NCBI RefSeq assembly: GCF_029690045.1
Contig: NZ_CP121464.1
Coordinates: forward strand, 5,952,001 to 6,016,000
DNA length: 64,000 bases
Direction: 5' to 3'
From: Janthinobacterium rivuli
GTDB taxonomy: Bacteria; Pseudomonadota; Gammaproteobacteria; Burkholderiales; Burkholderiaceae_D
Within the stretch, counting starts at the first letter, position 1, and each line of letters starts with the position of its first letter. Under the pieces are notes generated by a model, which made no database searches, had not been told where the DNA came from, and saw only the letters and a program-made list of their open reading frames with translations. Shown here one piece after another: positions 1 to 64,000 of this stretch. The position numbers were made by a program, and so were the translations under genes.

Positions 1-348
1 GACCTGTCCATCCTGGCAAAGTTGCTGGGCTACAACCCGGAAAAGGTGCGCAAGTTCGCCTTCAAGTTCCTGCAGACCACGCAGGATGGCTTTGGCGACA
101 TCGATGCGGCCCTGGCGCGCGGCGACGTGCACCAGGTGCGCGAACTGGGGCACCGCATCAAGTCGTCGGCGCGCACCGTGGGCGCCCTGGGACTGGCCGA
201 GCTGTGCCACAACCTGGAAACCCTGGCGCCGGGCGAACCGGCCGACGAGGCGGAGCGGGCGCGGCGCATCGTCACGCGCCTGTGGCCCCTGCTGGAACAG
301 ATTACCGAACAAATCATGAATAACACCAGCTTTGCCAATGACGATTAG
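1..348 (+). CDS. Hpt-domain protein, C-terminal part only (gene begins outside window)
   Basis: The frame is open from base 1, so the 5' end lies upstream of the window. The visible 115 residues form a histidine phosphotransfer (Hpt) module: the helix carrying GHRIKSSARTVGA holds the phospho-accepting His in the usual H-x-x-K-S-S context, followed by a leucine-rich second helix. Such a module usually sits at the C-terminus of a large hybrid sensor kinase, or stands alone, and passes phosphate to a receiver. The next gene is a stand-alone receiver, which suggests a phosphorelay pair. What lies N-terminal cannot be seen. Confidence 0.8.
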   Translation, partial: DLSILAKLLGYNPEKVRKFAFKFLQTTQDGFGDIDAALARGDVHQVRELGHRIKSSARTVGALGLAELCHNLETLAPGEPADEAERARRIVTRLWPLLEQITEQIMNNTSFANDD

Positions 349-418
349 CTACCGCCAAATTGGATTGCGGCAAGGTATCGGCATCGACAGCGATGCATAT
401 CAACAGAAAGACATGACG

Positions 419-877
419 ATGAACACTGTATCAAACCAAGCAAGCCAGGAACACAACGAAGCAGGCCTGGCGCCATTGCGCGTGCTGCTGCTGGACGACG
501 ACGTTTTCATGCTCGACGTGCTCAGCGACATGCTTGAGCAAATGGGCTCGTTCGACATCCGCTGCGAATCGCACAGCGAACAGGCGCTGTCGACCCTCAA
601 GCAGCACCAGCCCGACCTGCTGATCTGCGACCTGTCCATGCCCGACATCGACGGCATCGAATTTTTGCGCATGGCGGCGGAAAACGGCTTCCGCGGCGGC
701 GTGGTTCTGCTGTCGGGCCTGCATTCGGCCGTGCGCCTGGCGGCCGAACGCCTGGCCATGGCCAACGGCCTGCATATATTGGGCACCTTCCGCAAGCCGA
801 TGGAAAGCGCGGAATTGCAGCTGATGGTGAACTTGCAACTGCAGCACACGGCGCGTCAGGCCAGCGTACAAGCCTGA
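419..877 (+). CDS. Single-domain response regulator (CheY-like receiver)
   Basis: The 152-residue protein is one receiver domain with no output domain. The acidic pair is in LLLDDD (about residues 26-28), the phosphorylation site is Asp71 in LLICDLSMPDIDG, and the conserved Lys is in GTFRKPM near the C-terminus. The ATG at 419 is preceded by AGAAAG at good spacing. An upstream in-frame start at 332 would overlap the Hpt gene and add a non-conserved tail. It follows the Hpt gene closely and is probably its phosphate acceptor or a phosphate sink. The target process cannot be told from the sequence. Confidence 0.82.
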   Translation: MNTVSNQASQEHNEAGLAPLRVLLLDDDVFMLDVLSDMLEQMGSFDIRCESHSEQALSTLKQHQPDLLICDLSMPDIDGIEFLRMAAENGFRGGVVLLSGLHSAVRLAAERLAMANGLHILGTFRKPMESAELQLMVNLQLQHTARQASVQA

Positions 878-1179
878 GCGCGCAGGCCGGCCGGGAGGGC
901 GGACACGGCGCTGCAGGCCAGCAGGCATGCGGCTTTGCCGCCCTGCCGGCAACTGCAGCGACGATATGCCTCAAGTTTTTCTGCAATAATCGCCACGCTT
1001 TGAAAAAATGGGTTATTATTTCAGCCATCCCCGCCTGCATACCTCTGGTCGCACCTTCCAAGACATTGAAGTCGTGCCCATTGTCCCCATCTTCTCATTG
1101 CATTCCAGGAAGCATGGATGGCGAACCAGCGTATGGTTAATTCCAGGCATTATTGATCCCACCCTCATTTGAGGAAAAT
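878..1179. other. Intergenic region upstream of trxA
   Basis: About 300 bases without a convincing gene. An AT-rich patch lies near 985-1025. The trxA promoter is probably in this region, but no -35/-10 pair with acceptable spacing could be assigned. The Shine-Dalgarno GAGGAAA of trxA lies at its right end. Confidence 0.4.
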
Positions 1180-1506
1180 ATGAGCGAAAATATCAAACAC
1201 ATTAGCGATGCATCTTTTGAAGCAGACGTCCTGCAATCCGAGTTGCCCGTACTGGTCGACTTCTGGGCAGAATGGTGCGGTCCCTGCAAGGCCATCGCCC
1301 CGATCCTGGAAGAAGTGGCCAAGGAATACGCCGGCCGCATCCTGATCGCCAAGATGGACGTGGACGCGAACCAGGCAGTGCCTGCCAAGTTCGGCATCCG
1401 CGGCATCCCGACCCTGATCCTGTTCAAGGATGGTGTTGCAGCTGCTCAAAAAGTGGGCGCCATGGCCAAGGGCCAGTTGACCACTTTCGTCGACAGCAAC
1501 ATTTAA
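1180..1506 (+). CDS. trxA: Thioredoxin 1
   Basis: Cytoplasmic protein-disulfide reductase that supplies electrons to ribonucleotide reductase, methionine sulfoxide reductases and other enzymes. The 108-residue length matches the family. The active site WCGPC has its cysteines at residues 33 and 36, and the cis-proline loop is in GIRGIPTL. The ATG at 1180 is chosen because GAGGAAA lies just upstream. A longer reading from TTG 1153 would add nine residues not typical of the family. trxA directly before rho is a common proteobacterial order. Confidence 0.97.
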   Translation: MSENIKHISDASFEADVLQSELPVLVDFWAEWCGPCKAIAPILEEVAKEYAGRILIAKMDVDANQAVPAKFGIRGIPTLILFKDGVAAAQKVGAMAKGQLTTFVDSNI

Positions 1507-1662
1507 TGTATGATGGGCAGCGCTGCGCCCGCAGCGCCGCCTGACTGGAACCACCGGGAAGCGGCTTTGCCCTCATTCGTGCACAGCCTTCCCCAATAAT
1601 TAATCAACGCCACGCAGTCCCCTCCCCTACCTTTACCTCCCGTCTCGGGACACTCAACATAT

Positions 1663-2925
<1,263 letters not shown>

Positions 2926-2949
2926 TTTGGTGTGAACCCTTGAACCGCC

Positions 2950-2983
2950 GGGGTCGGACCCTCAGGGTCCGACCCCAGTTTTT
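2950..2983. repeat. Perfect 12-bp palindrome with T-tail (REP-like or terminator)
   Basis: Arms GGGGTCGGACCC (2950-2961) and GGGTCCGACCCC (2965-2976) flank a three-base TCA loop and are followed by AGTTTTT. The perfect symmetry, short loop and position between genes are typical of dispersed REP-like palindromes. The T-tail also allows it to act as an intrinsic terminator for rho. A conventional terminator follows about 20 bases later, so the element looks like an extra insertion. Confidence 0.65.
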
Positions 2984-3001
2984 GCCTTGGGTTATCGATG
3001 C

Positions 3002-3027
3002 AAAGCCGCTTTCGAGCGGCTTTTTTA
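3002..3027 (+). terminator. Intrinsic terminator after rho
   Basis: Stem AAAGCCGCT (3002-3010), UUCG-type tetraloop TTCG (3011-3014), and AGCGGCTTT (3015-3023) running into a T-tract. This is a textbook intrinsic terminator. Confidence 0.9.
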
Positions 3028-3056
3028 TTGCCGCCGGCCCGAAAGCGCTATATAAT
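3028..3056 (+). promoter_or_regulatory. Sigma-70 promoter of rpmE2
   Basis: The -35 element TTGCCG (3028-3033), a 17-base spacer and a perfect -10 TATAAT (3051-3056) lie about 105 bases upstream of rpmE2. The -35 box directly abuts the rho terminator tail. Confidence 0.75.
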
Positions 3057-3159
3057 CGACGGTTGCATTATTTTAAACCCTGGCAAGTGATCGGCAATCG
3101 GGTCAAGAAGCTGGACGACCGACGAAGTGCTGTTTGGCTACCAAACTAGAGAGAAGACC

Positions 3160-3429
3160 ATGAAAGTCGATACCCATCCAGAATACCGCGAAGTTGTTTT
3201 CCACGATCTGTCGTGCGATTTCAAATTCGTTACCCGCTCGACCATCCAGACCCGCGAAAAAATCACCCACGACGGTAAAGAATACCCACTGGTGAAGATC
3301 GAGGTTTCGGCTGAATCGCACCCATTCTTCACGGGCAAGCACAAAATCGTCGATACCGCTGGTCGCGTCGAGAAGTTCCGTCAGAAGTTCGGTTCGGTTG
3401 GTTCGAAAACCGCAGTCGCAGCAGGCTGA
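3160..3429 (+). CDS. rpmE2: 50S ribosomal protein bL31, type B (zinc-independent)
   Basis: Ribosomal large-subunit protein of 89 residues. It has the type B signature: an N-terminal [10 protein letters not shown] and the block [10 protein letters not shown], but no CxxC zinc ribbon (a single Cys at residue 19). In bacteria with both types, the zinc-free form replaces the zinc form under zinc starvation; whether a second copy exists here is not visible. The ATG at 3160 follows GAGAAG. It has its own promoter (3028-3056) and terminator (3475-3500). Confidence 0.95.
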
Positions 3430-3500
3430 TTTTTGCCGCTTTGCGGCAAAAAAGGGCAGCTTCGGCTGCCAGAGAAAAGGCAGCCACGGCTGCCTTTTTT
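3430..3500 (+). terminator. Hairpin cluster ending in intrinsic terminator after rpmE2
   Basis: Three hairpins follow the rpmE2 stop codon: TTTTTGCCGC / GCGGCAAAAA (3430-3452), GGCAGC-TTCG-GCTGCC (about 3455-3470), and GGCAGCC / GGCTGCC (3479-3494) followed by six T. The last is a strong intrinsic terminator. The second and third stems share complementary arms and could also pair with each other. Confidence 0.85.
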
Positions 3501-3581
3501 GTCTTTGGCCGCTTTACTTTATACTCGCGCATACCCGACGCCATTCGTCGCGTCTTGCCACTATTCTGATACCGATTATCG

Positions 3582-5306
3582 ATGAAGCCAGTCCGCCTTC
3601 CCGCCGCTGCCACACTCGCGCTGCCACGATGGGCCTTGTTTGCGCTCGGCCTGCTGTACATCCTGCCTGGCCTGATCGGCCGCGAACCGTGGAAGAACGA
3701 TGATGCCGCCAGTTTCGGCATCATGTGGACCATGGCGCATGGCGGCCTGAACGACTGGCTGTGGCCCAACGTGGCCGGTCTGTCGCTGCCCGATGAAGGC
3801 CCGCTGGCCTTCTGGCTGGGCGCCATTTTCATCAAGCTGTTCGGCTGGATCGACGGCGACGTCTTCGGCGCGCGCATGTCGACCATCGGCATCTTCGTCG
3901 TCAGCACCCTGTCCGTCTGGTACACCGCCTTCAACCTGGGCCGCCGCAATGACGCCCAGCCGCTGCGCCTGGCCTTTGGCGGCCAGCCCGAGCCCGACGA
4001 CTTCGGCCGTACCCTGGCCGATGCCGCCGTGCTCATCTACCTGGGCTGCCTGGGCCTGCTGCAGCACAGCCATGACATCACGGCCGAAGCGCTGTACGTG
4101 TCCCTGATGGCCTATTTGCTGTACCGCGCCGTGCGCTACATGGAAGGCCCGTCCGTGCGCAATGCGGCCCTGCTGGGCCTGGCGATGGGTGGCCTGACCC
4201 TGGCGCGCGGCTGGATCACGCCGGCGGCGCTGAGCATCGCCCTGCTGCTGTGCACCATCTTCCTGCGCCTGCCCTTGCTGCGCAGCATACGCCACCTGGC
4301 GCTGGCCATCCTGATCGGCGTCGCGCTGACCCTCGTCTGGCTGCTGCCGGGCGAATGGCTGCAGCCGTACGGCCATTCGCCGCTGCAAGCGTGGATGGAA
4401 TGGAATTGCCGCCAGTTCAGCGCCCCGAGCCTGAAGAGCCTGCAATATTTCTTGCGTGTCGGCATCTGGTTCTTCTGGCCCGCCTGGCCGTTCGCCGCCT
4501 GGGCCGTGTATGCCTGGCGCCGCCAGCACCACGTGCTGCACATCGTCGTGCCGCTGACTTTTGTCGCCATGCTGGCCATCCTGGGCCTGTGCCATCCCGA
4601 TCCGGATCCGAGCCAGCTGCTGCCGCTGTTGCCGCCGCTGGCCGTGATGGCCGCGTTCGGCTTGCTGACGATGAAACGGGGCGCCATCAACGCCATCGAC
4701 TGGTTCTCCGTGATGGTGCTGACCATCTGCGCCCTCGCGCTGTGGCTGTTCTGGTTCGCCATCCTGACGGGCTGGCCGCCAAAACTGTCGCACAATGCGC
4801 TGAAACTCATGCCCGGCTTCAAGCCCGAACTGGACTTGCTGGCCTTTTTCGTGGCCGCCTGCGCCAGCGCGGGCTGGGTGGCGCTGGTGCACTGGCGCAT
4901 CTCGCGCCAGCCGGCCGTGCTGTGGCGCGCCGTGGTGCTGTCGTCCGGTGGCCTGATCCTGATCTGGGTGCTGATCATGACCTTGTTCCTGCCGCCGCTG
5001 AACTACAGCAAGAGCTACGCCAGCGTGGCGCACCAGATTTCCGTCCACCTGCCGCCGGGCAGCAAGTGCATCAACAGCAACGTCGGCGCTGCCCAGCGCG
5101 CCTCGTTCGCCTACTTCGGCCACTTGCCGTTCGCCAAGGTGGGGCAACAGCAATGCGATGTGTTCTTGTTGCAAGACAGCATCAAGGTGCCCGACAGCAA
5201 GGAACAATTGCCCGAGCACCATGGCGCGGACTGGATCAAGCTGTGGGAAGGACGCCGTCCCACGGATGACGTGGAACGTTTCCGCCTGTACCAGCGCGTC
5301 AGATAA
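3582..5306 (+). CDS. GT39/ArnT-like polyprenyl-phosphate-sugar glycosyltransferase
   Basis: Integral membrane protein of 574 residues with about a dozen hydrophobic segments. The first periplasmic loop carries REPWKNDD (Asp40, Asp41), and a later loop carries LPDEGPLAFWLGA. Both fit the PMT_2/GT39 family, whose members move a sugar from a lipid-phosphate carrier to lipid A, glycans or proteins on the periplasmic side. A soluble C-terminal part follows. The acceptor and donor are unknown. The gene stands alone between terminators. The neighbouring PEP-CTERM gene has its own promoter, so a joint role is possible but not shown. Confidence 0.75.
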   Translation: MKPVRLPAAATLALPRWALFALGLLYILPGLIGREPWKNDDAASFGIMWTMAHGGLNDWLWPNVAGLSLPDEGPLAFWLGAIFIKLFGWIDGDVFGARMSTIGIFVVSTLSVWYTAFNLGRRNDAQPLRLAFGGQPEPDDFGRTLADAAVLIYLGCLGLLQHSHDITAEALYVSLMAYLLYRAVRYMEGPSVRNAALLGLAMGGLTLARGWITPAALSIALLLCTIFLRLPLLRSIRHLALAILIGVALTLVWLLPGEWLQPYGHSPLQAWMEWNCRQFSAPSLKSLQYFLRVGIWFFWPAWPFAAWAVYAWRRQHHVLHIVVPLTFVAMLAILGLCHPDPDPSQLLPLLPPLAVMAAFGLLTMKRGAINAIDWFSVMVLTICALALWLFWFAILTGWPPKLSHNALKLMPGFKPELDLLAFFVAACASAGWVALVHWRISRQPAVLWRAVVLSSGGLILIWVLIMTLFLPPLNYSKSYASVAHQISVHLPPGSKCINSNVGAAQRASFAYFGHLPFAKVGQQQCDVFLLQDSIKVPDSKEQLPEHHGADWIKLWEGRRPTDDVERFRLYQRVR

Positions 5307-5311
5307 ACAGC

Positions 5312-5338
5312 AAAAAACCGGGCTAGTCCCGGTTTTTT
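5312..5338 (+). terminator. Intrinsic terminator after glycosyltransferase gene
   Basis: CCGGG (5318-5322) and CCCGG (5328-5332) around a five-base loop, with an A-run before and six T after. The A-run makes it usable in both directions. Confidence 0.9.
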
Positions 5339-5404
5339 CATGTCCGTCAGACAAACACTGGCGACAGAAAAAGTGTTGCTTTTAAATATAGTTAATTACC
5401 TAAA

Positions 5405-5434
5405 TTGAACTAAAATTGTTTTTTAGATTATAAT
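5405..5434 (+). promoter_or_regulatory. Sigma-70 promoter of the PEP-CTERM gene
   Basis: TTGAAC (5405-5410), an 18-base spacer and a perfect TATAAT (5429-5434) lie in a strongly AT-rich stretch. Transcription should begin near 5441, leaving a leader of about 65 bases. Confidence 0.7.
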
Positions 5435-5504
5435 GATGGCTTGCGCGATGGCGGTGTCTTGCTTTCCCGCCCTATTCGTCCCCCCATTCACCATGAGATT
5501 GTCC

Positions 5505-6488
5505 ATGAAATTATTTACTACCCGCACCTTGCCGCTCATCAGCGCCGCCCTGTTCGCCTTCTCCTTCAGCGCTTCGGCCCAGGCGACCGTGATTGACCTC
5601 GGCGTCGCCAACGGCTACTCGGCCTTTATCTTCGGCAACATCGGCAGCAGCAACGCCAGCGGCTTTACCAGCGTCGGCGGCAGCCTGGCCGCTGGCGGCA
5701 ATATCTACCTGGACGGCTACAGCGTCGGCTCGAACAAGAAGCCGGGCAGCGCCGTCAACACCTTGGTCGCCGGTAACAGCCTGAACATCGGCGGCGGCAC
5801 CATCAATGGTACGGGCGTGTATGGCGTGAGCAATGCCAGCGGCAGCGTGACGGCGCCATCGTGGTACCCATCGGGTACCTTCAGCAAGGGCAATGCCTCC
5901 ACCCTGGACTTTGCGGCGGCCCAGCAGCAACTGACGACCCTGTCGGGCGATGTGGCCAAGCTGCAATCGAACGGCACCGTGATCTCGCAATACGGCGGCT
6001 TCAAGCTGGTCGGCGATGTCAACGCCGACGTCAACGTCTTCACCATCGCGGCGAACGACCTGCATAACCTGACCCTGGACGTATCGTCGCTGAAAAGCAC
6101 GGCCAGCATCATCATCAACGGCACGGCCACCAACATCACCATGAGCGGCGGCTTCGACAATTTCGGCAGCTTCGCCGACCGTACGCTGCTGAACTTCGCC
6201 AACGCCACCACCACCAACCTGAACAACGTCGGCATCAACGGCAGCATCCTGGCACCGAACAGCGCGTTTTCCGGTTCGGGCAGCATGAACGGCACCCTGG
6301 TCGCCAATTCGGTCAGCTCGATCAATTATGGCCACGTGTCGATGAACGGCGCCGGCTTCAACACGGTGAGCGTGTCGGCCGTGCCGGAACCAGGCACCTA
6401 CGCCATGCTGCTGGCCGGCCTGGGCCTGCTCGCCTTCGTGCGCCGCCGCCGCACGCCAGCGCGCGCACCACAAGCCGCGATGGCTTAA
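5505..6488 (+). CDS. Choice-of-anchor A family protein with PEP-CTERM sorting signal
   Basis: Exported protein of 327 residues. A signal peptide covers about residues 1-27 (ending ASAQA). The body is rich in Gly, Ser, Asn and Thr, as in the choice-of-anchor A domain. The C-terminus carries VPEPGTYAMLLAGLGLLAF followed by RRRR, a PEP-CTERM tripartite signal handled by an exosortase (EpsH/XrtA type), which is not in this window. Such proteins are linked to exopolysaccharide and surface assembly. The ATG at 5505 is preferred; an ATG at 5493 would add four residues. A strong promoter and terminator flank it, so it is monocistronic. Confidence 0.85.
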   Translation: MKLFTTRTLPLISAALFAFSFSASAQATVIDLGVANGYSAFIFGNIGSSNASGFTSVGGSLAAGGNIYLDGYSVGSNKKPGSAVNTLVAGNSLNIGGGTINGTGVYGVSNASGSVTAPSWYPSGTFSKGNASTLDFAAAQQQLTTLSGDVAKLQSNGTVISQYGGFKLVGDVNADVNVFTIAANDLHNLTLDVSSLKSTASIIINGTATNITMSGGFDNFGSFADRTLLNFANATTTNLNNVGINGSILAPNSAFSGSGSMNGTLVANSVSSINYGHVSMNGAGFNTVSVSAVPEPGTYAMLLAGLGLLAFVRRRRTPARAPQAAMA

Positions 6489-6510
6489 GCTTTACGCTAA
6501 ATCAATGCGA

Positions 6511-6545
6511 AACACCGGGCCGCGCGAGCGTCCCGGTGTTTTTTT
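6511..6545 (+). terminator. Intrinsic terminator after PEP-CTERM gene
   Basis: AACACCGGG (6511-6519) pairs with CCCGGTGTT (6532-6540), followed by five more T. It separates two convergent genes. Confidence 0.85.
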
Positions 6546-6562
6546 ATGCGCTGACGAAAAAT

Positions 6563-8242
6563 TTATTCCACGCTCAAGCCCAGATCCGTCGCCACCTGCT
6601 TGCGCAACAGGTATTTCTGGATCTTGCCCGTCACCGTCATGGGGAATTCCTCGACGAAACGTACATAGCGGGGAATCTTGTAATACGCGATCTGTCCATC
6701 GCAAAAGGCGCGGATGTCATCGCTGGTCGCCTGCGTGCCCGGACGCAGGATAATGCAGGCGCACAACTCTTCGCCATACTTGGCATCGGGCACGCCCACG
6801 CATTGCACGTCGAGCACGCTCGGGTGGCGGTACAGGAATTCCTCGACTTCGCGCGGATAGATGTTTTCGCCGCCGCGTATCACCATGTCCTTGGAGCGGC
6901 CGACGATGCTGCAAAAGCCGTTGTCGTCGATGACGGCCAGGTCGCCCGTGTGCATCCAGCGCGCCGCGTCGATGGCCTCGGCCGTTTTTTCCGGATCGCC
7001 CCAGTAGCCCTGCATCACGGAATAGCCGCGCGTGAGCAATTCGCCCTTCTCGCCGCGCGGCACGATACGCCCTTCCGCATCGATGATTTTCACTTCCAGG
7101 TGCGGGTGGACACGGCCGATGGACGACACGCGCATTTCGCGCGGGTCCTCGATCGCCGTCTGGAAGCTGACGGGCGACGTTTCCGTCATGCCATACGCAA
7201 TCGTGATTTCCGCCATGTGCATCAATTCGATAACCCGCGTCATGACTTCCATCGGGCAGGGCGAGCCGGCCATGATGCCAGTGCGCAACTGGGACAGATC
7301 ATATTGCTTGAAGTCAGGATGGTCGAGGATGGCGATGAACATCGTCGGCACGCCGTGCAGCCCCGTGCAGCGTTCGGCCTGCACGGTTTCCAGCACGGCC
7401 TTCGGGTCGAAGCCCTCGCCAGGAAACACCATGGCCGCGCCATGCGTGACACAAGCCAGGTTGCCCAGCACCATGCCGAAGCAGTGGTACAAGGGCACGG
7501 GGATGCACAAGCGGTCCTGTTCGGTGAGGCGCATGGCTTCGCCGATGAAAAAACCGTTGTTCAGGATATTGTGGTGCGTCAAGGTGGCGCCTTTCGGCGC
7601 GCCCGTGGTGCCGGACGTGAACTGAATGTTGACGGCGTCGTCAAACTGCAAGCCAGCGCTGACTTCTTCCAGGCGCGCCAGGTCGGCGTCGGCAATGCCG
7701 TCCATCAGGGCGTCGAAGTTGTGCATGCCCGGCGTGGCGGCCGCACCCAGCCGGATGACGTGGCGCAATTGCGGCAGGCGCGGCGACTGCAGGGCGCCCG
7801 CGCGCGAACGGGCAATTTCCGGCACCACGTCCTGCACGATGGCCAGGTAATCGCTGGACTTGAAGCTGGGCGACAGGATCAGCGCGCTGCATTGCACCTT
7901 GTCGAGCACGTATTCGAGTTCCGAGCGCCGGTAGGCGGGATTGATGTTGACCATGATCAAGCCGGCTTTCGCCGTGGCAAACTGGGTCAGCACCCATTCG
8001 GCGCAGTTTTGCGACCAGATGCCGACCCGGTCGCCCGGCTGCAAGCCCAGTTTCAGCAAGCCGGCAGCCAGGCGGTGCACGCGCTGCTGAAACTCACGAT
8101 ACGTCCAGCGCACGTTCTGGTGCGCCACGATCAGGGCGTCGTGCTGGCCGTAGCGGGCGGCAATGCCGTCCAGGTAGGCACCTATCGTTTCGCCGATCAA
8201 CGGCGTCTCGTGGGCGCCGTGTACATAACTCATTGCTTGCAT
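6563..8242 (-). CDS. Acyl-CoA synthetase (AMP-binding, fatty-acyl-CoA ligase type)
   Basis: ANL-superfamily adenylating enzyme of 559 residues that activates a carboxylic acid with ATP and joins it to CoA. Visible motifs are the P-loop [10 protein letters not shown], the adenine-binding YGMTETSP, the hinge region TGDLAVID with [16 protein letters not shown], and the C-terminal catalytic Lys in [11 protein letters not shown]. The overall pattern is that of short- to medium-chain fatty-acyl-CoA ligases; the substrate cannot be fixed. The ATG at 8242 follows GGAGACAGC. It is divergent from polB with about 130 bases between. Confidence 0.85.
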
Positions 8243-8374
8243 GCTGTCTCCAGGGTGTATGGCGCGACGCGCTCTTGTTATCGTCTTCGATGCAGAAAAT
8301 TATAGCCGCAACCGCCCCCGCCCTGCGCAGCTTGCTGTAATGTGCAGGCCAGTACACCAGACACTCACGGCACC

Positions 8375-10732
8375 ATGACAGGCACCACGCAGCACCCGCT
8401 CGAACAGGGCTTCATCCTGACCCGCCACTGGCGCGACACGCGCGACGGCACGGAAGTCGATTTCTGGCTGGCAACGGATGCCGGGCCCCGCCACGTGCGC
8501 CTGCCCGTGCAAACGGCCGTCGCCTTCCTTCCCATGGAGCAACAGGAACAGGCGCAACAGTTGCTGCGCGGCGAGCGCCACGCAGAGCTGCGTCCCCTGT
8601 CGCTGTGCGATTTTCATCACCGCCCCGTGCTGGGGCTGTACTGCAAGCAATACCGGCATTTGCTGAAGCTGGAAAAGCAGCTGCGCGCGCACGGCGTCGA
8701 CGTCTACGAAGCCGACATCCGCCCGCCCGAGCGCTACCTGATGGAGCGTTTCATCACGGCACCGGTGACCTTCAGCGGAGAAACGGAAGTGCAGTTGAAA
8801 CCGGCGCCCGGCTATCGCCCCACATTGCAACTGGTGTCGCTCGATATCGAGACGACGGCGCATGGCGAGCTGTATTCGCTGGCCCTGGAAGGCTGCGGCC
8901 AGCGCCAGGTCTACATGCTGGGGCCGCCAAACGGCGGCGATTACGCCTTGGACTTCGACCTCGAATACTGCGACACGCGCGCGCAAATCCTCGAACGCCT
9001 GAACACATGGATGGAACGCCACGACCCTGACGCCATCATCGGCTGGAACCTGGTGCAGTTCGACTTGCGCGTGCTGCGCCAGCACGCCGAGCGCTACCAG
9101 ATACCGTTGAAACTGGGACGCGGCGGCGCCGTGATGGAATGGCGCGAACACGGCGGCAAGCAGGAACACTATTTTGCGGCCGCAGCGGGGCGCCTCATCA
9201 TCGACGGCATCGAAGCCTTGAAATCGGCGACGTGGAATTTTTCCTCGTTCAGCCTGGAAAACGTGGCGCAAACGCTCTTGGGCGAAGGCAAGTCCATCGA
9301 CAATCCCTACCAGCGCATGGCCGAGATCGACCGGCGTTTTCGCGAAGACAAACCGGCGCTGGCCCGCTACAACCTCAAGGATTGCGAGCTGGTCACGCGC
9401 ATCTTCGCCAAGACCGAGCTGCTGACGTTTTTGCTGGAACGGGCCAGCGTGACGGGCCTGGCGGCCGACCGCAGCGGCGGCTCCGTGGCCGCGTTCGAAC
9501 ACCTGTACTTGCCGCTGATGCACCGGCAGGGTTACGTGGCGCCCAACCTGGGCGATGTCTCCGGCGAAAACAGTCCGGGTGGCTTCGTCATGGATTCGCA
9601 GTCGGGCCTGTACGATTCCGTGCTCGTGCTCGACTACAAAAGCCTGTACCCGTCCATCATCCGCACCTTCCTGATCGACCCAGTCGGGCTTGTGGTGGGC
9701 ACCAGCGGCGATGAAGCCGATACCGTTCCCGGCTACCGGGGCGCGCAATTTTCGCGTGTGAAACATTGCCTGCCGGCCATCGTGGAACAGGTGTGGCAAG
9801 GCCGCGAGACGGCCAAGCGCGAGCGCAATGCACCGCTGTCGCAAGCGTTAAAAATCATCATGAACGCGTTTTATGGTGTGCTGGGTTCCAGCGGCTGCCG
9901 CTTTTTCGACCCGCGCCTGGCCTCGTCGATCACCCTGCGCGGCCACGACATCATGCACCGCACGCGAGAATTGATCACCGGGCAGGGTTATCAGGTGATT
10001 TATGGCGACACGGATTCCACGTTTGTGTGGCTGAAAACGGCGCATAGCGACGAAGCGGCGGGCAAGATCGGCCGCGCCCTGGTGGCGCATGTGAATGCCT
10101 GGTGGAATACCTGTCTGCGCGATGAATTCGGCCTGGACAATGCGCTGGAGCTGGAATTCGAGACGCATTACCGGCGTTTCCTGATGCCCACCATCCGCGG
10201 CTCGGAAGAAGGCAGCAAGAAGCGCTACGCGGGCCTGGTGGGCAAGCCGGACGGCAGCGAGGACATGGTCTACAAGGGCCTGGAAACCGTGCGCAGCGAC
10301 TGGACGCCGCTGGCGCAGCAATTCCAGCAGGATTTGTACCGGCGCATCTTCCAGCGCGCCGCCTACCAGGATTATGTGCGCGACTACGTGGCGCGCACCG
10401 TGCGCGGCGAATTCGACGCTTTATTGGTCTACCGCAAACGCCTGCGCCGTCCGCTCGACGACTACCAGCGCAACGTACCGCCCCATGTGCGCGCGGCGCG
10501 CACGGCCGACGCCTACAACCTGGCGCAGGGACGGCCACTGCAATACCAGAACGGCGGCTGGATCAGCTATGTCATCACGGTGGCGGGGCCGGAACCGCTG
10601 GAAACGCAGCGCTCGCCCATCGACTACCACCATTACCTGACGCGCCAGCTGCAACCGGTGGCCGACGCGATCCTGCCCTTCCTGGGCGACGATTTTTCGC
10701 GCCTCGTGTCGGGCCAGCAGGATTTGTTTTAG
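8375..10732 (+). CDS. polB: DNA polymerase II (family B)
   Basis: Family B polymerase with 3'-5' exonuclease, used in replication restart and lesion bypass in enterobacteria. The 785 residues match E. coli Pol II (783). The exonuclease motif SLDIETT, polymerase motif [11 protein letters not shown], motif [13 protein letters not shown] and motif C YGDTDST are all intact. The ATG at 8375 is chosen; a GTG at 8342 would add eleven residues. No LexA-type box was recognised upstream. It lies alone, divergent from the acyl-CoA ligase. Confidence 0.95.
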
Positions 10733-11005
10733 ATCAATTCTGCTTACCTGCGCGGCCAAGCTGAGGTAATATCGGCGCCTGCCGGGCTTATCTGACCCAG
10801 TCCACGGGCGCTGTGCGCCGCGGCAGCGTAAAATACGCCATGGCGAAAGAATAAGAGCTGTTCCAAAGAAGAAGATGCCGCTCCAGACGAGAATCGTTCG
10901 CAAGAAGATTGTCGCCACTGAAAGGGCGCATAATTTATCACTATGTTGAACCAGCAGGCTGTGCGGTATGCGCCTCCCCTGCTATTTTTTGAATGAATTG
11001 ACACC

Positions 11006-12322
11006 ATGACCGAGATCACGTCCTTAAGAGACATCCCGCAAAAAAATATCTTCCGCAAGGGCGACACCTTTGTGCTGTTCGGCGAGCTGTTCGGCCGCGG
11101 CTATGTGAATGGCTTGCTGGACGAAGCGCGCAAGGCGGGCATGAATATCGTCGGCATGACGGTCGGCCGCCGCGATGAAAACATGGCGCTGCGTCCGCTG
11201 AACGCGGAAGAGCTGGCCGAAGCGGAAGCCAACCTGGGCGGCCGCATCATCAATGTGCCGCTGATGGCCGGTTTCGACCTCGACGCGCCAGCCGGCGAAC
11301 CGACGCCGACGGCCCTGCTGGCCGACATGACCCTGAAAAGCTGGCAGGAAGACAAGCTGGACTGGGCGCAGATCGAACGCTGCCGCGAAGCCGGCATCGC
11401 CCGCTTCAGCGCTTCCGTGGCCAAAGCCATGGCCGAGCTGGACAGCCTGATTCCTGACGGCAGCAATGTGTATTTCGCCCACACCATGGCTGGCGGCATT
11501 CCAAAGGTCAAAGTCTTCCTGGCCATCGCCAACCGCATCTATAAAGGCCGCGGCGAGCGCTTCATGTCCTCGCGCGCCCTGCTCGACAGCGACCTGGGTA
11601 AATTGATCCTGATGAACTTCGACGAAGTCACGGCCAACACCCTGCAACACCTGATCGACGGCAGCGCCGCCATCCGCGCCCGCATCGAGCAAACGGGCGG
11701 CCAGGTGCGCTACAGCGCCTACGGCTACCACGGCACCGAGATCTTGATCGACGGCAAGTACCAGTGGCAAACCTACAGCAACTACACCCAGGGCCTGGCG
11801 AAGATGCGCCTGGAAAACGTGGCCAAGGCCGCGTGGGACAAAGGCATCAAGGCCACCGTCTTCAACTGCCCGGAAATCCGCACGAACTCGTCCGACATTT
11901 TCGTCGGCGTGGAACTGTCCCTGTTCCCCCTGCTCGACGCGCTGAAAAAAGAAGGCGGCGCGGCCTGGGCCGAAGAGCAATGGAAAATCTGCCAGGGCTT
12001 GCTGGAAGACGGCGTTGCGCTGCAAGACTTGCTCGACCGTATCGCCGCCTACAATGGCGACGCCACCAGCGTGCAATTCCGCAACTTCGCCGCCTGGCCG
12101 ATGGACAACACGCCAGAGCTGGCCGACGTCATGATCGGCACCTCGGACGACATCACCAAGCTGCACAAGGACCGCAAGGAACTGATCACCGACCACCTGA
12201 GCTCGCTGGTCCTGGAAGGCACGGGCCCGCTGATGTTCCACACCATGTCGGAACCGCCAGCACCGGTCGTCTGGCTGAACCACGACATCATCGCGCGTCT
12301 GCTGAACTCAGTGCATAACTGA
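11006..12322 (+). CDS. FabMG-like putative enoyl-ACP reductase / conserved protein
   Basis: Protein of 438 residues with no signal peptide. Strong-looking conserved blocks include GELFGRGYVNGL, TVGRRDENMALRPL, NVPLMAGFDLDAP, FAHTMAGGIPK and YNYTQG-like YSNYTQGLAKM. I associate this pattern from memory with proteins annotated as the FabMG enoyl-ACP reductase family, which would place it in the last step of each fatty-acid elongation cycle. The classical Rossmann GxxxGxG is not obvious, so the function is uncertain. Its own promoter is probably in the 273-base gap after polB. It is directly followed by tRNA-Leu. Confidence 0.5.
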   Translation: MTEITSLRDIPQKNIFRKGDTFVLFGELFGRGYVNGLLDEARKAGMNIVGMTVGRRDENMALRPLNAEELAEAEANLGGRIINVPLMAGFDLDAPAGEPTPTALLADMTLKSWQEDKLDWAQIERCREAGIARFSASVAKAMAELDSLIPDGSNVYFAHTMAGGIPKVKVFLAIANRIYKGRGERFMSSRALLDSDLGKLILMNFDEVTANTLQHLIDGSAAIRARIEQTGGQVRYSAYGYHGTEILIDGKYQWQTYSNYTQGLAKMRLENVAKAAWDKGIKATVFNCPEIRTNSSDIFVGVELSLFPLLDALKKEGGAAWAEEQWKICQGLLEDGVALQDLLDRIAAYNGDATSVQFRNFAAWPMDNTPELADVMIGTSDDITKLHKDRKELITDHLSSLVLEGTGPLMFHTMSEPPAPVVWLNHDIIARLLNSVHN

Positions 12323-12371
12323 ATCGCACTACGCCCGGCAAATGCGCTAAACAGTATGTAAAGCGAAAAAC

Positions 12372-12400
12372 TTGCCGGATCACGATAAATCAGTGATAAT
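12372..12400 (+). promoter_or_regulatory. Promoter of tRNA-Leu
   Basis: TTGCCG (12372-12377), a 17-base spacer and an extended TGATAAT with -10 GATAAT (12395-12400). Initiation near 12407 would place the start just before the tRNA. Confidence 0.75.
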
Positions 12401-12412
12401 GCGTCTCGCGTT

Positions 12413-12499
12413 GCCGGGATGGCGGAATAGGTAGACGCACGGGACTCAAAATCCCGCGCTGGAAACAGCGTGCCGGTTCGATTCCGGCTCCCGGCACCA
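12413..12499 (+). tRNA. tRNA-Leu(CAA)
   Basis: Acceptor GCCGGGA (12413-12419) pairs with TCCCGGC (12489-12495), followed by discriminator A and encoded CCA (12496-12499). The anticodon stem CGGGA/TCCCG (12440-12444, 12452-12456) encloses a loop with anticodon CAA at 12447-12449, reading UUG. A long variable arm (GCTGGAAACAGC) and a T-arm with GGTTCGATTCC are present, as expected of a class II tRNA. Confidence 0.97.
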
Positions 12500-12520
12500 C
12501 CAGACACGGTAATACACATA

Positions 12521-12555
12521 GAAAGCCACTCACCTCAGGGTCGAGTGGTTTTTTT
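12521..12555 (+). terminator. Intrinsic terminator after tRNA-Leu
   Basis: CCACTC (12526-12531) pairs with GAGTGG (12543-12548), with an A-run before and seven T after. Confidence 0.8.
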
Positions 12556-12868
12556 ATGTCGCCTGCGTGCCTGCACCGGCCATCCCTTCCTGGCGCACTC
12601 CCGCCCAGCAACTCCATCAACTTGCCCCTCCCCTCGGAAAACAGCGAATATCAGGCTGTCAAGAAAATATTTCGATCAAACAAAAATGTGTGACGGAAAA
12701 AATAATTAATCTAAGATCAATATGACATTTTTGCTTTTTAATAGGCATACTTGCGTCTTCAGGCAATCATTGGTTTACTTCTCGCGACTTCCACTCGCAC
12801 TACCACAATGTCTCCCGGAACCAGAGGCATTATTCGCCATACATGACCCGAACTGAAATCCGCTCATT
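12556..12868 (+). other. AT-rich intergenic region and probable cassette promoter
   Basis: About 310 bases without a gene. The right two thirds (about 12640-12780) are clearly richer in A and T than the flanks, as often seen at the edge of acquired DNA. The best promoter candidate is ATGACA (12722-12727), an 18-base spacer and CATACT (12746-12751), for the radical SAM gene at 12869. No integrase, transposon end or copy of the tRNA 3' end was seen. Confidence 0.4.
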
Positions 12869-13930
12869 ATGAATTCCCTATCTGAACTTGCATCCGCCAC
12901 GAACCACGACAACCTTGCATATTTTCGCGAACTCAATGCCCGCTTGGGCACGCTCAAGGCGGCTAACTACGATGTGGCGTCCAAATGCAATTTGCGCTGC
13001 GAGGGATGCCTTTTCTTCGAGGGCGAAGAAAACGAAGGTCACGAAGACAGCCGTTCGCTTGCCGAATGGGATGCCCTGTTTGCCGCCGATGCGGCGCGCG
13101 GCGTGACGCTGGCCTACATGGCGGGCGCGGAACCGAGCCTGGTGCCCGACAGGCTGCGGGCGGCCCAGAAATACATTCCGCACGGTATTGTGTTTACGAA
13201 TGGCACGATACGCTTGCCCGACGATATCTTTTACCGCATCCATATTTCATCCTGGGGCGTTGATGAAATCGGCAGTTCATTGCGTGCCGGCGACGTGCTG
13301 ACCAAGGCCATGAACAATTACCGCGACGACCCTCGGGCCGTCTGCGTGTTCACCATTACTTCCCTGAATATCAATCAGATCATGACCATGGCAAAGCTTG
13401 CCAACAGTCATGGCCTACCGCTCACCTTCAGCTACTTCAGCCCGACCACCCGCTATCTCGACAAGCTGGAAAACAAGGTGGATAACGACAAGGCATATTT
13501 CCGCATCAGTAGCGCCACGCAGAACCTGGCCCTGACGCCAGCCGATTTTGCCCATGCACGTGCGGAAATCGTGCGCGCCATGCTGGCCTATCCGGACACG
13601 GTGCAATATTCCCTGCATTATGACGACTGGGTCACGGGCGACAAGCTCTACGACATCGACCCCGTCACCAAAATCGCCAAGAACTGCGGTTTTCGCATCA
13701 CCAAACAAGTGCATGTGCATGTCGACCATCAACCGGGCAAGGGCAAGTGCTGCAGTTCGAATATCGATTGCAGCAATTGCCGCGCTTATGCAATGGGACA
13801 ATCGACCTATCTGTCACGCATCCGCCAAGCCGTCAGAAACCCGGAAGAGCTGGCCAAATGGCTGGAAGTACGGGAAATCTGGGCCCATCTGTTTTTGAAC
13901 GCCGACCAATCGGCCACGGTACGCCTGTAA
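12869..13930 (+). CDS. Radical SAM protein with C-terminal extra cysteine cluster
   Basis: Protein of 353 residues. The radical SAM motif C-x3-C-x2-C is at Cys40, Cys44 and Cys47 (ASKCNLRCEGC), which should hold a 4Fe-4S cluster and S-adenosylmethionine. The C-terminal part has Cys273, Cys294, Cys295, Cys301 and Cys304 (KCCSSNIDCSNC), suggesting a SPASM-like or other auxiliary iron-sulfur site. The substrate is unknown. It is the first gene of a tight three-gene unit with an MBOAT acyltransferase and an SGNH-like protein; the next start lies four bases after its stop codon. No good Shine-Dalgarno sequence precedes the ATG. Confidence 0.8.
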   Translation: MNSLSELASATNHDNLAYFRELNARLGTLKAANYDVASKCNLRCEGCLFFEGEENEGHEDSRSLAEWDALFAADAARGVTLAYMAGAEPSLVPDRLRAAQKYIPHGIVFTNGTIRLPDDIFYRIHISSWGVDEIGSSLRAGDVLTKAMNNYRDDPRAVCVFTITSLNINQIMTMAKLANSHGLPLTFSYFSPTTRYLDKLENKVDNDKAYFRISSATQNLALTPADFAHARAEIVRAMLAYPDTVQYSLHYDDWVTGDKLYDIDPVTKIAKNCGFRITKQVHVHVDHQPGKGKCCSSNIDCSNCRAYAMGQSTYLSRIRQAVRNPEELAKWLEVREIWAHLFLNADQSATVRL

Positions 13931-13934
13931 TGCG

Positions 13935-15365
13935 ATGAGTTTTACCTCGTACTGGTTTACCCTGGCCTTCCTGCCTGTCTCCGCGTATGCCTACCGGCGC
14001 CTGATCTCAAAAAACCAGCTTCATCTGCTGCTGCCGCTGCTGATTTCCCTGGTTTTTTATTATCTCAACGATGCGCACAACCTGTTGCTGTTCTGTGCAT
14101 CCATGGGCGCCAACTGGGTGCTCGCCGGCGTCATCGCTAAAAACCGCGAGAAGACCAGCTACCTGGCGCTGGCCATCGCGGGGAACTTATGCTTTCTCGC
14201 CTTATATAAGTACGCGAAGTTCTTTGTCGTGCCCGGGACCGCAATTCCGGCTCTCCCGCTGGGTATCTCGTATTTTACATTTACGCAAATCGCCTTCCTG
14301 GTCGATACGGCGCGTGGGCAAGCCCGCAGCACCAATCCGCTCGAATACGCGCTCTTCGTGGCCTGGTTTCCCCACCTGCCTGCCGGGCCCCTGCTATCGC
14401 ACAAGGACATGCTGCCGCAATTCATGGCCGCGCCGGGCGCGACCTCGGCCCTGCGCCCTGCACCGCGCGACTACGCTGTCGGCCTGACGCTATTCGCCAT
14501 GGGGCTGTTCAAAAAGTCCTGCGTTTCTCCCCTCTTCCTCCATGCGCAAAGCGACGTCTTCCTGCGCGCGGGGCAAGGCGACCCCATCGGCCTCATCGAG
14601 ACTTGGATCGCTTGCCTGGGCTTCCTGTTTGAAACGTATTACGACTTTTGCGGCTATTCGGAAATGGCCATGGGCATCAGCAGGATGTTCGGCATTCACC
14701 TGCCCGTCAATTTCCATGCACCGTTCAAGTCTTCCAGCCCAGTCGAGTTCTGGACCCGCTGGCATGTAACATTGGGCGCCTTCATGCGCGACTACCTGTA
14801 CCGCCCGCTGACCAAAAAACGCCAGGTGTGGCGTCATTATGCGGCCCTGTTCGTGGTCATGATGGCCGTCGCCATCTGGCACGGCGCCACGGTTCCGTTG
14901 CTCATCTTTGGCATTTATCAAGGGCTGCTGGTCACCGGGAACCATGCATTGCGGCGCTGGAATATCGTCTCGCGCAAGGGCGGCTGGCTCCAGCACTGGG
15001 CCGGCAGGGCGTTGACGCTGGCGGCCATCGGATTTTCCGTCAGCCTGTGGGCCACGCGGGACTGGCATCAAGCCAGCAGCATCATGCTCGGTTTACTAGG
15101 TGCCGGAAACGGTTCCGTTTGGCCAATTAGTTTCCTCAGCCCAATCCTTATCCTCGCCGCCATTATCTTCAACTGGTTTGCCCCTTCGTTGATTGACCTG
15201 ATGACCAAGGAATTACCCGCATGGAGCGTGCAACTGAAAAAATCCACCACAAGCACGCTGGCTTGGAGACCAAGCCTGGCGTGGGCAGCGGCGGTGGCCA
15301 TTGCACTTTGCCTTGCCCTTATCAATTTGTCAGGCCTGAAGGAATTCAAATATGCGGGCTTTTAA
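13935..15365 (+). CDS. MBOAT family O-acyltransferase (AlgI/DltB-like)
   Basis: Polytopic membrane protein of 476 residues. MBOAT hallmarks are present: YYDFCGYSEMAMG, the block FWTRWHVTLGAFMRDYLYRPL-like segment (about residues 273-293), and the invariant catalytic His in IWHGAT (His316). AlgI and DltB relatives pass acyl groups across the inner membrane to a partner SGNH-type or DltD-type protein that acylates an envelope polymer. Here the partner is probably the next gene, whose start overlaps this stop by 14 bases. The acceptor is unknown, and no polysaccharide biosynthesis genes are adjacent. Confidence 0.88.
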   Translation: MSFTSYWFTLAFLPVSAYAYRRLISKNQLHLLLPLLISLVFYYLNDAHNLLLFCASMGANWVLAGVIAKNREKTSYLALAIAGNLCFLALYKYAKFFVVPGTAIPALPLGISYFTFTQIAFLVDTARGQARSTNPLEYALFVAWFPHLPAGPLLSHKDMLPQFMAAPGATSALRPAPRDYAVGLTLFAMGLFKKSCVSPLFLHAQSDVFLRAGQGDPIGLIETWIACLGFLFETYYDFCGYSEMAMGISRMFGIHLPVNFHAPFKSSSPVEFWTRWHVTLGAFMRDYLYRPLTKKRQVWRHYAALFVVMMAVAIWHGATVPLLIFGIYQGLLVTGNHALRRWNIVSRKGGWLQHWAGRALTLAAIGFSVSLWATRDWHQASSIMLGLLGAGNGSVWPISFLSPILILAAIIFNWFAPSLIDLMTKELPAWSVQLKKSTTSTLAWRPSLAWAAAVAIALCLALINLSGLKEFKYAGF

Positions 15366-16401
15366 TCATGAAATTCCCGTCAGGCACTTTTTCGCCTGCA
15401 TTTTTTTCGTTGCCAGCGGGTTGACACTACTCCTTGCAGGATTCATTTTCATGATGGATCCTTATGCCATTTGGCGACAGCAGATGGACGACAAGCTCAT
15501 TGCGATCAGGCCGGAGATCTCCGCCGCCAGTCAGCCAGGCGCGGCCATCTTGCGCAGCCGGCTGCACACCCCTGACGTGCTGATTCTCGGCTCTTCGAGA
15601 GTCAGGCGCGGATTCAACGAGGCATTCGCCTCTCACTTATACGGAGGTAAAGTCCAGGTGGCGGGTCTCGATGCACTGCCACTATCGAGCGCCAAGGAGC
15701 TGATTTTTACCATCAGCCAGCAAACACATATTAAAAAATTCTATTTGGAAATTAATTTCCTGACTTCGAATGCTTGCAACGCAAAAAATGACAATATGAC
15801 GAGGTATAAACTCGCATCCCCGCTACAATACTTTTCGCCCAAGGATGCCCTCCTGCAAAGCTACACAACCCTGAAAATCAATCTGCTTCCACGCCGTTCC
15901 TTCGATGCTTACTTTGATGCACAAGGACGCTACCATGATGACCCTAGCAAGGGGGCGACGCGTGCCGGAAGAATGGAAACATATGAATCACGCTACAACC
16001 GTATGTTTCAGATGGTGACCAGCCCTTGTGAACGCAACGTAGAAAATGCTGCCGATATCAAGGACCTGTCGGATATCTTCAGGCTGGCGCAAGCCAGACA
16101 AACCGAGGTCATTTTGCTGGCTTTACCTGTCAGCCCCCGATGGCAAATTCGTATGCAGGAGGGGGGGTTATCGCCACAAGCTGCAAAATGGAAAAAGGAC
16201 ATGACCTCGGTCGCATCGCAATTCCACGTAACTGTGCTCGATTATGAAGAACGTGGCGATTTGAGTCCCCTTGCTGAAAACAGCAACGACGCCATGCCGA
16301 CGTTTTGGGATGAAACGCATTTCTCCAACCGTTTAGGCGATCACATATTGAACAACATGCGAGACACTGGCCATTTTTCCAGCATCTCCCCTATCCAGTG
16401 A
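15352..16401 (+). CDS. Membrane-anchored SGNH-like protein, probable partner of MBOAT acyltransferase
   Basis: Protein of 349 residues with one N-terminal membrane segment (about residues 12-35), so the rest should be periplasmic. LILGSSRVRRGFN (Ser81 or Ser82) resembles the first SGNH block and WDETHF (Asp320, His323) resembles the DxxH block, which together would give a Ser-His-Asp site. This layout is that of AlgJ/AlgX- and DltD-like partners of MBOAT proteins. It overlaps the MBOAT gene by 14 bases, which implies translational coupling. Codon use is visibly more A/T-rich than in neighbouring genes, hinting at transfer. No T-rich terminator follows. Confidence 0.65.
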   Translation: MRAFNHEIPVRHFFACIFFVASGLTLLLAGFIFMMDPYAIWRQQMDDKLIAIRPEISAASQPGAAILRSRLHTPDVLILGSSRVRRGFNEAFASHLYGGKVQVAGLDALPLSSAKELIFTISQQTHIKKFYLEINFLTSNACNAKNDNMTRYKLASPLQYFSPKDALLQSYTTLKINLLPRRSFDAYFDAQGRYHDDPSKGATRAGRMETYESRYNRMFQMVTSPCERNVENAADIKDLSDIFRLAQARQTEVILLALPVSPRWQIRMQEGGLSPQAAKWKKDMTSVASQFHVTVLDYEERGDLSPLAENSNDAMPTFWDETHFSNRLGDHILNNMRDTGHFSSISPIQ

Positions 16402-16429
16402 TGACGCCGGGTACGCACGTAGCCTCTCC

Positions 16430-16533
16430 AGCCAGCCTGAACGCACGTAATTGCGCTTGCGCCCGCCAGGCATGCCGTCGTAGTGCTCTACGCCTTGCCA
16501 GCCCACGTCAAAGCGCAAGGCGGCGGCGCCCAA
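16430..16533 (-). pseudogene. Possible gene remnant between cassette and Imm10-like gene
   Basis: On the minus strand this stretch reads like part of a real protein (ALRFDVGWQGVEHYDGMP, then GGRKRNYVRSGWLE), but there is no plausible start and the frame then runs antisense into the SGNH gene. It may be the scar of a gene interrupted when the cassette arrived. I do not recognise the parent family. The rest of the 208-base gap (16402-16609) shows nothing else. Confidence 0.2.
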
Positions 16534-16609
16534 TCATGGGAACCGGGCAGCAAGCCAGGAAGCAGCGCTTGATCCAGCTTTATGCGCTAGGCCGAAAGCG
16601 GCGCGCAAA

Positions 16610-17002
16610 TCAACGCTCCTCGCGATAATAATCGCAGCCTTCGAACGTGGTGCGCAGCGCCTGCTGCAGCTGGGCGTAGCGCTCGGGCGTCAAGTTGAAG
16701 CGCACGTCGATCTGGCCGTCGTCATCCATCTGCATGGCGGCCTCGGCATCCATCTGCACGGACAAACGGTTCGGGTGCAGGATGACGGCGTGCATGTGGC
16801 CGTACCACGCAAATTCCTGGCCGCAGTATTCGATGTACGGTTCGTCCATGCCCATGGCCACGTCCTGCTCGTCATACTCGTCGGCGCGCTGCAGCATCAG
16901 GTAGACGGGCTCGCCTTTGCCGGCTGGCGCGGCCAGGGTGGTGATCAGGGCGTCGTCTTCATGAATGACGGACAACTCGGTGGCGGTAAATCCTGCGGAC
17001 AT
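16610..17002 (-). CDS. Imm10-like immunity protein (orphan)
   Basis: Acidic protein of 130 residues. The pattern FTATELSVIHEDD, then PVYLMLQRADEYDEQDV, then EPYIEYCGQEFAWYGHM matches my memory of the Imm10 family, which protects against toxins of polymorphic toxin systems. No toxin gene or secretion gene is next to it, so it would be an orphan immunity gene or an unrelated member of the fold. It is divergent from the GNAT gene and sits at the right edge of the accessory cassette. The family call is from pattern memory only. Confidence 0.55.
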   Translation of the reverse strand: MSAGFTATELSVIHEDDALITTLAAPAGKGEPVYLMLQRADEYDEQDVAMGMDEPYIEYCGQEFAWYGHMHAVILHPNRLSVQMDAEAAMQMDDDGQIDVRFNLTPERYAQLQQALRTTFEGCDYYREER

Positions 17003-17129
17003 GGCGTGCTTTCAACAAATAGATGGATGACGCCACCATAGCGCAAAAGCGGCGCGGACGACATAGCGCGCGGCGAATAAAGCGTGCCCCTATAATGGTC
17101 ATTCCATCCATATTGCACAGGAGACCGCC

Positions 17130-17546
17130 TTGACCGCAGCATCGCCCTACACCACCCGCCTGGCCATCCCCTCCATCGCCACCTACCAGCACCTGCGCGT
17201 GGCCGCCGGCATGAGCGCGAAAAGCACGGCGGCGGCGGCCAAGGGCTTGCCGAATTCCCTGTTTGCCGTGCAAATCCTGCATGGCGACGAGGTGGTGGGG
17301 ATCGGACGCATCATCGGCGACGGCGGCTGCTTCTTCCAGGTCACCGATATCGCCGTGCTGCCGGCCCATCAGGGCAAGGGCCTGGGCAAGCGCATCATGC
17401 GCGAGATCATGCAATTCATCGAGACGGAGGTGCCGCAAAGCGCGTATGTCAGCCTGATCGCCGATGGCCAGGCGCAAGAACTGTATGCGCAATTCGGTTT
17501 CAAGCACACGGCGCCCGCCTCCGTCGGCATGGCGCTGGTACGCTAG
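17130..17546 (+). CDS. GNAT family N-acetyltransferase
   Basis: Small acetyl-CoA-dependent acyltransferase of 138 residues. The acetyl-CoA-binding loop is QGKGLGKRIM, preceded by the beta strand VTDIAVLPAH and followed by the C-terminal LYAQFGF segment typical of GNATs. It begins at TTG 17130, supported by CAGGAGAC just upstream. The substrate is unknown. A TATAAT at 17091-17096 may be its -10 box, though no good -35 pairs with it. Its stop overlaps the next gene by one base. Confidence 0.85.
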   Translation: MTAASPYTTRLAIPSIATYQHLRVAAGMSAKSTAAAAKGLPNSLFAVQILHGDEVVGIGRIIGDGGCFFQVTDIAVLPAHQGKGLGKRIMREIMQFIETEVPQSAYVSLIADGQAQELYAQFGFKHTAPASVGMALVR

Positions 17547-18292
17547 TGCCGGCCTGGCTGGCTGCCAGCATGGCGCTGGCGCTGCTGTTGAGCGCCGCCG
17601 CCTGGCGCGCCGAGCGCCTGCTGCAGCGGCACGGGCGCACGACGCGCTGGCTGTGGCTGGCGGCCATCGCCGCGTCCGCCATCTTGCCGCTGGCGTGGCT
17701 GCCCGGCGTGCTGGCGGCCATGCCGGCGGAACAGGCGCAGCTGAAGCTGGGCTGGTTTGTCTTATCCAGCGGCATGCTGTTGCTGTTGGCGCTGCGCAGC
17801 GTCTGGCTGCTGTCGCACCAGCGGCGCTGGCAGAAAACATCGTTGCTGGGTACGCCCGTGTACTTGAGCGGCGGCATCGGTCCCTGCGTGGCGGGGCTGC
17901 TGCGGCCGCGCATCGTGATGCCCGTCTGGCTGCAACTGATTTCGCCGCAGCAACAGGCGCTGCTGCTGGCGCACGCGCAATGCCGGCTGGCCGCGCGCGA
18001 TCCGCTGCTGCTGGCCCTGGCGTACGCCTTGATTATTCTCATGCCGTGGAATCTGCCCCTGTGGTGGCAGTTGCACCGGCTGCGCTTTGCCATCGAAGTC
18101 GATTGCGACGCACGCATGCTGGCGCACGGCCACGCGCCGCGCGACTATGCCATCGTCCTGCGCCAGCATGGCCAGTACTATTCGGGCCTGACGGGCGCCT
18201 CGCCCATCGTGCTGAACGACCCGCTGGCGCTGCGGCGCCGGCGGCAAATCATGGCCAGATTTACGCGGAACCGGGCGGCGAACTTGCTATAG
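17546..18292 (+). CDS. Degenerate M56 (BlaR1-like) membrane peptidase, probably inactive
   Basis: Membrane protein of 248 residues with the M56/BlaR1 layout: N-terminal hydrophobic helices, GPCVAGLLRPRIVMP (the usual block before the active site), then LAHAQCRLAARDP. Active members have HELxHxxRRD here. In this protein His143 remains, but Glu is Ala144 and the second His is Arg147, while Arg151-Asp152 is kept. The zinc site is therefore broken. It starts at GTG overlapping the GNAT stop, so the two are probably co-translated. BlaI and a sensor domain are absent. Confidence 0.65.
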   Translation: MPAWLAASMALALLLSAAAWRAERLLQRHGRTTRWLWLAAIAASAILPLAWLPGVLAAMPAEQAQLKLGWFVLSSGMLLLLALRSVWLLSHQRRWQKTSLLGTPVYLSGGIGPCVAGLLRPRIVMPVWLQLISPQQQALLLAHAQCRLAARDPLLLALAYALIILMPWNLPLWWQLHRLRFAIEVDCDARMLAHGHAPRDYAIVLRQHGQYYSGLTGASPIVLNDPLALRRRRQIMARFTRNRAANLL

Positions 18293-18355
18293 TAGCGGCA
18301 ACGCCGCACGGCGCGCCCGCGATCCCGGCTCCCCCTTAGAAATCAGAGAGATACC

Positions 18356-18856
18356 ATGCTTTACCTGCTTGCCATCGTGATCGTCATCGCCCTGCTGTAC
18401 TACGTCTTCAGCGGCCGCACGCCCGTCAAACCGCTGCACAAGCCGCTCGTCTCGGTGCGCCAGTACGTGCCGGCGATTCCTGCGGGCGCCCCCGCGCATC
18501 ACTGGAGCGACGAGGGACGCTTTGCGTCGGAAGTGGAAAACGAAGCGATGTACCAGAGCGCCATCGCCAAACTGGCCGGCGAGCACGGTCCCGGCAATGC
18601 GGAAGAGAAATGCCTGGCCCTGCTCGTCTGCGACGATGCCAACCCGTTCCAGGACAAGGCCATCGCCGTCTTCATCGATGGCCTGCTGGTCGGCTACCTG
18701 TCGCACAACGACGCGCTGCGCCTGCGCCGCAACCTGGGCCGCATGGACCTGGTGGGCCAACTGACCTCGTGCGACGCCGTCATCCGCGGCGGCGGACTGT
18801 GGAATGGCAAGCGCCTGTCATATGCCGTGTGGCTCGATTTGCAGCCGTACAACTGA
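18356..18856 (+). CDS. Membrane-anchored protein with possible HIRAN-like domain
   Basis: Protein of 166 residues with one N-terminal transmembrane helix (residues 1-19) and a soluble part. The C-terminal half contains AIAVFIDGLLVGYLSHNDA followed by SCDAVIRGG, reminiscent of HIRAN-type domains in which a VGYLP-like strand is typical. Function is unknown. The first ATG is used; AGAGAGA precedes it. Confidence 0.6.
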   Translation: MLYLLAIVIVIALLYYVFSGRTPVKPLHKPLVSVRQYVPAIPAGAPAHHWSDEGRFASEVENEAMYQSAIAKLAGEHGPGNAEEKCLALLVCDDANPFQDKAIAVFIDGLLVGYLSHNDALRLRRNLGRMDLVGQLTSCDAVIRGGGLWNGKRLSYAVWLDLQPYN

Positions 18857-18862
18857 TAAGCA

Positions 18863-19663
18863 CTACACCGCGCGCGCCTGCCTGATGGCGCGCGTGGCGA
18901 TAAAGCTGGGCAAGTATTTTTCAATTTCAAAGCGCGGGTGCGGATGCATTCCCTCGTGATACCCCGCCAGCACGAAGCCCGCCGCCAGCTGGCCGCCGAT
19001 CTGGCTGTCCAGCCCGTGACCGAAGATCAGCGCTTCGCCCTTCTCCATGCGCGATGCCAGCGCATCGGCGTCCATATCCTCCAGATCCGAATACGGCAGC
19101 ACGAAGCGGGGCCGTATCAAGCCCTGCTGTGCCCATTGCGGGTCGCGGTCGCCGATGAACACGGCCGGATTGAAAAAACTGCTCAACAGCACGCCGCCGT
19201 CGGCCAGCACGCGCGCGCATTCGCGCCATACGGGGCCGATGTCGGGCACGTACTGGTTCGATACAGGATGGACGATGACATCGAAACTGGCATCGGCAAA
19301 GCGGCTCAGGTCGCGCATGTCGCCCTGCACGGTGGCCAGCTGCAAGCCGTCACGTTCAGCCACCATGCGGTCTTTCGCCAGTTGCTGCCCGGACAAATCG
19401 AACACGGTCACGTGCGCGCCGGCGGCCGCCAGCACGGGCGCCTGCTGCCCGCCGGCGCCGGCCAGGCACAGGATACGCTTGCCATGCACCTCGCCCAGCC
19501 AGCCGGCCGGCAAGGAGCCGGGCGTCAAATGAATTTGCCACTGCCCGGCACGCGCCGCGGCGATGGTGGCGCTGTCGACAGGCTGCGACCATGGGCTGTT
19601 CTGTGCAGCCTGGGCATCCCAGGCTTGCTGATTATGCGGCAAGAAGTTGTTACTTAAAGGCAT
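18863..19663 (-). CDS. Class I SAM-dependent methyltransferase
   Basis: Cytoplasmic enzyme of 266 residues. Motif I is ILCLAGAGGQQAPVLAAAG, followed by VTVFDLSGQQL (acidic end of strand 2), GDMRDLSRF and FDVIVHPVSNQYV. These are the SAM-binding elements of a Rossmann-like methyltransferase. The substrate is unknown. The ATG at 19663 is preferred because GAAAGGA lies six to seven bases upstream; ATG 19669 sits inside that ribosome site. It converges with the HIRAN-like gene, six bases away. Confidence 0.85.
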   Translation of the reverse strand: MPLSNNFLPHNQQAWDAQAAQNSPWSQPVDSATIAAARAGQWQIHLTPGSLPAGWLGEVHGKRILCLAGAGGQQAPVLAAAGAHVTVFDLSGQQLAKDRMVAERDGLQLATVQGDMRDLSRFADASFDVIVHPVSNQYVPDIGPVWRECARVLADGGVLLSSFFNPAVFIGDRDPQWAQQGLIRPRFVLPYSDLEDMDADALASRMEKGEALIFGHGLDSQIGGQLAAGFVLAGYHEGMHPHPRFEIEKYLPSFIATRAIRQARAV

Positions 19664-19958
19664 AGTCATCCTTTCAGAAAAAACAGGACGCGAATGTAGC
19701 ATGACGCATGGCAAGGCGTCGCACCTTGCAAAAAAACCACACAATTCCTGATGGCAATTTCCTCGTCAGCACCGCCATTCCACGGGCACGACAAGGTGAG
19801 CGCCCCGCTTATCCCGCTTGGGAATGGCTTGCACGACAGGGAAAATAATTACAATTAAGATATTTGTTTCCGGAAATCTGGTAAGGTAATCCGCATCGAT
19901 CACCCGCCGTGGCGGCAGGCGCACACGCCAGCGCCACACGCGTCACCTGCTTCCTACG

Positions 19959-22900
19959 ATGATACCTGCCAGCGTCCAGCACCTGTTCCACCTTCCCGCC
20001 GATCCGGCCCAGTTGCACCATGGCCAGCATGCGCCGGGCCTCGTGCTGCTGTCGCTCGTGATCGCCATTTTCACGTCGTGGATGGCTTTCCAGATGACGG
20101 CGTACAGCCGCGCGCAGGCAAGCATCAGCCGCCGCTTGCACTTGCTGTGCCTGCTGGCCGGCAGCCTGGCGCTGGGCTGCGGCGTGTGGGCCATGCATTT
20201 CATCGGCATGCTGGCCTTCGAGCTGGGCACCAGCGTCGCCTACGATCCGGGCCTGACCCTGCTGTCCATCGTGCCCAGCGTGGCGGCCTCGTTCGTGGCC
20301 CTGGCCACCATCAGCCGGCGCGCCGTCACGGCGCCGCTGCTGCTCGGGAGCGGCCTGCTGGTGGGCCTGGGCATCGGCGCCATGCATTACACGGGCATGC
20401 ACGCCATGCGCATGGGCCTGTCGCTGCGCTACGATCCGCTGCTGTTTGCGCTGTCGCTTGCCGTTGCCGTGGCGCTGGCCACCCTGGCCCTGTGGATACG
20501 TTTCGGCCTGCGCGGCTGGAGCAGCCGCATAGTCGCAGCGCAGCGCACGCTGATCAGCGCCTGCGTCATGGGGTGCGCGATTACCGGCATGCACTACATG
20601 GGCATGCAGGCGGCCCGCTTCGTGGGGACGATTCCCCCTGGCAATGATGCCGATGCCAACCGGCCCATGCTGGTGATCAGCGTGACCCTGCTGACCATCG
20701 CCCTGACCATCCTGGTCGCCTCGGCCGTGGGCATCTTGCGCTACCGCGAGCTGTTTCGCCACCTGAACCAGAGCGAACACTGGACCCGTTCCCTGCTGAC
20801 GAGCACGGTTGACGGCGTCATCACCATCGACCGCCACGGCAACATCGTCGACTTCAACGGCGCCGCCGAGCGCATCCTCGGCTGGCGCTCGGCGGAAATT
20901 GTCGGCCGCCATGTCAGCGTGCTGGTCAGCGACGTGCGCCAGTCGGAACAGCACGGCCTGCTGCACTACCTGCGCACGGGCGAAGGCGACGCGGTCCATA
21001 CCAGCGAGGAAATCGTCTACCTGCGCAAGGATGGCGCCCCGGTCGCCGTGCAGCGCTCGATGGCCAGCGCGCGCCTGGCCGACCAGGATTTATATGTGCT
21101 GTTCATTACGGACATCAGCGAAAGGCGCGCCATGCTGGCCGCCCTGCGCGAAAGCGAGCAGCAGTTGCGCTCGCTGATCGGCAATATTCCCGGCATCGCC
21201 TTTCGCTGCACCACGGCGGAAAACCAGCCCATGCTGTTCATCAGCGATGGCGTGGAAGCCGTCACCGGCTATCCGCCCGCCGATTTTCTCGGCGCGGCGC
21301 CGCGCCGCAGCATCACGGGACTGATCGCCAGCGAAGAGCGCGCCTACGTCATCGACGTCTTCAACCGCAGCGTCGCCAGCGGCGAGCCCTACCTGCTCGA
21401 ATACCGCTTGCTGCATGCCGACGGCACGGCGCGCTGGCTGTGGGAGCGGGGCACCGTCGTGCACGATGCGGCCGGCGCCGTGCGCTGGGTCGACGGCGTC
21501 ATCCTCGACATCAGCGAACGCCGGCAAATGGAGGAAGACTTGCGCATGGCCAAGGAAAAAGCGGAGCTGGCGGCCGCCACGCGGGCCAGCTTTGTCGCCA
21601 ACATGAGCCATGAAATCCGCACGCCGATGAATTCCATACTCGGTTTCACGGATGTGCTGCTCGACTCGCCGCTGGCGCCGGAGCAGCGGCGCCACCTCGA
21701 CACCGTGCGCCAGTCCGGCCGCTCGCTGTTGCGCCTGCTCAACGAAGTGCTCGACACGGCCAAACTGGACAAGGGAGCCGTGGCGCTGGAATTGCGCGAC
21801 TACAGCCTGCTGGCGCTGGTCGATGAACTGGCGTCCACGTATGGCATCCACGCGCGCGCCAAAGGCTTGCGCATGGAGGTGCAGTACGACCCGCAACTGC
21901 CGGCCGTGCTGCATGGCGACGAATTGCGCATGCGGCAAGTGCTGGGCAACCTGCTCGACAACGCCATCAAGTTCACGCCCGGCGGCGGCGTCAGCCTGAC
22001 GGCGCGCCTCAAGGATGGCCAGCTGCACCTGCTGGTGCAGGACAGCGGCATCGGCATCCCCGCGGAACGGCGCGACGCCATTTTTGATCCGTTCGTGCAG
22101 GCCGACGCCTCGACCACGCGGCGCTTTGGCGGCACGGGCCTGGGCACCACCATCAGCCGGCAGCTGGTGACGCTGATGCAGGGGCGCATCTGGGCCGACG
22201 CCGCCTTGCCGCACGGCAGCGTGTTCCACGTCATGCTGCCCTTGTTGCCGGCACGCCAGGCGGCGCTGCCCGCCAGCGAACGCCGCAGCGTGCGCCTACC
22301 GCCCCTGCGCGTGCTGGCGGCCGACGACGTGCCGCAAAACCTGGAGCTGCTGAGCTTGCTATTGGGCAAGCGCGGCCACACGGTGATCACGGCCGGCGAT
22401 GGCGCGCAAGCCCTGCAACTGGCGCAGCAGGACGACTTCGACGTGCTGCTGCTGGACTTGCAAATGCCGCACATGGATGGCCTCGCCGCCACGCAAGCCA
22501 TCCGCGCCGCCGCCCTGCGCGATGGCCGCCCGCGCGTGCCCGTGATCGCCATGACGGCCAGCGTGCTCGATGCGCACCGCAAGGCGGCGCGCGCGGCCGG
22601 CATGGACGGTTTCGCAACAAAACCCGTCGAATGGCAGGCGCTGTCGCAGGAAATCGCCCGCGTGCTGGGCCTGGCGGCGGACCCGGCCGACGCCAGCCAC
22701 GCGCCGGCGCCCGCTGGCGGACGGGTGCTGCACCATGCGGGCGCCCTGCAGCGCTGGGCCGGCAACGACGGCGCCTACCGCGCGGCGCTGGCCCGTTTCG
22801 GAATCGAGCATCCACGTCTGCCGCCGGCCCTGCTGGCTGCCATCGAGGCGCGCGAGCATGCAACGCTCTTGCCTCAGAGCCACCAACTGCGCGGCGTGGC

Positions 22901-23312
22901 GGCCAACCTCGGCCTGGAGCAACTGGCCGCCAGCCTGGCGGCGCTGGAGCAATGCTGCGCCAGCCCCGGCCCCGCCACGGCACAACAGCTCGACGCAACG
23001 CTGGGCGCCCTGCTGACGCAATGGCCGGCGGCCCTGGCCGCCATCGCCCGGCTGGCGCCGCCTGCCTTGCTGGCGACGACAGCAGCGGCAGCCATCGACG
23101 CGCCCGCCGCCCGGCAAGCGGCCAGTGCACTATTAAACGCCTTGCGGCGCGGCGAACTCGATGACGCGGCGCAAGCACAGTTGCAGCACGCCATGGGCGC
23201 GCAAGCGGAGGCACTGGCGCCGCTGTTGCACGCCATCGACGACTTTGATTTCCCCCTGGCGCAGTCGCTGCTGCACGACTTGCTGCACACCTACGCCCCG
23301 GAGTCCCCATGA
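19959..23312 (+). CDS. MHYT-PAS-PAS hybrid sensor histidine kinase with REC and Hpt
   Basis: Inner-membrane phosphorelay kinase of 1117 residues. The N-terminal MHYT domain (about 20-240) shows MHFIGM, MHYTGM and MHYMGM, thought to bind copper and sense a diatomic gas. Two PAS domains follow (about 265-375 and 395-520), then the dimerisation helix with MSHEIRTPMN (His551), the ATPase domain with GGTGLG, a receiver with Asp833 in LLLDLQMPHMDG, and an Hpt module with His975 in SHQLRGVAANLG. The last four bases overlap the HD-GYP gene, so the two form an operon and probably a signalling pair. Confidence 0.92.
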   Translation: MIPASVQHLFHLPADPAQLHHGQHAPGLVLLSLVIAIFTSWMAFQMTAYSRAQASISRRLHLLCLLAGSLALGCGVWAMHFIGMLAFELGTSVAYDPGLTLLSIVPSVAASFVALATISRRAVTAPLLLGSGLLVGLGIGAMHYTGMHAMRMGLSLRYDPLLFALSLAVAVALATLALWIRFGLRGWSSRIVAAQRTLISACVMGCAITGMHYMGMQAARFVGTIPPGNDADANRPMLVISVTLLTIALTILVASAVGILRYRELFRHLNQSEHWTRSLLTSTVDGVITIDRHGNIVDFNGAAERILGWRSAEIVGRHVSVLVSDVRQSEQHGLLHYLRTGEGDAVHTSEEIVYLRKDGAPVAVQRSMASARLADQDLYVLFITDISERRAMLAALRESEQQLRSLIGNIPGIAFRCTTAENQPMLFISDGVEAVTGYPPADFLGAAPRRSITGLIASEERAYVIDVFNRSVASGEPYLLEYRLLHADGTARWLWERGTVVHDAAGAVRWVDGVILDISERRQMEEDLRMAKEKAELAAATRASFVANMSHEIRTPMNSILGFTDVLLDSPLAPEQRRHLDTVRQSGRSLLRLLNEVLDTAKLDKGAVALELRDYSLLALVDELASTYGIHARAKGLRMEVQYDPQLPAVLHGDELRMRQVLGNLLDNAIKFTPGGGVSLTARLKDGQLHLLVQDSGIGIPAERRDAIFDPFVQADASTTRRFGGTGLGTTISRQLVTLMQGRIWADAALPHGSVFHVMLPLLPARQAALPASERRSVRLPPLRVLAADDVPQNLELLSLLLGKRGHTVITAGDGAQALQLAQQDDFDVLLLDLQMPHMDGLAATQAIRAAALRDGRPRVPVIAMTASVLDAHRKAARAAGMDGFATKPVEWQALSQEIARVLGLAADPADASHAPAPAGGRVLHHAGALQRWAGNDGAYRAALARFGIEHPRLPPALLAAIEAREHATLLPQSHQLRGVAANLGLEQLAASLAALEQCCASPGPATAQQLDATLGALLTQWPAALAAIARLAPPALLATTAAAAIDAPAARQAASALLNALRRGELDDAAQAQLQHAMGAQAEALAPLLHAIDDFDFPLAQSLLHDLLHTYAPESP

Positions 23313-24322
23313 ATGTATCCGCCCGGCCCGTGATTCTCGTCGTCGACGATGAGGCGACCAATTTGCAGCTGCTGCGCCAGATCTTGCAGAACGACTACGC
23401 GCTGCTGTTCGCCAAGGATGGCGCGCGGGCGCTGGCACTGGCGCAGCAGGAACGCCCGGCGCTGATCCTGCTCGACGTGATGATGCCCGGCATGAGCGGC
23501 CACGACACCTGCCGCCAGCTGAAAGCGGCGCCGCTGACGGCCGCCATCCCCGTCATTTTCGTCACGGCCCTGAACGACATGCGCGACGAACTCAGCGGTT
23601 TCGAAGCGGGCGCCGTCGATTACATCACCAAACCGCTCAGCCCTGCCATCGTGCGCGCCCGCGTGCGCACGCACCTGTCGCTGGTGCGCATCGATGAATT
23701 GAAGGAAACGCGGCTGCAGATCGTCCAGCGCCTGGGTCTGGCGGCCGAATACAAGGACAATGAAACAGGCTTGCACGTGATCCGCATGAGCCATTACGCG
23801 CGCCTGCTGGGCGTGGCCGCCGGCATGGACGAGGCCGCCGCGGACGACCTGCTGCACGCGGCGCCCATGCACGATGTGGGCAAGATCGGCATCCCCGACC
23901 GCATCCTGCAAAAGCCGGGCAAGCTCGACGCGGAGGAATGGGCCATCATGCAGACGCATGCGCGCATCGGCGGCGACATCATCGGCGAACATGCCGAAGG
24001 CGGCATGCTGGCGCTGGCGCGCGCAATCGCCCTGTCGCACCATGAAAAATGGGATGGCAGCGGTTATCCGGACGGCTTGGCGGGCGAAGCGATTCCGCTG
24101 GCCGGGCGCATCGTCGCCGTGGCCGACGTCTTCGACGCGCTGACCTCGGTGCGCCCGTACAAGCGCGCGTGGTCGGTGACGGACGCCGTGGGCTATCTGC
24201 AAGCGCAACAAGGCAGCCATTTCGATGCGCGGCTGGTCGAACTGTTTGTGCAGGAACTGCCCGCCATCGACGCCATCCGGCTGCGCTGGGCGGAGAAAGC
24301 CGAACACCAGGCGCAGGCTTGA
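23309..24322 (+). CDS. Response regulator with HD-GYP cyclic-di-GMP phosphodiesterase domain
   Basis: Protein of 337 residues. The receiver (about 8-125) has VVDDE, Asp in LILLDVMMPGMSG and Lys in ITKPLS. The HD-GYP domain (about 145-325) has MHDVGKIGIPD, HHEKWDGSGYPDGL and VADVFDALTSVRPYK, so the metal ligands and the GYP motif are intact. It should degrade cyclic-di-GMP when activated. The ATGA overlap with the preceding hybrid kinase supports a direct partnership; the kinase Hpt would feed this receiver. Confidence 0.93.
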   Translation: MNVSARPVILVVDDEATNLQLLRQILQNDYALLFAKDGARALALAQQERPALILLDVMMPGMSGHDTCRQLKAAPLTAAIPVIFVTALNDMRDELSGFEAGAVDYITKPLSPAIVRARVRTHLSLVRIDELKETRLQIVQRLGLAAEYKDNETGLHVIRMSHYARLLGVAAGMDEAAADDLLHAAPMHDVGKIGIPDRILQKPGKLDAEEWAIMQTHARIGGDIIGEHAEGGMLALARAIALSHHEKWDGSGYPDGLAGEAIPLAGRIVAVADVFDALTSVRPYKRAWSVTDAVGYLQAQQGSHFDARLVELFVQELPAIDAIRLRWAEKAEHQAQA

Positions 24323-24634
24323 AGAGTGAACTCCCGCCACGGCCAGCGTTGTTGCGTCACACAAACAAGTGCCGGACAGATGGCGCCGGCGCCGATGCAG
24401 ACCACTGGAAGAGCAAGGAGTTCAATGCCATTATGGCTGGCTGCGGGCCAGGCATTTTGACGCGCATCAAACAGCTCGCAATTTCCTGGCTGTGGCCTTG
24501 CAGATGGCCACGGCCCGTATTTTTTTGACCCATATCAAGCCCAGCATAAGAAAAACGTCCGCCAGCACGGCAATGCTGGACTTGCCCCTGTTGCCGTTCT
24601 AGCCTTGTTGCCATCCTGACTAGCGAATGACACC
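24323..24634. other. Intergenic region upstream of universal stress protein gene
   Basis: About 310 bases. It holds no convincing gene, but carries an FNR-like box at 24525-24538 and a small inverted repeat CCAGCA / TGCTGG near 24562-24579. No terminator with a T-run was seen after the HD-GYP gene. Confidence 0.5.
24525..24538 (+). promoter_or_regulatory. FNR/ANR-like binding site
   Basis: TTGAC-CCAT-ATCAA matches the FNR consensus TTGAT-N4-ATCAA at nine of ten positions. It lies about 100 bases upstream of a universal stress protein gene, a classic target of FNR/ANR regulators under low oxygen. A matching -10 box at the expected distance was not clear. Confidence 0.55.
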
Positions 24635-25471
24635 ATGGCCTATAAATCCATCCTCGTCCACGCCGACCTGTCGCGCCATGCGCCGCAGCGCATCGCCATC
24701 GCGGCGCGGCTGGCGCACGCGCACCAGGCGCACCTGATCGGCGCGGCCATGACGGGCCTGTCGCGCTTTTACGTGGAAAACAACCGCGGCATGCGCGGCG
24801 GCGCCGTGGCGGCGCAGATTTCAGCCCTGCACGGGCAGGCGGAACAGGCGCTGGCCCAGTTTGAAACGCTGGCGCGCCAGGCCGGCGCCGCCTCGCTGGA
24901 ACGGCGCCTGATCGAAGACGATGAAGATGGCGGCATGGCCGTCAGCGCCCGCTACAGCGACCTGACGGTGCTCAGCCAGCACGACGACAGCGAAGCCCTG
25001 CCCGGCGCCATGAGCGACCTGGTGCCCTACGTGATGCTGAACGCGGCCCGTCCCGTGCTGATCGTGCCGCGCAGCGGCCAGTTCGCGCAAGTGGACAACA
25101 CCGTCGTGGTGGCCTGGGATGGCAGCATGGAAGCGACGCGCGCCATCGGCCACGCCTTGCCCCTCTTGCGCGCGGCGCGCCTGGTGGTGCTGGCCCTGCT
25201 GCACCCGCCGGCCGGCCACGCGCAGCCGGCGCGCCACCCGGGCGCCGACATCGCCGCCTACCTGAGCCGCCATGGCGTGCCCGTCGAAGTGCGTTCGGCC
25301 ACCACCACGGGCGACATCGGCGCGGCGCTGCTGGCCATGACCGCCGAAGTGCATGCGGACTTGCTGGTAATGGGCGGCTACGGCCACGCGCGCTTCCGCG
25401 AAATGTTACTCGGCGGCGTGACGGAAACGATCTTGCGCCAAATGACGGTACCGGTGCTGATGGCGCATTGA
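24635..25471 (+). CDS. Universal stress protein, tandem UspA domains
   Basis: Protein of 278 residues made of two UspA-like halves. The first (about 1-145) begins with YKSILVHADLS and lacks a clear nucleotide-binding loop. The second (about 150-278) has VVVAWDGSMEATRA and ends with MGGYGHARFREMLLGGVT, the G-x2-G-x9-G-S/T type ATP-binding pattern. Such proteins support survival in stasis and low oxygen. The FNR-like site upstream fits oxygen-dependent control (inference). Confidence 0.9.
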   Translation: MAYKSILVHADLSRHAPQRIAIAARLAHAHQAHLIGAAMTGLSRFYVENNRGMRGGAVAAQISALHGQAEQALAQFETLARQAGAASLERRLIEDDEDGGMAVSARYSDLTVLSQHDDSEALPGAMSDLVPYVMLNAARPVLIVPRSGQFAQVDNTVVVAWDGSMEATRAIGHALPLLRAARLVVLALLHPPAGHAQPARHPGADIAAYLSRHGVPVEVRSATTTGDIGAALLAMTAEVHADLLVMGGYGHARFREMLLGGVTETILRQMTVPVLMAH

Positions 25472-25540
25472 CGTCAAGCGCGCCATGTTTATTTGCTAAA
25501 TAGCTATAATTGCCTGATTACTTACCTCAAGGCAATGTAC

Positions 25541-26407
25541 ATGAAGCAACAACTGCTTAACTGGAGTAGCACCCTGGCGCCGTTCGGCAGCGACCTGCTG
25601 TGGACAGTCCTGCCGTGGATGCTGCTGTATGGCGTGATCGGCTTTGTGCTGGCGCTCGGCATCTGCTACCAGCTGGCCAGAAAATGCCTGCTGGTGCGCC
25701 GTCCGCCCGCCTGGCATGTGGCCGCCAAGCTCAGCTATGTGTTGATCCTCATCGCGCTGCCGCTCCTCGGTGGCGGGTTTGGCGCCGTACACAGCGTGCA
25801 CCGCGTCGTCAACCAGGCCCTTGAGCGCGACCTGCAGCCGGTGGTCGAAGCGCAGATGCCGGCGCTGCGCGTCTACCTGGAACAGCAGGTCAAGCTGATC
25901 GCCCCGGGCCAGGCTATCAGCATGCGCAGCCTGATCGAACCCTTCGTGCAAGACATGTATTACCGGCCGACATCCGGCAGTTACTGGGAACGCAGCAAGG
26001 CGCGCTGGATCAATGAATTCATCTTGCGTCGCGGCAGCGTGCTGCTGACGCAGGTGCTGCAGGAACAGCTGATCGCCAGGGCAACTGTGCTGGGCGAAGC
26101 GCTCAAGGGCGCCGGTTTCCGTGGCCAGGCGACGGGCGACCTGGCCAGTCTGGGCACCGACCTGGCAGTGCGCCTGACCACCGATGTGGCGCGCCAGGCC
26201 GATTTCAGCAAACTCGACAAATCAGTGCCGATGATTTTCATCGACGCCGTCAAACGCCAGGCCGGCGCCTATTTCAATTCGCTCAAGATCACGCTGGGCC
26301 TGCTCGCGCTGGCCGCGCTGCTGCTGGTGTGGGGCGAGATCATGTTGTACCGCCACTATTACCTGCGCCGCCATCCGGCCACGGCCCTGCCCGTGCCACC
26401 CATGTAA
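25541..26407 (+). CDS. Hypothetical membrane protein
   Basis: Protein of 288 residues, not recognised. Hydrophobic segments lie near residues 20-45, 65-90 and close to the C-terminus (about 250-272), with a long soluble part of about 160 residues between the second and third. ATG 25541 is chosen because AAGG lies eight bases upstream; ATG 25535 is too close to it. A TATAAT at 25505-25510 is a probable -10 box but no good -35 was found. Confidence 0.65.
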   Translation: MKQQLLNWSSTLAPFGSDLLWTVLPWMLLYGVIGFVLALGICYQLARKCLLVRRPPAWHVAAKLSYVLILIALPLLGGGFGAVHSVHRVVNQALERDLQPVVEAQMPALRVYLEQQVKLIAPGQAISMRSLIEPFVQDMYYRPTSGSYWERSKARWINEFILRRGSVLLTQVLQEQLIARATVLGEALKGAGFRGQATGDLASLGTDLAVRLTTDVARQADFSKLDKSVPMIFIDAVKRQAGAYFNSLKITLGLLALAALLLVWGEIMLYRHYYLRRHPATALPVPPM

Positions 26408-26442
26408 AAAAGCCGCGCCTCCTTGCGGATGGCGCGGCTTTT
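26408..26442. terminator. Bidirectional terminator between convergent genes
   Basis: AAGCCGCGCC (26410-26419) pairs with GGCGCGGCTT (26431-26440), flanked by an A-run on the left and a T-run on the right, serving both the membrane protein gene and maeB. Confidence 0.88.
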
Positions 26443-26458
26443 CATGTGCAGCTAGCGC

Positions 26459-28777
<2,319 letters not shown>

Positions 28778-28820
28778 GCTGTGCTGCCTTCCTGTTTGGT
28801 CGATCGGGTGTTCCGGATTT

Positions 28821-28897
28821 TATCAGACCGATTCTTTCAATTAGCTAGGTATTTTCCGCTAGCCACAGTCTGATATCACGAAAACGCATAACCTAGC
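28821..28897. repeat. Two interleaved inverted repeats upstream of maeB
   Basis: TATCAGAC (28821-28828) is the inverse of GTCTGATA (28868-28875), and GCTAGGT (28844-28850) is the inverse of ACCTAGC (28891-28897). The arms alternate in the order A-B-A'-B', and both pairs are offset by exactly 47 bases. In RNA this topology can form a pseudoknot; in DNA it could be two operator pairs at equal spacing. It lies 44-120 bases before the maeB start. Confidence 0.5.
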
Positions 28898-28962
28898 ATT
28901 GTAAGGCCGTCCGGCGACACAAACGTCCTGAACAGGAAAAACTATCAAATTTTATATTTCAA

Positions 28963-29331
28963 TTAGTTTTGTGATGGATCATCGGAGGCGCGCCACAGCG
29001 GCAGCGCGGCGACGGCGCGCTCGATATCGTCCATGTCGTCCGCGCCCAAGGTGTCGTCGAAGGGCGCGGACAAAATGCGGCGCATCAGCGCCAGACGCGT
29101 CGTCGCTTGCTGCGCATCGATGAAGCGCGTCGTTTCCGCGCAATACCGCGCGCGCCGCTCGGCATCGGCGCCGTCATCGTCGCCATCGGGATAATAATGG
29201 CGGCCGATGTGATGCAGCGACTGCAGCAGGAATTCGATCTCGCGCAGGATGCGCAGCGCATCCTCGCCGGACAGCACGATGCGGCGGTTGGCGGGCAGCA
29301 GGGATGGCGGCGTGGCGGGATGGTCAGCCAT
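28963..29331 (-). CDS. Hypothetical protein
   Basis: Protein of 122 residues, not recognised. It is acidic, mostly helical in appearance, with a DGDDDGADAE stretch in the middle, and has no signal peptide or membrane segment. ATG 29331 is preferred over an upstream TTG; a weak AGAAAGA precedes it. It lies 33 bases after the CynX-type transporter gene on the same strand, so it is probably its operon partner. Confidence 0.6.
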   Translation of the reverse strand: MADHPATPPSLLPANRRIVLSGEDALRILREIEFLLQSLHHIGRHYYPDGDDDGADAERRARYCAETTRFIDAQQATTRLALMRRILSAPFDDTLGADDMDDIERAVAALPLWRASDDPSQN

Positions 29332-29364
29332 GGCGGATCTTTCTATCAAGGACAAGCCGACAGC

Positions 29365-30567
29365 CTACGCGATTTTTGCCGCTGGCGACGCCAACCGCGC
29401 ACCGGGCGCGAAGCGCACGGCGATCAGCAGCAACAGCACCACGCCGCCCGCCATCACCATCCACGCCTGGGCCAGGCTGGACGAATGCTGGCGGATCAGG
29501 CCGGCAATGAACGGCATGCTGCTGGCGATGATGTAGCCGCCGCCCTGCACAAAACCGAGCAGCGCGCCGGCGCCGGCCGGGTCACGCACGTGGTCCATGC
29601 TGACGATCAGCGACAGGGGGAACAGCGAACCGATGCCGCAGCCCAGCAATATCACAGCAGGAATGGCCAGTTGCACGGGCGCCACGATCAGGCAAGCCAG
29701 GCCGGTCAGCACGGACAACAATACGGACAATAACAGGATGCGGCGGTCGGGGAAGCGGTGGATGACGCTGGAAATCACCAGTCCCGCCAGCACTTCCACC
29801 AGGGTCAAGGCGCCGAGCAGCAAGCCGCTGTCGGCCGCGCTCCAGCCCAGCTCCGTATAAAACGGCGGCAGCCAGGCCAGCACCAAGGTGTAGGCGCCCG
29901 TGCCGATGCCGAAAAACACCATCAGCAGCCAGGCGCGTGGGCTGCCCACGGGCAGGCTGGCGCCCGCGCCGCCGGACACCTCCACGCGCGCGGCCGATGC
30001 GCGGCGCCACAGCAGCGCGGCGGCCACGGCGGGCAGCGCCCACAGGGCCAGCAGCGCCTGCCAGCCCAGCGATTGCGCCAACGGTGAAGCGGACGCGGCG
30101 GCAATGGCCGCGCCGCCCATGATGCCCGTTGTATAAAAGCCCATCAGCTGGCCGGCCCGCTCGGGAAAATGGCGCTTGATGAAGGCCGGTAGCAGCGCCT
30201 GCACCAGCGCGATGCCCAGGCCGCCCAGGGCCGCCGTGGCGATCAGGCCGCCGCTGCCGTGCAAGGGCCAGCGCAGCGCGCAGGCGGCGGCGATGATGGC
30301 GATGCCCAAGCTAATGCCGCGCGCCACGCCGAGCCGGCGCTGCAACTGCGCGCCCGCCAGCGCGCACAAGCCCATGGCGAACACGGGCACCGTGGTCAGC
30401 AAGCCCGCGTCAGCATTGCTGAGGCCCGTGCTGGCCTGGATGCTGTCGAGCAAGGGACCGATGGCGGCAAGGATGGGGCGCAGGTTCAGCCCCAGCAAGA
30501 TGATGGCGGCCACCAGCAAGGCCGAAGACGTTGAAGAAGGGGAAGCGGCAGGGCGTGTGGAAGGCAT
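29365..30567 (-). CDS. MFS transporter, CynX/NimT family
   Basis: Twelve-helix major facilitator of 400 residues. ILLGLNLRPILAAIGPLL near the N-terminus is the hallmark of the CynX/NimT (cyanate / 2-nitroimidazole) group; PERAGQLMGFYTTGIMGG is also typical. Substrates in this group vary and cannot be fixed. It is divergent from a MarR regulator with an AT-rich operator between, so it is probably repressed by that regulator. It appears to be co-transcribed with the small gene at 28963-29331. Confidence 0.85.
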   Translation of the reverse strand: MPSTRPAASPSSTSSALLVAAIILLGLNLRPILAAIGPLLDSIQASTGLSNADAGLLTTVPVFAMGLCALAGAQLQRRLGVARGISLGIAIIAAACALRWPLHGSGGLIATAALGGLGIALVQALLPAFIKRHFPERAGQLMGFYTTGIMGGAAIAAASASPLAQSLGWQALLALWALPAVAAALLWRRASAARVEVSGGAGASLPVGSPRAWLLMVFFGIGTGAYTLVLAWLPPFYTELGWSAADSGLLLGALTLVEVLAGLVISSVIHRFPDRRILLLSVLLSVLTGLACLIVAPVQLAIPAVILLGCGIGSLFPLSLIVSMDHVRDPAGAGALLGFVQGGGYIIASSMPFIAGLIRQHSSSLAQAWMVMAGGVVLLLLIAVRFAPGARLASPAAKIA

Positions 30568-30634
30568 GGGATAGTCCTTGCCTCGCTGGGAGGCACATGG
30601 TTTAATGCGTCATCAAATATGACTCGATGAAAAG

Positions 30635-30664
30635 TATCTTAACATAAAGATAGAAATCTATCTT
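30635..30664. promoter_or_regulatory. Probable MarR operator, three alternating half-sites
   Basis: TATCTT (30635-30640), AAGATA (30647-30652) and TATCTT (30659-30664) are evenly spaced with starts 12 bases apart, giving two overlapping inverted repeats that share the central half-site; the second extends to AAGATAG / CTATCTT. It lies 25 bases before the MarR start and 68 bases before the transporter start. A further small repeat GTCAT / ATGAC is at 30609-30623. Confidence 0.7.
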
Positions 30665-30688
30665 GAGGTCGAGATAAATGGATGCCCG

Positions 30689-31210
30689 ATGACAACTACC
30701 CCGCAAGAACACACGCGCGCGCAATTTGCCGCCGCACAATGGCAACGCGAGCTGCCGCAGATGGATACGCGCGCCATGCAGCTGGTGGGCCAATTGGGCA
30801 CGGTGGCGCAGCTGATGGCACGCGACTGGCTCAACCCGCTGTTCGCCGAACACGGCTTGCAACCGGGCGAATTCGACGTGCTGGCGACCTTGCGCCGCTC
30901 GGGCGCGCCCTACAGCTTGACGCCGACGGCCCTGTACGAAGCGGCCATGCTGTCCTCGGGCGGCATGACCAACCGCATCGACCGCCTGGAAGCGGCCGGC
31001 TGGATCGAACGCCAGAAGCACCCGACGGACCGGCGCGGCGTGCTGGTGGCCCTGACGCAAAAGGGGTTGGAACTGATAGAAAAGCTGGTGCTGCTGCACG
31101 TGGAGAACGAGCGCGCCATGCTCTCGGCTTTGAACTCGGAGGAGCAGCGCCAGCTCGACCAGTTGCTGGCCAAGCTGCTGCACGGCATGGCGCAGGCGAA
31201 GAAAATTTAG
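30689..31210 (+). CDS. MarR family transcriptional regulator
   Basis: Winged-helix regulator of 173 residues. The recognition helix region LYEAAMLSSGGMTNRIDRLEAAGWIER and the wing HPTDRRGVLVALTQKG (about residues 85-130) are characteristic. It is divergent from a CynX-type transporter across a 121-base gap that holds a triple half-site operator, so it probably represses both genes and responds to a small ligand. Its last four bases overlap the next gene, which runs the opposite way. There is no clear Shine-Dalgarno sequence at this ATG. Confidence 0.9.
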   Translation: MTTTPQEHTRAQFAAAQWQRELPQMDTRAMQLVGQLGTVAQLMARDWLNPLFAEHGLQPGEFDVLATLRRSGAPYSLTPTALYEAAMLSSGGMTNRIDRLEAAGWIERQKHPTDRRGVLVALTQKGLELIEKLVLLHVENERAMLSALNSEEQRQLDQLLAKLLHGMAQAKKI

Positions 31211-31812
31211 GAAAGCAGGTGCGCCAGCTCGCGCAGCGCCGCATTGCCGCGCCGGGCCAGGCGCTGCAGTTCGGCAGGGTCGCGGCTGTCGTACAGGGCC
31301 TGGACATGGCCCACGCTGGCCGCGCGCAAGTCAATATCGCTGTCGCGGTCGGGAAGCTGGGCGTCGGCCACGTGCCCCTCGACCAGGGTCAGATAGTAAT
31401 GGCGGGGCTTGCCGCGCAAGTTGGCGGCAAACTGCAGCACCAGGCCATTCTCAAACAGCAAGGCGCCGCTGCGTCCGCCCTGTTCCAGCAGCACGCGAAA
31501 CGCCGGCAAGGGCTGCCGCGCCGCGCGCAGGAAACCGGCCAGGTGCACCTGATAGCCGAGGTCCAGGCCATTCGCGCCCAGCTGGCCGCGCTGCAGATAC
31601 GCCTTGAACGACGCCTGCACAGACCGCTTGCCCCTGCGGAACAGGCGCTCGTCCTCGTACAGGCACAGCTGGCCGCCGTCGCTGATGGCGTCGAAGCCCC
31701 ACGCCACCAGTTCCTGCGCCTCGAAGGAGGCCAGGCCGACGGCTTGCGGGTCGCGCAAGCAGCCATGGTCGAGCCAGGATTGCAGCAGGTCGTGAATATC
31801 GAGAATGGGCAT
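31207..31812 (-). CDS. Hypothetical protein
   Basis: Soluble protein of 201 residues, not recognised. It begins with ILDIHDLLQSWLDHG and has YEDERLFRRGKRS in the middle. No signal peptide, membrane segment or known motif was seen. It converges with the MarR gene (four-base overlap) and is divergent from thiL. Confidence 0.6.
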   Translation of the reverse strand: MPILDIHDLLQSWLDHGCLRDPQAVGLASFEAQELVAWGFDAISDGGQLCLYEDERLFRRGKRSVQASFKAYLQRGQLGANGLDLGYQVHLAGFLRAARQPLPAFRVLLEQGGRSGALLFENGLVLQFAANLRGKPRHYYLTLVEGHVADAQLPDRDSDIDLRAASVGHVQALYDSRDPAELQRLARRGNAALRELAHLLS

Positions 31813-31901
31813 GGCAGGTTGCTCGGCAGTGGAAAAGACCCGTATTGTAGGCCAGCCTATAATAGCCGGGCCACACCCTCATTCAACGAACTGACCACGC
31901 C

Positions 31902-32882
31902 ATGGCCCCACACGACGCGCTTTCCGAATTCGACCTGATCAAACACTATTTCGTGCGCCAGCGCCCCGGCCGCGCCACCCTGGGCATCGGCGACGATTGC
32001 GCGCTGATGACGCCCGGCGCCGGCAAGCAGATCGCCATCTCGTCGGACATGCTGGTCGAGAGCCGGCACTTCTTTGCCGGCGCCGACGCCCGCATGCTCG
32101 GTCACAAAAGCCTGGCCGTGAATTTGTCCGACCTGGCCGCCATGGGTGCGCGCCCCGTGGCATTCACCTTGGCCCTGGCGCTGCCGCAGGCGGAGCGCGC
32201 CTGGCTGGCTGGCTTTGCCGACGGCCTGTTTGCGCTGGCCGACGCGTTTAATTGCGAACTCATCGGCGGCGACACCACCAAGGGTCCTTTGAATATCTGC
32301 ATCACCGTGTTCGGTGAACTGGCGCCGGGCCAGGCCCTGCGCCGCGGCGCGGCCGTGGTGGGCGACGATATCTGGGTCAGCGGCACCCTGGGCGACGCGC
32401 GACTGGCGCTGGCTGGCTACCGCATGGAACAGGAGCTGGCGCCAGCCGACCTGGCCACTGTTGGCGCGCGCATGCACATGCCGACGCCGCGCGTGGCGCT
32501 CGGCTGCGCGCTGGCCGAAGCGGGCCTCGCGCATGCGGCCATCGACATTTCGGACGGCCTGGTGGGAGATTTGGGCCACATATTAAAAGCGTCGCAAGTA
32601 GGCGCCACCGTCGACGTCGACGCCCTGCCCGCCGGCCCCGTGCTGGCGCGGCAAGACATGCAACTGCGCCGCCGCTACACGGCCGCCGGCGGCGACGATT
32701 ATGAATTGTGCTTCACGGCGCCCGCCACGTCGCGCGACGCCATCGCCGCGCTGGCGGCCAGCTGCGCCACACCAGTCACGCGCGTGGGCAGCATCGAGGC
32801 GCATGCGGGCCTGCGGCTGGTGGATGCAAAGGGGCAGCCGCTGGATCTGGCCTTGAGCTCTTTCGACCACTTCAGCGATTGA
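31902..32882 (+). CDS. thiL: Thiamine-monophosphate kinase
   Basis: Phosphorylates thiamine monophosphate to the active cofactor thiamine diphosphate, using ATP. The 326 residues match the family. Motifs are LSEFDLI, GIGDDCA, DMLVESRHF, NLSDLAAMGA, GGDTTKG and, near the C-terminus, GGDDYELCFT. No other thiamine genes are nearby. TATAAT at 31858-31863 may be its -10 box. It converges with the EAL gene with one base between them. Confidence 0.95.
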   Translation: MAPHDALSEFDLIKHYFVRQRPGRATLGIGDDCALMTPGAGKQIAISSDMLVESRHFFAGADARMLGHKSLAVNLSDLAAMGARPVAFTLALALPQAERAWLAGFADGLFALADAFNCELIGGDTTKGPLNICITVFGELAPGQALRRGAAVVGDDIWVSGTLGDARLALAGYRMEQELAPADLATVGARMHMPTPRVALGCALAEAGLAHAAIDISDGLVGDLGHILKASQVGATVDVDALPAGPVLARQDMQLRRRYTAAGGDDYELCFTAPATSRDAIAALAASCATPVTRVGSIEAHAGLRLVDAKGQPLDLALSSFDHFSD

Positions 32883-32883
32883 G

Positions 32884-35460
32884 CTAACGCACCGCCACCC
32901 GCGCCAGCCCCGGCTGGTTCACCATCCAGTAGTGTTGAAAAGCCAGGCGGATGTTGTCGCGCAGCTGGGTGTCGTCCCACGGTTTCGTATAAAAACGATA
33001 GATGGCGCCGCGGTTGATCGAGTCGAGCACGGCTTCGAGACCCGTGTAGCCGGACAGGATGATGCGGATGGTTTCCGGGTACAGCTCTTTTACTTTACTG
33101 AGAAATTCCGTGCCGCTCATGCTCGGCATGCGCTGGTCGCAGACGATCACGTGGACCCGGTGCAGGGCCAGCATTTCAAAGCCTTCGGCCGGCGTGCTGG
33201 CCGTGAGGATCTGGTAACCCTCGGGACGGAACAGGCGGTGCAATGACGACAGCACGTTGACGTCGTCGTCGACGATGAGCAGCGTTTGCGCCGGCTGCGC
33301 GGCCGGGTCGTGGCCGGGCGGCAGGCCGGCGCCGGCGACGATCATCTGTCCCAGTTCCAGCGCCGGCAGGGCGCGGCTGAAATAGAAACCCTGGATTTCG
33401 TCGCAGCGGTTGCGCCGCAGGTATTCGAGCTGCGGACGCGATTCCACGCCCTCGGCCACGACGCTCAGTTTCAGGCTGTGCGCCATGCTGACGATGGCCA
33501 GCGCGATGGCCGCATCGTTCGGATTGCTGGTGATGTTGCGCACGAAGGCGATGTCGATTTTCAGCTTGTCGATGGGGAAGCGCTGCAGATACGCGAGGCT
33601 CGAATAACCGGTGCCGAAATCGTCAATGGCCACCTTCACGCCGATTTTTTTCAGTTTGCCCAGCACGACGATGGTGCGCTCGGCGTTCGACATCAGCGCC
33701 GTTTCCGTCAGTTCCAGTTCCAGCAATTCCGGCGCTACATTGTGCTGCGCCAGCGCGCGCGTCACCTCGCCTTCCAGGTCGCCTTCGGCAAACTGGCGGC
33801 TCGACACATTCACGGCCACGTGCACGGGTCCCACTTCGCTGTCGCGCCACTCGGCGATCTGGCGGCAGGCGGCCTGGATCACCCAGGCGCCCACGCGCAC
33901 GATCAGCCCCGTGTCTTCCAGCACCGGCACGAATTCGGCCGGCGCCACCAGGCCGTAGCCGGGACGGCGCCAGCGCAGCAGCGCTTCGACGCCGCTGATG
34001 CGGCCCGTGCGCAAATCCACCTTCGGTTGATAGTAGAGGATGAACTGCTCGTGTTCGAGCGCATGGCGCAGCGCCAGTTCCAGGTCCAGGCGCGCCAGCA
34101 CCTGCACGTTCATGCCGGCCGTGAAAAAGCGGTAGCCGTCGCGTCCCGCCTGCTTGGCGCCGCCCATGGCCGTATTCGCGTATTTGATCAGGGTTTCCGG
34201 GTCGGTGGCGTCGTCCGGATACATGGCGATGCCGATGCTGGCCGTCAGGGTGGCCGGATGGCCGCGCAAATCGAATGGCGCGCGCAAGGCTTCGCGCACC
34301 TGGTTGGCCACGGCCACGGCTTCCTGCTGGTTGCGGCTCATGGTGAGTATCAACGCGAATTCGTCGTTGCCCAATCGCCCCACCGTGTCGCGCAGGCGCA
34401 CGCATTCGACCAGGCGGTTGCTGAACTGGCGCAGCAATTCGTCGCCCAGCGCCGCCCCCAGGGTGTCGTTGATGCTTTTAAAACGGTCGAGCGCGATGAA
34501 CAGCACCACGATGCGCCAGCTTTTCTCTTGCGCCAGTTCGACGGCCTGGGCCAGGGTCTGGTAAAACAGGCTGCGGTTCGGCAGCCCCGTCAAGCCATCG
34601 TAATGGGCCAGGTGCTTGAGGCGCTCCTGCGCCTGACGCCGCTCGCTGATGTCGCGCGCCACGGCGATCAGCAGCAGGCCGCCCGTGCCCTGCCCTCCCC
34701 CCACGGGCGCCTGCGCATACCAGTGCCAGCCCAGCTCCACGGGGATCAGGCTCAGGTCGCGCCGCACCAGTTCGCATTCCGTCACTTCCGTGGCCAGGTG
34801 GGCCGGGCCGCCGGGCATCGCGGCCAGCGGCGGGGCCGGCGGCGACGGCAGCAAGGTGCCAGGGGCCAGCGCCAGCAGTTCGGTGCGCGCATAGCCGAGC
34901 AGGCGGCACGCGCCATCGTTGACGTCGACCAGGGTCATGCCCACCACGTCGACGAGGAAGATGGCGTCGGTGGTGGCGTCCATGGCGCCGCGAAAGCGCT
35001 GCAGTTCCGCCGTGCGCTGGCCTACCGTGCGTTCGAGCAGGGTGTTGTAGTGGCGCGCGGCGCGGTGCAGCAGCCGCACTTCGAGCATGTTGCGGATGCG
35101 CGTGAGCACCTCGAGCGCATCGAACGGTTTACTGATGAAGTCGCGCGCGCCCGCTTCCAGCGCCGCCAGCTTGGCGTCCGGGTCGGCGGCGATCACCAGC
35201 ACGGGCAAATAGCCTTCCAGTTCCAGCGGGCGCAAGGTATCCATCACCTCGTAGCCGCTCATGCCCGGCATCACCAGGTCGAGGATGATCAGGTCGAACT
35301 GGTGGCGCTGGTGCAGGCCGGCCACGGCGTGCGCGTCGAGGGTGCTGGTGATGGCCGTGTAGCCGCCGCTGTGCAGCAAATGCTCGAGCAGGCGCAGATT
35401 GACTTCCTGGTCGTCGACGATGAGAATTTTCGCCGCATAGATATCGGCCTGGCTGATCAT
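32884..35460 (-). CDS. REC-PAS-GGDEF(degenerate)-EAL-REC cyclic-di-GMP phosphodiesterase
   Basis: Protein of 858 residues. An N-terminal receiver (about 10-130; LIILDLVMPGMSG) is followed by a PAS region (about 155-280), a GGDEF-like domain with RLGNDEFALIL (GNDEF instead of GGDEF, so probably no cyclase activity), an intact EAL domain (GVEALLRWRRP, DDFGTGYSSLAYLQ) and a second receiver at the C-terminus (VIVCDQRMPSMSG). It should degrade cyclic-di-GMP under control of two receivers. It overlaps the upstream hybrid kinase by four bases and is the last gene of the yfiR-like operon. Confidence 0.92.
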   Translation of the reverse strand: MISQADIYAAKILIVDDQEVNLRLLEHLLHSGGYTAITSTLDAHAVAGLHQRHQFDLIILDLVMPGMSGYEVMDTLRPLELEGYLPVLVIAADPDAKLAALEAGARDFISKPFDALEVLTRIRNMLEVRLLHRAARHYNTLLERTVGQRTAELQRFRGAMDATTDAIFLVDVVGMTLVDVNDGACRLLGYARTELLALAPGTLLPSPPAPPLAAMPGGPAHLATEVTECELVRRDLSLIPVELGWHWYAQAPVGGGQGTGGLLLIAVARDISERRQAQERLKHLAHYDGLTGLPNRSLFYQTLAQAVELAQEKSWRIVVLFIALDRFKSINDTLGAALGDELLRQFSNRLVECVRLRDTVGRLGNDEFALILTMSRNQQEAVAVANQVREALRAPFDLRGHPATLTASIGIAMYPDDATDPETLIKYANTAMGGAKQAGRDGYRFFTAGMNVQVLARLDLELALRHALEHEQFILYYQPKVDLRTGRISGVEALLRWRRPGYGLVAPAEFVPVLEDTGLIVRVGAWVIQAACRQIAEWRDSEVGPVHVAVNVSSRQFAEGDLEGEVTRALAQHNVAPELLELELTETALMSNAERTIVVLGKLKKIGVKVAIDDFGTGYSSLAYLQRFPIDKLKIDIAFVRNITSNPNDAAIALAIVSMAHSLKLSVVAEGVESRPQLEYLRRNRCDEIQGFYFSRALPALELGQMIVAGAGLPPGHDPAAQPAQTLLIVDDDVNVLSSLHRLFRPEGYQILTASTPAEGFEMLALHRVHVIVCDQRMPSMSGTEFLSKVKELYPETIRIILSGYTGLEAVLDSINRGAIYRFYTKPWDDTQLRDNIRLAFQHYWMVNQPGLARVAVR

Positions 35461-37487
35461 GGCGCGCCGGTTCCCTTCTGCCGGCGCTGCTGCGCCACGT
35501 AGGCCAGGGTGCTGTTGATCGCCTCGGTAAATTCATCGAGGTTGATCGGCTTGGTCAGATAGCGGTAGAAGCCCAGCGCCAGGCTGCGCTCGACGTCGCC
35601 CGGCATGGCGTTGGCCGTCAGGGCGATGACGGGAATGTGCGCCGTGCGCGGATCGGCACGCAGCAGTTTCAGCGCGTCCGTGCCATTCACGTGCGGCAGG
35701 TTGATGTCCATCAGGATCAGCTGCGGCAAATGTGTACGCGCCATTTCCACGCCCAGGCGACCATCCGTGGCCGTCAGCAGCTGCAATTGCGGGCAGTAGC
35801 GCACGATTTCCTCGACCAGGGTCAAGTTGGCGGGATTGTCTTCCACGTACAGCAAGGTCACGGGCGCGCTGTGCTCGAGCAGCGCGCCGGCCAGGTCCGG
35901 CCGCGGCAAGGCCAGCGTGGCGGGTGCGGGCAAGGCATCGACCACGCGCAGCTCGATCCAGAAGGTGCTGCCCTCGCCGGGCGCGCTGGAAACGCCGATG
36001 CTGCCATCCATCAGCTCCACCAGGCGCTTGGTGACCACCAGGCCGATGCCGCTGCCTTCTTCCGTGCCGCCTTCCTGCCCCAGCCGGTTGAAGGGCTGGA
36101 ACAGCAGCGCCACCTGTTCGCCGTCGAGGCCCACGCCCGTGTCGCGCACGCTGATGCGCACCCGCCCGCCCGCTTGCGGCACGCAATCGATGGCCACCTG
36201 CCCCCGCTCGCGGTTGTACTTGAGCGCATTCGACAGCAGGTTCAACAGGATTTGCTTGAGGCGCGTGCGGTCGGCCAGTACGTTCAGGGGGCAGGCATCG
36301 GGGAAGGCCATGCCGATGCCGCGCTGGCTGGCCAGCGGCGCGATCATGTCGCGGCATTCCTGCAAGATGGCGTCCAGGCCCACGGGTTCCAGCGACAGGC
36401 TGACGGTGCCCGATTCCACCTTGGCCAGGTCGAGGATTTCATTGATCAATGTCAACAAATGGCGCCCCGATTTCAGGATATGCCCGGCGAACTCCTTCTT
36501 TTGCTCCAGGGTCGACGGCAGGCGGTCGGAACTGAGGATTTGCGCGAAGCCCAGGATGGCGTTGAGCGGCGTGCGCAATTCATGGCTCATCGAGGACAAG
36601 AAGGCCGACTTGGCATAGTTGGCGCTGCGCGCCTCTTCCATTGCCATGGCCAGTTCGCCATTCGTCATTTCCAGCTGCACCGTGCGCTCGTGCACGCGCA
36701 CTTCCAGCTCCTGGTTCAGGCGCATGACTTCCTGCTGCGCCTGGGTGCGCTGCTCGCCTTCGCGCGCCAGTTCGCCGTTCGAGCGCTCCAGCGCCTGCGT
36801 GCGCAGCTCGATCTCGGCCAGCATCTTGTTGAAGGAATCGACCAGTTGCGCCACTTCGTCGACGCTGAGCTTGCGCGCGCGGCGCGAATAGTCGCCCGTT
36901 TCAATCACTTCGCGCGCCACGTCGGCGATATCGAGGATCGGTTGCGTGATGACGAAATCAAGCCGGCGCAGCAGCAGCAAGGCCACCAGCAGCGCCAGTA
37001 CCGTCACGCCCAGGGCGATGGCCAGGTAGTCGGCCGTGCGGCCGGCCAGCTCGTAGTCGGCGCGCAAATACACGGTGCCCAGCAGTTCGCCATTGTCGAC
37101 GATGGGCTTGAACAGCTCCACCGAACTGCCGGCGATGTTTTCGCCTTCCTTGCCCACCTTCGCCGGCAGCTCGCCCACACGCTCATTCGCGCGGTAGCTG
37201 GCGAACAGGCTGCCATCGGCCTTGTACAGGGCGCCGGCCGTCACGCGCGGGCGGATGCGCATCAGGTTGAGGTTTTCCAGCGCCAGACGCTCGTCGTCGA
37301 AGGCCAGCGCGGCCGAACTCATGTGCCCCAGCAGCTCGGCCTGGGTACTGATGTCGGCCACCAGGTTGCGGTGGTAGGCGCGCAAGTCATAGACGACGAT
37401 GGTGCCCAGCGAAATGACGAGGGCCACCAGGGTCGTCAGCAAGACCACCGACATCAGCTTGTGGCGGATGGAACGCAGTCTGATCAT
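35457..37487 (-). CDS. Membrane hybrid sensor histidine kinase (HAMP-HisKA-HATPase-REC)
   Basis: Protein of 676 residues. Two N-terminal membrane helices (about 10-35 and 150-172) enclose a periplasmic sensor domain. A HAMP linker, a coiled-coil stretch, SMSHELRTPLNAILGF (phospho-His), the ATPase domain (NLLSNALKYN, GSGIGLVVTKRL) and a C-terminal receiver (LILMDINLPHVNG) follow. GGAGGCGCC precedes the ATG, which begins directly after the stop of the yfiR-like gene. It probably senses the YfiR-like protein or the envelope and signals to the downstream phosphodiesterase. Confidence 0.93.
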   Translation of the reverse strand: MIRLRSIRHKLMSVVLLTTLVALVISLGTIVVYDLRAYHRNLVADISTQAELLGHMSSAALAFDDERLALENLNLMRIRPRVTAGALYKADGSLFASYRANERVGELPAKVGKEGENIAGSSVELFKPIVDNGELLGTVYLRADYELAGRTADYLAIALGVTVLALLVALLLLRRLDFVITQPILDIADVAREVIETGDYSRRARKLSVDEVAQLVDSFNKMLAEIELRTQALERSNGELAREGEQRTQAQQEVMRLNQELEVRVHERTVQLEMTNGELAMAMEEARSANYAKSAFLSSMSHELRTPLNAILGFAQILSSDRLPSTLEQKKEFAGHILKSGRHLLTLINEILDLAKVESGTVSLSLEPVGLDAILQECRDMIAPLASQRGIGMAFPDACPLNVLADRTRLKQILLNLLSNALKYNRERGQVAIDCVPQAGGRVRISVRDTGVGLDGEQVALLFQPFNRLGQEGGTEEGSGIGLVVTKRLVELMDGSIGVSSAPGEGSTFWIELRVVDALPAPATLALPRPDLAGALLEHSAPVTLLYVEDNPANLTLVEEIVRYCPQLQLLTATDGRLGVEMARTHLPQLILMDINLPHVNGTDALKLLRADPRTAHIPVIALTANAMPGDVERSLALGFYRYLTKPINLDEFTEAINSTLAYVAQQRRQKGTGAP

Positions 37488-38105
37488 CTAGGCGCCTCCC
37501 GTCTGCACGCGGTAGGCGGCCAGCAGCATGCGCGCGCTGATGCGGATATGCGCCTGCGCCACGGGTTTCAAGGCCACGTCGAAGCGGACCTTGTCTTCGG
37601 CCATTACAAAATTGATCATGCTGCCCATCGCGTAGACCTCATCCGAATCGGACACCGTCAACAACGCCAGGCCACGGCTGGCGGCCAGCATCTCCTGCAG
37701 CGCCGGTTTCTCCAGCGCGCCCAGGTACAGCACGTGCAGCCCGGCCAGCGTTTCGCCACGGCGCACTTTTTTCACCTGCACGGCGCGGCCGTTGACGCTA
37801 TGCCCGGCCACGCTCTGTTCGAGCTGCTCGGCCAGCGCATCGGCGCCCGCCACGCCGATCACCAGCGGAGATTCGGGCCGGGCAAAGCTGCCGTCGGGCC
37901 ATTCGACAAAGCCGGCAAACTTGTACAGATACGCGGCCTTGACCTGGCGTTCCAGCTCCCCCGGCACCTGTGCCCGCGCATCGGCGCACAGCACGCCAAG
38001 AAGCAGCAATAACCAGCCCAAGCGGAGAGAGCGGCGGCCAGCGCCGCGCGCGGGGCGGCGCAGGGGGCCAGGATGACGCCACCAGGTCCAGTTCAGAATT
38101 ACCAT
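37488..38105 (-). CDS. YfiR family periplasmic protein (DUF4154)
   Basis: Protein of 205 residues with a signal sequence ending near ADARAQ. The core has QVKAAYLYKFAGFVEWP, VIGVAGADALAEQL, VKKVRRGETLAGLHVLYLG and TVSDSDEVYAMGSMINFVM, the YfiR/DUF4154 pattern. In Pseudomonas YfiR is a periplasmic repressor of a membrane diguanylate cyclase. Here the downstream partners are a hybrid kinase and an EAL protein. ATG 38105 is the likely start; the frame is open further upstream but reads as non-coding. It is divergent from pncC. Confidence 0.85.
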   Translation of the reverse strand: MVILNWTWWRHPGPLRRPARGAGRRSLRLGWLLLLLGVLCADARAQVPGELERQVKAAYLYKFAGFVEWPDGSFARPESPLVIGVAGADALAEQLEQSVAGHSVNGRAVQVKKVRRGETLAGLHVLYLGALEKPALQEMLAASRGLALLTVSDSDEVYAMGSMINFVMAEDKVRFDVALKPVAQAHIRISARMLLAAYRVQTGGA

Positions 38106-38329
38106 GACAACCGAGTAAAGATATTGCAATCCGAAGGCGCGGCACCATGCCGCTTGCCTGTTCGAGCGATGCGCACCTGGGTGGCGCAGCGACAGAGCGC
38201 CTGCCGGCCCGAAGTGGTAGCAAATGTATAAAAGAGTGTACGCATTTTCGCTGTGACCGGGGAAAGTTTCTTTTACCGTTGACCATGCTACAGTCTTGCC
38301 ACCATTTTCACCGCATGCAGGAGTCATCC

Positions 38330-38812
38330 ATGAGCAACGAACTCGCCTCTCTCTCCACCGCCGTCGGCCTGGCCTTGCAGGCGAAGGGCTGGCTGCTGGC
38401 CACGGCGGAATCGTGCACGGGCGGCGGCGTGGCGCAAGCCGTCACGGATATTTCAGGCTCGAGCGCCTGGTTCGAACGGGGCTTCGTCACCTATTCCAAC
38501 GGGGCCAAGAGCGGCATGCTGGGCGTGCCCGCCGCGCTGATCGCCGCACACGGCGCCGTCAGCGAGGAAGTGGCCGCTGCCATGGCGCAAGGCACCCTGG
38601 CCCACAGCGAAGCCCAGGTGGCCGTCTCGACCACGGGCATCGCCGGCCCCACGGGCGGCGTACCGGGCAAGCCCGTCGGCACCGTCTGTTTCGGCTGGGC
38701 CATGGACGGGCGCGTGCAGACGCAGCGGCTGGTGTTTGCGGGCGACCGGCAAGCCGTGCGCGAGCAGGCCGTGGCGCACGCCTTGCGCGAACTGCTGCGC
38801 TTTATCCAGTAG
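38330..38812 (+). CDS. pncC: Nicotinamide-nucleotide amidohydrolase (CinA C-terminal type)
   Basis: Deamidates NMN to nicotinate mononucleotide in the pyridine nucleotide cycle. The 160 residues match stand-alone PncC. Key blocks are TAESCTGGGVAQAVTDISGS, VTYSNGAKSGMLGV and STTGIAGPTGG. ATG 38330 follows GCAGGAGTC. A longer upstream frame is not coding. The 3' end overlaps the convergent TPR-GGDEF gene by 11 bases. Confidence 0.93.
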   Translation: MSNELASLSTAVGLALQAKGWLLATAESCTGGGVAQAVTDISGSSAWFERGFVTYSNGAKSGMLGVPAALIAAHGAVSEEVAAAMAQGTLAHSEAQVAVSTTGIAGPTGGVPGKPVGTVCFGWAMDGRVQTQRLVFAGDRQAVREQAVAHALRELLRFIQ

Positions 38813-40652
38813 CATCGGCGATGCAGGCGCGGTCGCGGCCCGCCTGCTTGGCCGCATACAGGGCGCTGTCGGCGCGCATCAGCAATTCGTGGCGGCCGGC
38901 GCCGTGGCGCGGGTATTCCGCGATGCCGGCCGAAAAGGTGCAGCCCGTCAAGCTGTGCGGCGCCTGCTGGATCAGCAACTGGCGGTAGCGCGCGGCGATA
39001 TCGTCGATCTTGTGCGCCGCGATGAGGCTGTCGGCTTCGCGCAACAGCAGGCAGAATTCCTCGCCGCCATAGCGGCACAGCATGTCGCTGCCGCGCAACT
39101 GGCCTTCCACCAGGCGCGCGAACTGGATCAGCACTTCATCGCCAAAGTTGTGTCCGTAGGTATCGTTGACGCGCTTGAAAAAATCCAGGTCGATGATGGC
39201 GATGGCCACGGGCGCATCCGCATCGGCCTCGTGCAGGATGGCATTGAGACACGTTTCAAAATGGCGGCGGTTGTACAGGCCCGTCAGGTGGTCGCGCATG
39301 GCCTGTTCCTTCAGGCTGTCCTGCAGGGAATTGACGTGCAGTATCTGGTGCGCCAGCTCGCGGTTCAGGTGCTCGAGCTTGGCGTTTTCCGTCTCGCGCG
39401 CCGCCTGCAGTTCCAGCGCCTTGTCGCGCTCGGCCTTCAGGCTGTGCATTTCCTTTTCCAGGTTGCGCATCAGGCTGCGCGAGGCGCGCGCCGACTTGCT
39501 GCTGGCCTCGTAGGCGGCCTGGTATTGCTGCAAATAGCCATACGCGGCCTGCCATTCTCCCAGCTGGGCATTGATATCGGACAAGCCGCGCAAAATCTGC
39601 TGCTGGTGAAACGGATTGCGCGTCCAGCTCAGCAGGCTGTGCGCCTGCGTCAGCGAGGCCAGCGCCTGCGCCGTCTGGCCCGCATGCAAGTCCAGCTTGC
39701 CGCGCACCAGCCACGCATGCATCTGCTCTTCCAGGTCCTGGCCCCGGCGCGCATATTCTTCTGCGCGCAACAGCAATTGCAGGGCGCTCTCGGGCTGGCG
39801 CAGCAGGATGGCAGCGTGGGCGGCGATGCAGAACAGGAAGGCGCGCACGGCCAGGTCTTCTTCCGGCCACTCGTAAAACGGCTCCACCAGCGCCAGCGCC
39901 TCGGCCGGCTTGCCGGTGGCTAATAAACACATGGCCAGGTTGGCCGAGACGATGGTTTGCTGGTATTTGAGTTTTTGCGTGCCGATGATCTCGAGCGCCT
40001 CGACCAGCAGGGGAATCGCGTCCTCATCGTTGCCCAGGTCATGCTGCGACGAGGCCAGGTTCGACAGGCTGTTGACCCGGTGCGCGGGGCTGCCGAAACG
40101 CTCGGCAATGTCGAGCGCCAGCAAAAAGTTGCGCGGGCCGTCCTGCGTATCGCCACGGTTCAGGGCATCGACGCCCAGGCGCGCGTACAGCATGAATTTG
40201 TGCAAGGAATCGGGTATCTGCGCGGCCTGGCTGCGCGCCTGCAGGAAATGCTGCTCGGCATCGGCAAAATCGCCGCGCCGGCTCGCATATGCGCCCTGCA
40301 GGGCGGCCACTTCCATGCCCCCTTCCAGGTCGCCGCTGTGCTGGAAATACGCGCCCAGGGCCTCGCACGACGGTTCGGCCTCGCCCGCGTAGTACGCCAG
40401 CCAGCAATGATTGAGTTCCGCATACGCGCCGCCGCGCGCATACTGTTGCCGTTGCGCCGCCGCCAGCGCCATCTGCGCCAGCCGGCGCGCCTGGCGGCGG
40501 TTGCCGACCAGGCAAGCCAGGGCTTGCTGATTCAGACGGTCAATGTCGGCTTTATCGAGACTGGAGATCGGCACTGCGTCCTCGTTCACACTCTGGGGTG
40601 CATTTTTCACACAAAACTTGCTCTGTATCAATGGTATCCTGATTAACATCAT
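38802..40652 (-). CDS. TPR-containing diguanylate cyclase
   Basis: Protein of about 616 residues. The N-terminal 400 residues are TPR-like helical repeats (for example ASSQHDLGNDEDAIPLLVEA), followed by a coiled coil (LEKEMHSLKAERDKALELQ) and a GGDEF domain with an intact active-site loop RYGGEEFCLLL and LTGLYNRRHFE. It should make cyclic-di-GMP, with the TPR part as a protein-binding or sensory module. The start is uncertain: ATG 40652 or 40649, or GTG 40610. No signal peptide or membrane helix is clear. Confidence 0.88.
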   Translation of the reverse strand: MMLIRIPLIQSKFCVKNAPQSVNEDAVPISSLDKADIDRLNQQALACLVGNRRQARRLAQMALAAAQRQQYARGGAYAELNHCWLAYYAGEAEPSCEALGAYFQHSGDLEGGMEVAALQGAYASRRGDFADAEQHFLQARSQAAQIPDSLHKFMLYARLGVDALNRGDTQDGPRNFLLALDIAERFGSPAHRVNSLSNLASSQHDLGNDEDAIPLLVEALEIIGTQKLKYQQTIVSANLAMCLLATGKPAEALALVEPFYEWPEEDLAVRAFLFCIAAHAAILLRQPESALQLLLRAEEYARRGQDLEEQMHAWLVRGKLDLHAGQTAQALASLTQAHSLLSWTRNPFHQQQILRGLSDINAQLGEWQAAYGYLQQYQAAYEASSKSARASRSLMRNLEKEMHSLKAERDKALELQAARETENAKLEHLNRELAHQILHVNSLQDSLKEQAMRDHLTGLYNRRHFETCLNAILHEADADAPVAIAIIDLDFFKRVNDTYGHNFGDEVLIQFARLVEGQLRGSDMLCRYGGEEFCLLLREADSLIAAHKIDDIAARYRQLLIQQAPHSLTGCTFSAGIAEYPRHGAGRHELLMRADSALYAAKQAGRDRACIADATG

Positions 40653-40765
40653 AACCAGATTCGCTGTTCCGCATGGCATATTTGCAAAGGATTGTGGTAA
40701 AAATGCCAGTCGCCGCTGTCACGGATCTTTGATTGTCACTGACGCAACAACTTGGAGTAGTCGCA

Positions 40766-41494
40766 ATGCAAAACACGGTACATTTCATCCTGCAGGGCAA
40801 GGGCGGCATCGGCAAGACCCTCGTCTCGACCCTGCTGGCCCAGTGGATAGGCGGCAAGGACGACACGCCTTTGCGCTGCTATGACACCGACCAGGAAAAC
40901 GCGACTTTTTCGCGCTACAAGGCGATGCAGGTCAAGCACGTGCCCGTGATGACGGATGCGCGCAACATCGACCCGAAACGCTTCGACGCGCTGATGATCG
41001 ACATTCTCGACACGGACGGCAACTGCGTGATCGACAATGGCGCCAACACCTTTTCGCCGCTGATGGGCTACCTGCTGGAAAACGACTGTTTCTCGCTGCT
41101 GGAAGAATCGGGCCGCAAGGTGTACATCCACACCATCGTCGGCGGCGGCGACACCCTGCACGACACGGCCACGGGCTTTGTCGCCACGGCCCAGTCAACG
41201 AAGGTGCCGCTGGTGCTGTGGCAAAACGAACACTTCGGCCTGCTGCAATCGGCGTCCGGCAAGCAATTCGTCGAATCGCAGTCGTACAGCGACAACCGCG
41301 CGCGCGTGAAAGGCAGCATCACCTTGAGCCAGCGCAATCCCGACACCTTCGGCGCCGACGTCAAGAAAATGAACACGGCGCGCCTGACGATGCAGGAAGT
41401 GCTGCAGAACGACAAGTTCAACATCATGGAAAAGCAGCGCATCAAGGTCGTCTACCGCGACATCTTCGAACAGCTCGACAAGGTGCAGTGGTAG
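40766..41494 (+). CDS. TraL-like P-loop ATPase (conjugal transfer protein homologue)
   Basis: ParA/MinD-related protein of 242 residues. The Walker A loop QGKGGIGKT lies at residues 10-18, and CYDTDQENATFSRYKA follows the next strand. The layout (VVIDNGA-like VIDNGANTFSPL, IHTIVGGGDTLHDT, the C-terminal MEKQRIKVVYRDIFEQLD) closely resembles TraL of IncP plasmids as I remember it. The start at 40766 is supported by TTGGAGTAG. The next gene resembles TraM and begins directly after this stop. No relaxase, oriT or mating-pair genes are visible. Confidence 0.7.
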   Translation: MQNTVHFILQGKGGIGKTLVSTLLAQWIGGKDDTPLRCYDTDQENATFSRYKAMQVKHVPVMTDARNIDPKRFDALMIDILDTDGNCVIDNGANTFSPLMGYLLENDCFSLLEESGRKVYIHTIVGGGDTLHDTATGFVATAQSTKVPLVLWQNEHFGLLQSASGKQFVESQSYSDNRARVKGSITLSQRNPDTFGADVKKMNTARLTMQEVLQNDKFNIMEKQRIKVVYRDIFEQLDKVQW

Positions 41495-41836
41495 ATGGAC
41501 CGGCACAAACTGCGCAGCCACGTGTTCGACAAGACGGGCATCAAGGTCGATGTCGATGACCCGATATTCGCCCTCGTGGCGCTGAACGAAGCCGTGCTGG
41601 CGGAAACCGTCGAGCGCCAGCTGGCCCTGCTCGACGCCGCCACGCAGGCGCTGGCGGCCCAGGCGCGGGCGGCGGGCGGCTTGCCGGCGGCCGCGCCCCA
41701 GCCTGCGCCGCAAGCGCCCCTGTCCACCGCTTGGTTTTCTCCGCGCGAATGGCGCTTGCTGGGCGCGGCGGCCATCGTCTCCGTCGCCAGCGCGCTGCTG
41801 GTGCTGGGCGGCGCGGCCCTGCTGTATACACTGTAG
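41495..41836 (+). CDS. TraM-like small membrane protein
   Basis: Protein of 113 residues. The N-terminus (HVFDKTGIKVDVDDPIFALV) resembles that of IncP TraM, the middle is a short coiled coil and Ala/Pro-rich linker, and a single transmembrane helix lies at the C-terminus (about 88-112). It starts immediately after the TraL-like stop codon, so the two are translationally coupled, as traL-traM are on IncP plasmids. What it does outside a transfer region is unknown. Confidence 0.6.
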   Translation: MDRHKLRSHVFDKTGIKVDVDDPIFALVALNEAVLAETVERQLALLDAATQALAAQARAAGGLPAAAPQPAPQAPLSTAWFSPREWRLLGAAAIVSVASALLVLGGAALLYTL

Positions 41837-41926
41837 CACCGACCGTAGCACCGGCCGTAGTAACGTACCGCTGCGCCAGCCACGAGCGAGCCGCAGCGTC
41901 TTCTCCACCTATCCCTGGAAGCATGC

Positions 41927-44746
41927 ATGAAACCGATCAAACTGCTGGCCCTCCCCGCCCTGTTGCTGTCGCTGTACGGCGCCCCGCTCACCCTCGCCCA
42001 CGCCGCCGATGCGGCCGTCACGACGGGCGCGGCGGCCGTGCCGCATATCGCCTACGAAAAATACACCTTGCCGAACGGCCTCGACGTCATTCTCGTGGAA
42101 GACCATAAACTGCCCGTCACGGCCGTCAACATCTGGTACCACGTGGGTCCCGCAAATGAAGCGCCGGGCCTGACGGGCTTTGCCCATTTGTTCGAGCACA
42201 TGATGTTTGCCGCCACCAAGCACGTGCCGCGCGGCATGGCCGACCAGTTGCTCGAAGGCGCGGGCGCCACGGATTCGAACGGCAGCACGGATTTCGACCG
42301 CACCAATTATTTCGACACGGTACCGTCGAACCAGCTGGAACTGGCCCTGTGGACGCATTCCGACCGCATGGGCTACCTGCTTGACGTGCTCGACCAGACG
42401 GCGCTGACGAACCAGCAGGACGTGGTGCGCAACGAACGCCGCCAGAGCGTGGAAAATGCACCCTACGGCATCGTGCAGGAAGCCCTGTACCACCAGCTGT
42501 TTCCCAAGACCCACCCGTATTACGCCAGCGTCATCGGTTCGCACGCGGACATCCAGAACGCCAAACTGGCCGACATCAAGGAATTCTTCAGCAAATACTA
42601 TGGTCCAAACAACGCCAGCCTCGTGATCGCGGGCGATATCGACAAGGCGAAGACCAAGGAACTGGTCAACAAGTATTTTGGCAGCTTCAAGAGCGGCCCG
42701 GCCGTGCCGAAGCCCGATGTCGTGACGCCGCCCATCACGCAAGAACGCCGCATCGTGGTGCAGGACCGGGTCGAATTGCCGCGCGTCTTCATGGCCTGGC
42801 TGACGCCGTCCGCCTACACCAAGGATGACGCGGAACTGTCGATGGCCGCGCACATCCTGGCCGGCGGCAAGTCCAGCCGTTTATATAAGTCCCTGGTGTA
42901 CGACAAGCAGATCGCCCAGGACGTGGGCGCCAGCCAGGGCTCGAACGCCCTCACCTCCATCTTCACCATCGACGCGACGGCGCGCCCGGGCCGCAAGCCC
43001 GAGGAAATCGAGCAAGCCCTGCAGGCGGAGCTGGAGCAATTGCGCGCCAAGGGTCCGACCGAGAAGGAACTGGAGCGTGCACGCAACAGCATCGAGACCA
43101 ACATGCTGAGCCAGGTGGAAAAAATGGGCGGGCGCGGCGTGGCCAACTTGCTCAACGAATACAACCAATACCTGGGTGACCCCGGCTACCTGGTCAAGGA
43201 TATCGAACGCTACCGCCAGGTGACGGCGGCCGGCGTGCAGCGCGCCGTCGACCAGTACCTGAAGAACCAGTCGCGCGTGGTGGTCTATGGCGTGCCCGGC
43301 ACGCCGGACCTGGGCGCGGAAGTGCCGACGCCGGCGCCTGGCAAGGTCAAGCCTGCGCCAGGCACGGCCATCAATGCGGACGAGCCATGGCGCAATGCCG
43401 TGCCGAAGGCCGGTCCCGCACCGAAGATTGTTTTACCGCAAGGAAAATCGTTCACCCTGGCGAACGGCCTGACCGTGATCCACCACTACAACGGCGCCGT
43501 GCCGCTCGTGTCCAGCCAGCTGGTCATCAAGAGCGGCTCGGGGGCCAATCCGCTGGCGCAGCCGGGCTTGTCGAGCTTTACGGCGCAATTGCTGCAGGAA
43601 GGCACGGCCACGCGCAGCGCGCCGCAAATCGCCGACGATGTGGCGCAACTGGGCGCCCTGCTGAGTACCGGCTCCGGCACGGATGCCTCGTTCGCCCAGC
43701 TGACGTCGCTCAAAGCCACCTTCCCGCAAGCGCTCGACGTGCTGGCCGACGTGGTGCTGCACCCGCAATTCCCGCAAGAAGAAGTGGAGCGCCAGCGCGC
43801 CAGCCGCATCGGACAGTTGGCGCAGCAGCGTGAAAACGCGGGCTTTGTCGCGGCCCGCGTGGAAGCGGCGGCCCTGTATGGCCTGCAGCATCCGTATGGC
43901 TACATCCAGCTGGGCACGGAAGCGGCGCTGAAAGCGGCCAGCCGCGCCGACCTGCAAGGTTTCTGGCAGCAGCATTATCTGCCCAACAATGCGGCCCTGA
44001 TCGTCTCGGGCGATATCGGCGAAGCGGAATTGAAGGCGCTGGCTGAAGCGAAGTTCGGCAGCTGGAAGCCAGGCACGGTGGCGCCAGCCGTGGCCGCCGC
44101 GCCGCAGACGACGAAGGCAAAGTTGATCCTGGTCGACAAGCCGGGCGCGCCGCAAACGGCCGTGCGCCTGTCCGCTATCGCCGTGCCGCGCGCCACGCCC
44201 GACTACGCGCCGCTGCAAGTGATGAATGCGGCGCTGGGCGGCTTGTTTACCAGCCGCCTGAACACCAACTTGCGTGAAGAAAAGGGGTATACGTATGGCG
44301 TGCGCTCGCAATTCCAGTACCGCAACCAGCCTGGACCGTTCTCGATTGCCGCCAGCGTGCGCACCGATGTGACGGGCCCGGCAGTGTCGGAAACCGTCAA
44401 GGAACTGCGCGCCATGATCGCCAAGCCCTTGAGCAACAAGGAACTGGCGAATGCGCGCAACTCGCAAGTGCTGTCCTTGCCGGGCCAGTTCGACACGAAC
44501 GCCAGCATCAGCGCCAGCATGGCGAACGCGTACATCTACGGCCTGGGCCTCGACTATTACACGACCTTGCCGCAGCGCTTTGCCAGCGTGACGGACAAGC
44601 AGGTGCAGCAGGTGGCGAAAAAATACCTGCAGCCGGAAAAGCTGATCGTCATCGGCGTGGGCGACAAGGCGAAGATCGCCCCGCAATTGAGCAAGCTGAA
44701 ACTGGCGCCGGTGGAACTGCGCGATGCTGAAGGCAACGTGAAGTAA
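41927..44746 (+). CDS. M16 family zinc peptidase, two-domain (periplasmic)
   Basis: Protein of 939 residues with a signal peptide (residues 1-27, ending AHAADA). The first M16 domain has the inverted zinc motif HLFEH (His87, Glu90, His91) and a downstream NERRQSVEN glutamate. The second half (from about 510) repeats the fold, with NPLAQPGLSSFTAQLL where the zinc motif would be, so it is non-catalytic. This is the usual pitrilysin-like layout. Substrates are unknown. It has no operon partner. Confidence 0.92.
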   Translation: MKPIKLLALPALLLSLYGAPLTLAHAADAAVTTGAAAVPHIAYEKYTLPNGLDVILVEDHKLPVTAVNIWYHVGPANEAPGLTGFAHLFEHMMFAATKHVPRGMADQLLEGAGATDSNGSTDFDRTNYFDTVPSNQLELALWTHSDRMGYLLDVLDQTALTNQQDVVRNERRQSVENAPYGIVQEALYHQLFPKTHPYYASVIGSHADIQNAKLADIKEFFSKYYGPNNASLVIAGDIDKAKTKELVNKYFGSFKSGPAVPKPDVVTPPITQERRIVVQDRVELPRVFMAWLTPSAYTKDDAELSMAAHILAGGKSSRLYKSLVYDKQIAQDVGASQGSNALTSIFTIDATARPGRKPEEIEQALQAELEQLRAKGPTEKELERARNSIETNMLSQVEKMGGRGVANLLNEYNQYLGDPGYLVKDIERYRQVTAAGVQRAVDQYLKNQSRVVVYGVPGTPDLGAEVPTPAPGKVKPAPGTAINADEPWRNAVPKAGPAPKIVLPQGKSFTLANGLTVIHHYNGAVPLVSSQLVIKSGSGANPLAQPGLSSFTAQLLQEGTATRSAPQIADDVAQLGALLSTGSGTDASFAQLTSLKATFPQALDVLADVVLHPQFPQEEVERQRASRIGQLAQQRENAGFVAARVEAAALYGLQHPYGYIQLGTEAALKAASRADLQGFWQQHYLPNNAALIVSGDIGEAELKALAEAKFGSWKPGTVAPAVAAAPQTTKAKLILVDKPGAPQTAVRLSAIAVPRATPDYAPLQVMNAALGGLFTSRLNTNLREEKGYTYGVRSQFQYRNQPGPFSIAASVRTDVTGPAVSETVKELRAMIAKPLSNKELANARNSQVLSLPGQFDTNASISASMANAYIYGLGLDYYTTLPQRFASVTDKQVQQVAKKYLQPEKLIVIGVGDKAKIAPQLSKLKLAPVELRDAEGNVK

Positions 44747-44751
44747 TCGGG

Positions 44752-45153
44752 CTAGCGGCGCTTGAACAGCGCCGCTTTATCCACCAGCGCCGCGATCGCC
44801 ACACCGGCCGTGTAGGCGATCAGATCGACCCAGCCGAAGGCAGAGCCCAGCACCAGGTGCCCCAGCGGATGCGCGCGCAGCGCGACGAGCCACGGCGCCT
44901 GGACCAGCTGGCCAAATTCCACGGCTAAGCAGATCAGCAGGGACCACGATGCCAGTTGCCAGGTGCGCATGCGCGTGGCGATGATGCCCAGCGCAAAGAC
45001 GATCATCATGGCCCACAGGGCGTCGCCCGGATACTTGCCGAGCGCGGCGGGGACGAATTGGGGATAGGCGCGCGAGGCCAGGCCCAGCGCGATGACAGCC
45101 ACGGTTGCGCCCACCTGCAGCAGGCGGCGGCGTTCAGGTTTTACCAGGAACAT
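44752..45153 (-). CDS. DUF2809 family membrane protein
   Basis: Small integral membrane protein of 133 residues with four hydrophobic segments. KYPGDALWAMM, VEFGQLVQAPWL and LGSAFGWVDLIAYTAG are the conserved DUF2809 blocks. Function is unknown. The start may be ATG 45153 or GTG 45171; neither has a convincing Shine-Dalgarno sequence. Its 3' end contains a hairpin, AGCGGCGC / GCGCCGCT (44754-44776), that could also end transcription of the M16 gene. Confidence 0.75.
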   Translation of the reverse strand: MFLVKPERRRLLQVGATVAVIALGLASRAYPQFVPAALGKYPGDALWAMMIVFALGIIATRMRTWQLASWSLLICLAVEFGQLVQAPWLVALRAHPLGHLVLGSAFGWVDLIAYTAGVAIAALVDKAALFKRR

Positions 45154-45242
45154 ATTTCCATTCAAAGGCACAATACGGACCGAACCATTGCGGCCCGTCC
45201 GATATTGTACTGCGCGGCCGTGTCCGCCTGTAGCCTAATGCA

Positions 45243-46148
45243 TCAGTTCAGCTTGACGTTCTGCGCCAGGAAATCAAGAAAGACGCGCACGCGCAGCGGC
45301 ACATGTCCGCCTTGGCCCACGAACACGGCATGCACTTCCTCGCTGTCGCCGGGATTGAATGCTTCCAGCACGGCCTGCAAACGGCCGGCCGCGATATCGG
45401 CGCGCACCTGGAAGGCGGCCAGGCGCGCCAATCCCAGTCCCACCAGCGCCAATTGCCGCAAGGCTTCGCCATCGCTGGCCTGCGCATTGCCGACGACAGG
45501 CACGACGACGTCGCCCTCGGGCAGGTGCAGCGGCCAGCCCGAGCGGGCGCGCGCGTAATTGGCATCAAGCAAGTTGTGCGACGCCAGCTCGGCCGCTGTC
45601 TGCGGCGTTCCGCGCCGCGCCAGGTAGGCTGGCGCGGCCACGATGGCCATGCGCGTCTGGCCCAGCTTGCGCGCCAGCAGGCTGGAACTTTTCAATGGCC
45701 CCGCCCGCACGGCCACGTCCGTGCGCTGCTCGAGGATATCGACCACTTCATCCGTGAGCACGATGTCGAGCGTCACCTCGGGATAGCGTTCCAGGAACAG
45801 GGGCGCCAGCGGCAGCAAAAAATGCTGGCCGAATGGCACGTTCGCATTGACCCGTATTTTGCCGCGCGGCACATCCTGCATGCCGGCGCAGCGCTCGGCC
45901 TCGTCCAGCGCCGCCAGCACGTGCCTGCCCCGTTCGTACAGGCCGCAGCCCTCGGCAGTCAGCTGCAGCTGGCGCGTGGAACGGTTCAACAGGCGTGCGC
46001 CCAGGCGCTCTTCCAGCCGCGCAACGAGCTTGCTGACGGCCGACGGCGTCATGCCGCAGGCACGCGCGGCGGCGGAAAAGCCGCCCAGCTCGACCACGCG
46101 CACAAACACTTCCAGCTCGCCGGAACGGTTCACTTCCAGTCTGGCCAT
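45243..46148 (-). CDS. LysR family transcriptional regulator
   Basis: Regulator of 301 residues. The N-terminal winged helix (LEVFVRVVELGGFSAAARAC, TPSAVSKLVARLEERLGARL) is followed by a substrate-binding domain beginning near residue 90 (GKIRVNANVPFGQHFLLP). It is closest to the LysR group that represses its neighbour. It is divergent from the GDSL-type hydrolase gene across 66 AT-rich bases, so that gene is its probable target. The inducer is unknown. Confidence 0.92.
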   Translation of the reverse strand: MARLEVNRSGELEVFVRVVELGGFSAAARACGMTPSAVSKLVARLEERLGARLLNRSTRQLQLTAEGCGLYERGRHVLAALDEAERCAGMQDVPRGKIRVNANVPFGQHFLLPLAPLFLERYPEVTLDIVLTDEVVDILEQRTDVAVRAGPLKSSSLLARKLGQTRMAIVAAPAYLARRGTPQTAAELASHNLLDANYARARSGWPLHLPEGDVVVPVVGNAQASDGEALRQLALVGLGLARLAAFQVRADIAAGRLQAVLEAFNPGDSEEVHAVFVGQGGHVPLRVRVFLDFLAQNVKLN

Positions 46149-46214
46149 TGTGAATTCAACTCATAAATGTTCTTCGATGAGATAGTCTAGTACATAAATG
46201 GCTTTGCTTTCATC

Positions 46215-47540
46215 ATGCGCACATTCCTCTTGATGAAGCGAGCCGCCATGCAACGATTTCCCCTCCTCCCCGCCGCCCTGGTGAGCCTGGCACTGAGTGT
46301 TTCCTCCGCCCATGCGGCCGAACCTCCTCAAGCCTGGCTGGCCAGCTGGACGGCCAGCCCGCAAGCCGTGTGGCGCACCGATTTCCTCTTCCCATCCAAC
46401 GTACCCGCCGTGCTGCAAGCGCAAACCGTGCGCCAGGTGGCGCGCCTCAGCGTGGGCGGCCCGCGCGTGCGCATCGTGTTGTCGAACGCGTATGGCAAGG
46501 CGCCGCTGCGCATTGGCGCGGCCACGGTGGCCCTGGCCGCGTCCGGCTCAGCCATCCAACCCGGCAGCGTGCGCACGCTCACGTTTTCCGGCCAGCCGGC
46601 GGCCAGCGTGGCGCCGGGTGCGCCGCTCGTCAGCGACCCCGTCGAGCTGTCCGTGCCGGACCTGGCCCGCCTGACGGTGAGCATCCATTTGCCGCAAGCC
46701 AGTCCCGTCTCCACGTTTCACTGGGATGGCCGCGAGACGGCGTGGATCGCGCCGCATGACCAGACGCAGGCGGCGCGCATCGATGATGGGCCCGGCGTGC
46801 AAGCCACCACGGCGCGCCTTTTACTGACGGCCATCCAGGTGGAGGCGACGGCGGCGGGGCAAGCAGTGGCCATCCTTGGCGATTCCATCACCGATGGCGC
46901 CAGCGCCAGCCTGGGGATGGATGCGCGCTGGCCCGATTTCCTGGCTGAACGCCTGGCGCCGCACGGCGTGGCCGTGGTCAATGCGGGCATTTCCGGTGGG
47001 CGACTGTTGTCCGACGGCATGGGAGACAACGCCCTGGCGCGTTTCGAGCGCGACGTGCTGGCGCAGCCTGGCGTGCGCACGGTGATCGTCTTGTTGGGCA
47101 TCAATGACATCAGCTGGCCCGGTACGGCGTTTGCGCCACGGGAAAAACGGCCGACATTGGAGGAATTAACAAACGGCTACGCCCAGCTGGTGGCCCAGGC
47201 CCGCAGCCGCGGCGTGCGCGTGATCGCGGCCACCCTGACGCCGTTCGCAGGCGCCCTGCCCGGCACGCCCCTGAGCAACTATTATCAGCTTGATAAAGAT
47301 GCATTGCGACAGCAATTGAATGCGTGGATACGCGCCAGCGGCCTGTTTGATGCCGTCCTCGACTTCGATGCGCTGGCGCGCGACCCTGCGCACCCGCTGC
47401 GCCTGCTGCCCGATTACGACTCGGGCGACCACCTGCACCCGGGCGACGCGGGCAACCGCGCGCTGGCGGAAGGGATAGACCTGTCCCTACTGTTTACAAA
47501 TCAATCACCGAGGCCTGCGTACAAAGCCGTGCTCAGGTAG
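46215..47540 (+). CDS. Secreted SGNH/GDSL hydrolase
   Basis: Protein of 441 residues with a signal peptide ending near SSAHAA. The N-terminal half is a beta-rich accessory domain; the SGNH domain begins near residue 215 with [10 protein letters not shown] (catalytic Ser), then NAGISGGRL (Gly), LLGINDIS (Asn) and [10 protein letters not shown] (Asp-His). This matches secreted GDSL esterases related to rhamnogalacturonan acetylesterase-type enzymes. Starts at 46215 or at ATG 46233 or 46248 are possible. Its last 40 bases overlap the 3' end of cysK on the other strand. Confidence 0.88.
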
Positions 47541-48433
47541 CGTTCGCCGAACGACGGGATGATGGTGACGATGGTCTTGCCCGCGTTTTCCGGACGGCGC
47601 GCCACTTGCAGGGCGGCCCACAGGGCGGCACCCGACGAGATGCCGACCAACAAGCCTTCGTCGCTGGCGGCCAGGCGCGCCGTGGCGAAGGCGTCGTCGT
47701 TCTTGACGCAAATGATTTCGTCGTAGATGGTCGTGTTGAGGATCTGCGGCACGAAACCGGCGCCGATTCCCTGGATCGGGTGCGGCCCTTTCGTGCCTTT
47801 CGACAGCATCGGCGACGCTTCCGGTTCCACGGCAATCACTTGCACGCCGGGTTTGCGTTCCTTCAGCACTTCGCCAATGCCCGTGATCGTGCCACCCGTG
47901 CCCACGCCGGCGATGACGATATCGACTTGCCCATCCGTGTCGCGCCAGATTTCCTCGGCCGTCGTGGCGCGGTGGATGGCGGGATTCGCGGGATTGTTGA
48001 ATTGCTGCAGCATCAGGTAGCGCGGGTCGGCCGCCACCAGTTCCTCGGCCTTGCGGATGGCGCCCAGCATGCCTTCGCTGCCTGGCGTAAGCACCAGCTC
48101 GGCGCCATAGGCGCGCAGCAGGATGCGCCGCTCGCGGCTCATGGTGTCGGGCATGACGAGGGTGCAGCGGTAGCCGCGCGCGGCGCACACCATGGCCAGC
48201 GCGATGCCCGTGTTGCCGCTGGTGGGCTCGACGATGACGGTATCAGGATGAATCTTGCCAGCGGCTTCCGCGGCGACGATCATGGCCAGGCCGATACGGT
48301 CCTTGACGCTGTGCGCGGGATTGTAGAATTCGAGTTTGGCCAGGATGGTGGCCACACTGCCGGCGGCGATGCGGTTGATGCGCACCAGGGGCGTGTTGCC
48401 GATCAGTTCAGTGACGTCGTTGGCGATGTTCAT
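47501..48433 (-). CDS. cysK: Cysteine synthase A (O-acetylserine sulfhydrylase)
   Basis: PLP enzyme that makes cysteine from O-acetylserine and sulfide. The 310 residues match the family. The PLP Lys44 is in [11 protein letters not shown]; the substrate loop is PTSGNTGIA; the phosphate-binding [10 protein letters not shown] and the C-terminal [11 protein letters not shown] are present. ATG 48433 is preferred, with GGAGA upstream; the longer frame is not family-like. The 3' end overlaps the convergent GDSL hydrolase gene by 40 bases. Confidence 0.95.
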
Positions 48434-48532
48434 GGGGGTGGTCTCCACAGCAATTACAGAAGAACCCAGTCTACCGTGTTTCAGCGCGTAAATGGCGGCG
48501 GCGCGGGGATGCGCCGCCGCCAAACCGAACAA

Positions 48533-48997
48533 TTACTTCACGTCCAGCAATTCCACGTCGAAGATCAGTGCCGAGTTCGGCGGAATGTCGCCATTGCCGG
48601 CGCCGCGCGGACCGTAAGCCAGTTCGCCTGGAATGATCAGGGTGCGCTTGCCGCCCACTTTCATGCCGGCCACGCCCTGGTCCCAGCCCTTGATGACCAT
48701 GCCCTTGCCGAGCGGGAAGTCAAACGGGCCACGGCCCACGGAGCTGTCGAATTTCTTGCCGCGCGAATCTTTCGCCAGCGGACGATACAGCCAGCCCGTG
48801 TAGTGCACGGTGACTGCATTGCCGGCGGACGCTTCCTTGCCCGTGCCGACCTTGTTGTCGATCAGGATCAGTTTATCGGCGACAGGGCCGGGGCTCAGCG
48901 AGACGGCGGAGGCGGGAACAGGCGCTGGCGCCTGTGCCTGCGCCAGCGACGCGGCGACGGAGCAGATCAGGGCAAACAAAACGGAGCTACGCGTCAT
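48533..48997 (-). CDS. FKBP-type peptidyl-prolyl cis-trans isomerase, exported
   Basis: Protein of 154 residues with a signal peptide (about 1-21, ending LAQA) and a single FKBP domain: VHYTGWLYRP, FDSSVGRGPFDFPLGKG, VIKGWDQGVAGMKVGGKRTLI-like block (from about residue 100), and IPPNSALIFDVELLDVK at the C-terminus. It should assist folding of exported proteins in the periplasm. It is divergent from thpR. Confidence 0.93.
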   Translation of the reverse strand: MTRSSVLFALICSVAASLAQAQAPAPVPASAVSLSPGPVADKLILIDNKVGTGKEASAGNAVTVHYTGWLYRPLAKDSRGKKFDSSVGRGPFDFPLGKGMVIKGWDQGVAGMKVGGKRTLIIPGELAYGPRGAGNGDIPPNSALIFDVELLDVK

Positions 48998-49092
48998 GAT
49001 GTATTCTTTCAGTGAGTTTCGGTGAGATCCCTGCCAGTGCAAGTGGGCAGGCAACGCCAATAATAGCAAACCGCCGCAACGATAGGAAAAAC

Positions 49093-49611
49093 TTGTCGCC
49101 CGATACCCATTGCCCCCGTCTGTTTTACGCGCTGTGGCCCGACGCGGCCACGCGCGCGGCGCTGGCCGCCTGGCAGGCGCGCCTGGAAGGCAAACCCGTG
49201 CGCGCGGACAAGCTGCACCTGACCCTGGCCTTCCTGGGTCAGCGCCCGGCCAGCGAGCTGCCGGCCCTGCTCGATATTCTGGCGCACACACCGGCGCGGC
49301 CCATGCCCTTGCTGTTCGATCACGCCAGCCACTTTGCGCAGCTGGCGCTGGCCTGGGCCGCGCTGGCGCAACCTTCGCCGGCCTTGCTGGACTTGCGCGC
49401 GGCCTGCATGCAGCGCTTGGCGGAACAGGGACTGGCGCCCCGCTTCGAGCACGACCGCTTTACGCCGCACGTGACCCTGGCGCGCCAGGCGCCGCCACCG
49501 GCCATCGGGGACTTCGCGCCCATCACCTGGCTGGCGGACGAGCTGGTGCTGGTGGAATCGCTGAAAAGCAGCGGCGACTACCGCATCCTGGCCAGCCGGA
49601 AACTAAGCTAG
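49093..49611 (+). CDS. thpR: RNA 2',3'-cyclic phosphodiesterase (2H family)
   Basis: Protein of 172 residues with both HxT motifs of the 2H phosphoesterase fold: LHLTLAFLG and FTPHVTLAR. It opens 2',3'-cyclic phosphates at RNA ends. TTG 49093 is the likely start, with TAGGAAAAA just upstream; a GTG at 49012 would lengthen it by 27 non-conserved residues. It is divergent from the FKBP gene and convergent with tcdA. Confidence 0.88.
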   Translation: MSPDTHCPRLFYALWPDAATRAALAAWQARLEGKPVRADKLHLTLAFLGQRPASELPALLDILAHTPARPMPLLFDHASHFAQLALAWAALAQPSPALLDLRAACMQRLAEQGLAPRFEHDRFTPHVTLARQAPPPAIGDFAPITWLADELVLVESLKSSGDYRILASRKLS

Positions 49612-49620
49612 GCGACTAAG

Positions 49621-50436
49621 CTAGGCGGCGTCCGGCAAGGCCGCTGATTTGTCCTGGCGCAAGCTTTTCAGCGCATGGGCGGCCGCCACCATGCCGAAGC
49701 TGGCCGTCACCACCACGCTGGAACCGAAGCCGGCACAGTTCAGGCCCGTGACGCCGGCGGCGGGCGCGCCATCGATGGCGCACGCTTCGGCGCTTTCTGG
49801 CGTGCTCAACGGTTCCATGGAAAACACGGCGTCGACGTTGAATTTGTTTTTCACGCCACGCGGGAAACCATATTCAGTACGCAACAGTTTGCGTACTCGC
49901 TTGAGCAGCGGTTCCTGTTCCGTTTTCGACAGGTCGCGCACGGCGATCAAGGTCGGGTCCGTCTGGCCGCCCGCGCTGCCGATGGTCAGCATGGGAATGT
50001 TGCGCGCGCGGCAATACGCGATCACGGCCGCTTTCGCCTTGGCATTGTCGATGGCGTCGACCAGGTAGTCGAAATCGCGCCCGCCCAGCAACTGCTCCAG
50101 ATTATCGGGAGTAATAAAATCCTCGATCTGCGTGACCTGGCAAAACGGGTTGATCAGTTCGATGCGTTCGGCCAGGGCCGTGATCTTGGCCTGGCCGATG
50201 GTATCGCTCATGGCCTGGATCTGGCGGTTGATATTCGATTCGGCAACATTGTCGAGGTCGATCAGGGTCAGGCGGCCGACGGCGCTGCGCGCCAGCGCTT
50301 CGACGATCCAGGAACCGACGCCGCCCACGCCGATCACACACACATGCGCGGCGCGGAAGCGTTCCAGCGCGGGGGCGCCGTACAGGCGGGCGATGCCGCC
50401 GAAACGCCGCTCAAAATCGATCTCGGTCAAGTCCAT
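49621..50436 (-). CDS. tcdA: tRNA threonylcarbamoyladenosine dehydratase
   Basis: ATP-dependent enzyme that closes t6A37 of tRNA to the cyclic form ct6A. The 271 residues match E. coli TcdA (268). The E1-like core has RFGGIARLYG, the nucleotide loop VIGVGGVGSWIVEALARS, IDLDNVAESNINRQ and, near the C-terminus, GFGSSVVVTASFG. ATG 50436 is chosen for similarity to the family; ATG 50466 would add ten residues. Confidence 0.93.
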   Translation of the reverse strand: MDLTEIDFERRFGGIARLYGAPALERFRAAHVCVIGVGGVGSWIVEALARSAVGRLTLIDLDNVAESNINRQIQAMSDTIGQAKITALAERIELINPFCQVTQIEDFITPDNLEQLLGGRDFDYLVDAIDNAKAKAAVIAYCRARNIPMLTIGSAGGQTDPTLIAVRDLSKTEQEPLLKRVRKLLRTEYGFPRGVKNKFNVDAVFSMEPLSTPESAEACAIDGAPAAGVTGLNCAGFGSSVVVTASFGMVAAAHALKSLRQDKSAALPDAA

Positions 50437-50578
50437 GGAAATTTGTTCATTGGTGGAGGTATGCATGGCGCCATTTTAACGGACACTGCGCTGGCGGATA
50501 TTCTAAAATAGCCGAATTGACACAGCGACAATCCAAACCGTCGCCACGCCCCCACACCGCCCACCACGAGAACTCGCC

Positions 50579-51787
50579 ATGACCTCTCCCCTGTTCGACT
50601 CCGTTCCCGGCTTTGACCAGCCCATCGCCGTGCTCAAGCATTGCCACGACAAGATCCGCAAGCAGCTGACGACCCTGCAAAACCTGCTGGGCCATCTGGC
50701 GCAGCACGGCAACACGGCGGACGCGCAGCAGGCGGCCAAGGCGGTGTTGCAATATTTCAATAAAGCGGCCCATCTGCACCATGACGATGAAGAGCAGGAT
50801 TTGATGCCCATGCTGCAGGCGACCGCCACGGGCGACGATGCCGCCCTGCTGGTGACCCTGGTGCCGGAAATCCTTGCCGACCACCAGCGCATGGACCAGG
50901 CCTGGCTGACCCTGCGCCCGGAACTGGACGCCATCGCGGCCGGCACGGGCACCCAGCTGGCCGACGAGGGTGTGGCCGCCTATGTCGCCGCCTACCAGGC
51001 CCACATGACTAAGGAAGAGGGGCATTTGGCGCCGATGGCCAAGCGCCTGTTCAGCGCGCAACAGATGGAGCGGCTGGGTACGGCCATGCAGCGCCGCCGC
51101 GGCATCGCGCCCGATGCGCCGGAACTGCCCGCAGTGCCGGATGCGGCCGCCGTGCTGGCCGCCATGCGCACCGACTACGTGCAATCGAGCCTGAGCGAGA
51201 CGGACGTGCTGGCCGATCCCATCGCCCAGTTCCAGAAATGGTTTGCCGAGGCCGTCAACGCGCAAGTGATGGAACCGAACGCCATGGACTTGTCCACCGT
51301 CACCCCTGATGGCAAGCCCAGCTCGCGCATCGTGCTGATCAAGCAGTTCGATGAACGGGGCTTTACCTGGTACACGAATTACCACAGCGACAAGGGCCAG
51401 CAGCTCGAACACAATCCACACGCCGCCCTGCTGTTCTTCTGGCGCGAGCTGGAGCGGCAAGTGCGCATCGAGGGCACGGTGGTGAAAACCACGGCGGCCG
51501 AGAGCGACGAGTATTTCAATGTGCGCCCCCTGCAAAGCCGCTTGTCGGCGATTGCCTCGCAGCAAAGCGCCCCCATCGACAGCCGGGCCGCGCTGGAAAG
51601 CAATTATGAGGCCGTGGCCGCCGCCGTCGGCGACGCGCAGCCGCCGCGCCCGGCACACTGGGGCGGCTACCGCTTGCAGCCCGAGCGCATCGAATTCTGG
51701 CAGGGACGCCGTTCGCGCTTCCACGACCGCATCGTGTTTACGCGTGGTGCTGACGGGCAATGGAGCATGCAACGCTTGCAACCTTAA
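50579..51787 (+). CDS. Hemerythrin-like domain fused to pyridoxamine 5'-phosphate oxidase
   Basis: Continuous frame of 402 residues with two domains. Residues 1 to about 175 are a four-helix HHE hemerythrin-like domain with candidate di-iron ligands His23, His68, Glu72, His102, His142 and Glu146 (HLHHDDEEQDLMPML, AHMTKEEGHLAPM). A linker of about 20 residues follows. From Met196 the rest is a complete PdxH: DPIAQFQKWFAEAV, EPNAMDLSTV, SSRIVLIKQFDERGF, YHSDKGQQLEHNPHAALLFF-like block, RQVRIEGTV, SRLSAIASQQS and WGGYRLQPERIEFWQG. PdxH oxidises PNP or PMP to PLP with FMN and O2. No separate pdxH is in the window. Confidence 0.92.
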   Translation: MTSPLFDSVPGFDQPIAVLKHCHDKIRKQLTTLQNLLGHLAQHGNTADAQQAAKAVLQYFNKAAHLHHDDEEQDLMPMLQATATGDDAALLVTLVPEILADHQRMDQAWLTLRPELDAIAAGTGTQLADEGVAAYVAAYQAHMTKEEGHLAPMAKRLFSAQQMERLGTAMQRRRGIAPDAPELPAVPDAAAVLAAMRTDYVQSSLSETDVLADPIAQFQKWFAEAVNAQVMEPNAMDLSTVTPDGKPSSRIVLIKQFDERGFTWYTNYHSDKGQQLEHNPHAALLFFWRELERQVRIEGTVVKTTAAESDEYFNVRPLQSRLSAIASQQSAPIDSRAALESNYEAVAAAVGDAQPPRPAHWGGYRLQPERIEFWQGRRSRFHDRIVFTRGADGQWSMQRLQP

Positions 51788-51914
51788 GCAGGATAGGCCG
51801 GGCGGCGCAAAGCAGGCTGGTCAATATCGGTGTAGGCTATGAGGATAGAAGTTACTAAATGACATTGTTTCTCAATTTGCGGCTGCCACGGCGGCCGCTG
51901 CATTGGAGGCCATT

Positions 51915-53150
51915 TTGTTTGTACAAAACCAACTCAAGTCCTGGATCGCCAGCATCCGCAGCAAGACCGCCTTGCCGCTACGCATAGAATTGTGGAACGG
52001 CCAGCACGTCGACCTGTCCAGCGAAACGCCCAGAGTCACCATCCGTTTGCCGACCGTCGCCTCGGCCCGCTATCTGCTGAACCCGTCGCTGGCCAACCTG
52101 GGCTCGGCCTATGTGGAAGGCAATATCGAGGTCAAGGGCAAAGCGATGGACATGATTTCCATCTGCAATGCCCTGGCGCGCAATACCTTGAAGCCGGAAG
52201 GCAAGCTGGCCCGCATCGTGCGCAGCTTTACGCACGACAAGAGCAAGGATGCGGAAGCCATCCGCTACCACTACGATGTGTCGAACGCGTTCTATGAACA
52301 GTTTCTCGACCCCGCCCTCGTGTATTCCTGCGCCTATTTTGAACAGGGCGATGAAACCCTGGCGCAGGCGCAAGTCAAGAAGATCGACCATATCCTGAAG
52401 AAAATCCAGCTGCAGCCGGGCCAGACCCTGCTCGACATCGGCTGCGGCTGGGGCGCGCTCGTCATCCGTGCCGCGCAGCAATATGGCGCCCGCTGCGTGG
52501 GCGTGACCCTGTCGGAAAACCAGTACGCGCTGGCGCGCGAGCGCGTGGCGGCGGCCGGCCTGGCGCACCTGATCGACATCCGCCTGCAAGATTACCGCGA
52601 CGTCACGGGCCAGTTCGACCGCATCACCAGCGTGGGCATGTTCGAGCACGTGGGCCTGAAACACTTGCCCGACTACTTTTCCATCATCCATAAACTGCTG
52701 GCGCCGGACGGCATGGCGATGAACCACGGCATCACCTCGACCGATCCGGAGAATGGCGAGACGCCATACGGCGGCGGCGAATTCATCGAGAAATATGTGT
52801 TTCCGCACGGCGAGCTGGCGCACATCGGCAATGTCCTGAAAACCATGCAGCAAGGCGGGCTGGAAGTGCTGGATGTGGAAAACCTGCGGCGCCACTATGC
52901 GCGCACCTGCGCCCTGTGGACGGAGAATTTCGAAGCCCACGCCGAGCAGATCCGTCCGCTGGCGGGCGAACGGCGCTTCCGCATCTGGCACGTCTACCTG
53001 GCCGGCTGCGCCTATGCCTTCGAGCAAGATTTGATCAGCCTGTACCAGATCGTCTGCGTGAAGGCGGGCCGGCGCTCTTCCACGCTGCCCTGGTCGCGCA
53101 ACTACATGTATGCGCAGGACGCCAAGCCGGCGCCCGTGCTCGAGAACTGA
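51915..53150 (+). CDS. cfa: Cyclopropane-fatty-acyl-phospholipid synthase
   Basis: Methylates double bonds of membrane phospholipid acyl chains with SAM. The 411 residues match the family. The N-terminal domain is followed by RYHYDVSNAFYEQFLDP, the SAM site LLDIGCGWGALVIRAA, GVTLSENQYALAR and the C-terminal block RRFRIWHVYLAGCAYAFE. TTG 51915 is chosen because GGAG lies six bases upstream; TTG 51903 overlaps that site. It converges with msrA. Confidence 0.92.
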   Translation: MFVQNQLKSWIASIRSKTALPLRIELWNGQHVDLSSETPRVTIRLPTVASARYLLNPSLANLGSAYVEGNIEVKGKAMDMISICNALARNTLKPEGKLARIVRSFTHDKSKDAEAIRYHYDVSNAFYEQFLDPALVYSCAYFEQGDETLAQAQVKKIDHILKKIQLQPGQTLLDIGCGWGALVIRAAQQYGARCVGVTLSENQYALARERVAAAGLAHLIDIRLQDYRDVTGQFDRITSVGMFEHVGLKHLPDYFSIIHKLLAPDGMAMNHGITSTDPENGETPYGGGEFIEKYVFPHGELAHIGNVLKTMQQGGLEVLDVENLRRHYARTCALWTENFEAHAEQIRPLAGERRFRIWHVYLAGCAYAFEQDLISLYQIVCVKAGRRSSTLPWSRNYMYAQDAKPAPVLEN

Positions 53151-53166
53151 CAGGCACGCGGGGCGT

Positions 53167-53700
53167 TCACTTCAGGCGTCCCGCGTACATGGCGCGAAAT
53201 TTCTCCACCTTCGGCACGACGACCAGCGCGCAATAGCCCTGCAAGGGATGCTGCTCGACATAATTCTGGTGGCACTCCTCGGCTGGATAAAAGACGGCGG
53301 CTGGCGCCAGTTGCGTGACGATGGGCGCATCCCACACACCGGCCATCTCGGCCACGACCTTGCGCGCCACGCTTTCCTGCGTGGACGACTGGTAATGGAT
53401 GACGGAACGGTATTGCGTGCCAACATCATTTCCCTGGCGATTCAAGGTCGTGGGGTCGTGCAAGGTAAAAAAGATTTCCAGCAAGTCGTGGTAGCTGATG
53501 ATGGCGGGATCGAATTCCAGGCGCACCACTTCCGCGTGGCCCGTCTCGCCCGTGCACACCTGTTCATAGCTGGGGTCAGGCACCTTGCCGCCCGTGTAGC
53601 CGGCCTCGACGCGCGTCACGCCGCGCACTTCCCCGTACACGGCGGCCAGGCACCAGAAACAGCCACCGCCGAATACCGCCACTTCCGTCTGTTGATGCAT
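53167..53700 (-). CDS. msrA: Peptide methionine-(S)-S-oxide reductase
   Basis: Repairs oxidised methionine. The 177 residues contain the catalytic FGGGCFWC near the N-terminus, GYTGG, PSYEQVCTGETGHAEVV and the HDPTTLNRQGNDVGTQYRS block (about residues 85-105). ATG 53700 follows GGGAGGG. Thioredoxin (trxA in this window) would be the usual reductant. Confidence 0.96.
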   Translation of the reverse strand: MHQQTEVAVFGGGCFWCLAAVYGEVRGVTRVEAGYTGGKVPDPSYEQVCTGETGHAEVVRLEFDPAIISYHDLLEIFFTLHDPTTLNRQGNDVGTQYRSVIHYQSSTQESVARKVVAEMAGVWDAPIVTQLAPAAVFYPAEECHQNYVEQHPLQGYCALVVVPKVEKFRAMYAGRLK

Positions 53701-53876
53701 GATGCCCTCCCGCAACGCCTCTGCGACGTATCATTTCACCACTGTAACGTAAAGCGCAACGGCCTGCAGCGCCGCTTGAAACGGTGCGTTAGGCACCGCA
53801 CATAGGGGCATGCTGGCCACGATTGCGCTGGCGCGGCCGATTTTTGGCATAATGTCAGCAAATAGACAGGTCACCC

Positions 53877-54383
53877 ATGAACACACGCTCTCCCCGCGCG
53901 CCAGCGCAAGAATTCGATACGACACATTTCCGCCAGGCACTGTCACAGTTTGCCACCGGCGTGACGGTCATCACGACGCGCCTGGCCGACGGCAGTTTCC
54001 GTGGCTTGACGGCCAGTTCCTTCAATTCCGTCTCGCTGTCGCCGCCGCTGGTGCTGTGGAGCCTCGGTTCCGTGGCGAACAGCATGCCCATTTTCAGCGG
54101 CAACTCGCATTACGTCATCAATGTGCTGGGCGCCGACCAGGCGGAACTGGCGACGCGTTTTTCACGCCGCACGCCGAATCCCTTCGACGATGTCGAGTAC
54201 GAACTGTCGCGCACGGGCCAGCCCATCCTGAAAGGCGCATCGGCCTGGTTCGAATGCCACAACCGCAGCCGCTATCCGGAAGGCGACCACGTCATTTTCG
54301 TGGGCGAAGTGGAACAATGCGCGTTTGCCGCGCAGCCGCCCTTGATCTTCCACAATGGGAAGTTCAATACCCCGCCAGCCTGA
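53877..54383 (+). CDS. Flavin reductase family protein
   Basis: FMN-binding split-barrel protein of 168 residues. ALSQFATGVTVITTR and GLTASSFNSVSLSPPLVLW are the conserved flavin reductase (DIM6/NTAB-like) blocks, and SRYPEGDHVIFVGEVE is the C-terminal block. It probably supplies reduced flavin to a monooxygenase, but none is adjacent. AGGT precedes the ATG at suitable spacing. A CATAAT at 53848-53853 may be the -10 box. Confidence 0.88.
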   Translation: MNTRSPRAPAQEFDTTHFRQALSQFATGVTVITTRLADGSFRGLTASSFNSVSLSPPLVLWSLGSVANSMPIFSGNSHYVINVLGADQAELATRFSRRTPNPFDDVEYELSRTGQPILKGASAWFECHNRSRYPEGDHVIFVGEVEQCAFAAQPPLIFHNGKFNTPPA

Positions 54384-54396
54384 GCGTGAACGGGAC

Positions 54397-54425
54397 AAAA
54401 AAAAATCCGCCGAAGCGGATTTTTT
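54397..54425. terminator. Bidirectional terminator
   Basis: AATCCGC (54404-54410), loop CGAA, GCGGATT (54415-54421), with an A-run to the left and a T-run to the right. It serves the flavin reductase and ompW-like genes, which converge here. Confidence 0.9.
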
Positions 54426-54428
54426 GTT

Positions 54429-55115
54429 TTACAGGGTAAAGTTATACCCGATGCTGATACTCACGGCAACCGGGTCGAGCTTGATGTCCTGCGTCTGCCC
54501 CGTCGAGAATTTCGCCTTGGTTTTCAGGTAGGTCTTGACCACGGCCACATCGGCAAACCAACGCTCGTTGAAGGCCAGGGTGCTGCCGACCACTAGGCTG
54601 CCGGTCAGCTTGTTGTCCATGCGGTAGGTCACTGGTTTTCCACCCGGATCCAGCAAGGCCGTCATCTGGCCCGAACCTTTTTCCTTTTGGAAATAGGCAT
54701 ACGTCAAGCCCGCGCCCACGTAGGGGCGGATCATCGCATTGGGCTGGAAGAAACGGTACTGGATGAAGGCCGTCGGCGGCAAGGCTTCCGCCGTCCCCAG
54801 CTTGCCCGTGCCCTTGATGGAACCGTCGCCGATCAGGTCATGCTTGTACGGCACGCCCAGGATCATTTCAGCGGAAACATTGTCCGTGATCATGTAGGCA
54901 AAGGTCAGGATGGGCTTGGTATCCGACTTGACGTCGGCTTTCGTGCCCGGCAGTGCCGGCGCGGAAATGTCGCCACTGTCCACGTGCGGTGTGATCTTGT
55001 TGAGGCCGGCTTTGACCATCCAGGTGCCTGCGCTTTGCGCCGAAGCGCCCGTCGCCATGGCCATCGCGGCAGCCGCGGCCAGCACGCGTACAGCGGTATT
55101 CAAACGATTCTTCAT
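54429..55115 (-). CDS. OmpW family outer membrane protein
   Basis: Eight-stranded beta-barrel protein of 228 residues with a signal peptide ending GASAQ. It has WMVKAGLNKITPHVDSGD, TFAYMITDNVSAEMILGVPY-like second block, PNAMIRPYVGAGLTYAYF and a terminal Phe-containing strand IGYNFTL, the pattern of OmpW/AlkL proteins that pass small hydrophobic molecules. GGAGAC precedes the ATG. Confidence 0.9.
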   Translation of the reverse strand: MKNRLNTAVRVLAAAAAMAMATGASAQSAGTWMVKAGLNKITPHVDSGDISAPALPGTKADVKSDTKPILTFAYMITDNVSAEMILGVPYKHDLIGDGSIKGTGKLGTAEALPPTAFIQYRFFQPNAMIRPYVGAGLTYAYFQKEKGSGQMTALLDPGGKPVTYRMDNKLTGSLVVGSTLAFNERWFADVAVVKTYLKTKAKFSTGQTQDIKLDPVAVSISIGYNFTL

Positions 55116-55171
55116 CTTGTCTCCTGATCATTATGTGCGGATAGCCGGGCTATCCAAACTTGTCGCTGCCA

Positions 55172-55204
55172 GCGCCAGCCACGTCCCGTAGACGTAGCTG
55201 GCGC
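55172..55204 (-). terminator. Long hairpin downstream of SGNH lipoprotein gene
   Basis: On the minus strand, GCGCCAGC, T, ACGTC pairs through a five-base loop with GACGT, G, GCTGGCGC: a 14-base-pair stem if the central U-G wobble forms. The plus strand has a C-A mismatch at that position, so the structure favours minus-strand RNA. No T-tract follows, so it may be a 3' stabiliser rather than a terminator. Confidence 0.5.
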
Positions 55205-55213
55205 GGCCATCCC

Positions 55214-56605
55214 TTACAGCCAGCCCCGCACGACCATGTCCTTGGCCACGTAACGGGCCAGCAACAGGTTGTTGAACGGCGTAGGATGCACATCGTCGGC
55301 ATACGAGTAGTGGCTGACGTCGCCCGCTTTCAGGTTCGTGCCATTGCAGACCAGCGAGCTGCCCAGGGAATTTTTCGCTGGCGACAGGTCGCACGCCGTC
55401 TCGCTGACGTTGGTCAAGCCATACGGGGCAGGATTGACGCCCTGGTCATGGCTGACGGCATACACGTCGACCAGCAAGACTTTCGCATTGCCGTTCAAGC
55501 CGGCGCTCAGTTCGATGTTGAAGGCGCTGACCATGGCATTGATGAGCGCCTTGGTATTGGCATCCTTGCTCAGGCCCGATGGTGTACCGGCCACGTCCGG
55601 CAGGTTGTTGACCACCACATTGTTGGCGCCCTTGGCAATGATCTGGTCCTTGACCTGCGCCACCAGTTCGATACCAGCTTTTTTCATCTCGGCAACCAGC
55701 AACGGCCCCTGGGCCGCAGCGTATTCGGCACCGGCCTTGGCGCCAGCCGCATTGCCCGTCACAGTCGCATCGGCTTGCGCCTTGGCGACCAGCGGGCCAT
55801 ACACGGTGGGCGAACCGACGGCGGCATTGCCCGGCTGGTTGGCTGCAGCGAAGACGGCGGCCTGCACAATCGATGTCGATGTCGCGCCAGGTGCCGCACT
55901 GGCTGTCTTGATGGCGGCGCCAATGGCAACCACTGCCGTGTTGGGATTGGTGGCGCCGGCCGCCAGGGCCACCGCCAGGTTGGTCGCGAAGGCTTGCGCA
56001 CCCGCGGCAGCGCCCGCCTTCTTGCCGGCTTCCGTCGCGCCCGCTTGCAATTGACCCAGCAGGAACAGCACGTCATTACCGCCGGCCATCACGAAAACGA
56101 CTTCCGTGCCGCTGAACTTGCCGCCGGAAACAGCCAGATGGTTCGCGATCTGCGTCACCACGGGCACGGTCAGGGCGCCCAGCACACCGCCCGCCAATTT
56201 GTTGTTCGGACCAACGGGGTTGGTGACGCGCGAACCGCCCATGGCGTAGCCGAAGCAGCCGGCATGCTTGACGCGCGGAGCCTGCAGGCTCGGTACGCTG
56301 CCTTCCAGGCCCGTTTCGGCGGCGCATGGCGCCGGCAAGCCGAATTGCGCGGCCAGGTGCTCGGTCCAGTTCTTGCCCGTCAGTTCAGGATTGATCTTGG
56401 TATTGTCGCCATTGATGGTGAATTTTCCGCCACCGCTCGCCGCCACCCCGGCGACGGCATACGAACCGACATCGGACAAGCTGTCGCCGAACGACACCTG
56501 CGCCGTGTATTTGACTTTCAAGGCTTGATCACCGCCACTGGCGCCGCCGCAACCTGCCAGGACAGCCGCTGCCAGCACGGCCAGCGCGAATTTGGTTTGA
56601 TGCAT
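55214..56605 (-). CDS. SGNH/GDSL esterase lipoprotein with Ala-rich insert
   Basis: Protein of 463 residues with a lipoprotein signal (LAAAVLAGCGG, lipid-bearing Cys19). The SGNH motifs are FGDSLSDVGSY (Ser), GYAMGGSRV (Gly), VMAGGNDVLFLLG (Asn) and YADDVHPTPF (Asp-His) near the C-terminus. Between the Asn block and the C-terminal part, about residues 185-305 are extremely rich in Ala, Gly and Thr. It is probably anchored to the outer membrane and acts on lipids or acylated polymers. GAGGAGAC precedes the ATG, and its promoter is clear. Confidence 0.85.
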   Translation of the reverse strand: MHQTKFALAVLAAAVLAGCGGASGGDQALKVKYTAQVSFGDSLSDVGSYAVAGVAASGGGKFTINGDNTKINPELTGKNWTEHLAAQFGLPAPCAAETGLEGSVPSLQAPRVKHAGCFGYAMGGSRVTNPVGPNNKLAGGVLGALTVPVVTQIANHLAVSGGKFSGTEVVFVMAGGNDVLFLLGQLQAGATEAGKKAGAAAGAQAFATNLAVALAAGATNPNTAVVAIGAAIKTASAAPGATSTSIVQAAVFAAANQPGNAAVGSPTVYGPLVAKAQADATVTGNAAGAKAGAEYAAAQGPLLVAEMKKAGIELVAQVKDQIIAKGANNVVVNNLPDVAGTPSGLSKDANTKALINAMVSAFNIELSAGLNGNAKVLLVDVYAVSHDQGVNPAPYGLTNVSETACDLSPAKNSLGSSLVCNGTNLKAGDVSHYSYADDVHPTPFNNLLLARYVAKDMVVRGWL

Positions 56606-56690
56606 TTTGTCTCCTCGGTCTTTTTTCTGGTTTCTAAACGAACGGGCGTGCTATTCGCTACCCAACTAATATGCCATCGTTCCTCAGGCT

Positions 56691-56718
56691 TGTATAGAAA
56701 ATATGTTTTAAAAATCAA
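56691..56718 (-). promoter_or_regulatory. Sigma-70 promoter of SGNH lipoprotein gene
   Basis: On the minus strand TTGATT (56718-56713), a 16-base spacer and TATACA (56696-56691), in a strongly AT-rich stretch about 85 bases before the start codon. Confidence 0.6.
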
Positions 56719-56822
56719 CGAAATAACAACACTGACGGCACCCTGTCATGGCCGGGCGATCAGATGGATTATGGCGGATTTACTATGTTTCGTGGCAAGC
56801 ATCGCTATTGCGCTGCATCAAG

Positions 56823-56847
56823 AAAAAGCCCCTTGCGGGGCTTTTTT
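56823..56847 (-). terminator. Intrinsic terminator after TsaC/Sua5 gene
   Basis: AAAAAGCCCC (56823-56832), loop TTGC, GGGGCTTTTT (56837-56846). It ends the minus-strand pur-tsaC transcript and can also work on the plus strand. Confidence 0.88.
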
Positions 56848-57866
56848 CAGACGGACAGGAATTGCTGCAAGATACCACTTGAGCCGAATGCGGCACGCCG
56901 CAGACGGTCGTTGACGCCCAGCCACGCGGGGCCGGTCGGTGGGGCTTCGACGAGTATCAGCTCGGCGCCGACCTGGTCCATCGTGCGCAGCGAGGCATAC
57001 AGCGCATGTGCGTAATTTTCCGGTGTCGCGGCCAGGCGCACGCTGGCGCTGGCCGGCGGCAGATCCGAGTAATGGATCAGGGCCACGCGGCGCCCGTCAT
57101 TGAGCAGGCGGTTCAGGGTGGCGCTCACGTCGTCGCTGTGCTGCATCGCAACAGGCGTGTGCGGCGCGTAATGCGATTCCAGGGTGCCCGAGGCGCGCGG
57201 CGCGGCAGCGTCCGCCACTGCCGGTGCGCGGCCGATGACGGCGGCGATCTGTTCGCTGCTGATATGGCCGGGACGCAACAGCACGGGACCGTGTGTGGCC
57301 AGGCGCGACAGGTCGACGATGGTCGACTCGATGCCCACGTCGCTCTGCCCGCCATCGAGGACCTGGCCCAGCAAGCCACTGGCGAGTTCCGCCGCGAATT
57401 CATCGCGCACGTGCTGCGCCGTGGTCGGGCTGACGTTGCCGAATTTGTTTGCCGACGGCGCCGCCAGGCCGCCCTTGCCACCCTTGAAAGTGCGTAGCAA
57501 GGCGATAGCCACCGGATGCGACGGGCAGCGCAAGCCCACCGTGTCCTGGCCGCCGGAGACGGCGTCGGGAATATGCGCGGCGCGCTTGACGATCAGAGTC
57601 AGCGGACCGGGCCAGAAAGCGTCCACCAGTTGCTGCGCCTCGACTGGAATGTCGTCGGACCAGTGCGCCAGATCGGCGCCGGGCGCCACGTGCACGATCA
57701 CGGGGTGGTCGGAAGGCCGGCCCTTGGCTTCATAGATGCGTGCCACGGCGGCCGGGTTTTCCGCATCGGCGCCCAGGCCGTACACGGTTTCCGTCGGAAA
57801 AGCGACGAGGCCGCCCGCCTCCAGCACGGCGGCAGCAGCTGCCAAGTCTTGCGCGGACACGCTCAC
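56847..57866 (-). CDS. L-threonylcarbamoyladenylate synthase (Sua5 type)
   Basis: Makes threonylcarbamoyl-AMP for t6A37 tRNA modification. The 339 residues contain the YrdC domain ([42 protein letters not shown]) and a C-terminal Sua5 domain after a linker containing [16 protein letters not shown] 57866 overlaps the purK stop (GTGA) and is the likely start; TTG 57890 is the alternative. It is probably the last gene of the purK transcript. With tcdA it covers two steps of the same tRNA modification. Confidence 0.93.
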
Positions 57867-59071
57867 GGCGCGATTCCCAAAATCAGGCAAGCGTCGCGCA
57901 GGCGCTGCTGCGCTTCCGGCAAGGTGGCGGCGATGAAGGTCAGGTGGCCCATCTTGCGGCCACGGCGCGGATCATCCTTGCCATACAGATGCAGGCAAGC
58001 GCCCGGCAGCGCCAGCACCTGGTCCCACGCCGGTTCGCAGGCAGCATCGCTGTCGCCGGCAAACCAGGCGTCGCCGAGGATGTTGAGCATCACGGCCGGC
58101 GAATGCTGGCGCACGTCGCCCAGCGGCAGACGCGCCATGGCCCGCACCTGCTGCGCGAACTGGCTGGTGACGCAGGCATCCATCGTGTAGTGGCCGCTGT
58201 TGTGCGGACGCGGCGCCATTTCATTGACCACCAGGCTGCCATCTTCCAGCACGAAAAATTCGATGCACAGCACGCCGACATAGCCGAGTTCGGCCACCAT
58301 GGCTTGCGCCGCCCGCTGCGCCTTGGCGGCGCAGTCATCCGACACGTTCGGACCCGGCACGGTGGTGGTAAACAGCACGCCGTCGCGGTGCACGTTTTCG
58401 GCGATCGGATAGACGACCGATTCGCCATCCACGCCGCGCGCCGTCAGCACGGACACTTCATACGCCAGCGGCAGCATCTTTTCCAACAGGCAAGTTACTT
58501 CGCCCATTTCCGCGAACGCGGCGCGCACATCGTCGCGCGTGCGCACGCGGAACTGGCCCTTGCCGTCATAGCCCATGCGCACGGTTTTCAAGATACCCGG
58601 CAGCAAGTCGTCGCTGATGGCGTCGATGTCAAGCTGCGTGGCGATGACCATGTGCGGCGCCGGCAGCACGCCCGATTTCTCCGCACAGTCGACAAAGAAA
58701 CGCTTTTCCGCGATGCGGTCCTGCGCCACCGACACGCCATGGGCGTTCGGGGCCACGAACACGCGTTCGGCCAGGCGCGACAGGCTGTCGGCCGGCACGT
58801 TCTCGAATTCCGTGGTGACGGCCAGGCATTGCGCCGCCAGGGCGTCGAGGCCGGCGACATCGCTATAGCCGGCATTGATGAGGCGCTGCGCCACCTGCCC
58901 CGCAGGGCAAGTGGCGGCCGGTTCCAGCACAGGTTCAAGAACTGCAACCTGATAACCCATGCTCTGGGCGGCCTGGGCAAACATGCGGCCGAGCTGGCCG
59001 CCACCCATCACGCCCAGCCACGCCGATGGATTAGCGGCAGGCAGCAATGGGGAAGTCGATTTACTATTCAT
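57863..59071 (-). CDS. purK: N5-carboxyaminoimidazole ribonucleotide synthase
   Basis: ATP-grasp enzyme of de novo purine synthesis, converting AIR to N5-CAIR. The 402 residues have [17 protein letters not shown] at the N-terminus, [23 protein letters not shown] [10 protein letters not shown] and [14 protein letters not shown]. It is followed by the Sua5 gene with a four-base overlap and preceded by purE 15 bases away. Confidence 0.97.
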
Positions 59072-59086
59072 TATTTTTCAAACACA

Positions 59087-59584
59087 TTATTCAGGCAAGA
59101 CCATGGCCTTGGCGGCGGCCGTTTGCGTGGCACGGAAGGCTTCCAGGCGCTCGGCCAGGGCGTCGTCATTGGCGGCAAGCATCGCCACCGCCGTCAGCGC
59201 CGCATTCGCCGCGCCCGCTTCGCCGATGGCGAAGGTGGCCACCGGCACGCCCTTGGGCATTTGCAGGATGGACAGCATGGAATCTTCGCCGCGCAAGTAT
59301 TTCGACGGCACGGGCACGCCCAGTACGGGCACGATGGTCATCGCCGCCACCATGCCAGGCAGGTGGGCCGCGCCGCCGGCGCCGGCGATGATGGCGCGCA
59401 AGCCGCGCGCGCGCGCGCTTTTCGCGTACGCATACATCTCGTCGGGCATGCGGTGCGCGGAAATGACTTGCGCTTCGTACGGCACGCCAAACTGTTTCAG
59501 GATGGCGACCGCGTTCTGCATCACGTCCCAGTCCGAGGACGAGCCCATGATGACGCCGACCAGCGGCTTGTTTTGCTCAGTCAT
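59087..59584 (-). CDS. purE: N5-carboxyaminoimidazole ribonucleotide mutase
   Basis: Converts N5-CAIR to CAIR. The 165 residues include [34 protein letters not shown] and [19 protein letters not shown], all family signatures. It sits between purC and purK with a one-base gap to purC, in one operon. Confidence 0.98.
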
Positions 59585-59585
59585 C

Positions 59586-60479
59586 TCAGGCCTTCAGCTT
59601 CTCGCCCGTCAGGCGTTCGATGGCTTCAAAATACTTGGCCTGGGTTTTTTCGATGACGTCGGCCGGCAGCGCAGGCGCCGGTGCGGTCTTGCCCCAGGTC
59701 AGCGTTTCCAGGTAGTCGCGCACGAACTGCTTGTCGAACGATGGCGGCGAAATGCCAGGCTGGTAGGAATCCGCAGGCCAGAAGCGCGACGAGTCGGCCG
59801 TCAGCACTTCATCCATCAGATGCATGACGCCATTGTCGTCCAGGCCGAATTCGAACTTGGTGTCGGCGATGATGATGCCGCGCGTGGCCGCGTATTCGGC
59901 GGCCGTCTTGTAGAGTTGAATGGCCACGTCGCGCATCTTGGCGGCCAGGTCGGCACCGATGCGCTCTTCCATTTCAGCAAAGCTGATGTTTTCGTCATGC
60001 TCGCCCAACTCGGCCTTGGCGGCCGGCGTGAAAATCGGTTCCGGCAATTTTTCCGCCTGTTGCAGGCCCGCTGGCAGCTTGATGCCGCAGATGCTGCCCG
60101 TATCCTGGTAATCTTTCCAGCCCGAACCGATGATGTAGCCGCGCACGACTGCCTCGACCATGATCGGTTTCAAGCGCTTGGCCACGACGGCGCGGCCTTG
60201 CACTTGCTCCACTTCATCAGCTGCCACCACGGATTCCGGCGCCACGCCGGTCAGGTGGTTCGGCACGATATGGCCCAGTTTCTCGAACCAGAAGTCGCTC
60301 ATCTGGTTGAGGACCTTGCCCTTGCCGGGGATAGGCTCGTTCATGACGACATCGAAGGCCGACAGGCGGTCCGTGGTGACGATCAGAATCTTGTCGTCGC
60401 CAACGGCGTAGTTGTCGCGGACCTTGCCGTGGCCCAGCAATGGCAGGGAATGGATGGAAGTCTGATAGAGGCTGTTCAT
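59586..60479 (-). CDS. purC: Phosphoribosylaminoimidazole-succinocarboxamide synthase
   Basis: Joins CAIR and aspartate to give SAICAR. The 297 residues are of the longer, yeast-like type: [24 protein letters not shown] start, [39 protein letters not shown] and [17 protein letters not shown] 60479 is used; the frame runs open far upstream antisense to fba but that part is not coding. Confidence 0.97.
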
Positions 60480-60583
60480 AGCGGGGGAATAGTTGGATGA
60501 AACGAAACCGGCAGGCAGGGGGTGCCCGCCGGTCGAGAAAATCGGGCACGGAGCATTGCTTCCGGCCCGTTCCAGACAGAATT

Positions 60584-61648
60584 TTACTTCACAATTTGCG
60601 ACAGCTCGCCGGCCTTGTAGCGCTCGGCCATTTTTTCCATCGTGATGACCTTGATTTTCGACGCCTGGCCTTCGCAGCCGAAAGCCTGCATGCGCGCGCG
60701 CACGATTTGCTCGGCGGCGGTGCGCGCTGGCTTCAGGAAGTCGCGCGGGTCGAATTTCGACGGGTTCTCGAACAGGTACTTGCGCACGGCAGCCGTCATC
60801 GCCAGGCGGATGTCGGTGTCGATGTTGATCTTGCGCACGCCGTGACGGATGCCTTCCTGGATTTCCTCGACTGGCACGCCGTAGGTTTCCTTCATGTCGC
60901 CGCCGAATTCGCGGATGATGGCCAGCAATTCCTGCGGCACCGACGAAGAACCGTGCATCACCAGGTGGGTGTTCGGGATGCGCGCGTGGATTTCCTTGAT
61001 GCGGTCGATGGCCAGAATGTCGCCCGTCGGCTTGCGCGTGAATTTGTAGGCGCCGTGCGAGGTGCCGATGGCGATCGCCAGGGCGTCGCACTGGGTGCGC
61101 TGCACGAAGTCGGCCGCTTGCGCCACGTCCGTCAACAGTTGCTCGCGCGTCATGGTGCCGTCCGCGCCGTGGCCGTCTTCCTTGTCGCCCTTCATGGTTT
61201 CCAGCGAACCGAGCACGCCCAGTTCCGCTTCCACCGTCACGCCGATGGCGTGCGAGAATTTCACCACTTCACGCGACACTTCCACGTTGTAGTCGTAGGA
61301 GGCAACCGACTTGCCGTCCGCTTCCAGCGAACCGTCCATCATCACGGAAGTAAAACCCGAGCGGATGGCGGCCATGCAGACGGCCGGCGACTGGCCGTGA
61401 TCCTGGTGCATGACGACGGGAATGTGCGGATACGCTTCGACGGCGGCGTCGATCAGGTGGCGCAGGAACGCTTCACCGGCGTACTTGCGCGCGCCAGCGG
61501 ACGCCTGCATGATCACCGGCGAGTTCAGCGCATCGGCGGCGGCCATGATGGCTTGCACTTGCTCCAGGTTGTTGACGTTGAAAGCAGGAATGCCATAACC
61601 GTTTTCGGCGGCATGGTCCAGCAGTTGACGCATGGATACGAGAGACAT
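60584..61648 (-). CDS. fba: Fructose-bisphosphate aldolase, class II
   Basis: Zinc-dependent aldolase of glycolysis and gluconeogenesis. The 354 residues include the zinc ligands in [10 protein letters not shown] and [22 protein letters not shown] and [12 protein letters not shown]. This is the type common in Burkholderiales. GGAGT precedes the ATG. It lies between pyk and purC on the same strand. Confidence 0.97.
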
Positions 61649-61726
61649 GGTAATACTCCAGATAACAATAGAAACCGTTGCGGCGCTTCGCGGTCGATGA
61701 CCGCGGCGGCGCCTGAATTCTTTACA

Positions 61727-63187
61727 TCAGATCAGCACTGCTTCGAGGTCGCCTACCTTGACAATTTTCAGGGCATTCGTGCCGCCCACCTGACCCATCG
61801 GTTCACCCCAGGTAACGACGATCATGTCGCCCTTGCGGACGATACCTTGTTCCACCAGCAAGTCTTCCGCCTGCTTCAGCACTTGCGCGCTGGGGGCGTT
61901 CTGCATCAGATGATACGCCCGAACATTGCGGTACAGCGCGGCTTTGCGCAAAGTCGTCACGCTGGGCGTGAGCGCGTAGATCGGCGTGTCGATACTGTGG
62001 CGGCTCATCCACAAGGCGGTGGAACCGGATTCCGTCAGCGCCACGATGGCTTTGACGCGCAAATGGTGGGCCGTAAACAGCGCGCCGTAGGCGATCGACT
62101 GGTCGATGCGGGTAAACGTGACGTTGAGGAAATCGGCGTCGAGCTTGTTGTATTCGGACTGTTCCGCTTCCACGCAGATGGCGGCCATCATTTCCACCGT
62201 CTCGATCGGGTACTTGCCCGAGGCCGTTTCGGCCGACGTCATGACGGCGTCCGTGCCGTCGAGCACGGCATTGGCCACGTCGGACACTTCCGCGCGGGTT
62301 GGCACGGCATTGACGATCATCGATTCCATCATCTGCGTGGCCGTGATCGCCAGCTTGTTCGATGCGCGCGCCATCTTGATCATGCGTTTCTGCAAGGCTG
62401 GCACGGCCGCATTGCCCACCTCGACGGCCAGGTCGCCACGGGCCACCATGATGCCGTCGGAAGCGTCGAGAATTTCCTGCAGGGCAGGAATGGCTTCCGC
62501 GCGCTCGATCTTGGCGATCATCATCGGCTTGTGGTGGTAAGGCTCGCCGGCGATATTGGCCAGCTGACGCGCCATTTCCATGTCGGTCGCGCATTTCGGG
62601 AAGGAAATGGCCAGATAGTCGGCCTGGAAACTCATGGCCGTCTTGATATCTTCCATATCCTTGGCCGTCAGCGCGGGCGCGGACAGGCCGCCGCCCTGGC
62701 GGTTGATGCCCTTGTTGTTCGACAACTCGCCGCCGATCTTGACGGTGGTGTGAATTTCGCTGCCGTGGATGCGCTCGACGATCAGCACGATCAGGCCGTC
62801 GTTCAGCAGCAGCACATCGCCCTTGTGCAAGTCGCGCGGCAAGGCCTTGTAGTCGAGGCCGACACGCTCCTGGTTGCCCAGTTCGCCATTCTCGCCCCAC
62901 TTGGCGTCGAGGATGAAGCGCTCGCCCGCCTCCAGCTGGATACGGGTGTTTTCAAACTTGCCGACGCGAATCTTCGGCCCTTGCATGTCGGCCATGATGG
63001 CCACTTCGCGGCCGCACTCGGCCGCCGCCAGGCGCACCAGCGCCGCGCGGTCGATATGGTCTTGCGCCTTGCCGTGGGAAAAATTCAAGCGCACCACGTC
63101 GACGCCCGCGCGTATCATTTTCACCAGGATATCGAAGTCGGTGGAAGCGGGGCCGATTGTTGCTACGATTTTTGTACCGCGTGGCAT
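61727..63187 (-). CDS. pyk: Pyruvate kinase
   Basis: Converts phosphoenolpyruvate and ADP to pyruvate and ATP. The 486 residues contain TKIVATIGPAS at the N-terminus, RLNFSHG, MIAKIERAEAI (the active-site Lys and Glu), MVARGDLAVEVG and TSAETASGKYP. The C-domain is complete. It follows pgk on the minus strand, with a terminator-like hairpin between. Confidence 0.97.
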   Translation of the reverse strand: MPRGTKIVATIGPASTDFDILVKMIRAGVDVVRLNFSHGKAQDHIDRAALVRLAAAECGREVAIMADMQGPKIRVGKFENTRIQLEAGERFILDAKWGENGELGNQERVGLDYKALPRDLHKGDVLLLNDGLIVLIVERIHGSEIHTTVKIGGELSNNKGINRQGGGLSAPALTAKDMEDIKTAMSFQADYLAISFPKCATDMEMARQLANIAGEPYHHKPMMIAKIERAEAIPALQEILDASDGIMVARGDLAVEVGNAAVPALQKRMIKMARASNKLAITATQMMESMIVNAVPTRAEVSDVANAVLDGTDAVMTSAETASGKYPIETVEMMAAICVEAEQSEYNKLDADFLNVTFTRIDQSIAYGALFTAHHLRVKAIVALTESGSTALWMSRHSIDTPIYALTPSVTTLRKAALYRNVRAYHLMQNAPSAQVLKQAEDLLVEQGIVRKGDMIVVTWGEPMGQVGGTNALKIVKVGDLEAVLI

Positions 63188-63246
63188 AGGAGTCCTTGTG
63201 CGCGAGCGAAGGTGAGCAAGACCTGGCGGCTATGCCGCCCGGCAAG

Positions 63247-63274
63247 GTAAAAGCGCAGCGATCAGGCTGCGCTT
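63247..63274 (-). terminator. Intrinsic terminator after pgk
   Basis: On the minus strand AAGCGCAGC pairs with GCTGCGCTT (63251-63259 and 63266-63274), loop of six, followed by TTTTACC. It lies between pgk and pyk and would limit read-through into pyk. Confidence 0.65.
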
Positions 63275-63300
63275 GGTACTGAACGGCTAACGGCAGCGCC

Positions 63301-64000
63301 TCAAGCGGCGCGCTGCATGAGGATCTCGACGGCTGGCAAAGTCTTGCCTTCCAGGAACTCCAGGAAAGCGCCGCCGCCGGTCGAGATATAGCTGATTTTA
63401 TCGGTAATGTCGTATTTGGCAATCGCCGCCAGGGTGTCGCCACCGCCGGCAATCGAGAAAGCTTTCGACTCGGCAATGGCCAGGGCCAGAGTCTTGGTGC
63501 CGTTGCCGAACTGGTCGAATTCGAACACGCCGACCGGGCCGTTCCACACGATGGTGCCGGCCGCGGCGATTTGCTGCGCCAGCAGGGCCGCCGTTTTCGG
63601 GCCGATATCGAGGATCATGTCGTCGTCCGCCACGTCGGCCACGTCCTTGACGGTGGCAACGGCCGTAGGCGAGAATTCCTTGGCGCACACGACATCGACA
63701 GGAATCGGCACTTGCGCGCCGCGCTTGGCCATGATCTCGATGATGGCCTTGGCTTCCTCGACGAGTTCCGCTTCCACCAGCGACTTGCCGACATTCAAGC
63801 CGACGGCTTTCATGAAGGTGTTGGCGATGCCGCCGCCGACGATCAGGTTATCGACCTTGTCGGACAGGGCTTTCAAAATGGTCAGCTTGCTCGATACTTT
63901 CGAACCAGCAACGATGGCCAGCAATGGGCGGGCTGGGGCGTGCAAGGCTTTCCCCAGTGCATCGAGTTCGGCGGCCAGCAGCGGACCGGCGCAGGCGACG
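63301..64000 (-). CDS. pgk: Phosphoglycerate kinase, C-terminal part (gene continues beyond window)
   Basis: The frame stays open to base 64000, so the N-terminal part lies outside. The visible 233 residues are the C-terminal nucleotide-binding domain: [52 protein letters not shown] and the closing [14 protein letters not shown]. It makes ATP from 1,3-bisphosphoglycerate in glycolysis. Confidence 0.97.

What the first reader, a model, noticed from the sequence alone, without database searches (positions are those of the whole stretch)
12869..16401. Three-gene cassette: radical SAM enzyme, MBOAT acyltransferase and SGNH-like partner
Seen: three tightly packed genes (four-base gap, then a 14-base overlap), a radical SAM CxxxCxxC motif with extra C-terminal cysteines, an MBOAT His in WHGAT, and a membrane-anchored protein with GSSR and DxxH blocks. 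Known: AlgI with AlgJ/AlgX, and DltB with DltD, transfer acyl groups across the membrane to envelope polymers. Inference: the unit makes or modifies a molecule by radical chemistry and then acylates it, or an envelope polymer, outside the cytoplasm. No alginate, cellulose or teichoic-acid gene is adjacent, so this would be a self-contained acylation system not matching a named one I know.
Basis: partly seen in the sequence, partly recalled or inferred. Interest (0 to 1): 0.78.

Follow-up and report, generated by a model that had tools for sequence, protein, structure and literature searches.

The report
Radical-SAM enzyme with acylation relay
A three-gene unit in a Janthinobacterium-like bacterium pairs an unclassified radical-chemistry enzyme with a known type of two-protein machine that carries an acyl group across the inner membrane, and relatives of that enzyme elsewhere often sit beside other, unrelated acyl-handling enzymes, so it probably makes or modifies something that gets acylated.

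Summary
The three genes are as described: a radical SAM (rSAM) enzyme with a likely twitch-type C-terminus, an MBOAT, and a membrane-anchored SGNH protein. The MBOAT-SGNH half is a known kind: catalytic His, the C-terminal acyl-shuttle motif FxYxxF (FKYAGF), and an SGNH partner with Ser82, Asp320, His323. The rSAM has no family model of its own in Pfam or NCBIfam (206 database hits). Close copies of all three genes occur in the same 6 of 40 genomes of the genus; those examined lie in one tRNA-Leu hotspot. Elsewhere the exact trio is rare (1 of 75 non-Janthinobacterium loci), but MBOAT with SGNH lies near the rSAM in 11 of 75. Of the other 64, 47 (plus 5 weak calls) carry another acyl-handling module: lipid-A-type acyltransferase, TPR-alpha/beta hydrolase, GNAT, HlyC or ketosynthase. 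None had two of the kinds I looked for. Within the genus the rSAM is constrained, while the SGNH gene diverges fast and shows signs of exchange. Best reading: the rSAM makes or modifies the molecule that is acylated, and MBOAT-SGNH acylates it, or an envelope acceptor, outside the cytoplasm. The substrate is unknown. I found no paper on the arrangement, in open-access full text only.

The parts
12413..12499 (+). tRNA-Leu (caa); left edge of the hotspot that holds the cassette
   Evidence: ARAGORN; in 15 of 18 fetched cassette-free loci of the genus the same tRNA end is followed by other DNA (0.1-8.1 kb) and then the flank that starts at window ~16602; of the other 3, one (L132) has a shorter right flank and two (L128, L138) none within 10 kb
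12869..13930 (+). radical SAM enzyme, 353 aa, likely twitch-type C-terminus, unnamed family
12986..13009 (+). CxxxCxxC motif CNLRCEGC (C40, C44, C47)
   Evidence: invariant in 59 of 59 aligned sequences, window included
13685..13780 (+). C273, C294, C301, C304: probable ligands of one auxiliary Fe-S cluster
   Evidence: invariant in 59 of 59 aligned sequences, window included; cluster binding is inference
13935..15365 (+). MBOAT acyltransferase, 476 aa
   Evidence: Pfam MBOAT 8e-19; NCBIfam DltB 149 bits, below its cut-off 375; PDB DltB 8.9e-23
14877..14885 (+). WHG motif with the conserved His (His316) of MBOATs
   Evidence: WHG found in 15 of 16 rSAM-linked MBOATs, not in L078
15345..15362 (+). 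C-terminal FKYAGF = acyl-shuttle motif FxYxxF (Tyr473)
   Evidence: motif and role from PMC12148441 (passages seen)
15352..16401 (+). membrane-anchored SGNH-type acyltransferase partner, 349 aa
15379..15453 (+). predicted N-terminal membrane helix, residues 10-34
   Evidence: AF2 secondary structure and hydrophobic sequence, judged by eye
15589..15597 (+). GSS (G80-S82), Ser82 probable nucleophile
   Evidence: G80 and S82 in 12 of 12 diverse rSAM-linked SGNH proteins, window included
16309..16320 (+). DxxH (D320, H323), rest of the catalytic triad
   Evidence: D320 and H323 in 12 of 12 diverse rSAM-linked SGNH proteins, window included

Best explanation
The cassette is a dedicated two-stage modification unit. 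Stage 2 works like PatA/PatB: the MBOAT (His316) loads an acyl group from a cytoplasmic thioester onto Tyr473 in its own C-terminal FKYAGF tail; the tail hands it to Ser82 of the membrane-anchored SGNH protein (with Asp320 and His323), which transfers it to an acceptor outside the cytoplasm. Stage 1 is the rSAM: it cleaves SAM at its CxxxCxxC cluster, makes a radical on a small molecule or a glycan or lipid unit, probably finishes the reaction with an auxiliary Fe-S cluster held by C273, C294, C301 and C304, and so builds or alters the molecule that is then acylated. The acyl module is exchangeable between lineages; the rSAM is the constant part. Shown: the genes, motifs, pairing, all-or-none inheritance in the genus, and different acyl-handling modules beside the rSAM in different lineages. 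Inferred: the relay chemistry (by homology), the order rSAM then acylation, and the nature of the substrate.
For: C-terminal FxYxxF and the MBOAT His are present; 13 of 16 rSAM-linked MBOATs end in exact FxYxxF and 3 of 16 in FxYxxY, with the mechanism from PMC12148441 (passages). MBOAT and SGNH co-occur in 16 of 16 loci that have either. Close copies of all three genes are in the same 6 of 40 genomes of the genus. Two of the nearest MBOATs outside the genus (P0158, P0159) have the same longest-contig lengths as two of the nearest rSAMs (P0007, P0008): 5,054,837 and 5,505 bases, so the same contigs by inference. 64 of 81 rSAM rows, plus 5 weakly called ones, have one acyl-handling module within 3.3 kb and none has two of the kinds modelled. 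On the rSAM tree the MBOAT label needs 5 changes, at least 3 forced by well-supported branches.
Against: No substrate is identified. Only 1 of 75 non-Janthinobacterium loci has the same gene order. The TPR-alpha/beta hydrolases (18 rows) need not be acyltransferases. The GNAT calls rest on sub-threshold Pfam hits. 12 of 81 rows have no recognised acyl module. MBOAT-SGNH works in the periplasm but GNAT, HlyC and lipid-A-type enzymes in the cytoplasm (recalled), so one common acceptor is not obvious. SGNH alleles vary while the rSAM does not, which fits a variable acceptor better than an rSAM-made one. In the near/far control ketosynthases appear in 2 of 121 far ORFs, so that module is not exclusive to the rSAM's side.
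Confidence: 0.42

Rival explanations
1. The rSAM makes the acyl group, not the acceptor: it produces or rearranges an unusual acyl thioester (or its precursor), which the MBOAT moves across the membrane and the SGNH puts on a surface polymer that differs between strains.
For: The rSAM is the constant part beside acyl-handling enzymes of several unrelated folds. In Deltaproteobacteria/Myxococcota two rSAMs sit near ketosynthases and, in 6 loci, a small protein that is an acyl carrier protein in the 2 scanned. P450, TauD, PhyH and Asp-hydroxylase-type oxygenases lie beside a number of relatives. The SGNH gene shows signs of exchange between strains while the rSAM is held, as expected if acceptors vary and the acyl group does not.
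Against: No ligase, CoA- or ACP-loading gene in the Janthinobacterium trio. Carbamoyl- and sulfotransferases in related loci look like decoration of a core molecule. Best fold neighbours act on peptides, nucleotides or nucleotide-linked sugars (their substrates partly recalled).
Confidence: 0.25
2. An ordinary O-acetylation pair acting on a surface glycan, with the rSAM an independent neighbour that travels with it.
For: MBOATs are common here: the same genome has two others at 39-41% identity, and 38 of 40 genomes of the genus have an MBOAT match. The tRNA hotspot collects unrelated cargo.
Against: Four-base gap and 14-base overlap; same six genomes; MBOAT-SGNH pairs stand beside this rSAM family in several separate branches of its tree; two near MBOATs outside the genus share contig lengths with near rSAMs.
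Confidence: 0.17
3. A RiPP pathway: the rSAM matures a ribosomal peptide which is then acylated.
For: Closest solved relative by sequence and fold is the sactipeptide enzyme SkfB. One neighbouring P450 scores 120 bits to the RiPP P450 ApyO, cut-off 525.
Against: The rSAM core starts near residue 30, about 77 residues earlier than in SkfB, leaving no room for SkfB's N-terminal RiPP recognition element (PMC6231123 passages). DNA between about 12560 and 12859 gives no blastn match to the five other cassettes, so no conserved precursor there. In a small-ORF screen the 25 clusters printed held an acyl carrier protein and no peptide family that I recognised.
Confidence: 0.08
4. A viperin-like antiviral enzyme with an envelope-modifying pair (a defence cassette in a hotspot).
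For: Weak hits to prokaryotic viperin: PADLOC pVip 21.8 bits, NCBIfam 20 bits of 180; viperins among the fold matches. One other cargo of the hotspot is a NACHT protein.
Against: The pVip match covers only residues 32-113. The other hotspot cargo scanned is mostly metabolic or regulatory. Neighbours across the family look like tailoring enzymes.
Confidence: 0.05

Closest known systems
PatA/PatB and other MBOAT-SGNH acyltransferase pairs (AlgI/AlgJ/AlgX and others)
   Same: MBOAT with the conserved His and C-terminal FxYxxF; membrane-anchored SGNH partner with Ser/Asp/His; genes adjacent
   Different: An rSAM gene is part of the unit; no polymer-synthesis gene was recognised beside it; the SGNH sequence is too diverged for Pfam or NCBIfam assignment
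Dlt system (DltABCD plus DltX)
   Same: The MBOAT's only NCBIfam hit is DltB (149 bits); the SGNH protein's only one is DltD (14 bits)
   Different: Both far below cut-offs (375 and 150); the shuttle motif is on the MBOAT itself rather than on DltX; no DltA or DltC in the trio
Twitch/SPASM rSAM enzymes: SkfB, anSME, BlsE, MoaA
   Different: 13-16% identity; no RiPP recognition element; linked to acyl-handling enzymes
swf operon of sponge symbionts (PKS/FAS, reductase-sulphotransferase, rSAM; PMC3908369, passages seen)
   Same: An rSAM beside acyl-chain and sulfate enzymes, role unknown
   Different: SwfC is a 585-aa rSAM with a B12-binding domain that groups with methyltransferases

Membership tests
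MBOAT-SGNH acyltransferase pair | MBOAT domain with the conserved His | tested here: met
   Pfam MBOAT 8e-19; WHG with His316
MBOAT-SGNH acyltransferase pair | C-terminal acyl-shuttle hexapeptide FxYxxF | tested here: met
   FKYAGF is the last six residues; definition from PMC12148441 (passages)
MBOAT-SGNH acyltransferase pair | adjacent SGNH-fold partner with Ser/Asp/His and membrane anchor | tested here: met
   the model is of moderate confidence (pLDDT 71) and the anchor is judged from a predicted helix
MBOAT-SGNH acyltransferase pair | transfer of an acyl group to an extracytoplasmic acceptor | not testable with these tools
   needs biochemistry
Dlt D-alanylation system | DltB and DltD equivalog scores | tested here: not met
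   149 of 375 bits and 14 of 150 bits
Dlt D-alanylation system | DltA ligase and DltC carrier in the locus | tested here: inconclusive
   none in the three-gene unit; only three flanking genes were scanned (FabMG, Imm10, GNAT) and the rest of the genome was not searched for them
radical SAM superfamily | CxxxCxxC and rSAM fold | tested here: met
twitch-domain rSAM | C-terminal region binding one auxiliary Fe-S cluster | tested here: inconclusive
   four invariant Cys and fold overlay on SkfB and MoaA; cluster not shown
RiPP-maturing rSAM (sactisynthase type) | N-terminal RiPP recognition element | tested here: not met
   profile residue 36 aligns to SkfB residue 113 and the first core strand is at 31-37; SkfB has an N-terminal RRE
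RiPP-maturing rSAM (sactisynthase type) | adjacent precursor peptide | tested here: inconclusive
   no conserved upstream DNA, no peptide family recognised among the 25 clusters printed; a distant precursor is not excluded
prokaryotic viperin | full-length pVip profile match | tested here: not met
   21.8 bits over residues 32-113 only; viperin_w_prok 20 of 180 bits

The most novel reading that the evidence does not exclude
The cassette is the minimal member of an undescribed class of biosynthetic loci: one rSAM family as the constant core, with interchangeable acyl-handling modules of unrelated folds (MBOAT-SGNH, lipid-A-type acyltransferase, alpha/beta hydrolase, GNAT, HlyC, ketosynthase plus carrier protein) and optional P450, carbamoyl- and sulfotransferases. 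Together they make acylated molecules of unknown structure. In Janthinobacterium the acyl step faces outward and its SGNH gene is swapped between strains to change the acceptor.
Probability: 0.4. Interest if true: 0.78.

Novelty: new variant of a known kind. Interest (0 to 1): 0.58.

Why it matters
It links an uncharacterised rSAM family, found in Alpha-, Beta-, Gamma- and Deltaproteobacteria and a few other phyla (record titles), to acyl transfer. A three-gene cassette absent from most genomes of its genus gives a clean knockout and comparison system, and the known acyl-Tyr and acyl-Ser intermediates offer a way to catch the unknown acyl group or product by mass spectrometry. It also suggests that MBOAT-SGNH relays may serve specialised metabolites as well as major envelope polymers.

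Tried and rejected
Plasmid search with the rSAM: 15 records, best 34% identity, no close copy. Viral contigs: 11 weak partial matches of 133 candidate stretches, not followed. In 399 genomes sampled from the order only 2 matched at E 1e-20, the window's own included; in 294 of the family 10 matched at E 0.001, 5 close (89-100% identity, the window's own included) and 5 at 29-34%, not followed. In the genus one further genome (G035) has a 33% match, and 8 genomes have only weak SGNH matches of 20-33 bits, not counted as copies. Defence reading: only a partial pVip match; the MBOAT and SGNH had no PADLOC hit at E 0.01. Dlt equivalog scores, the RRE and viperin tested and not met as listed. The swf operon has a different rSAM type. 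Promoter and terminator scans gave no more than shuffles (4 vs mean 3.0; 4 vs mean 5.0).

Paper searches, all ten: 'radical SAM' with MBOAT and DltD, with MBOAT, and with 'membrane-bound O-acyltransferase' gave 0 papers; with carbamoyltransferase, P450 and acyltransferase terms 0; with 'O-acyltransferase' 10, unrelated by title and start of abstract; with 'acyltransferase', 'fatty acyl' and 'acyl carrier protein' 10 found, 9 listed, of which I saw passages of PMC3908369 only; MBOAT/SGNH/AlgI/DltB background 15 listed, of which I saw passages of PMC12148441 only; 'radical SAM'/SPASM/twitch 2,371 found, 12 listed, of which I saw passages of PMC6231123 only; 'Janthinobacterium', 'O-antigen' and 'acyltransferase' 0. 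Only open-access full text is held, so absence from print is not shown.

Weak points in my own counts: the 80 loci are the best 80 of 181 confirmed, found with one motif pattern. A1 holds 58 of the 120 listed homologues plus the window; A2 holds 23 of the 25 listed SGNH proteins plus the window. One early gene-map script printed 'none' for L016 and L020 because of an overlap filter; later scripts handled them. 'Module within 3.3 kb' and 'no two kinds' concern only the profiles that I built, plus hand labels for seven rows (L025 HlyC; L036, L039, L046, L048, L051 and L063 GNAT). Pfam did not support L063, so I count it as no module although the tree output has GNAT 11 and none 11. The five c43 proteins are GNAT only by hits of E 0.026 and 0.1 in two of the four scanned, none in the other two; the five c46 proteins by 3.6e-5 (just under the cut-off), 0.014 and 0.068 in the three scanned. 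The near/far Pfam control used 121 of 146 near neighbours (25 left out because over 1100 aa or by the residue cap, so loci after L078 are missing) and 121 of 121 sampled far ORFs; ORFs were picked by length, so some are probably not genes; the tool lists only the top 25 families. The tree is of the quick kind, and L090 sits on a very long branch of unsure place, so one of the five MBOAT changes may be false. P0157 (56%, 2,831-base contig of unnamed origin) is a nearer MBOAT than P0158, and its context is unknown.

Points mended on the second check against the calls: DltA/DltC membership moved to inconclusive; 'nearest' MBOATs and rSAMs outside the genus changed to 'two of the nearest'; identity range of the rSAM fold matches corrected; the ketosynthase result of the far control added. 
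Full report
What is there. Three + strand genes at 12869-13930, 13935-15365 and 15352-16401 encode a 353 aa rSAM enzyme, a 476 aa MBOAT and a 349 aa SGNH-type protein. The two 2-kb bins that hold the unit are 55-56% G+C, against 61-67% in the bins from 8001 to 12000 and from 16001 to 22000. The unit follows a tRNA-Leu at 12413-12499. The genome is one 6.3 Mb contig. The closest named relatives of the three proteins are Janthinobacterium.

Co-inheritance in the genus. Of 40 genomes, close SGNH orthologues (54% identity or more) are in 6 and MBOAT orthologues (81% or more) in the same 6. The rSAM (89% or more) is in the same 6: 5 of 37 genus genomes, and of the three genomes added later G063 positive, G061 and G062 negative. 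All five cassette loci compared have the tRNA-Leu just upstream. In 15 of 18 fetched cassette-free loci the tRNA end is followed by other cargo of 0.1-8.1 kb and then the same right flank from about 16602. Ten cargo proteins from six of these loci were scanned: they include a NACHT protein, an acyltransferase-3, MesX and a methionine-synthase-like protein, a histidine kinase, an M20 peptidase and others, so this is a mixed hotspot.

Selection. In six cassettes, 15 pairs, dN/dS is 0.048-0.074 for the rSAM, 0.078-0.159 for the MBOAT, and 0.174-0.325 for the SGNH in the 11 of 15 pairs where dS was not saturated. Synonymous divergence differs between genes of one pair: L011/L012 has dS 0.18, 0.28 and 0.81 for rSAM, MBOAT and SGNH; window/L013 has 0.47, 0.11 and 0.09. 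The cassette therefore looks like a mosaic in which SGNH alleles are exchanged. I read this as a changing acceptor or exposure at the surface; that is inference.

Beyond the genus. The best 80 of 181 confirmed loci were kept. MBOAT plus SGNH lie within 4 kb of the rSAM in 16 of 80, MBOAT within 3 kb in all 16, and MBOAT and SGNH always together: Janthinobacterium (5); Brevundimonas, Erythrobacter and Blastomonas (6, order P450-MBOAT-SGNH-rSAM); two with P450 and a NodU-like carbamoyltransferase (L040, L078); two Pseudomonas with the MBOAT on the opposite strand (L024, L027); and one uncultured Rhodobacteraceae (L090) with the window's order and only 32% rSAM identity. Two of the nearest MBOATs outside Janthinobacterium, at 50 and 48%, have longest contigs of exactly the same lengths as two of the nearest rSAMs, one of them only 5,505 bases long.

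Other loci carry other acyl-handling modules within 3.3 kb. Of 81 tree rows (window included): lipid-A-type acyltransferase domain after TPRs 17 (Pfam Lip_A_acyltrans 8e-5 in L072 and 0.12 in L080, VexE 2e-10 in L043); TPR-alpha/beta hydrolase 18 (Hydrolase_4 3e-5 in L018, none in L022; up to 3e-18 among near neighbours); MBOAT 17; ketosynthase 6 (KAS II models in L082; acyl carrier protein confirmed in L082 and L083); GNAT-like 5 (best 3.6e-5) plus 5 weaker; HlyC 1 (1.7e-18); none 12. No row had two of these kinds. The MBOAT label needs 5 changes, at least 3 forced by starred branches; the L090 branch is long and its place unsure. All labels together need 19 changes against a shuffled mean of 50.9, so they follow the tree but change repeatedly. 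As a control, of 121 immediate neighbours 12 are P450, 13 have TPR_19 and 5 Hydrolase_4, while none of these is among the 25 families listed for 121 distant ORFs from the same contigs; against the pattern, ketosynthase domains are in 2 of the 121 distant ORFs.

Reading. The constant element is the rSAM; what changes is the way an acyl group is handled. The simplest reading is that the rSAM makes or alters the molecule that is acylated, and that Janthinobacterium uses an outward-facing relay for it. The alternative, that the rSAM makes the acyl group itself, fits the carrier-protein loci and the exchanged SGNH genes and cannot be excluded.

Noticed in passing
window 12500-16602: tRNA-Leu(caa) hotspot: in 15 of 18 fetched cassette-free loci of the genus different DNA lies between the tRNA and an Imm10-family gene
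   Followed up: partly
window 16610-17002 (-): Imm10-family immunity protein gene (Pfam 1.2e-14) at the right edge of the hotspot; no partner toxin looked for
   Followed up: no
L121:1271-4099: NACHT/STAND ATPase as the largest cargo gene of the same hotspot in another genome; that cargo is 46% G+C
   Followed up: no
L082-L089: Deltaproteobacteria/Myxococcota loci with two tandem rSAMs, several with a small acyl-carrier-like protein and ketosynthases
   Followed up: partly
L036, L039, L048 (Pseudomonas): rSAM followed by a weak GNAT-like protein, a sulfotransferase and a large autotransporter
   Followed up: no
L040, L043, L044, L047, L064, L074, L076, L078: rSAM with P450 and NodU-like carbamoyltransferase, together with a TPR-lipid-A-type acyltransferase or MBOAT-SGNH: looks like an unnamed natural-product locus family
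   Followed up: partly
window 11006-12322: FabMG-type enoyl-ACP reductase gene just upstream of the tRNA, also found in cassette-free genomes, so probably not part of the cassette
   Followed up: yes
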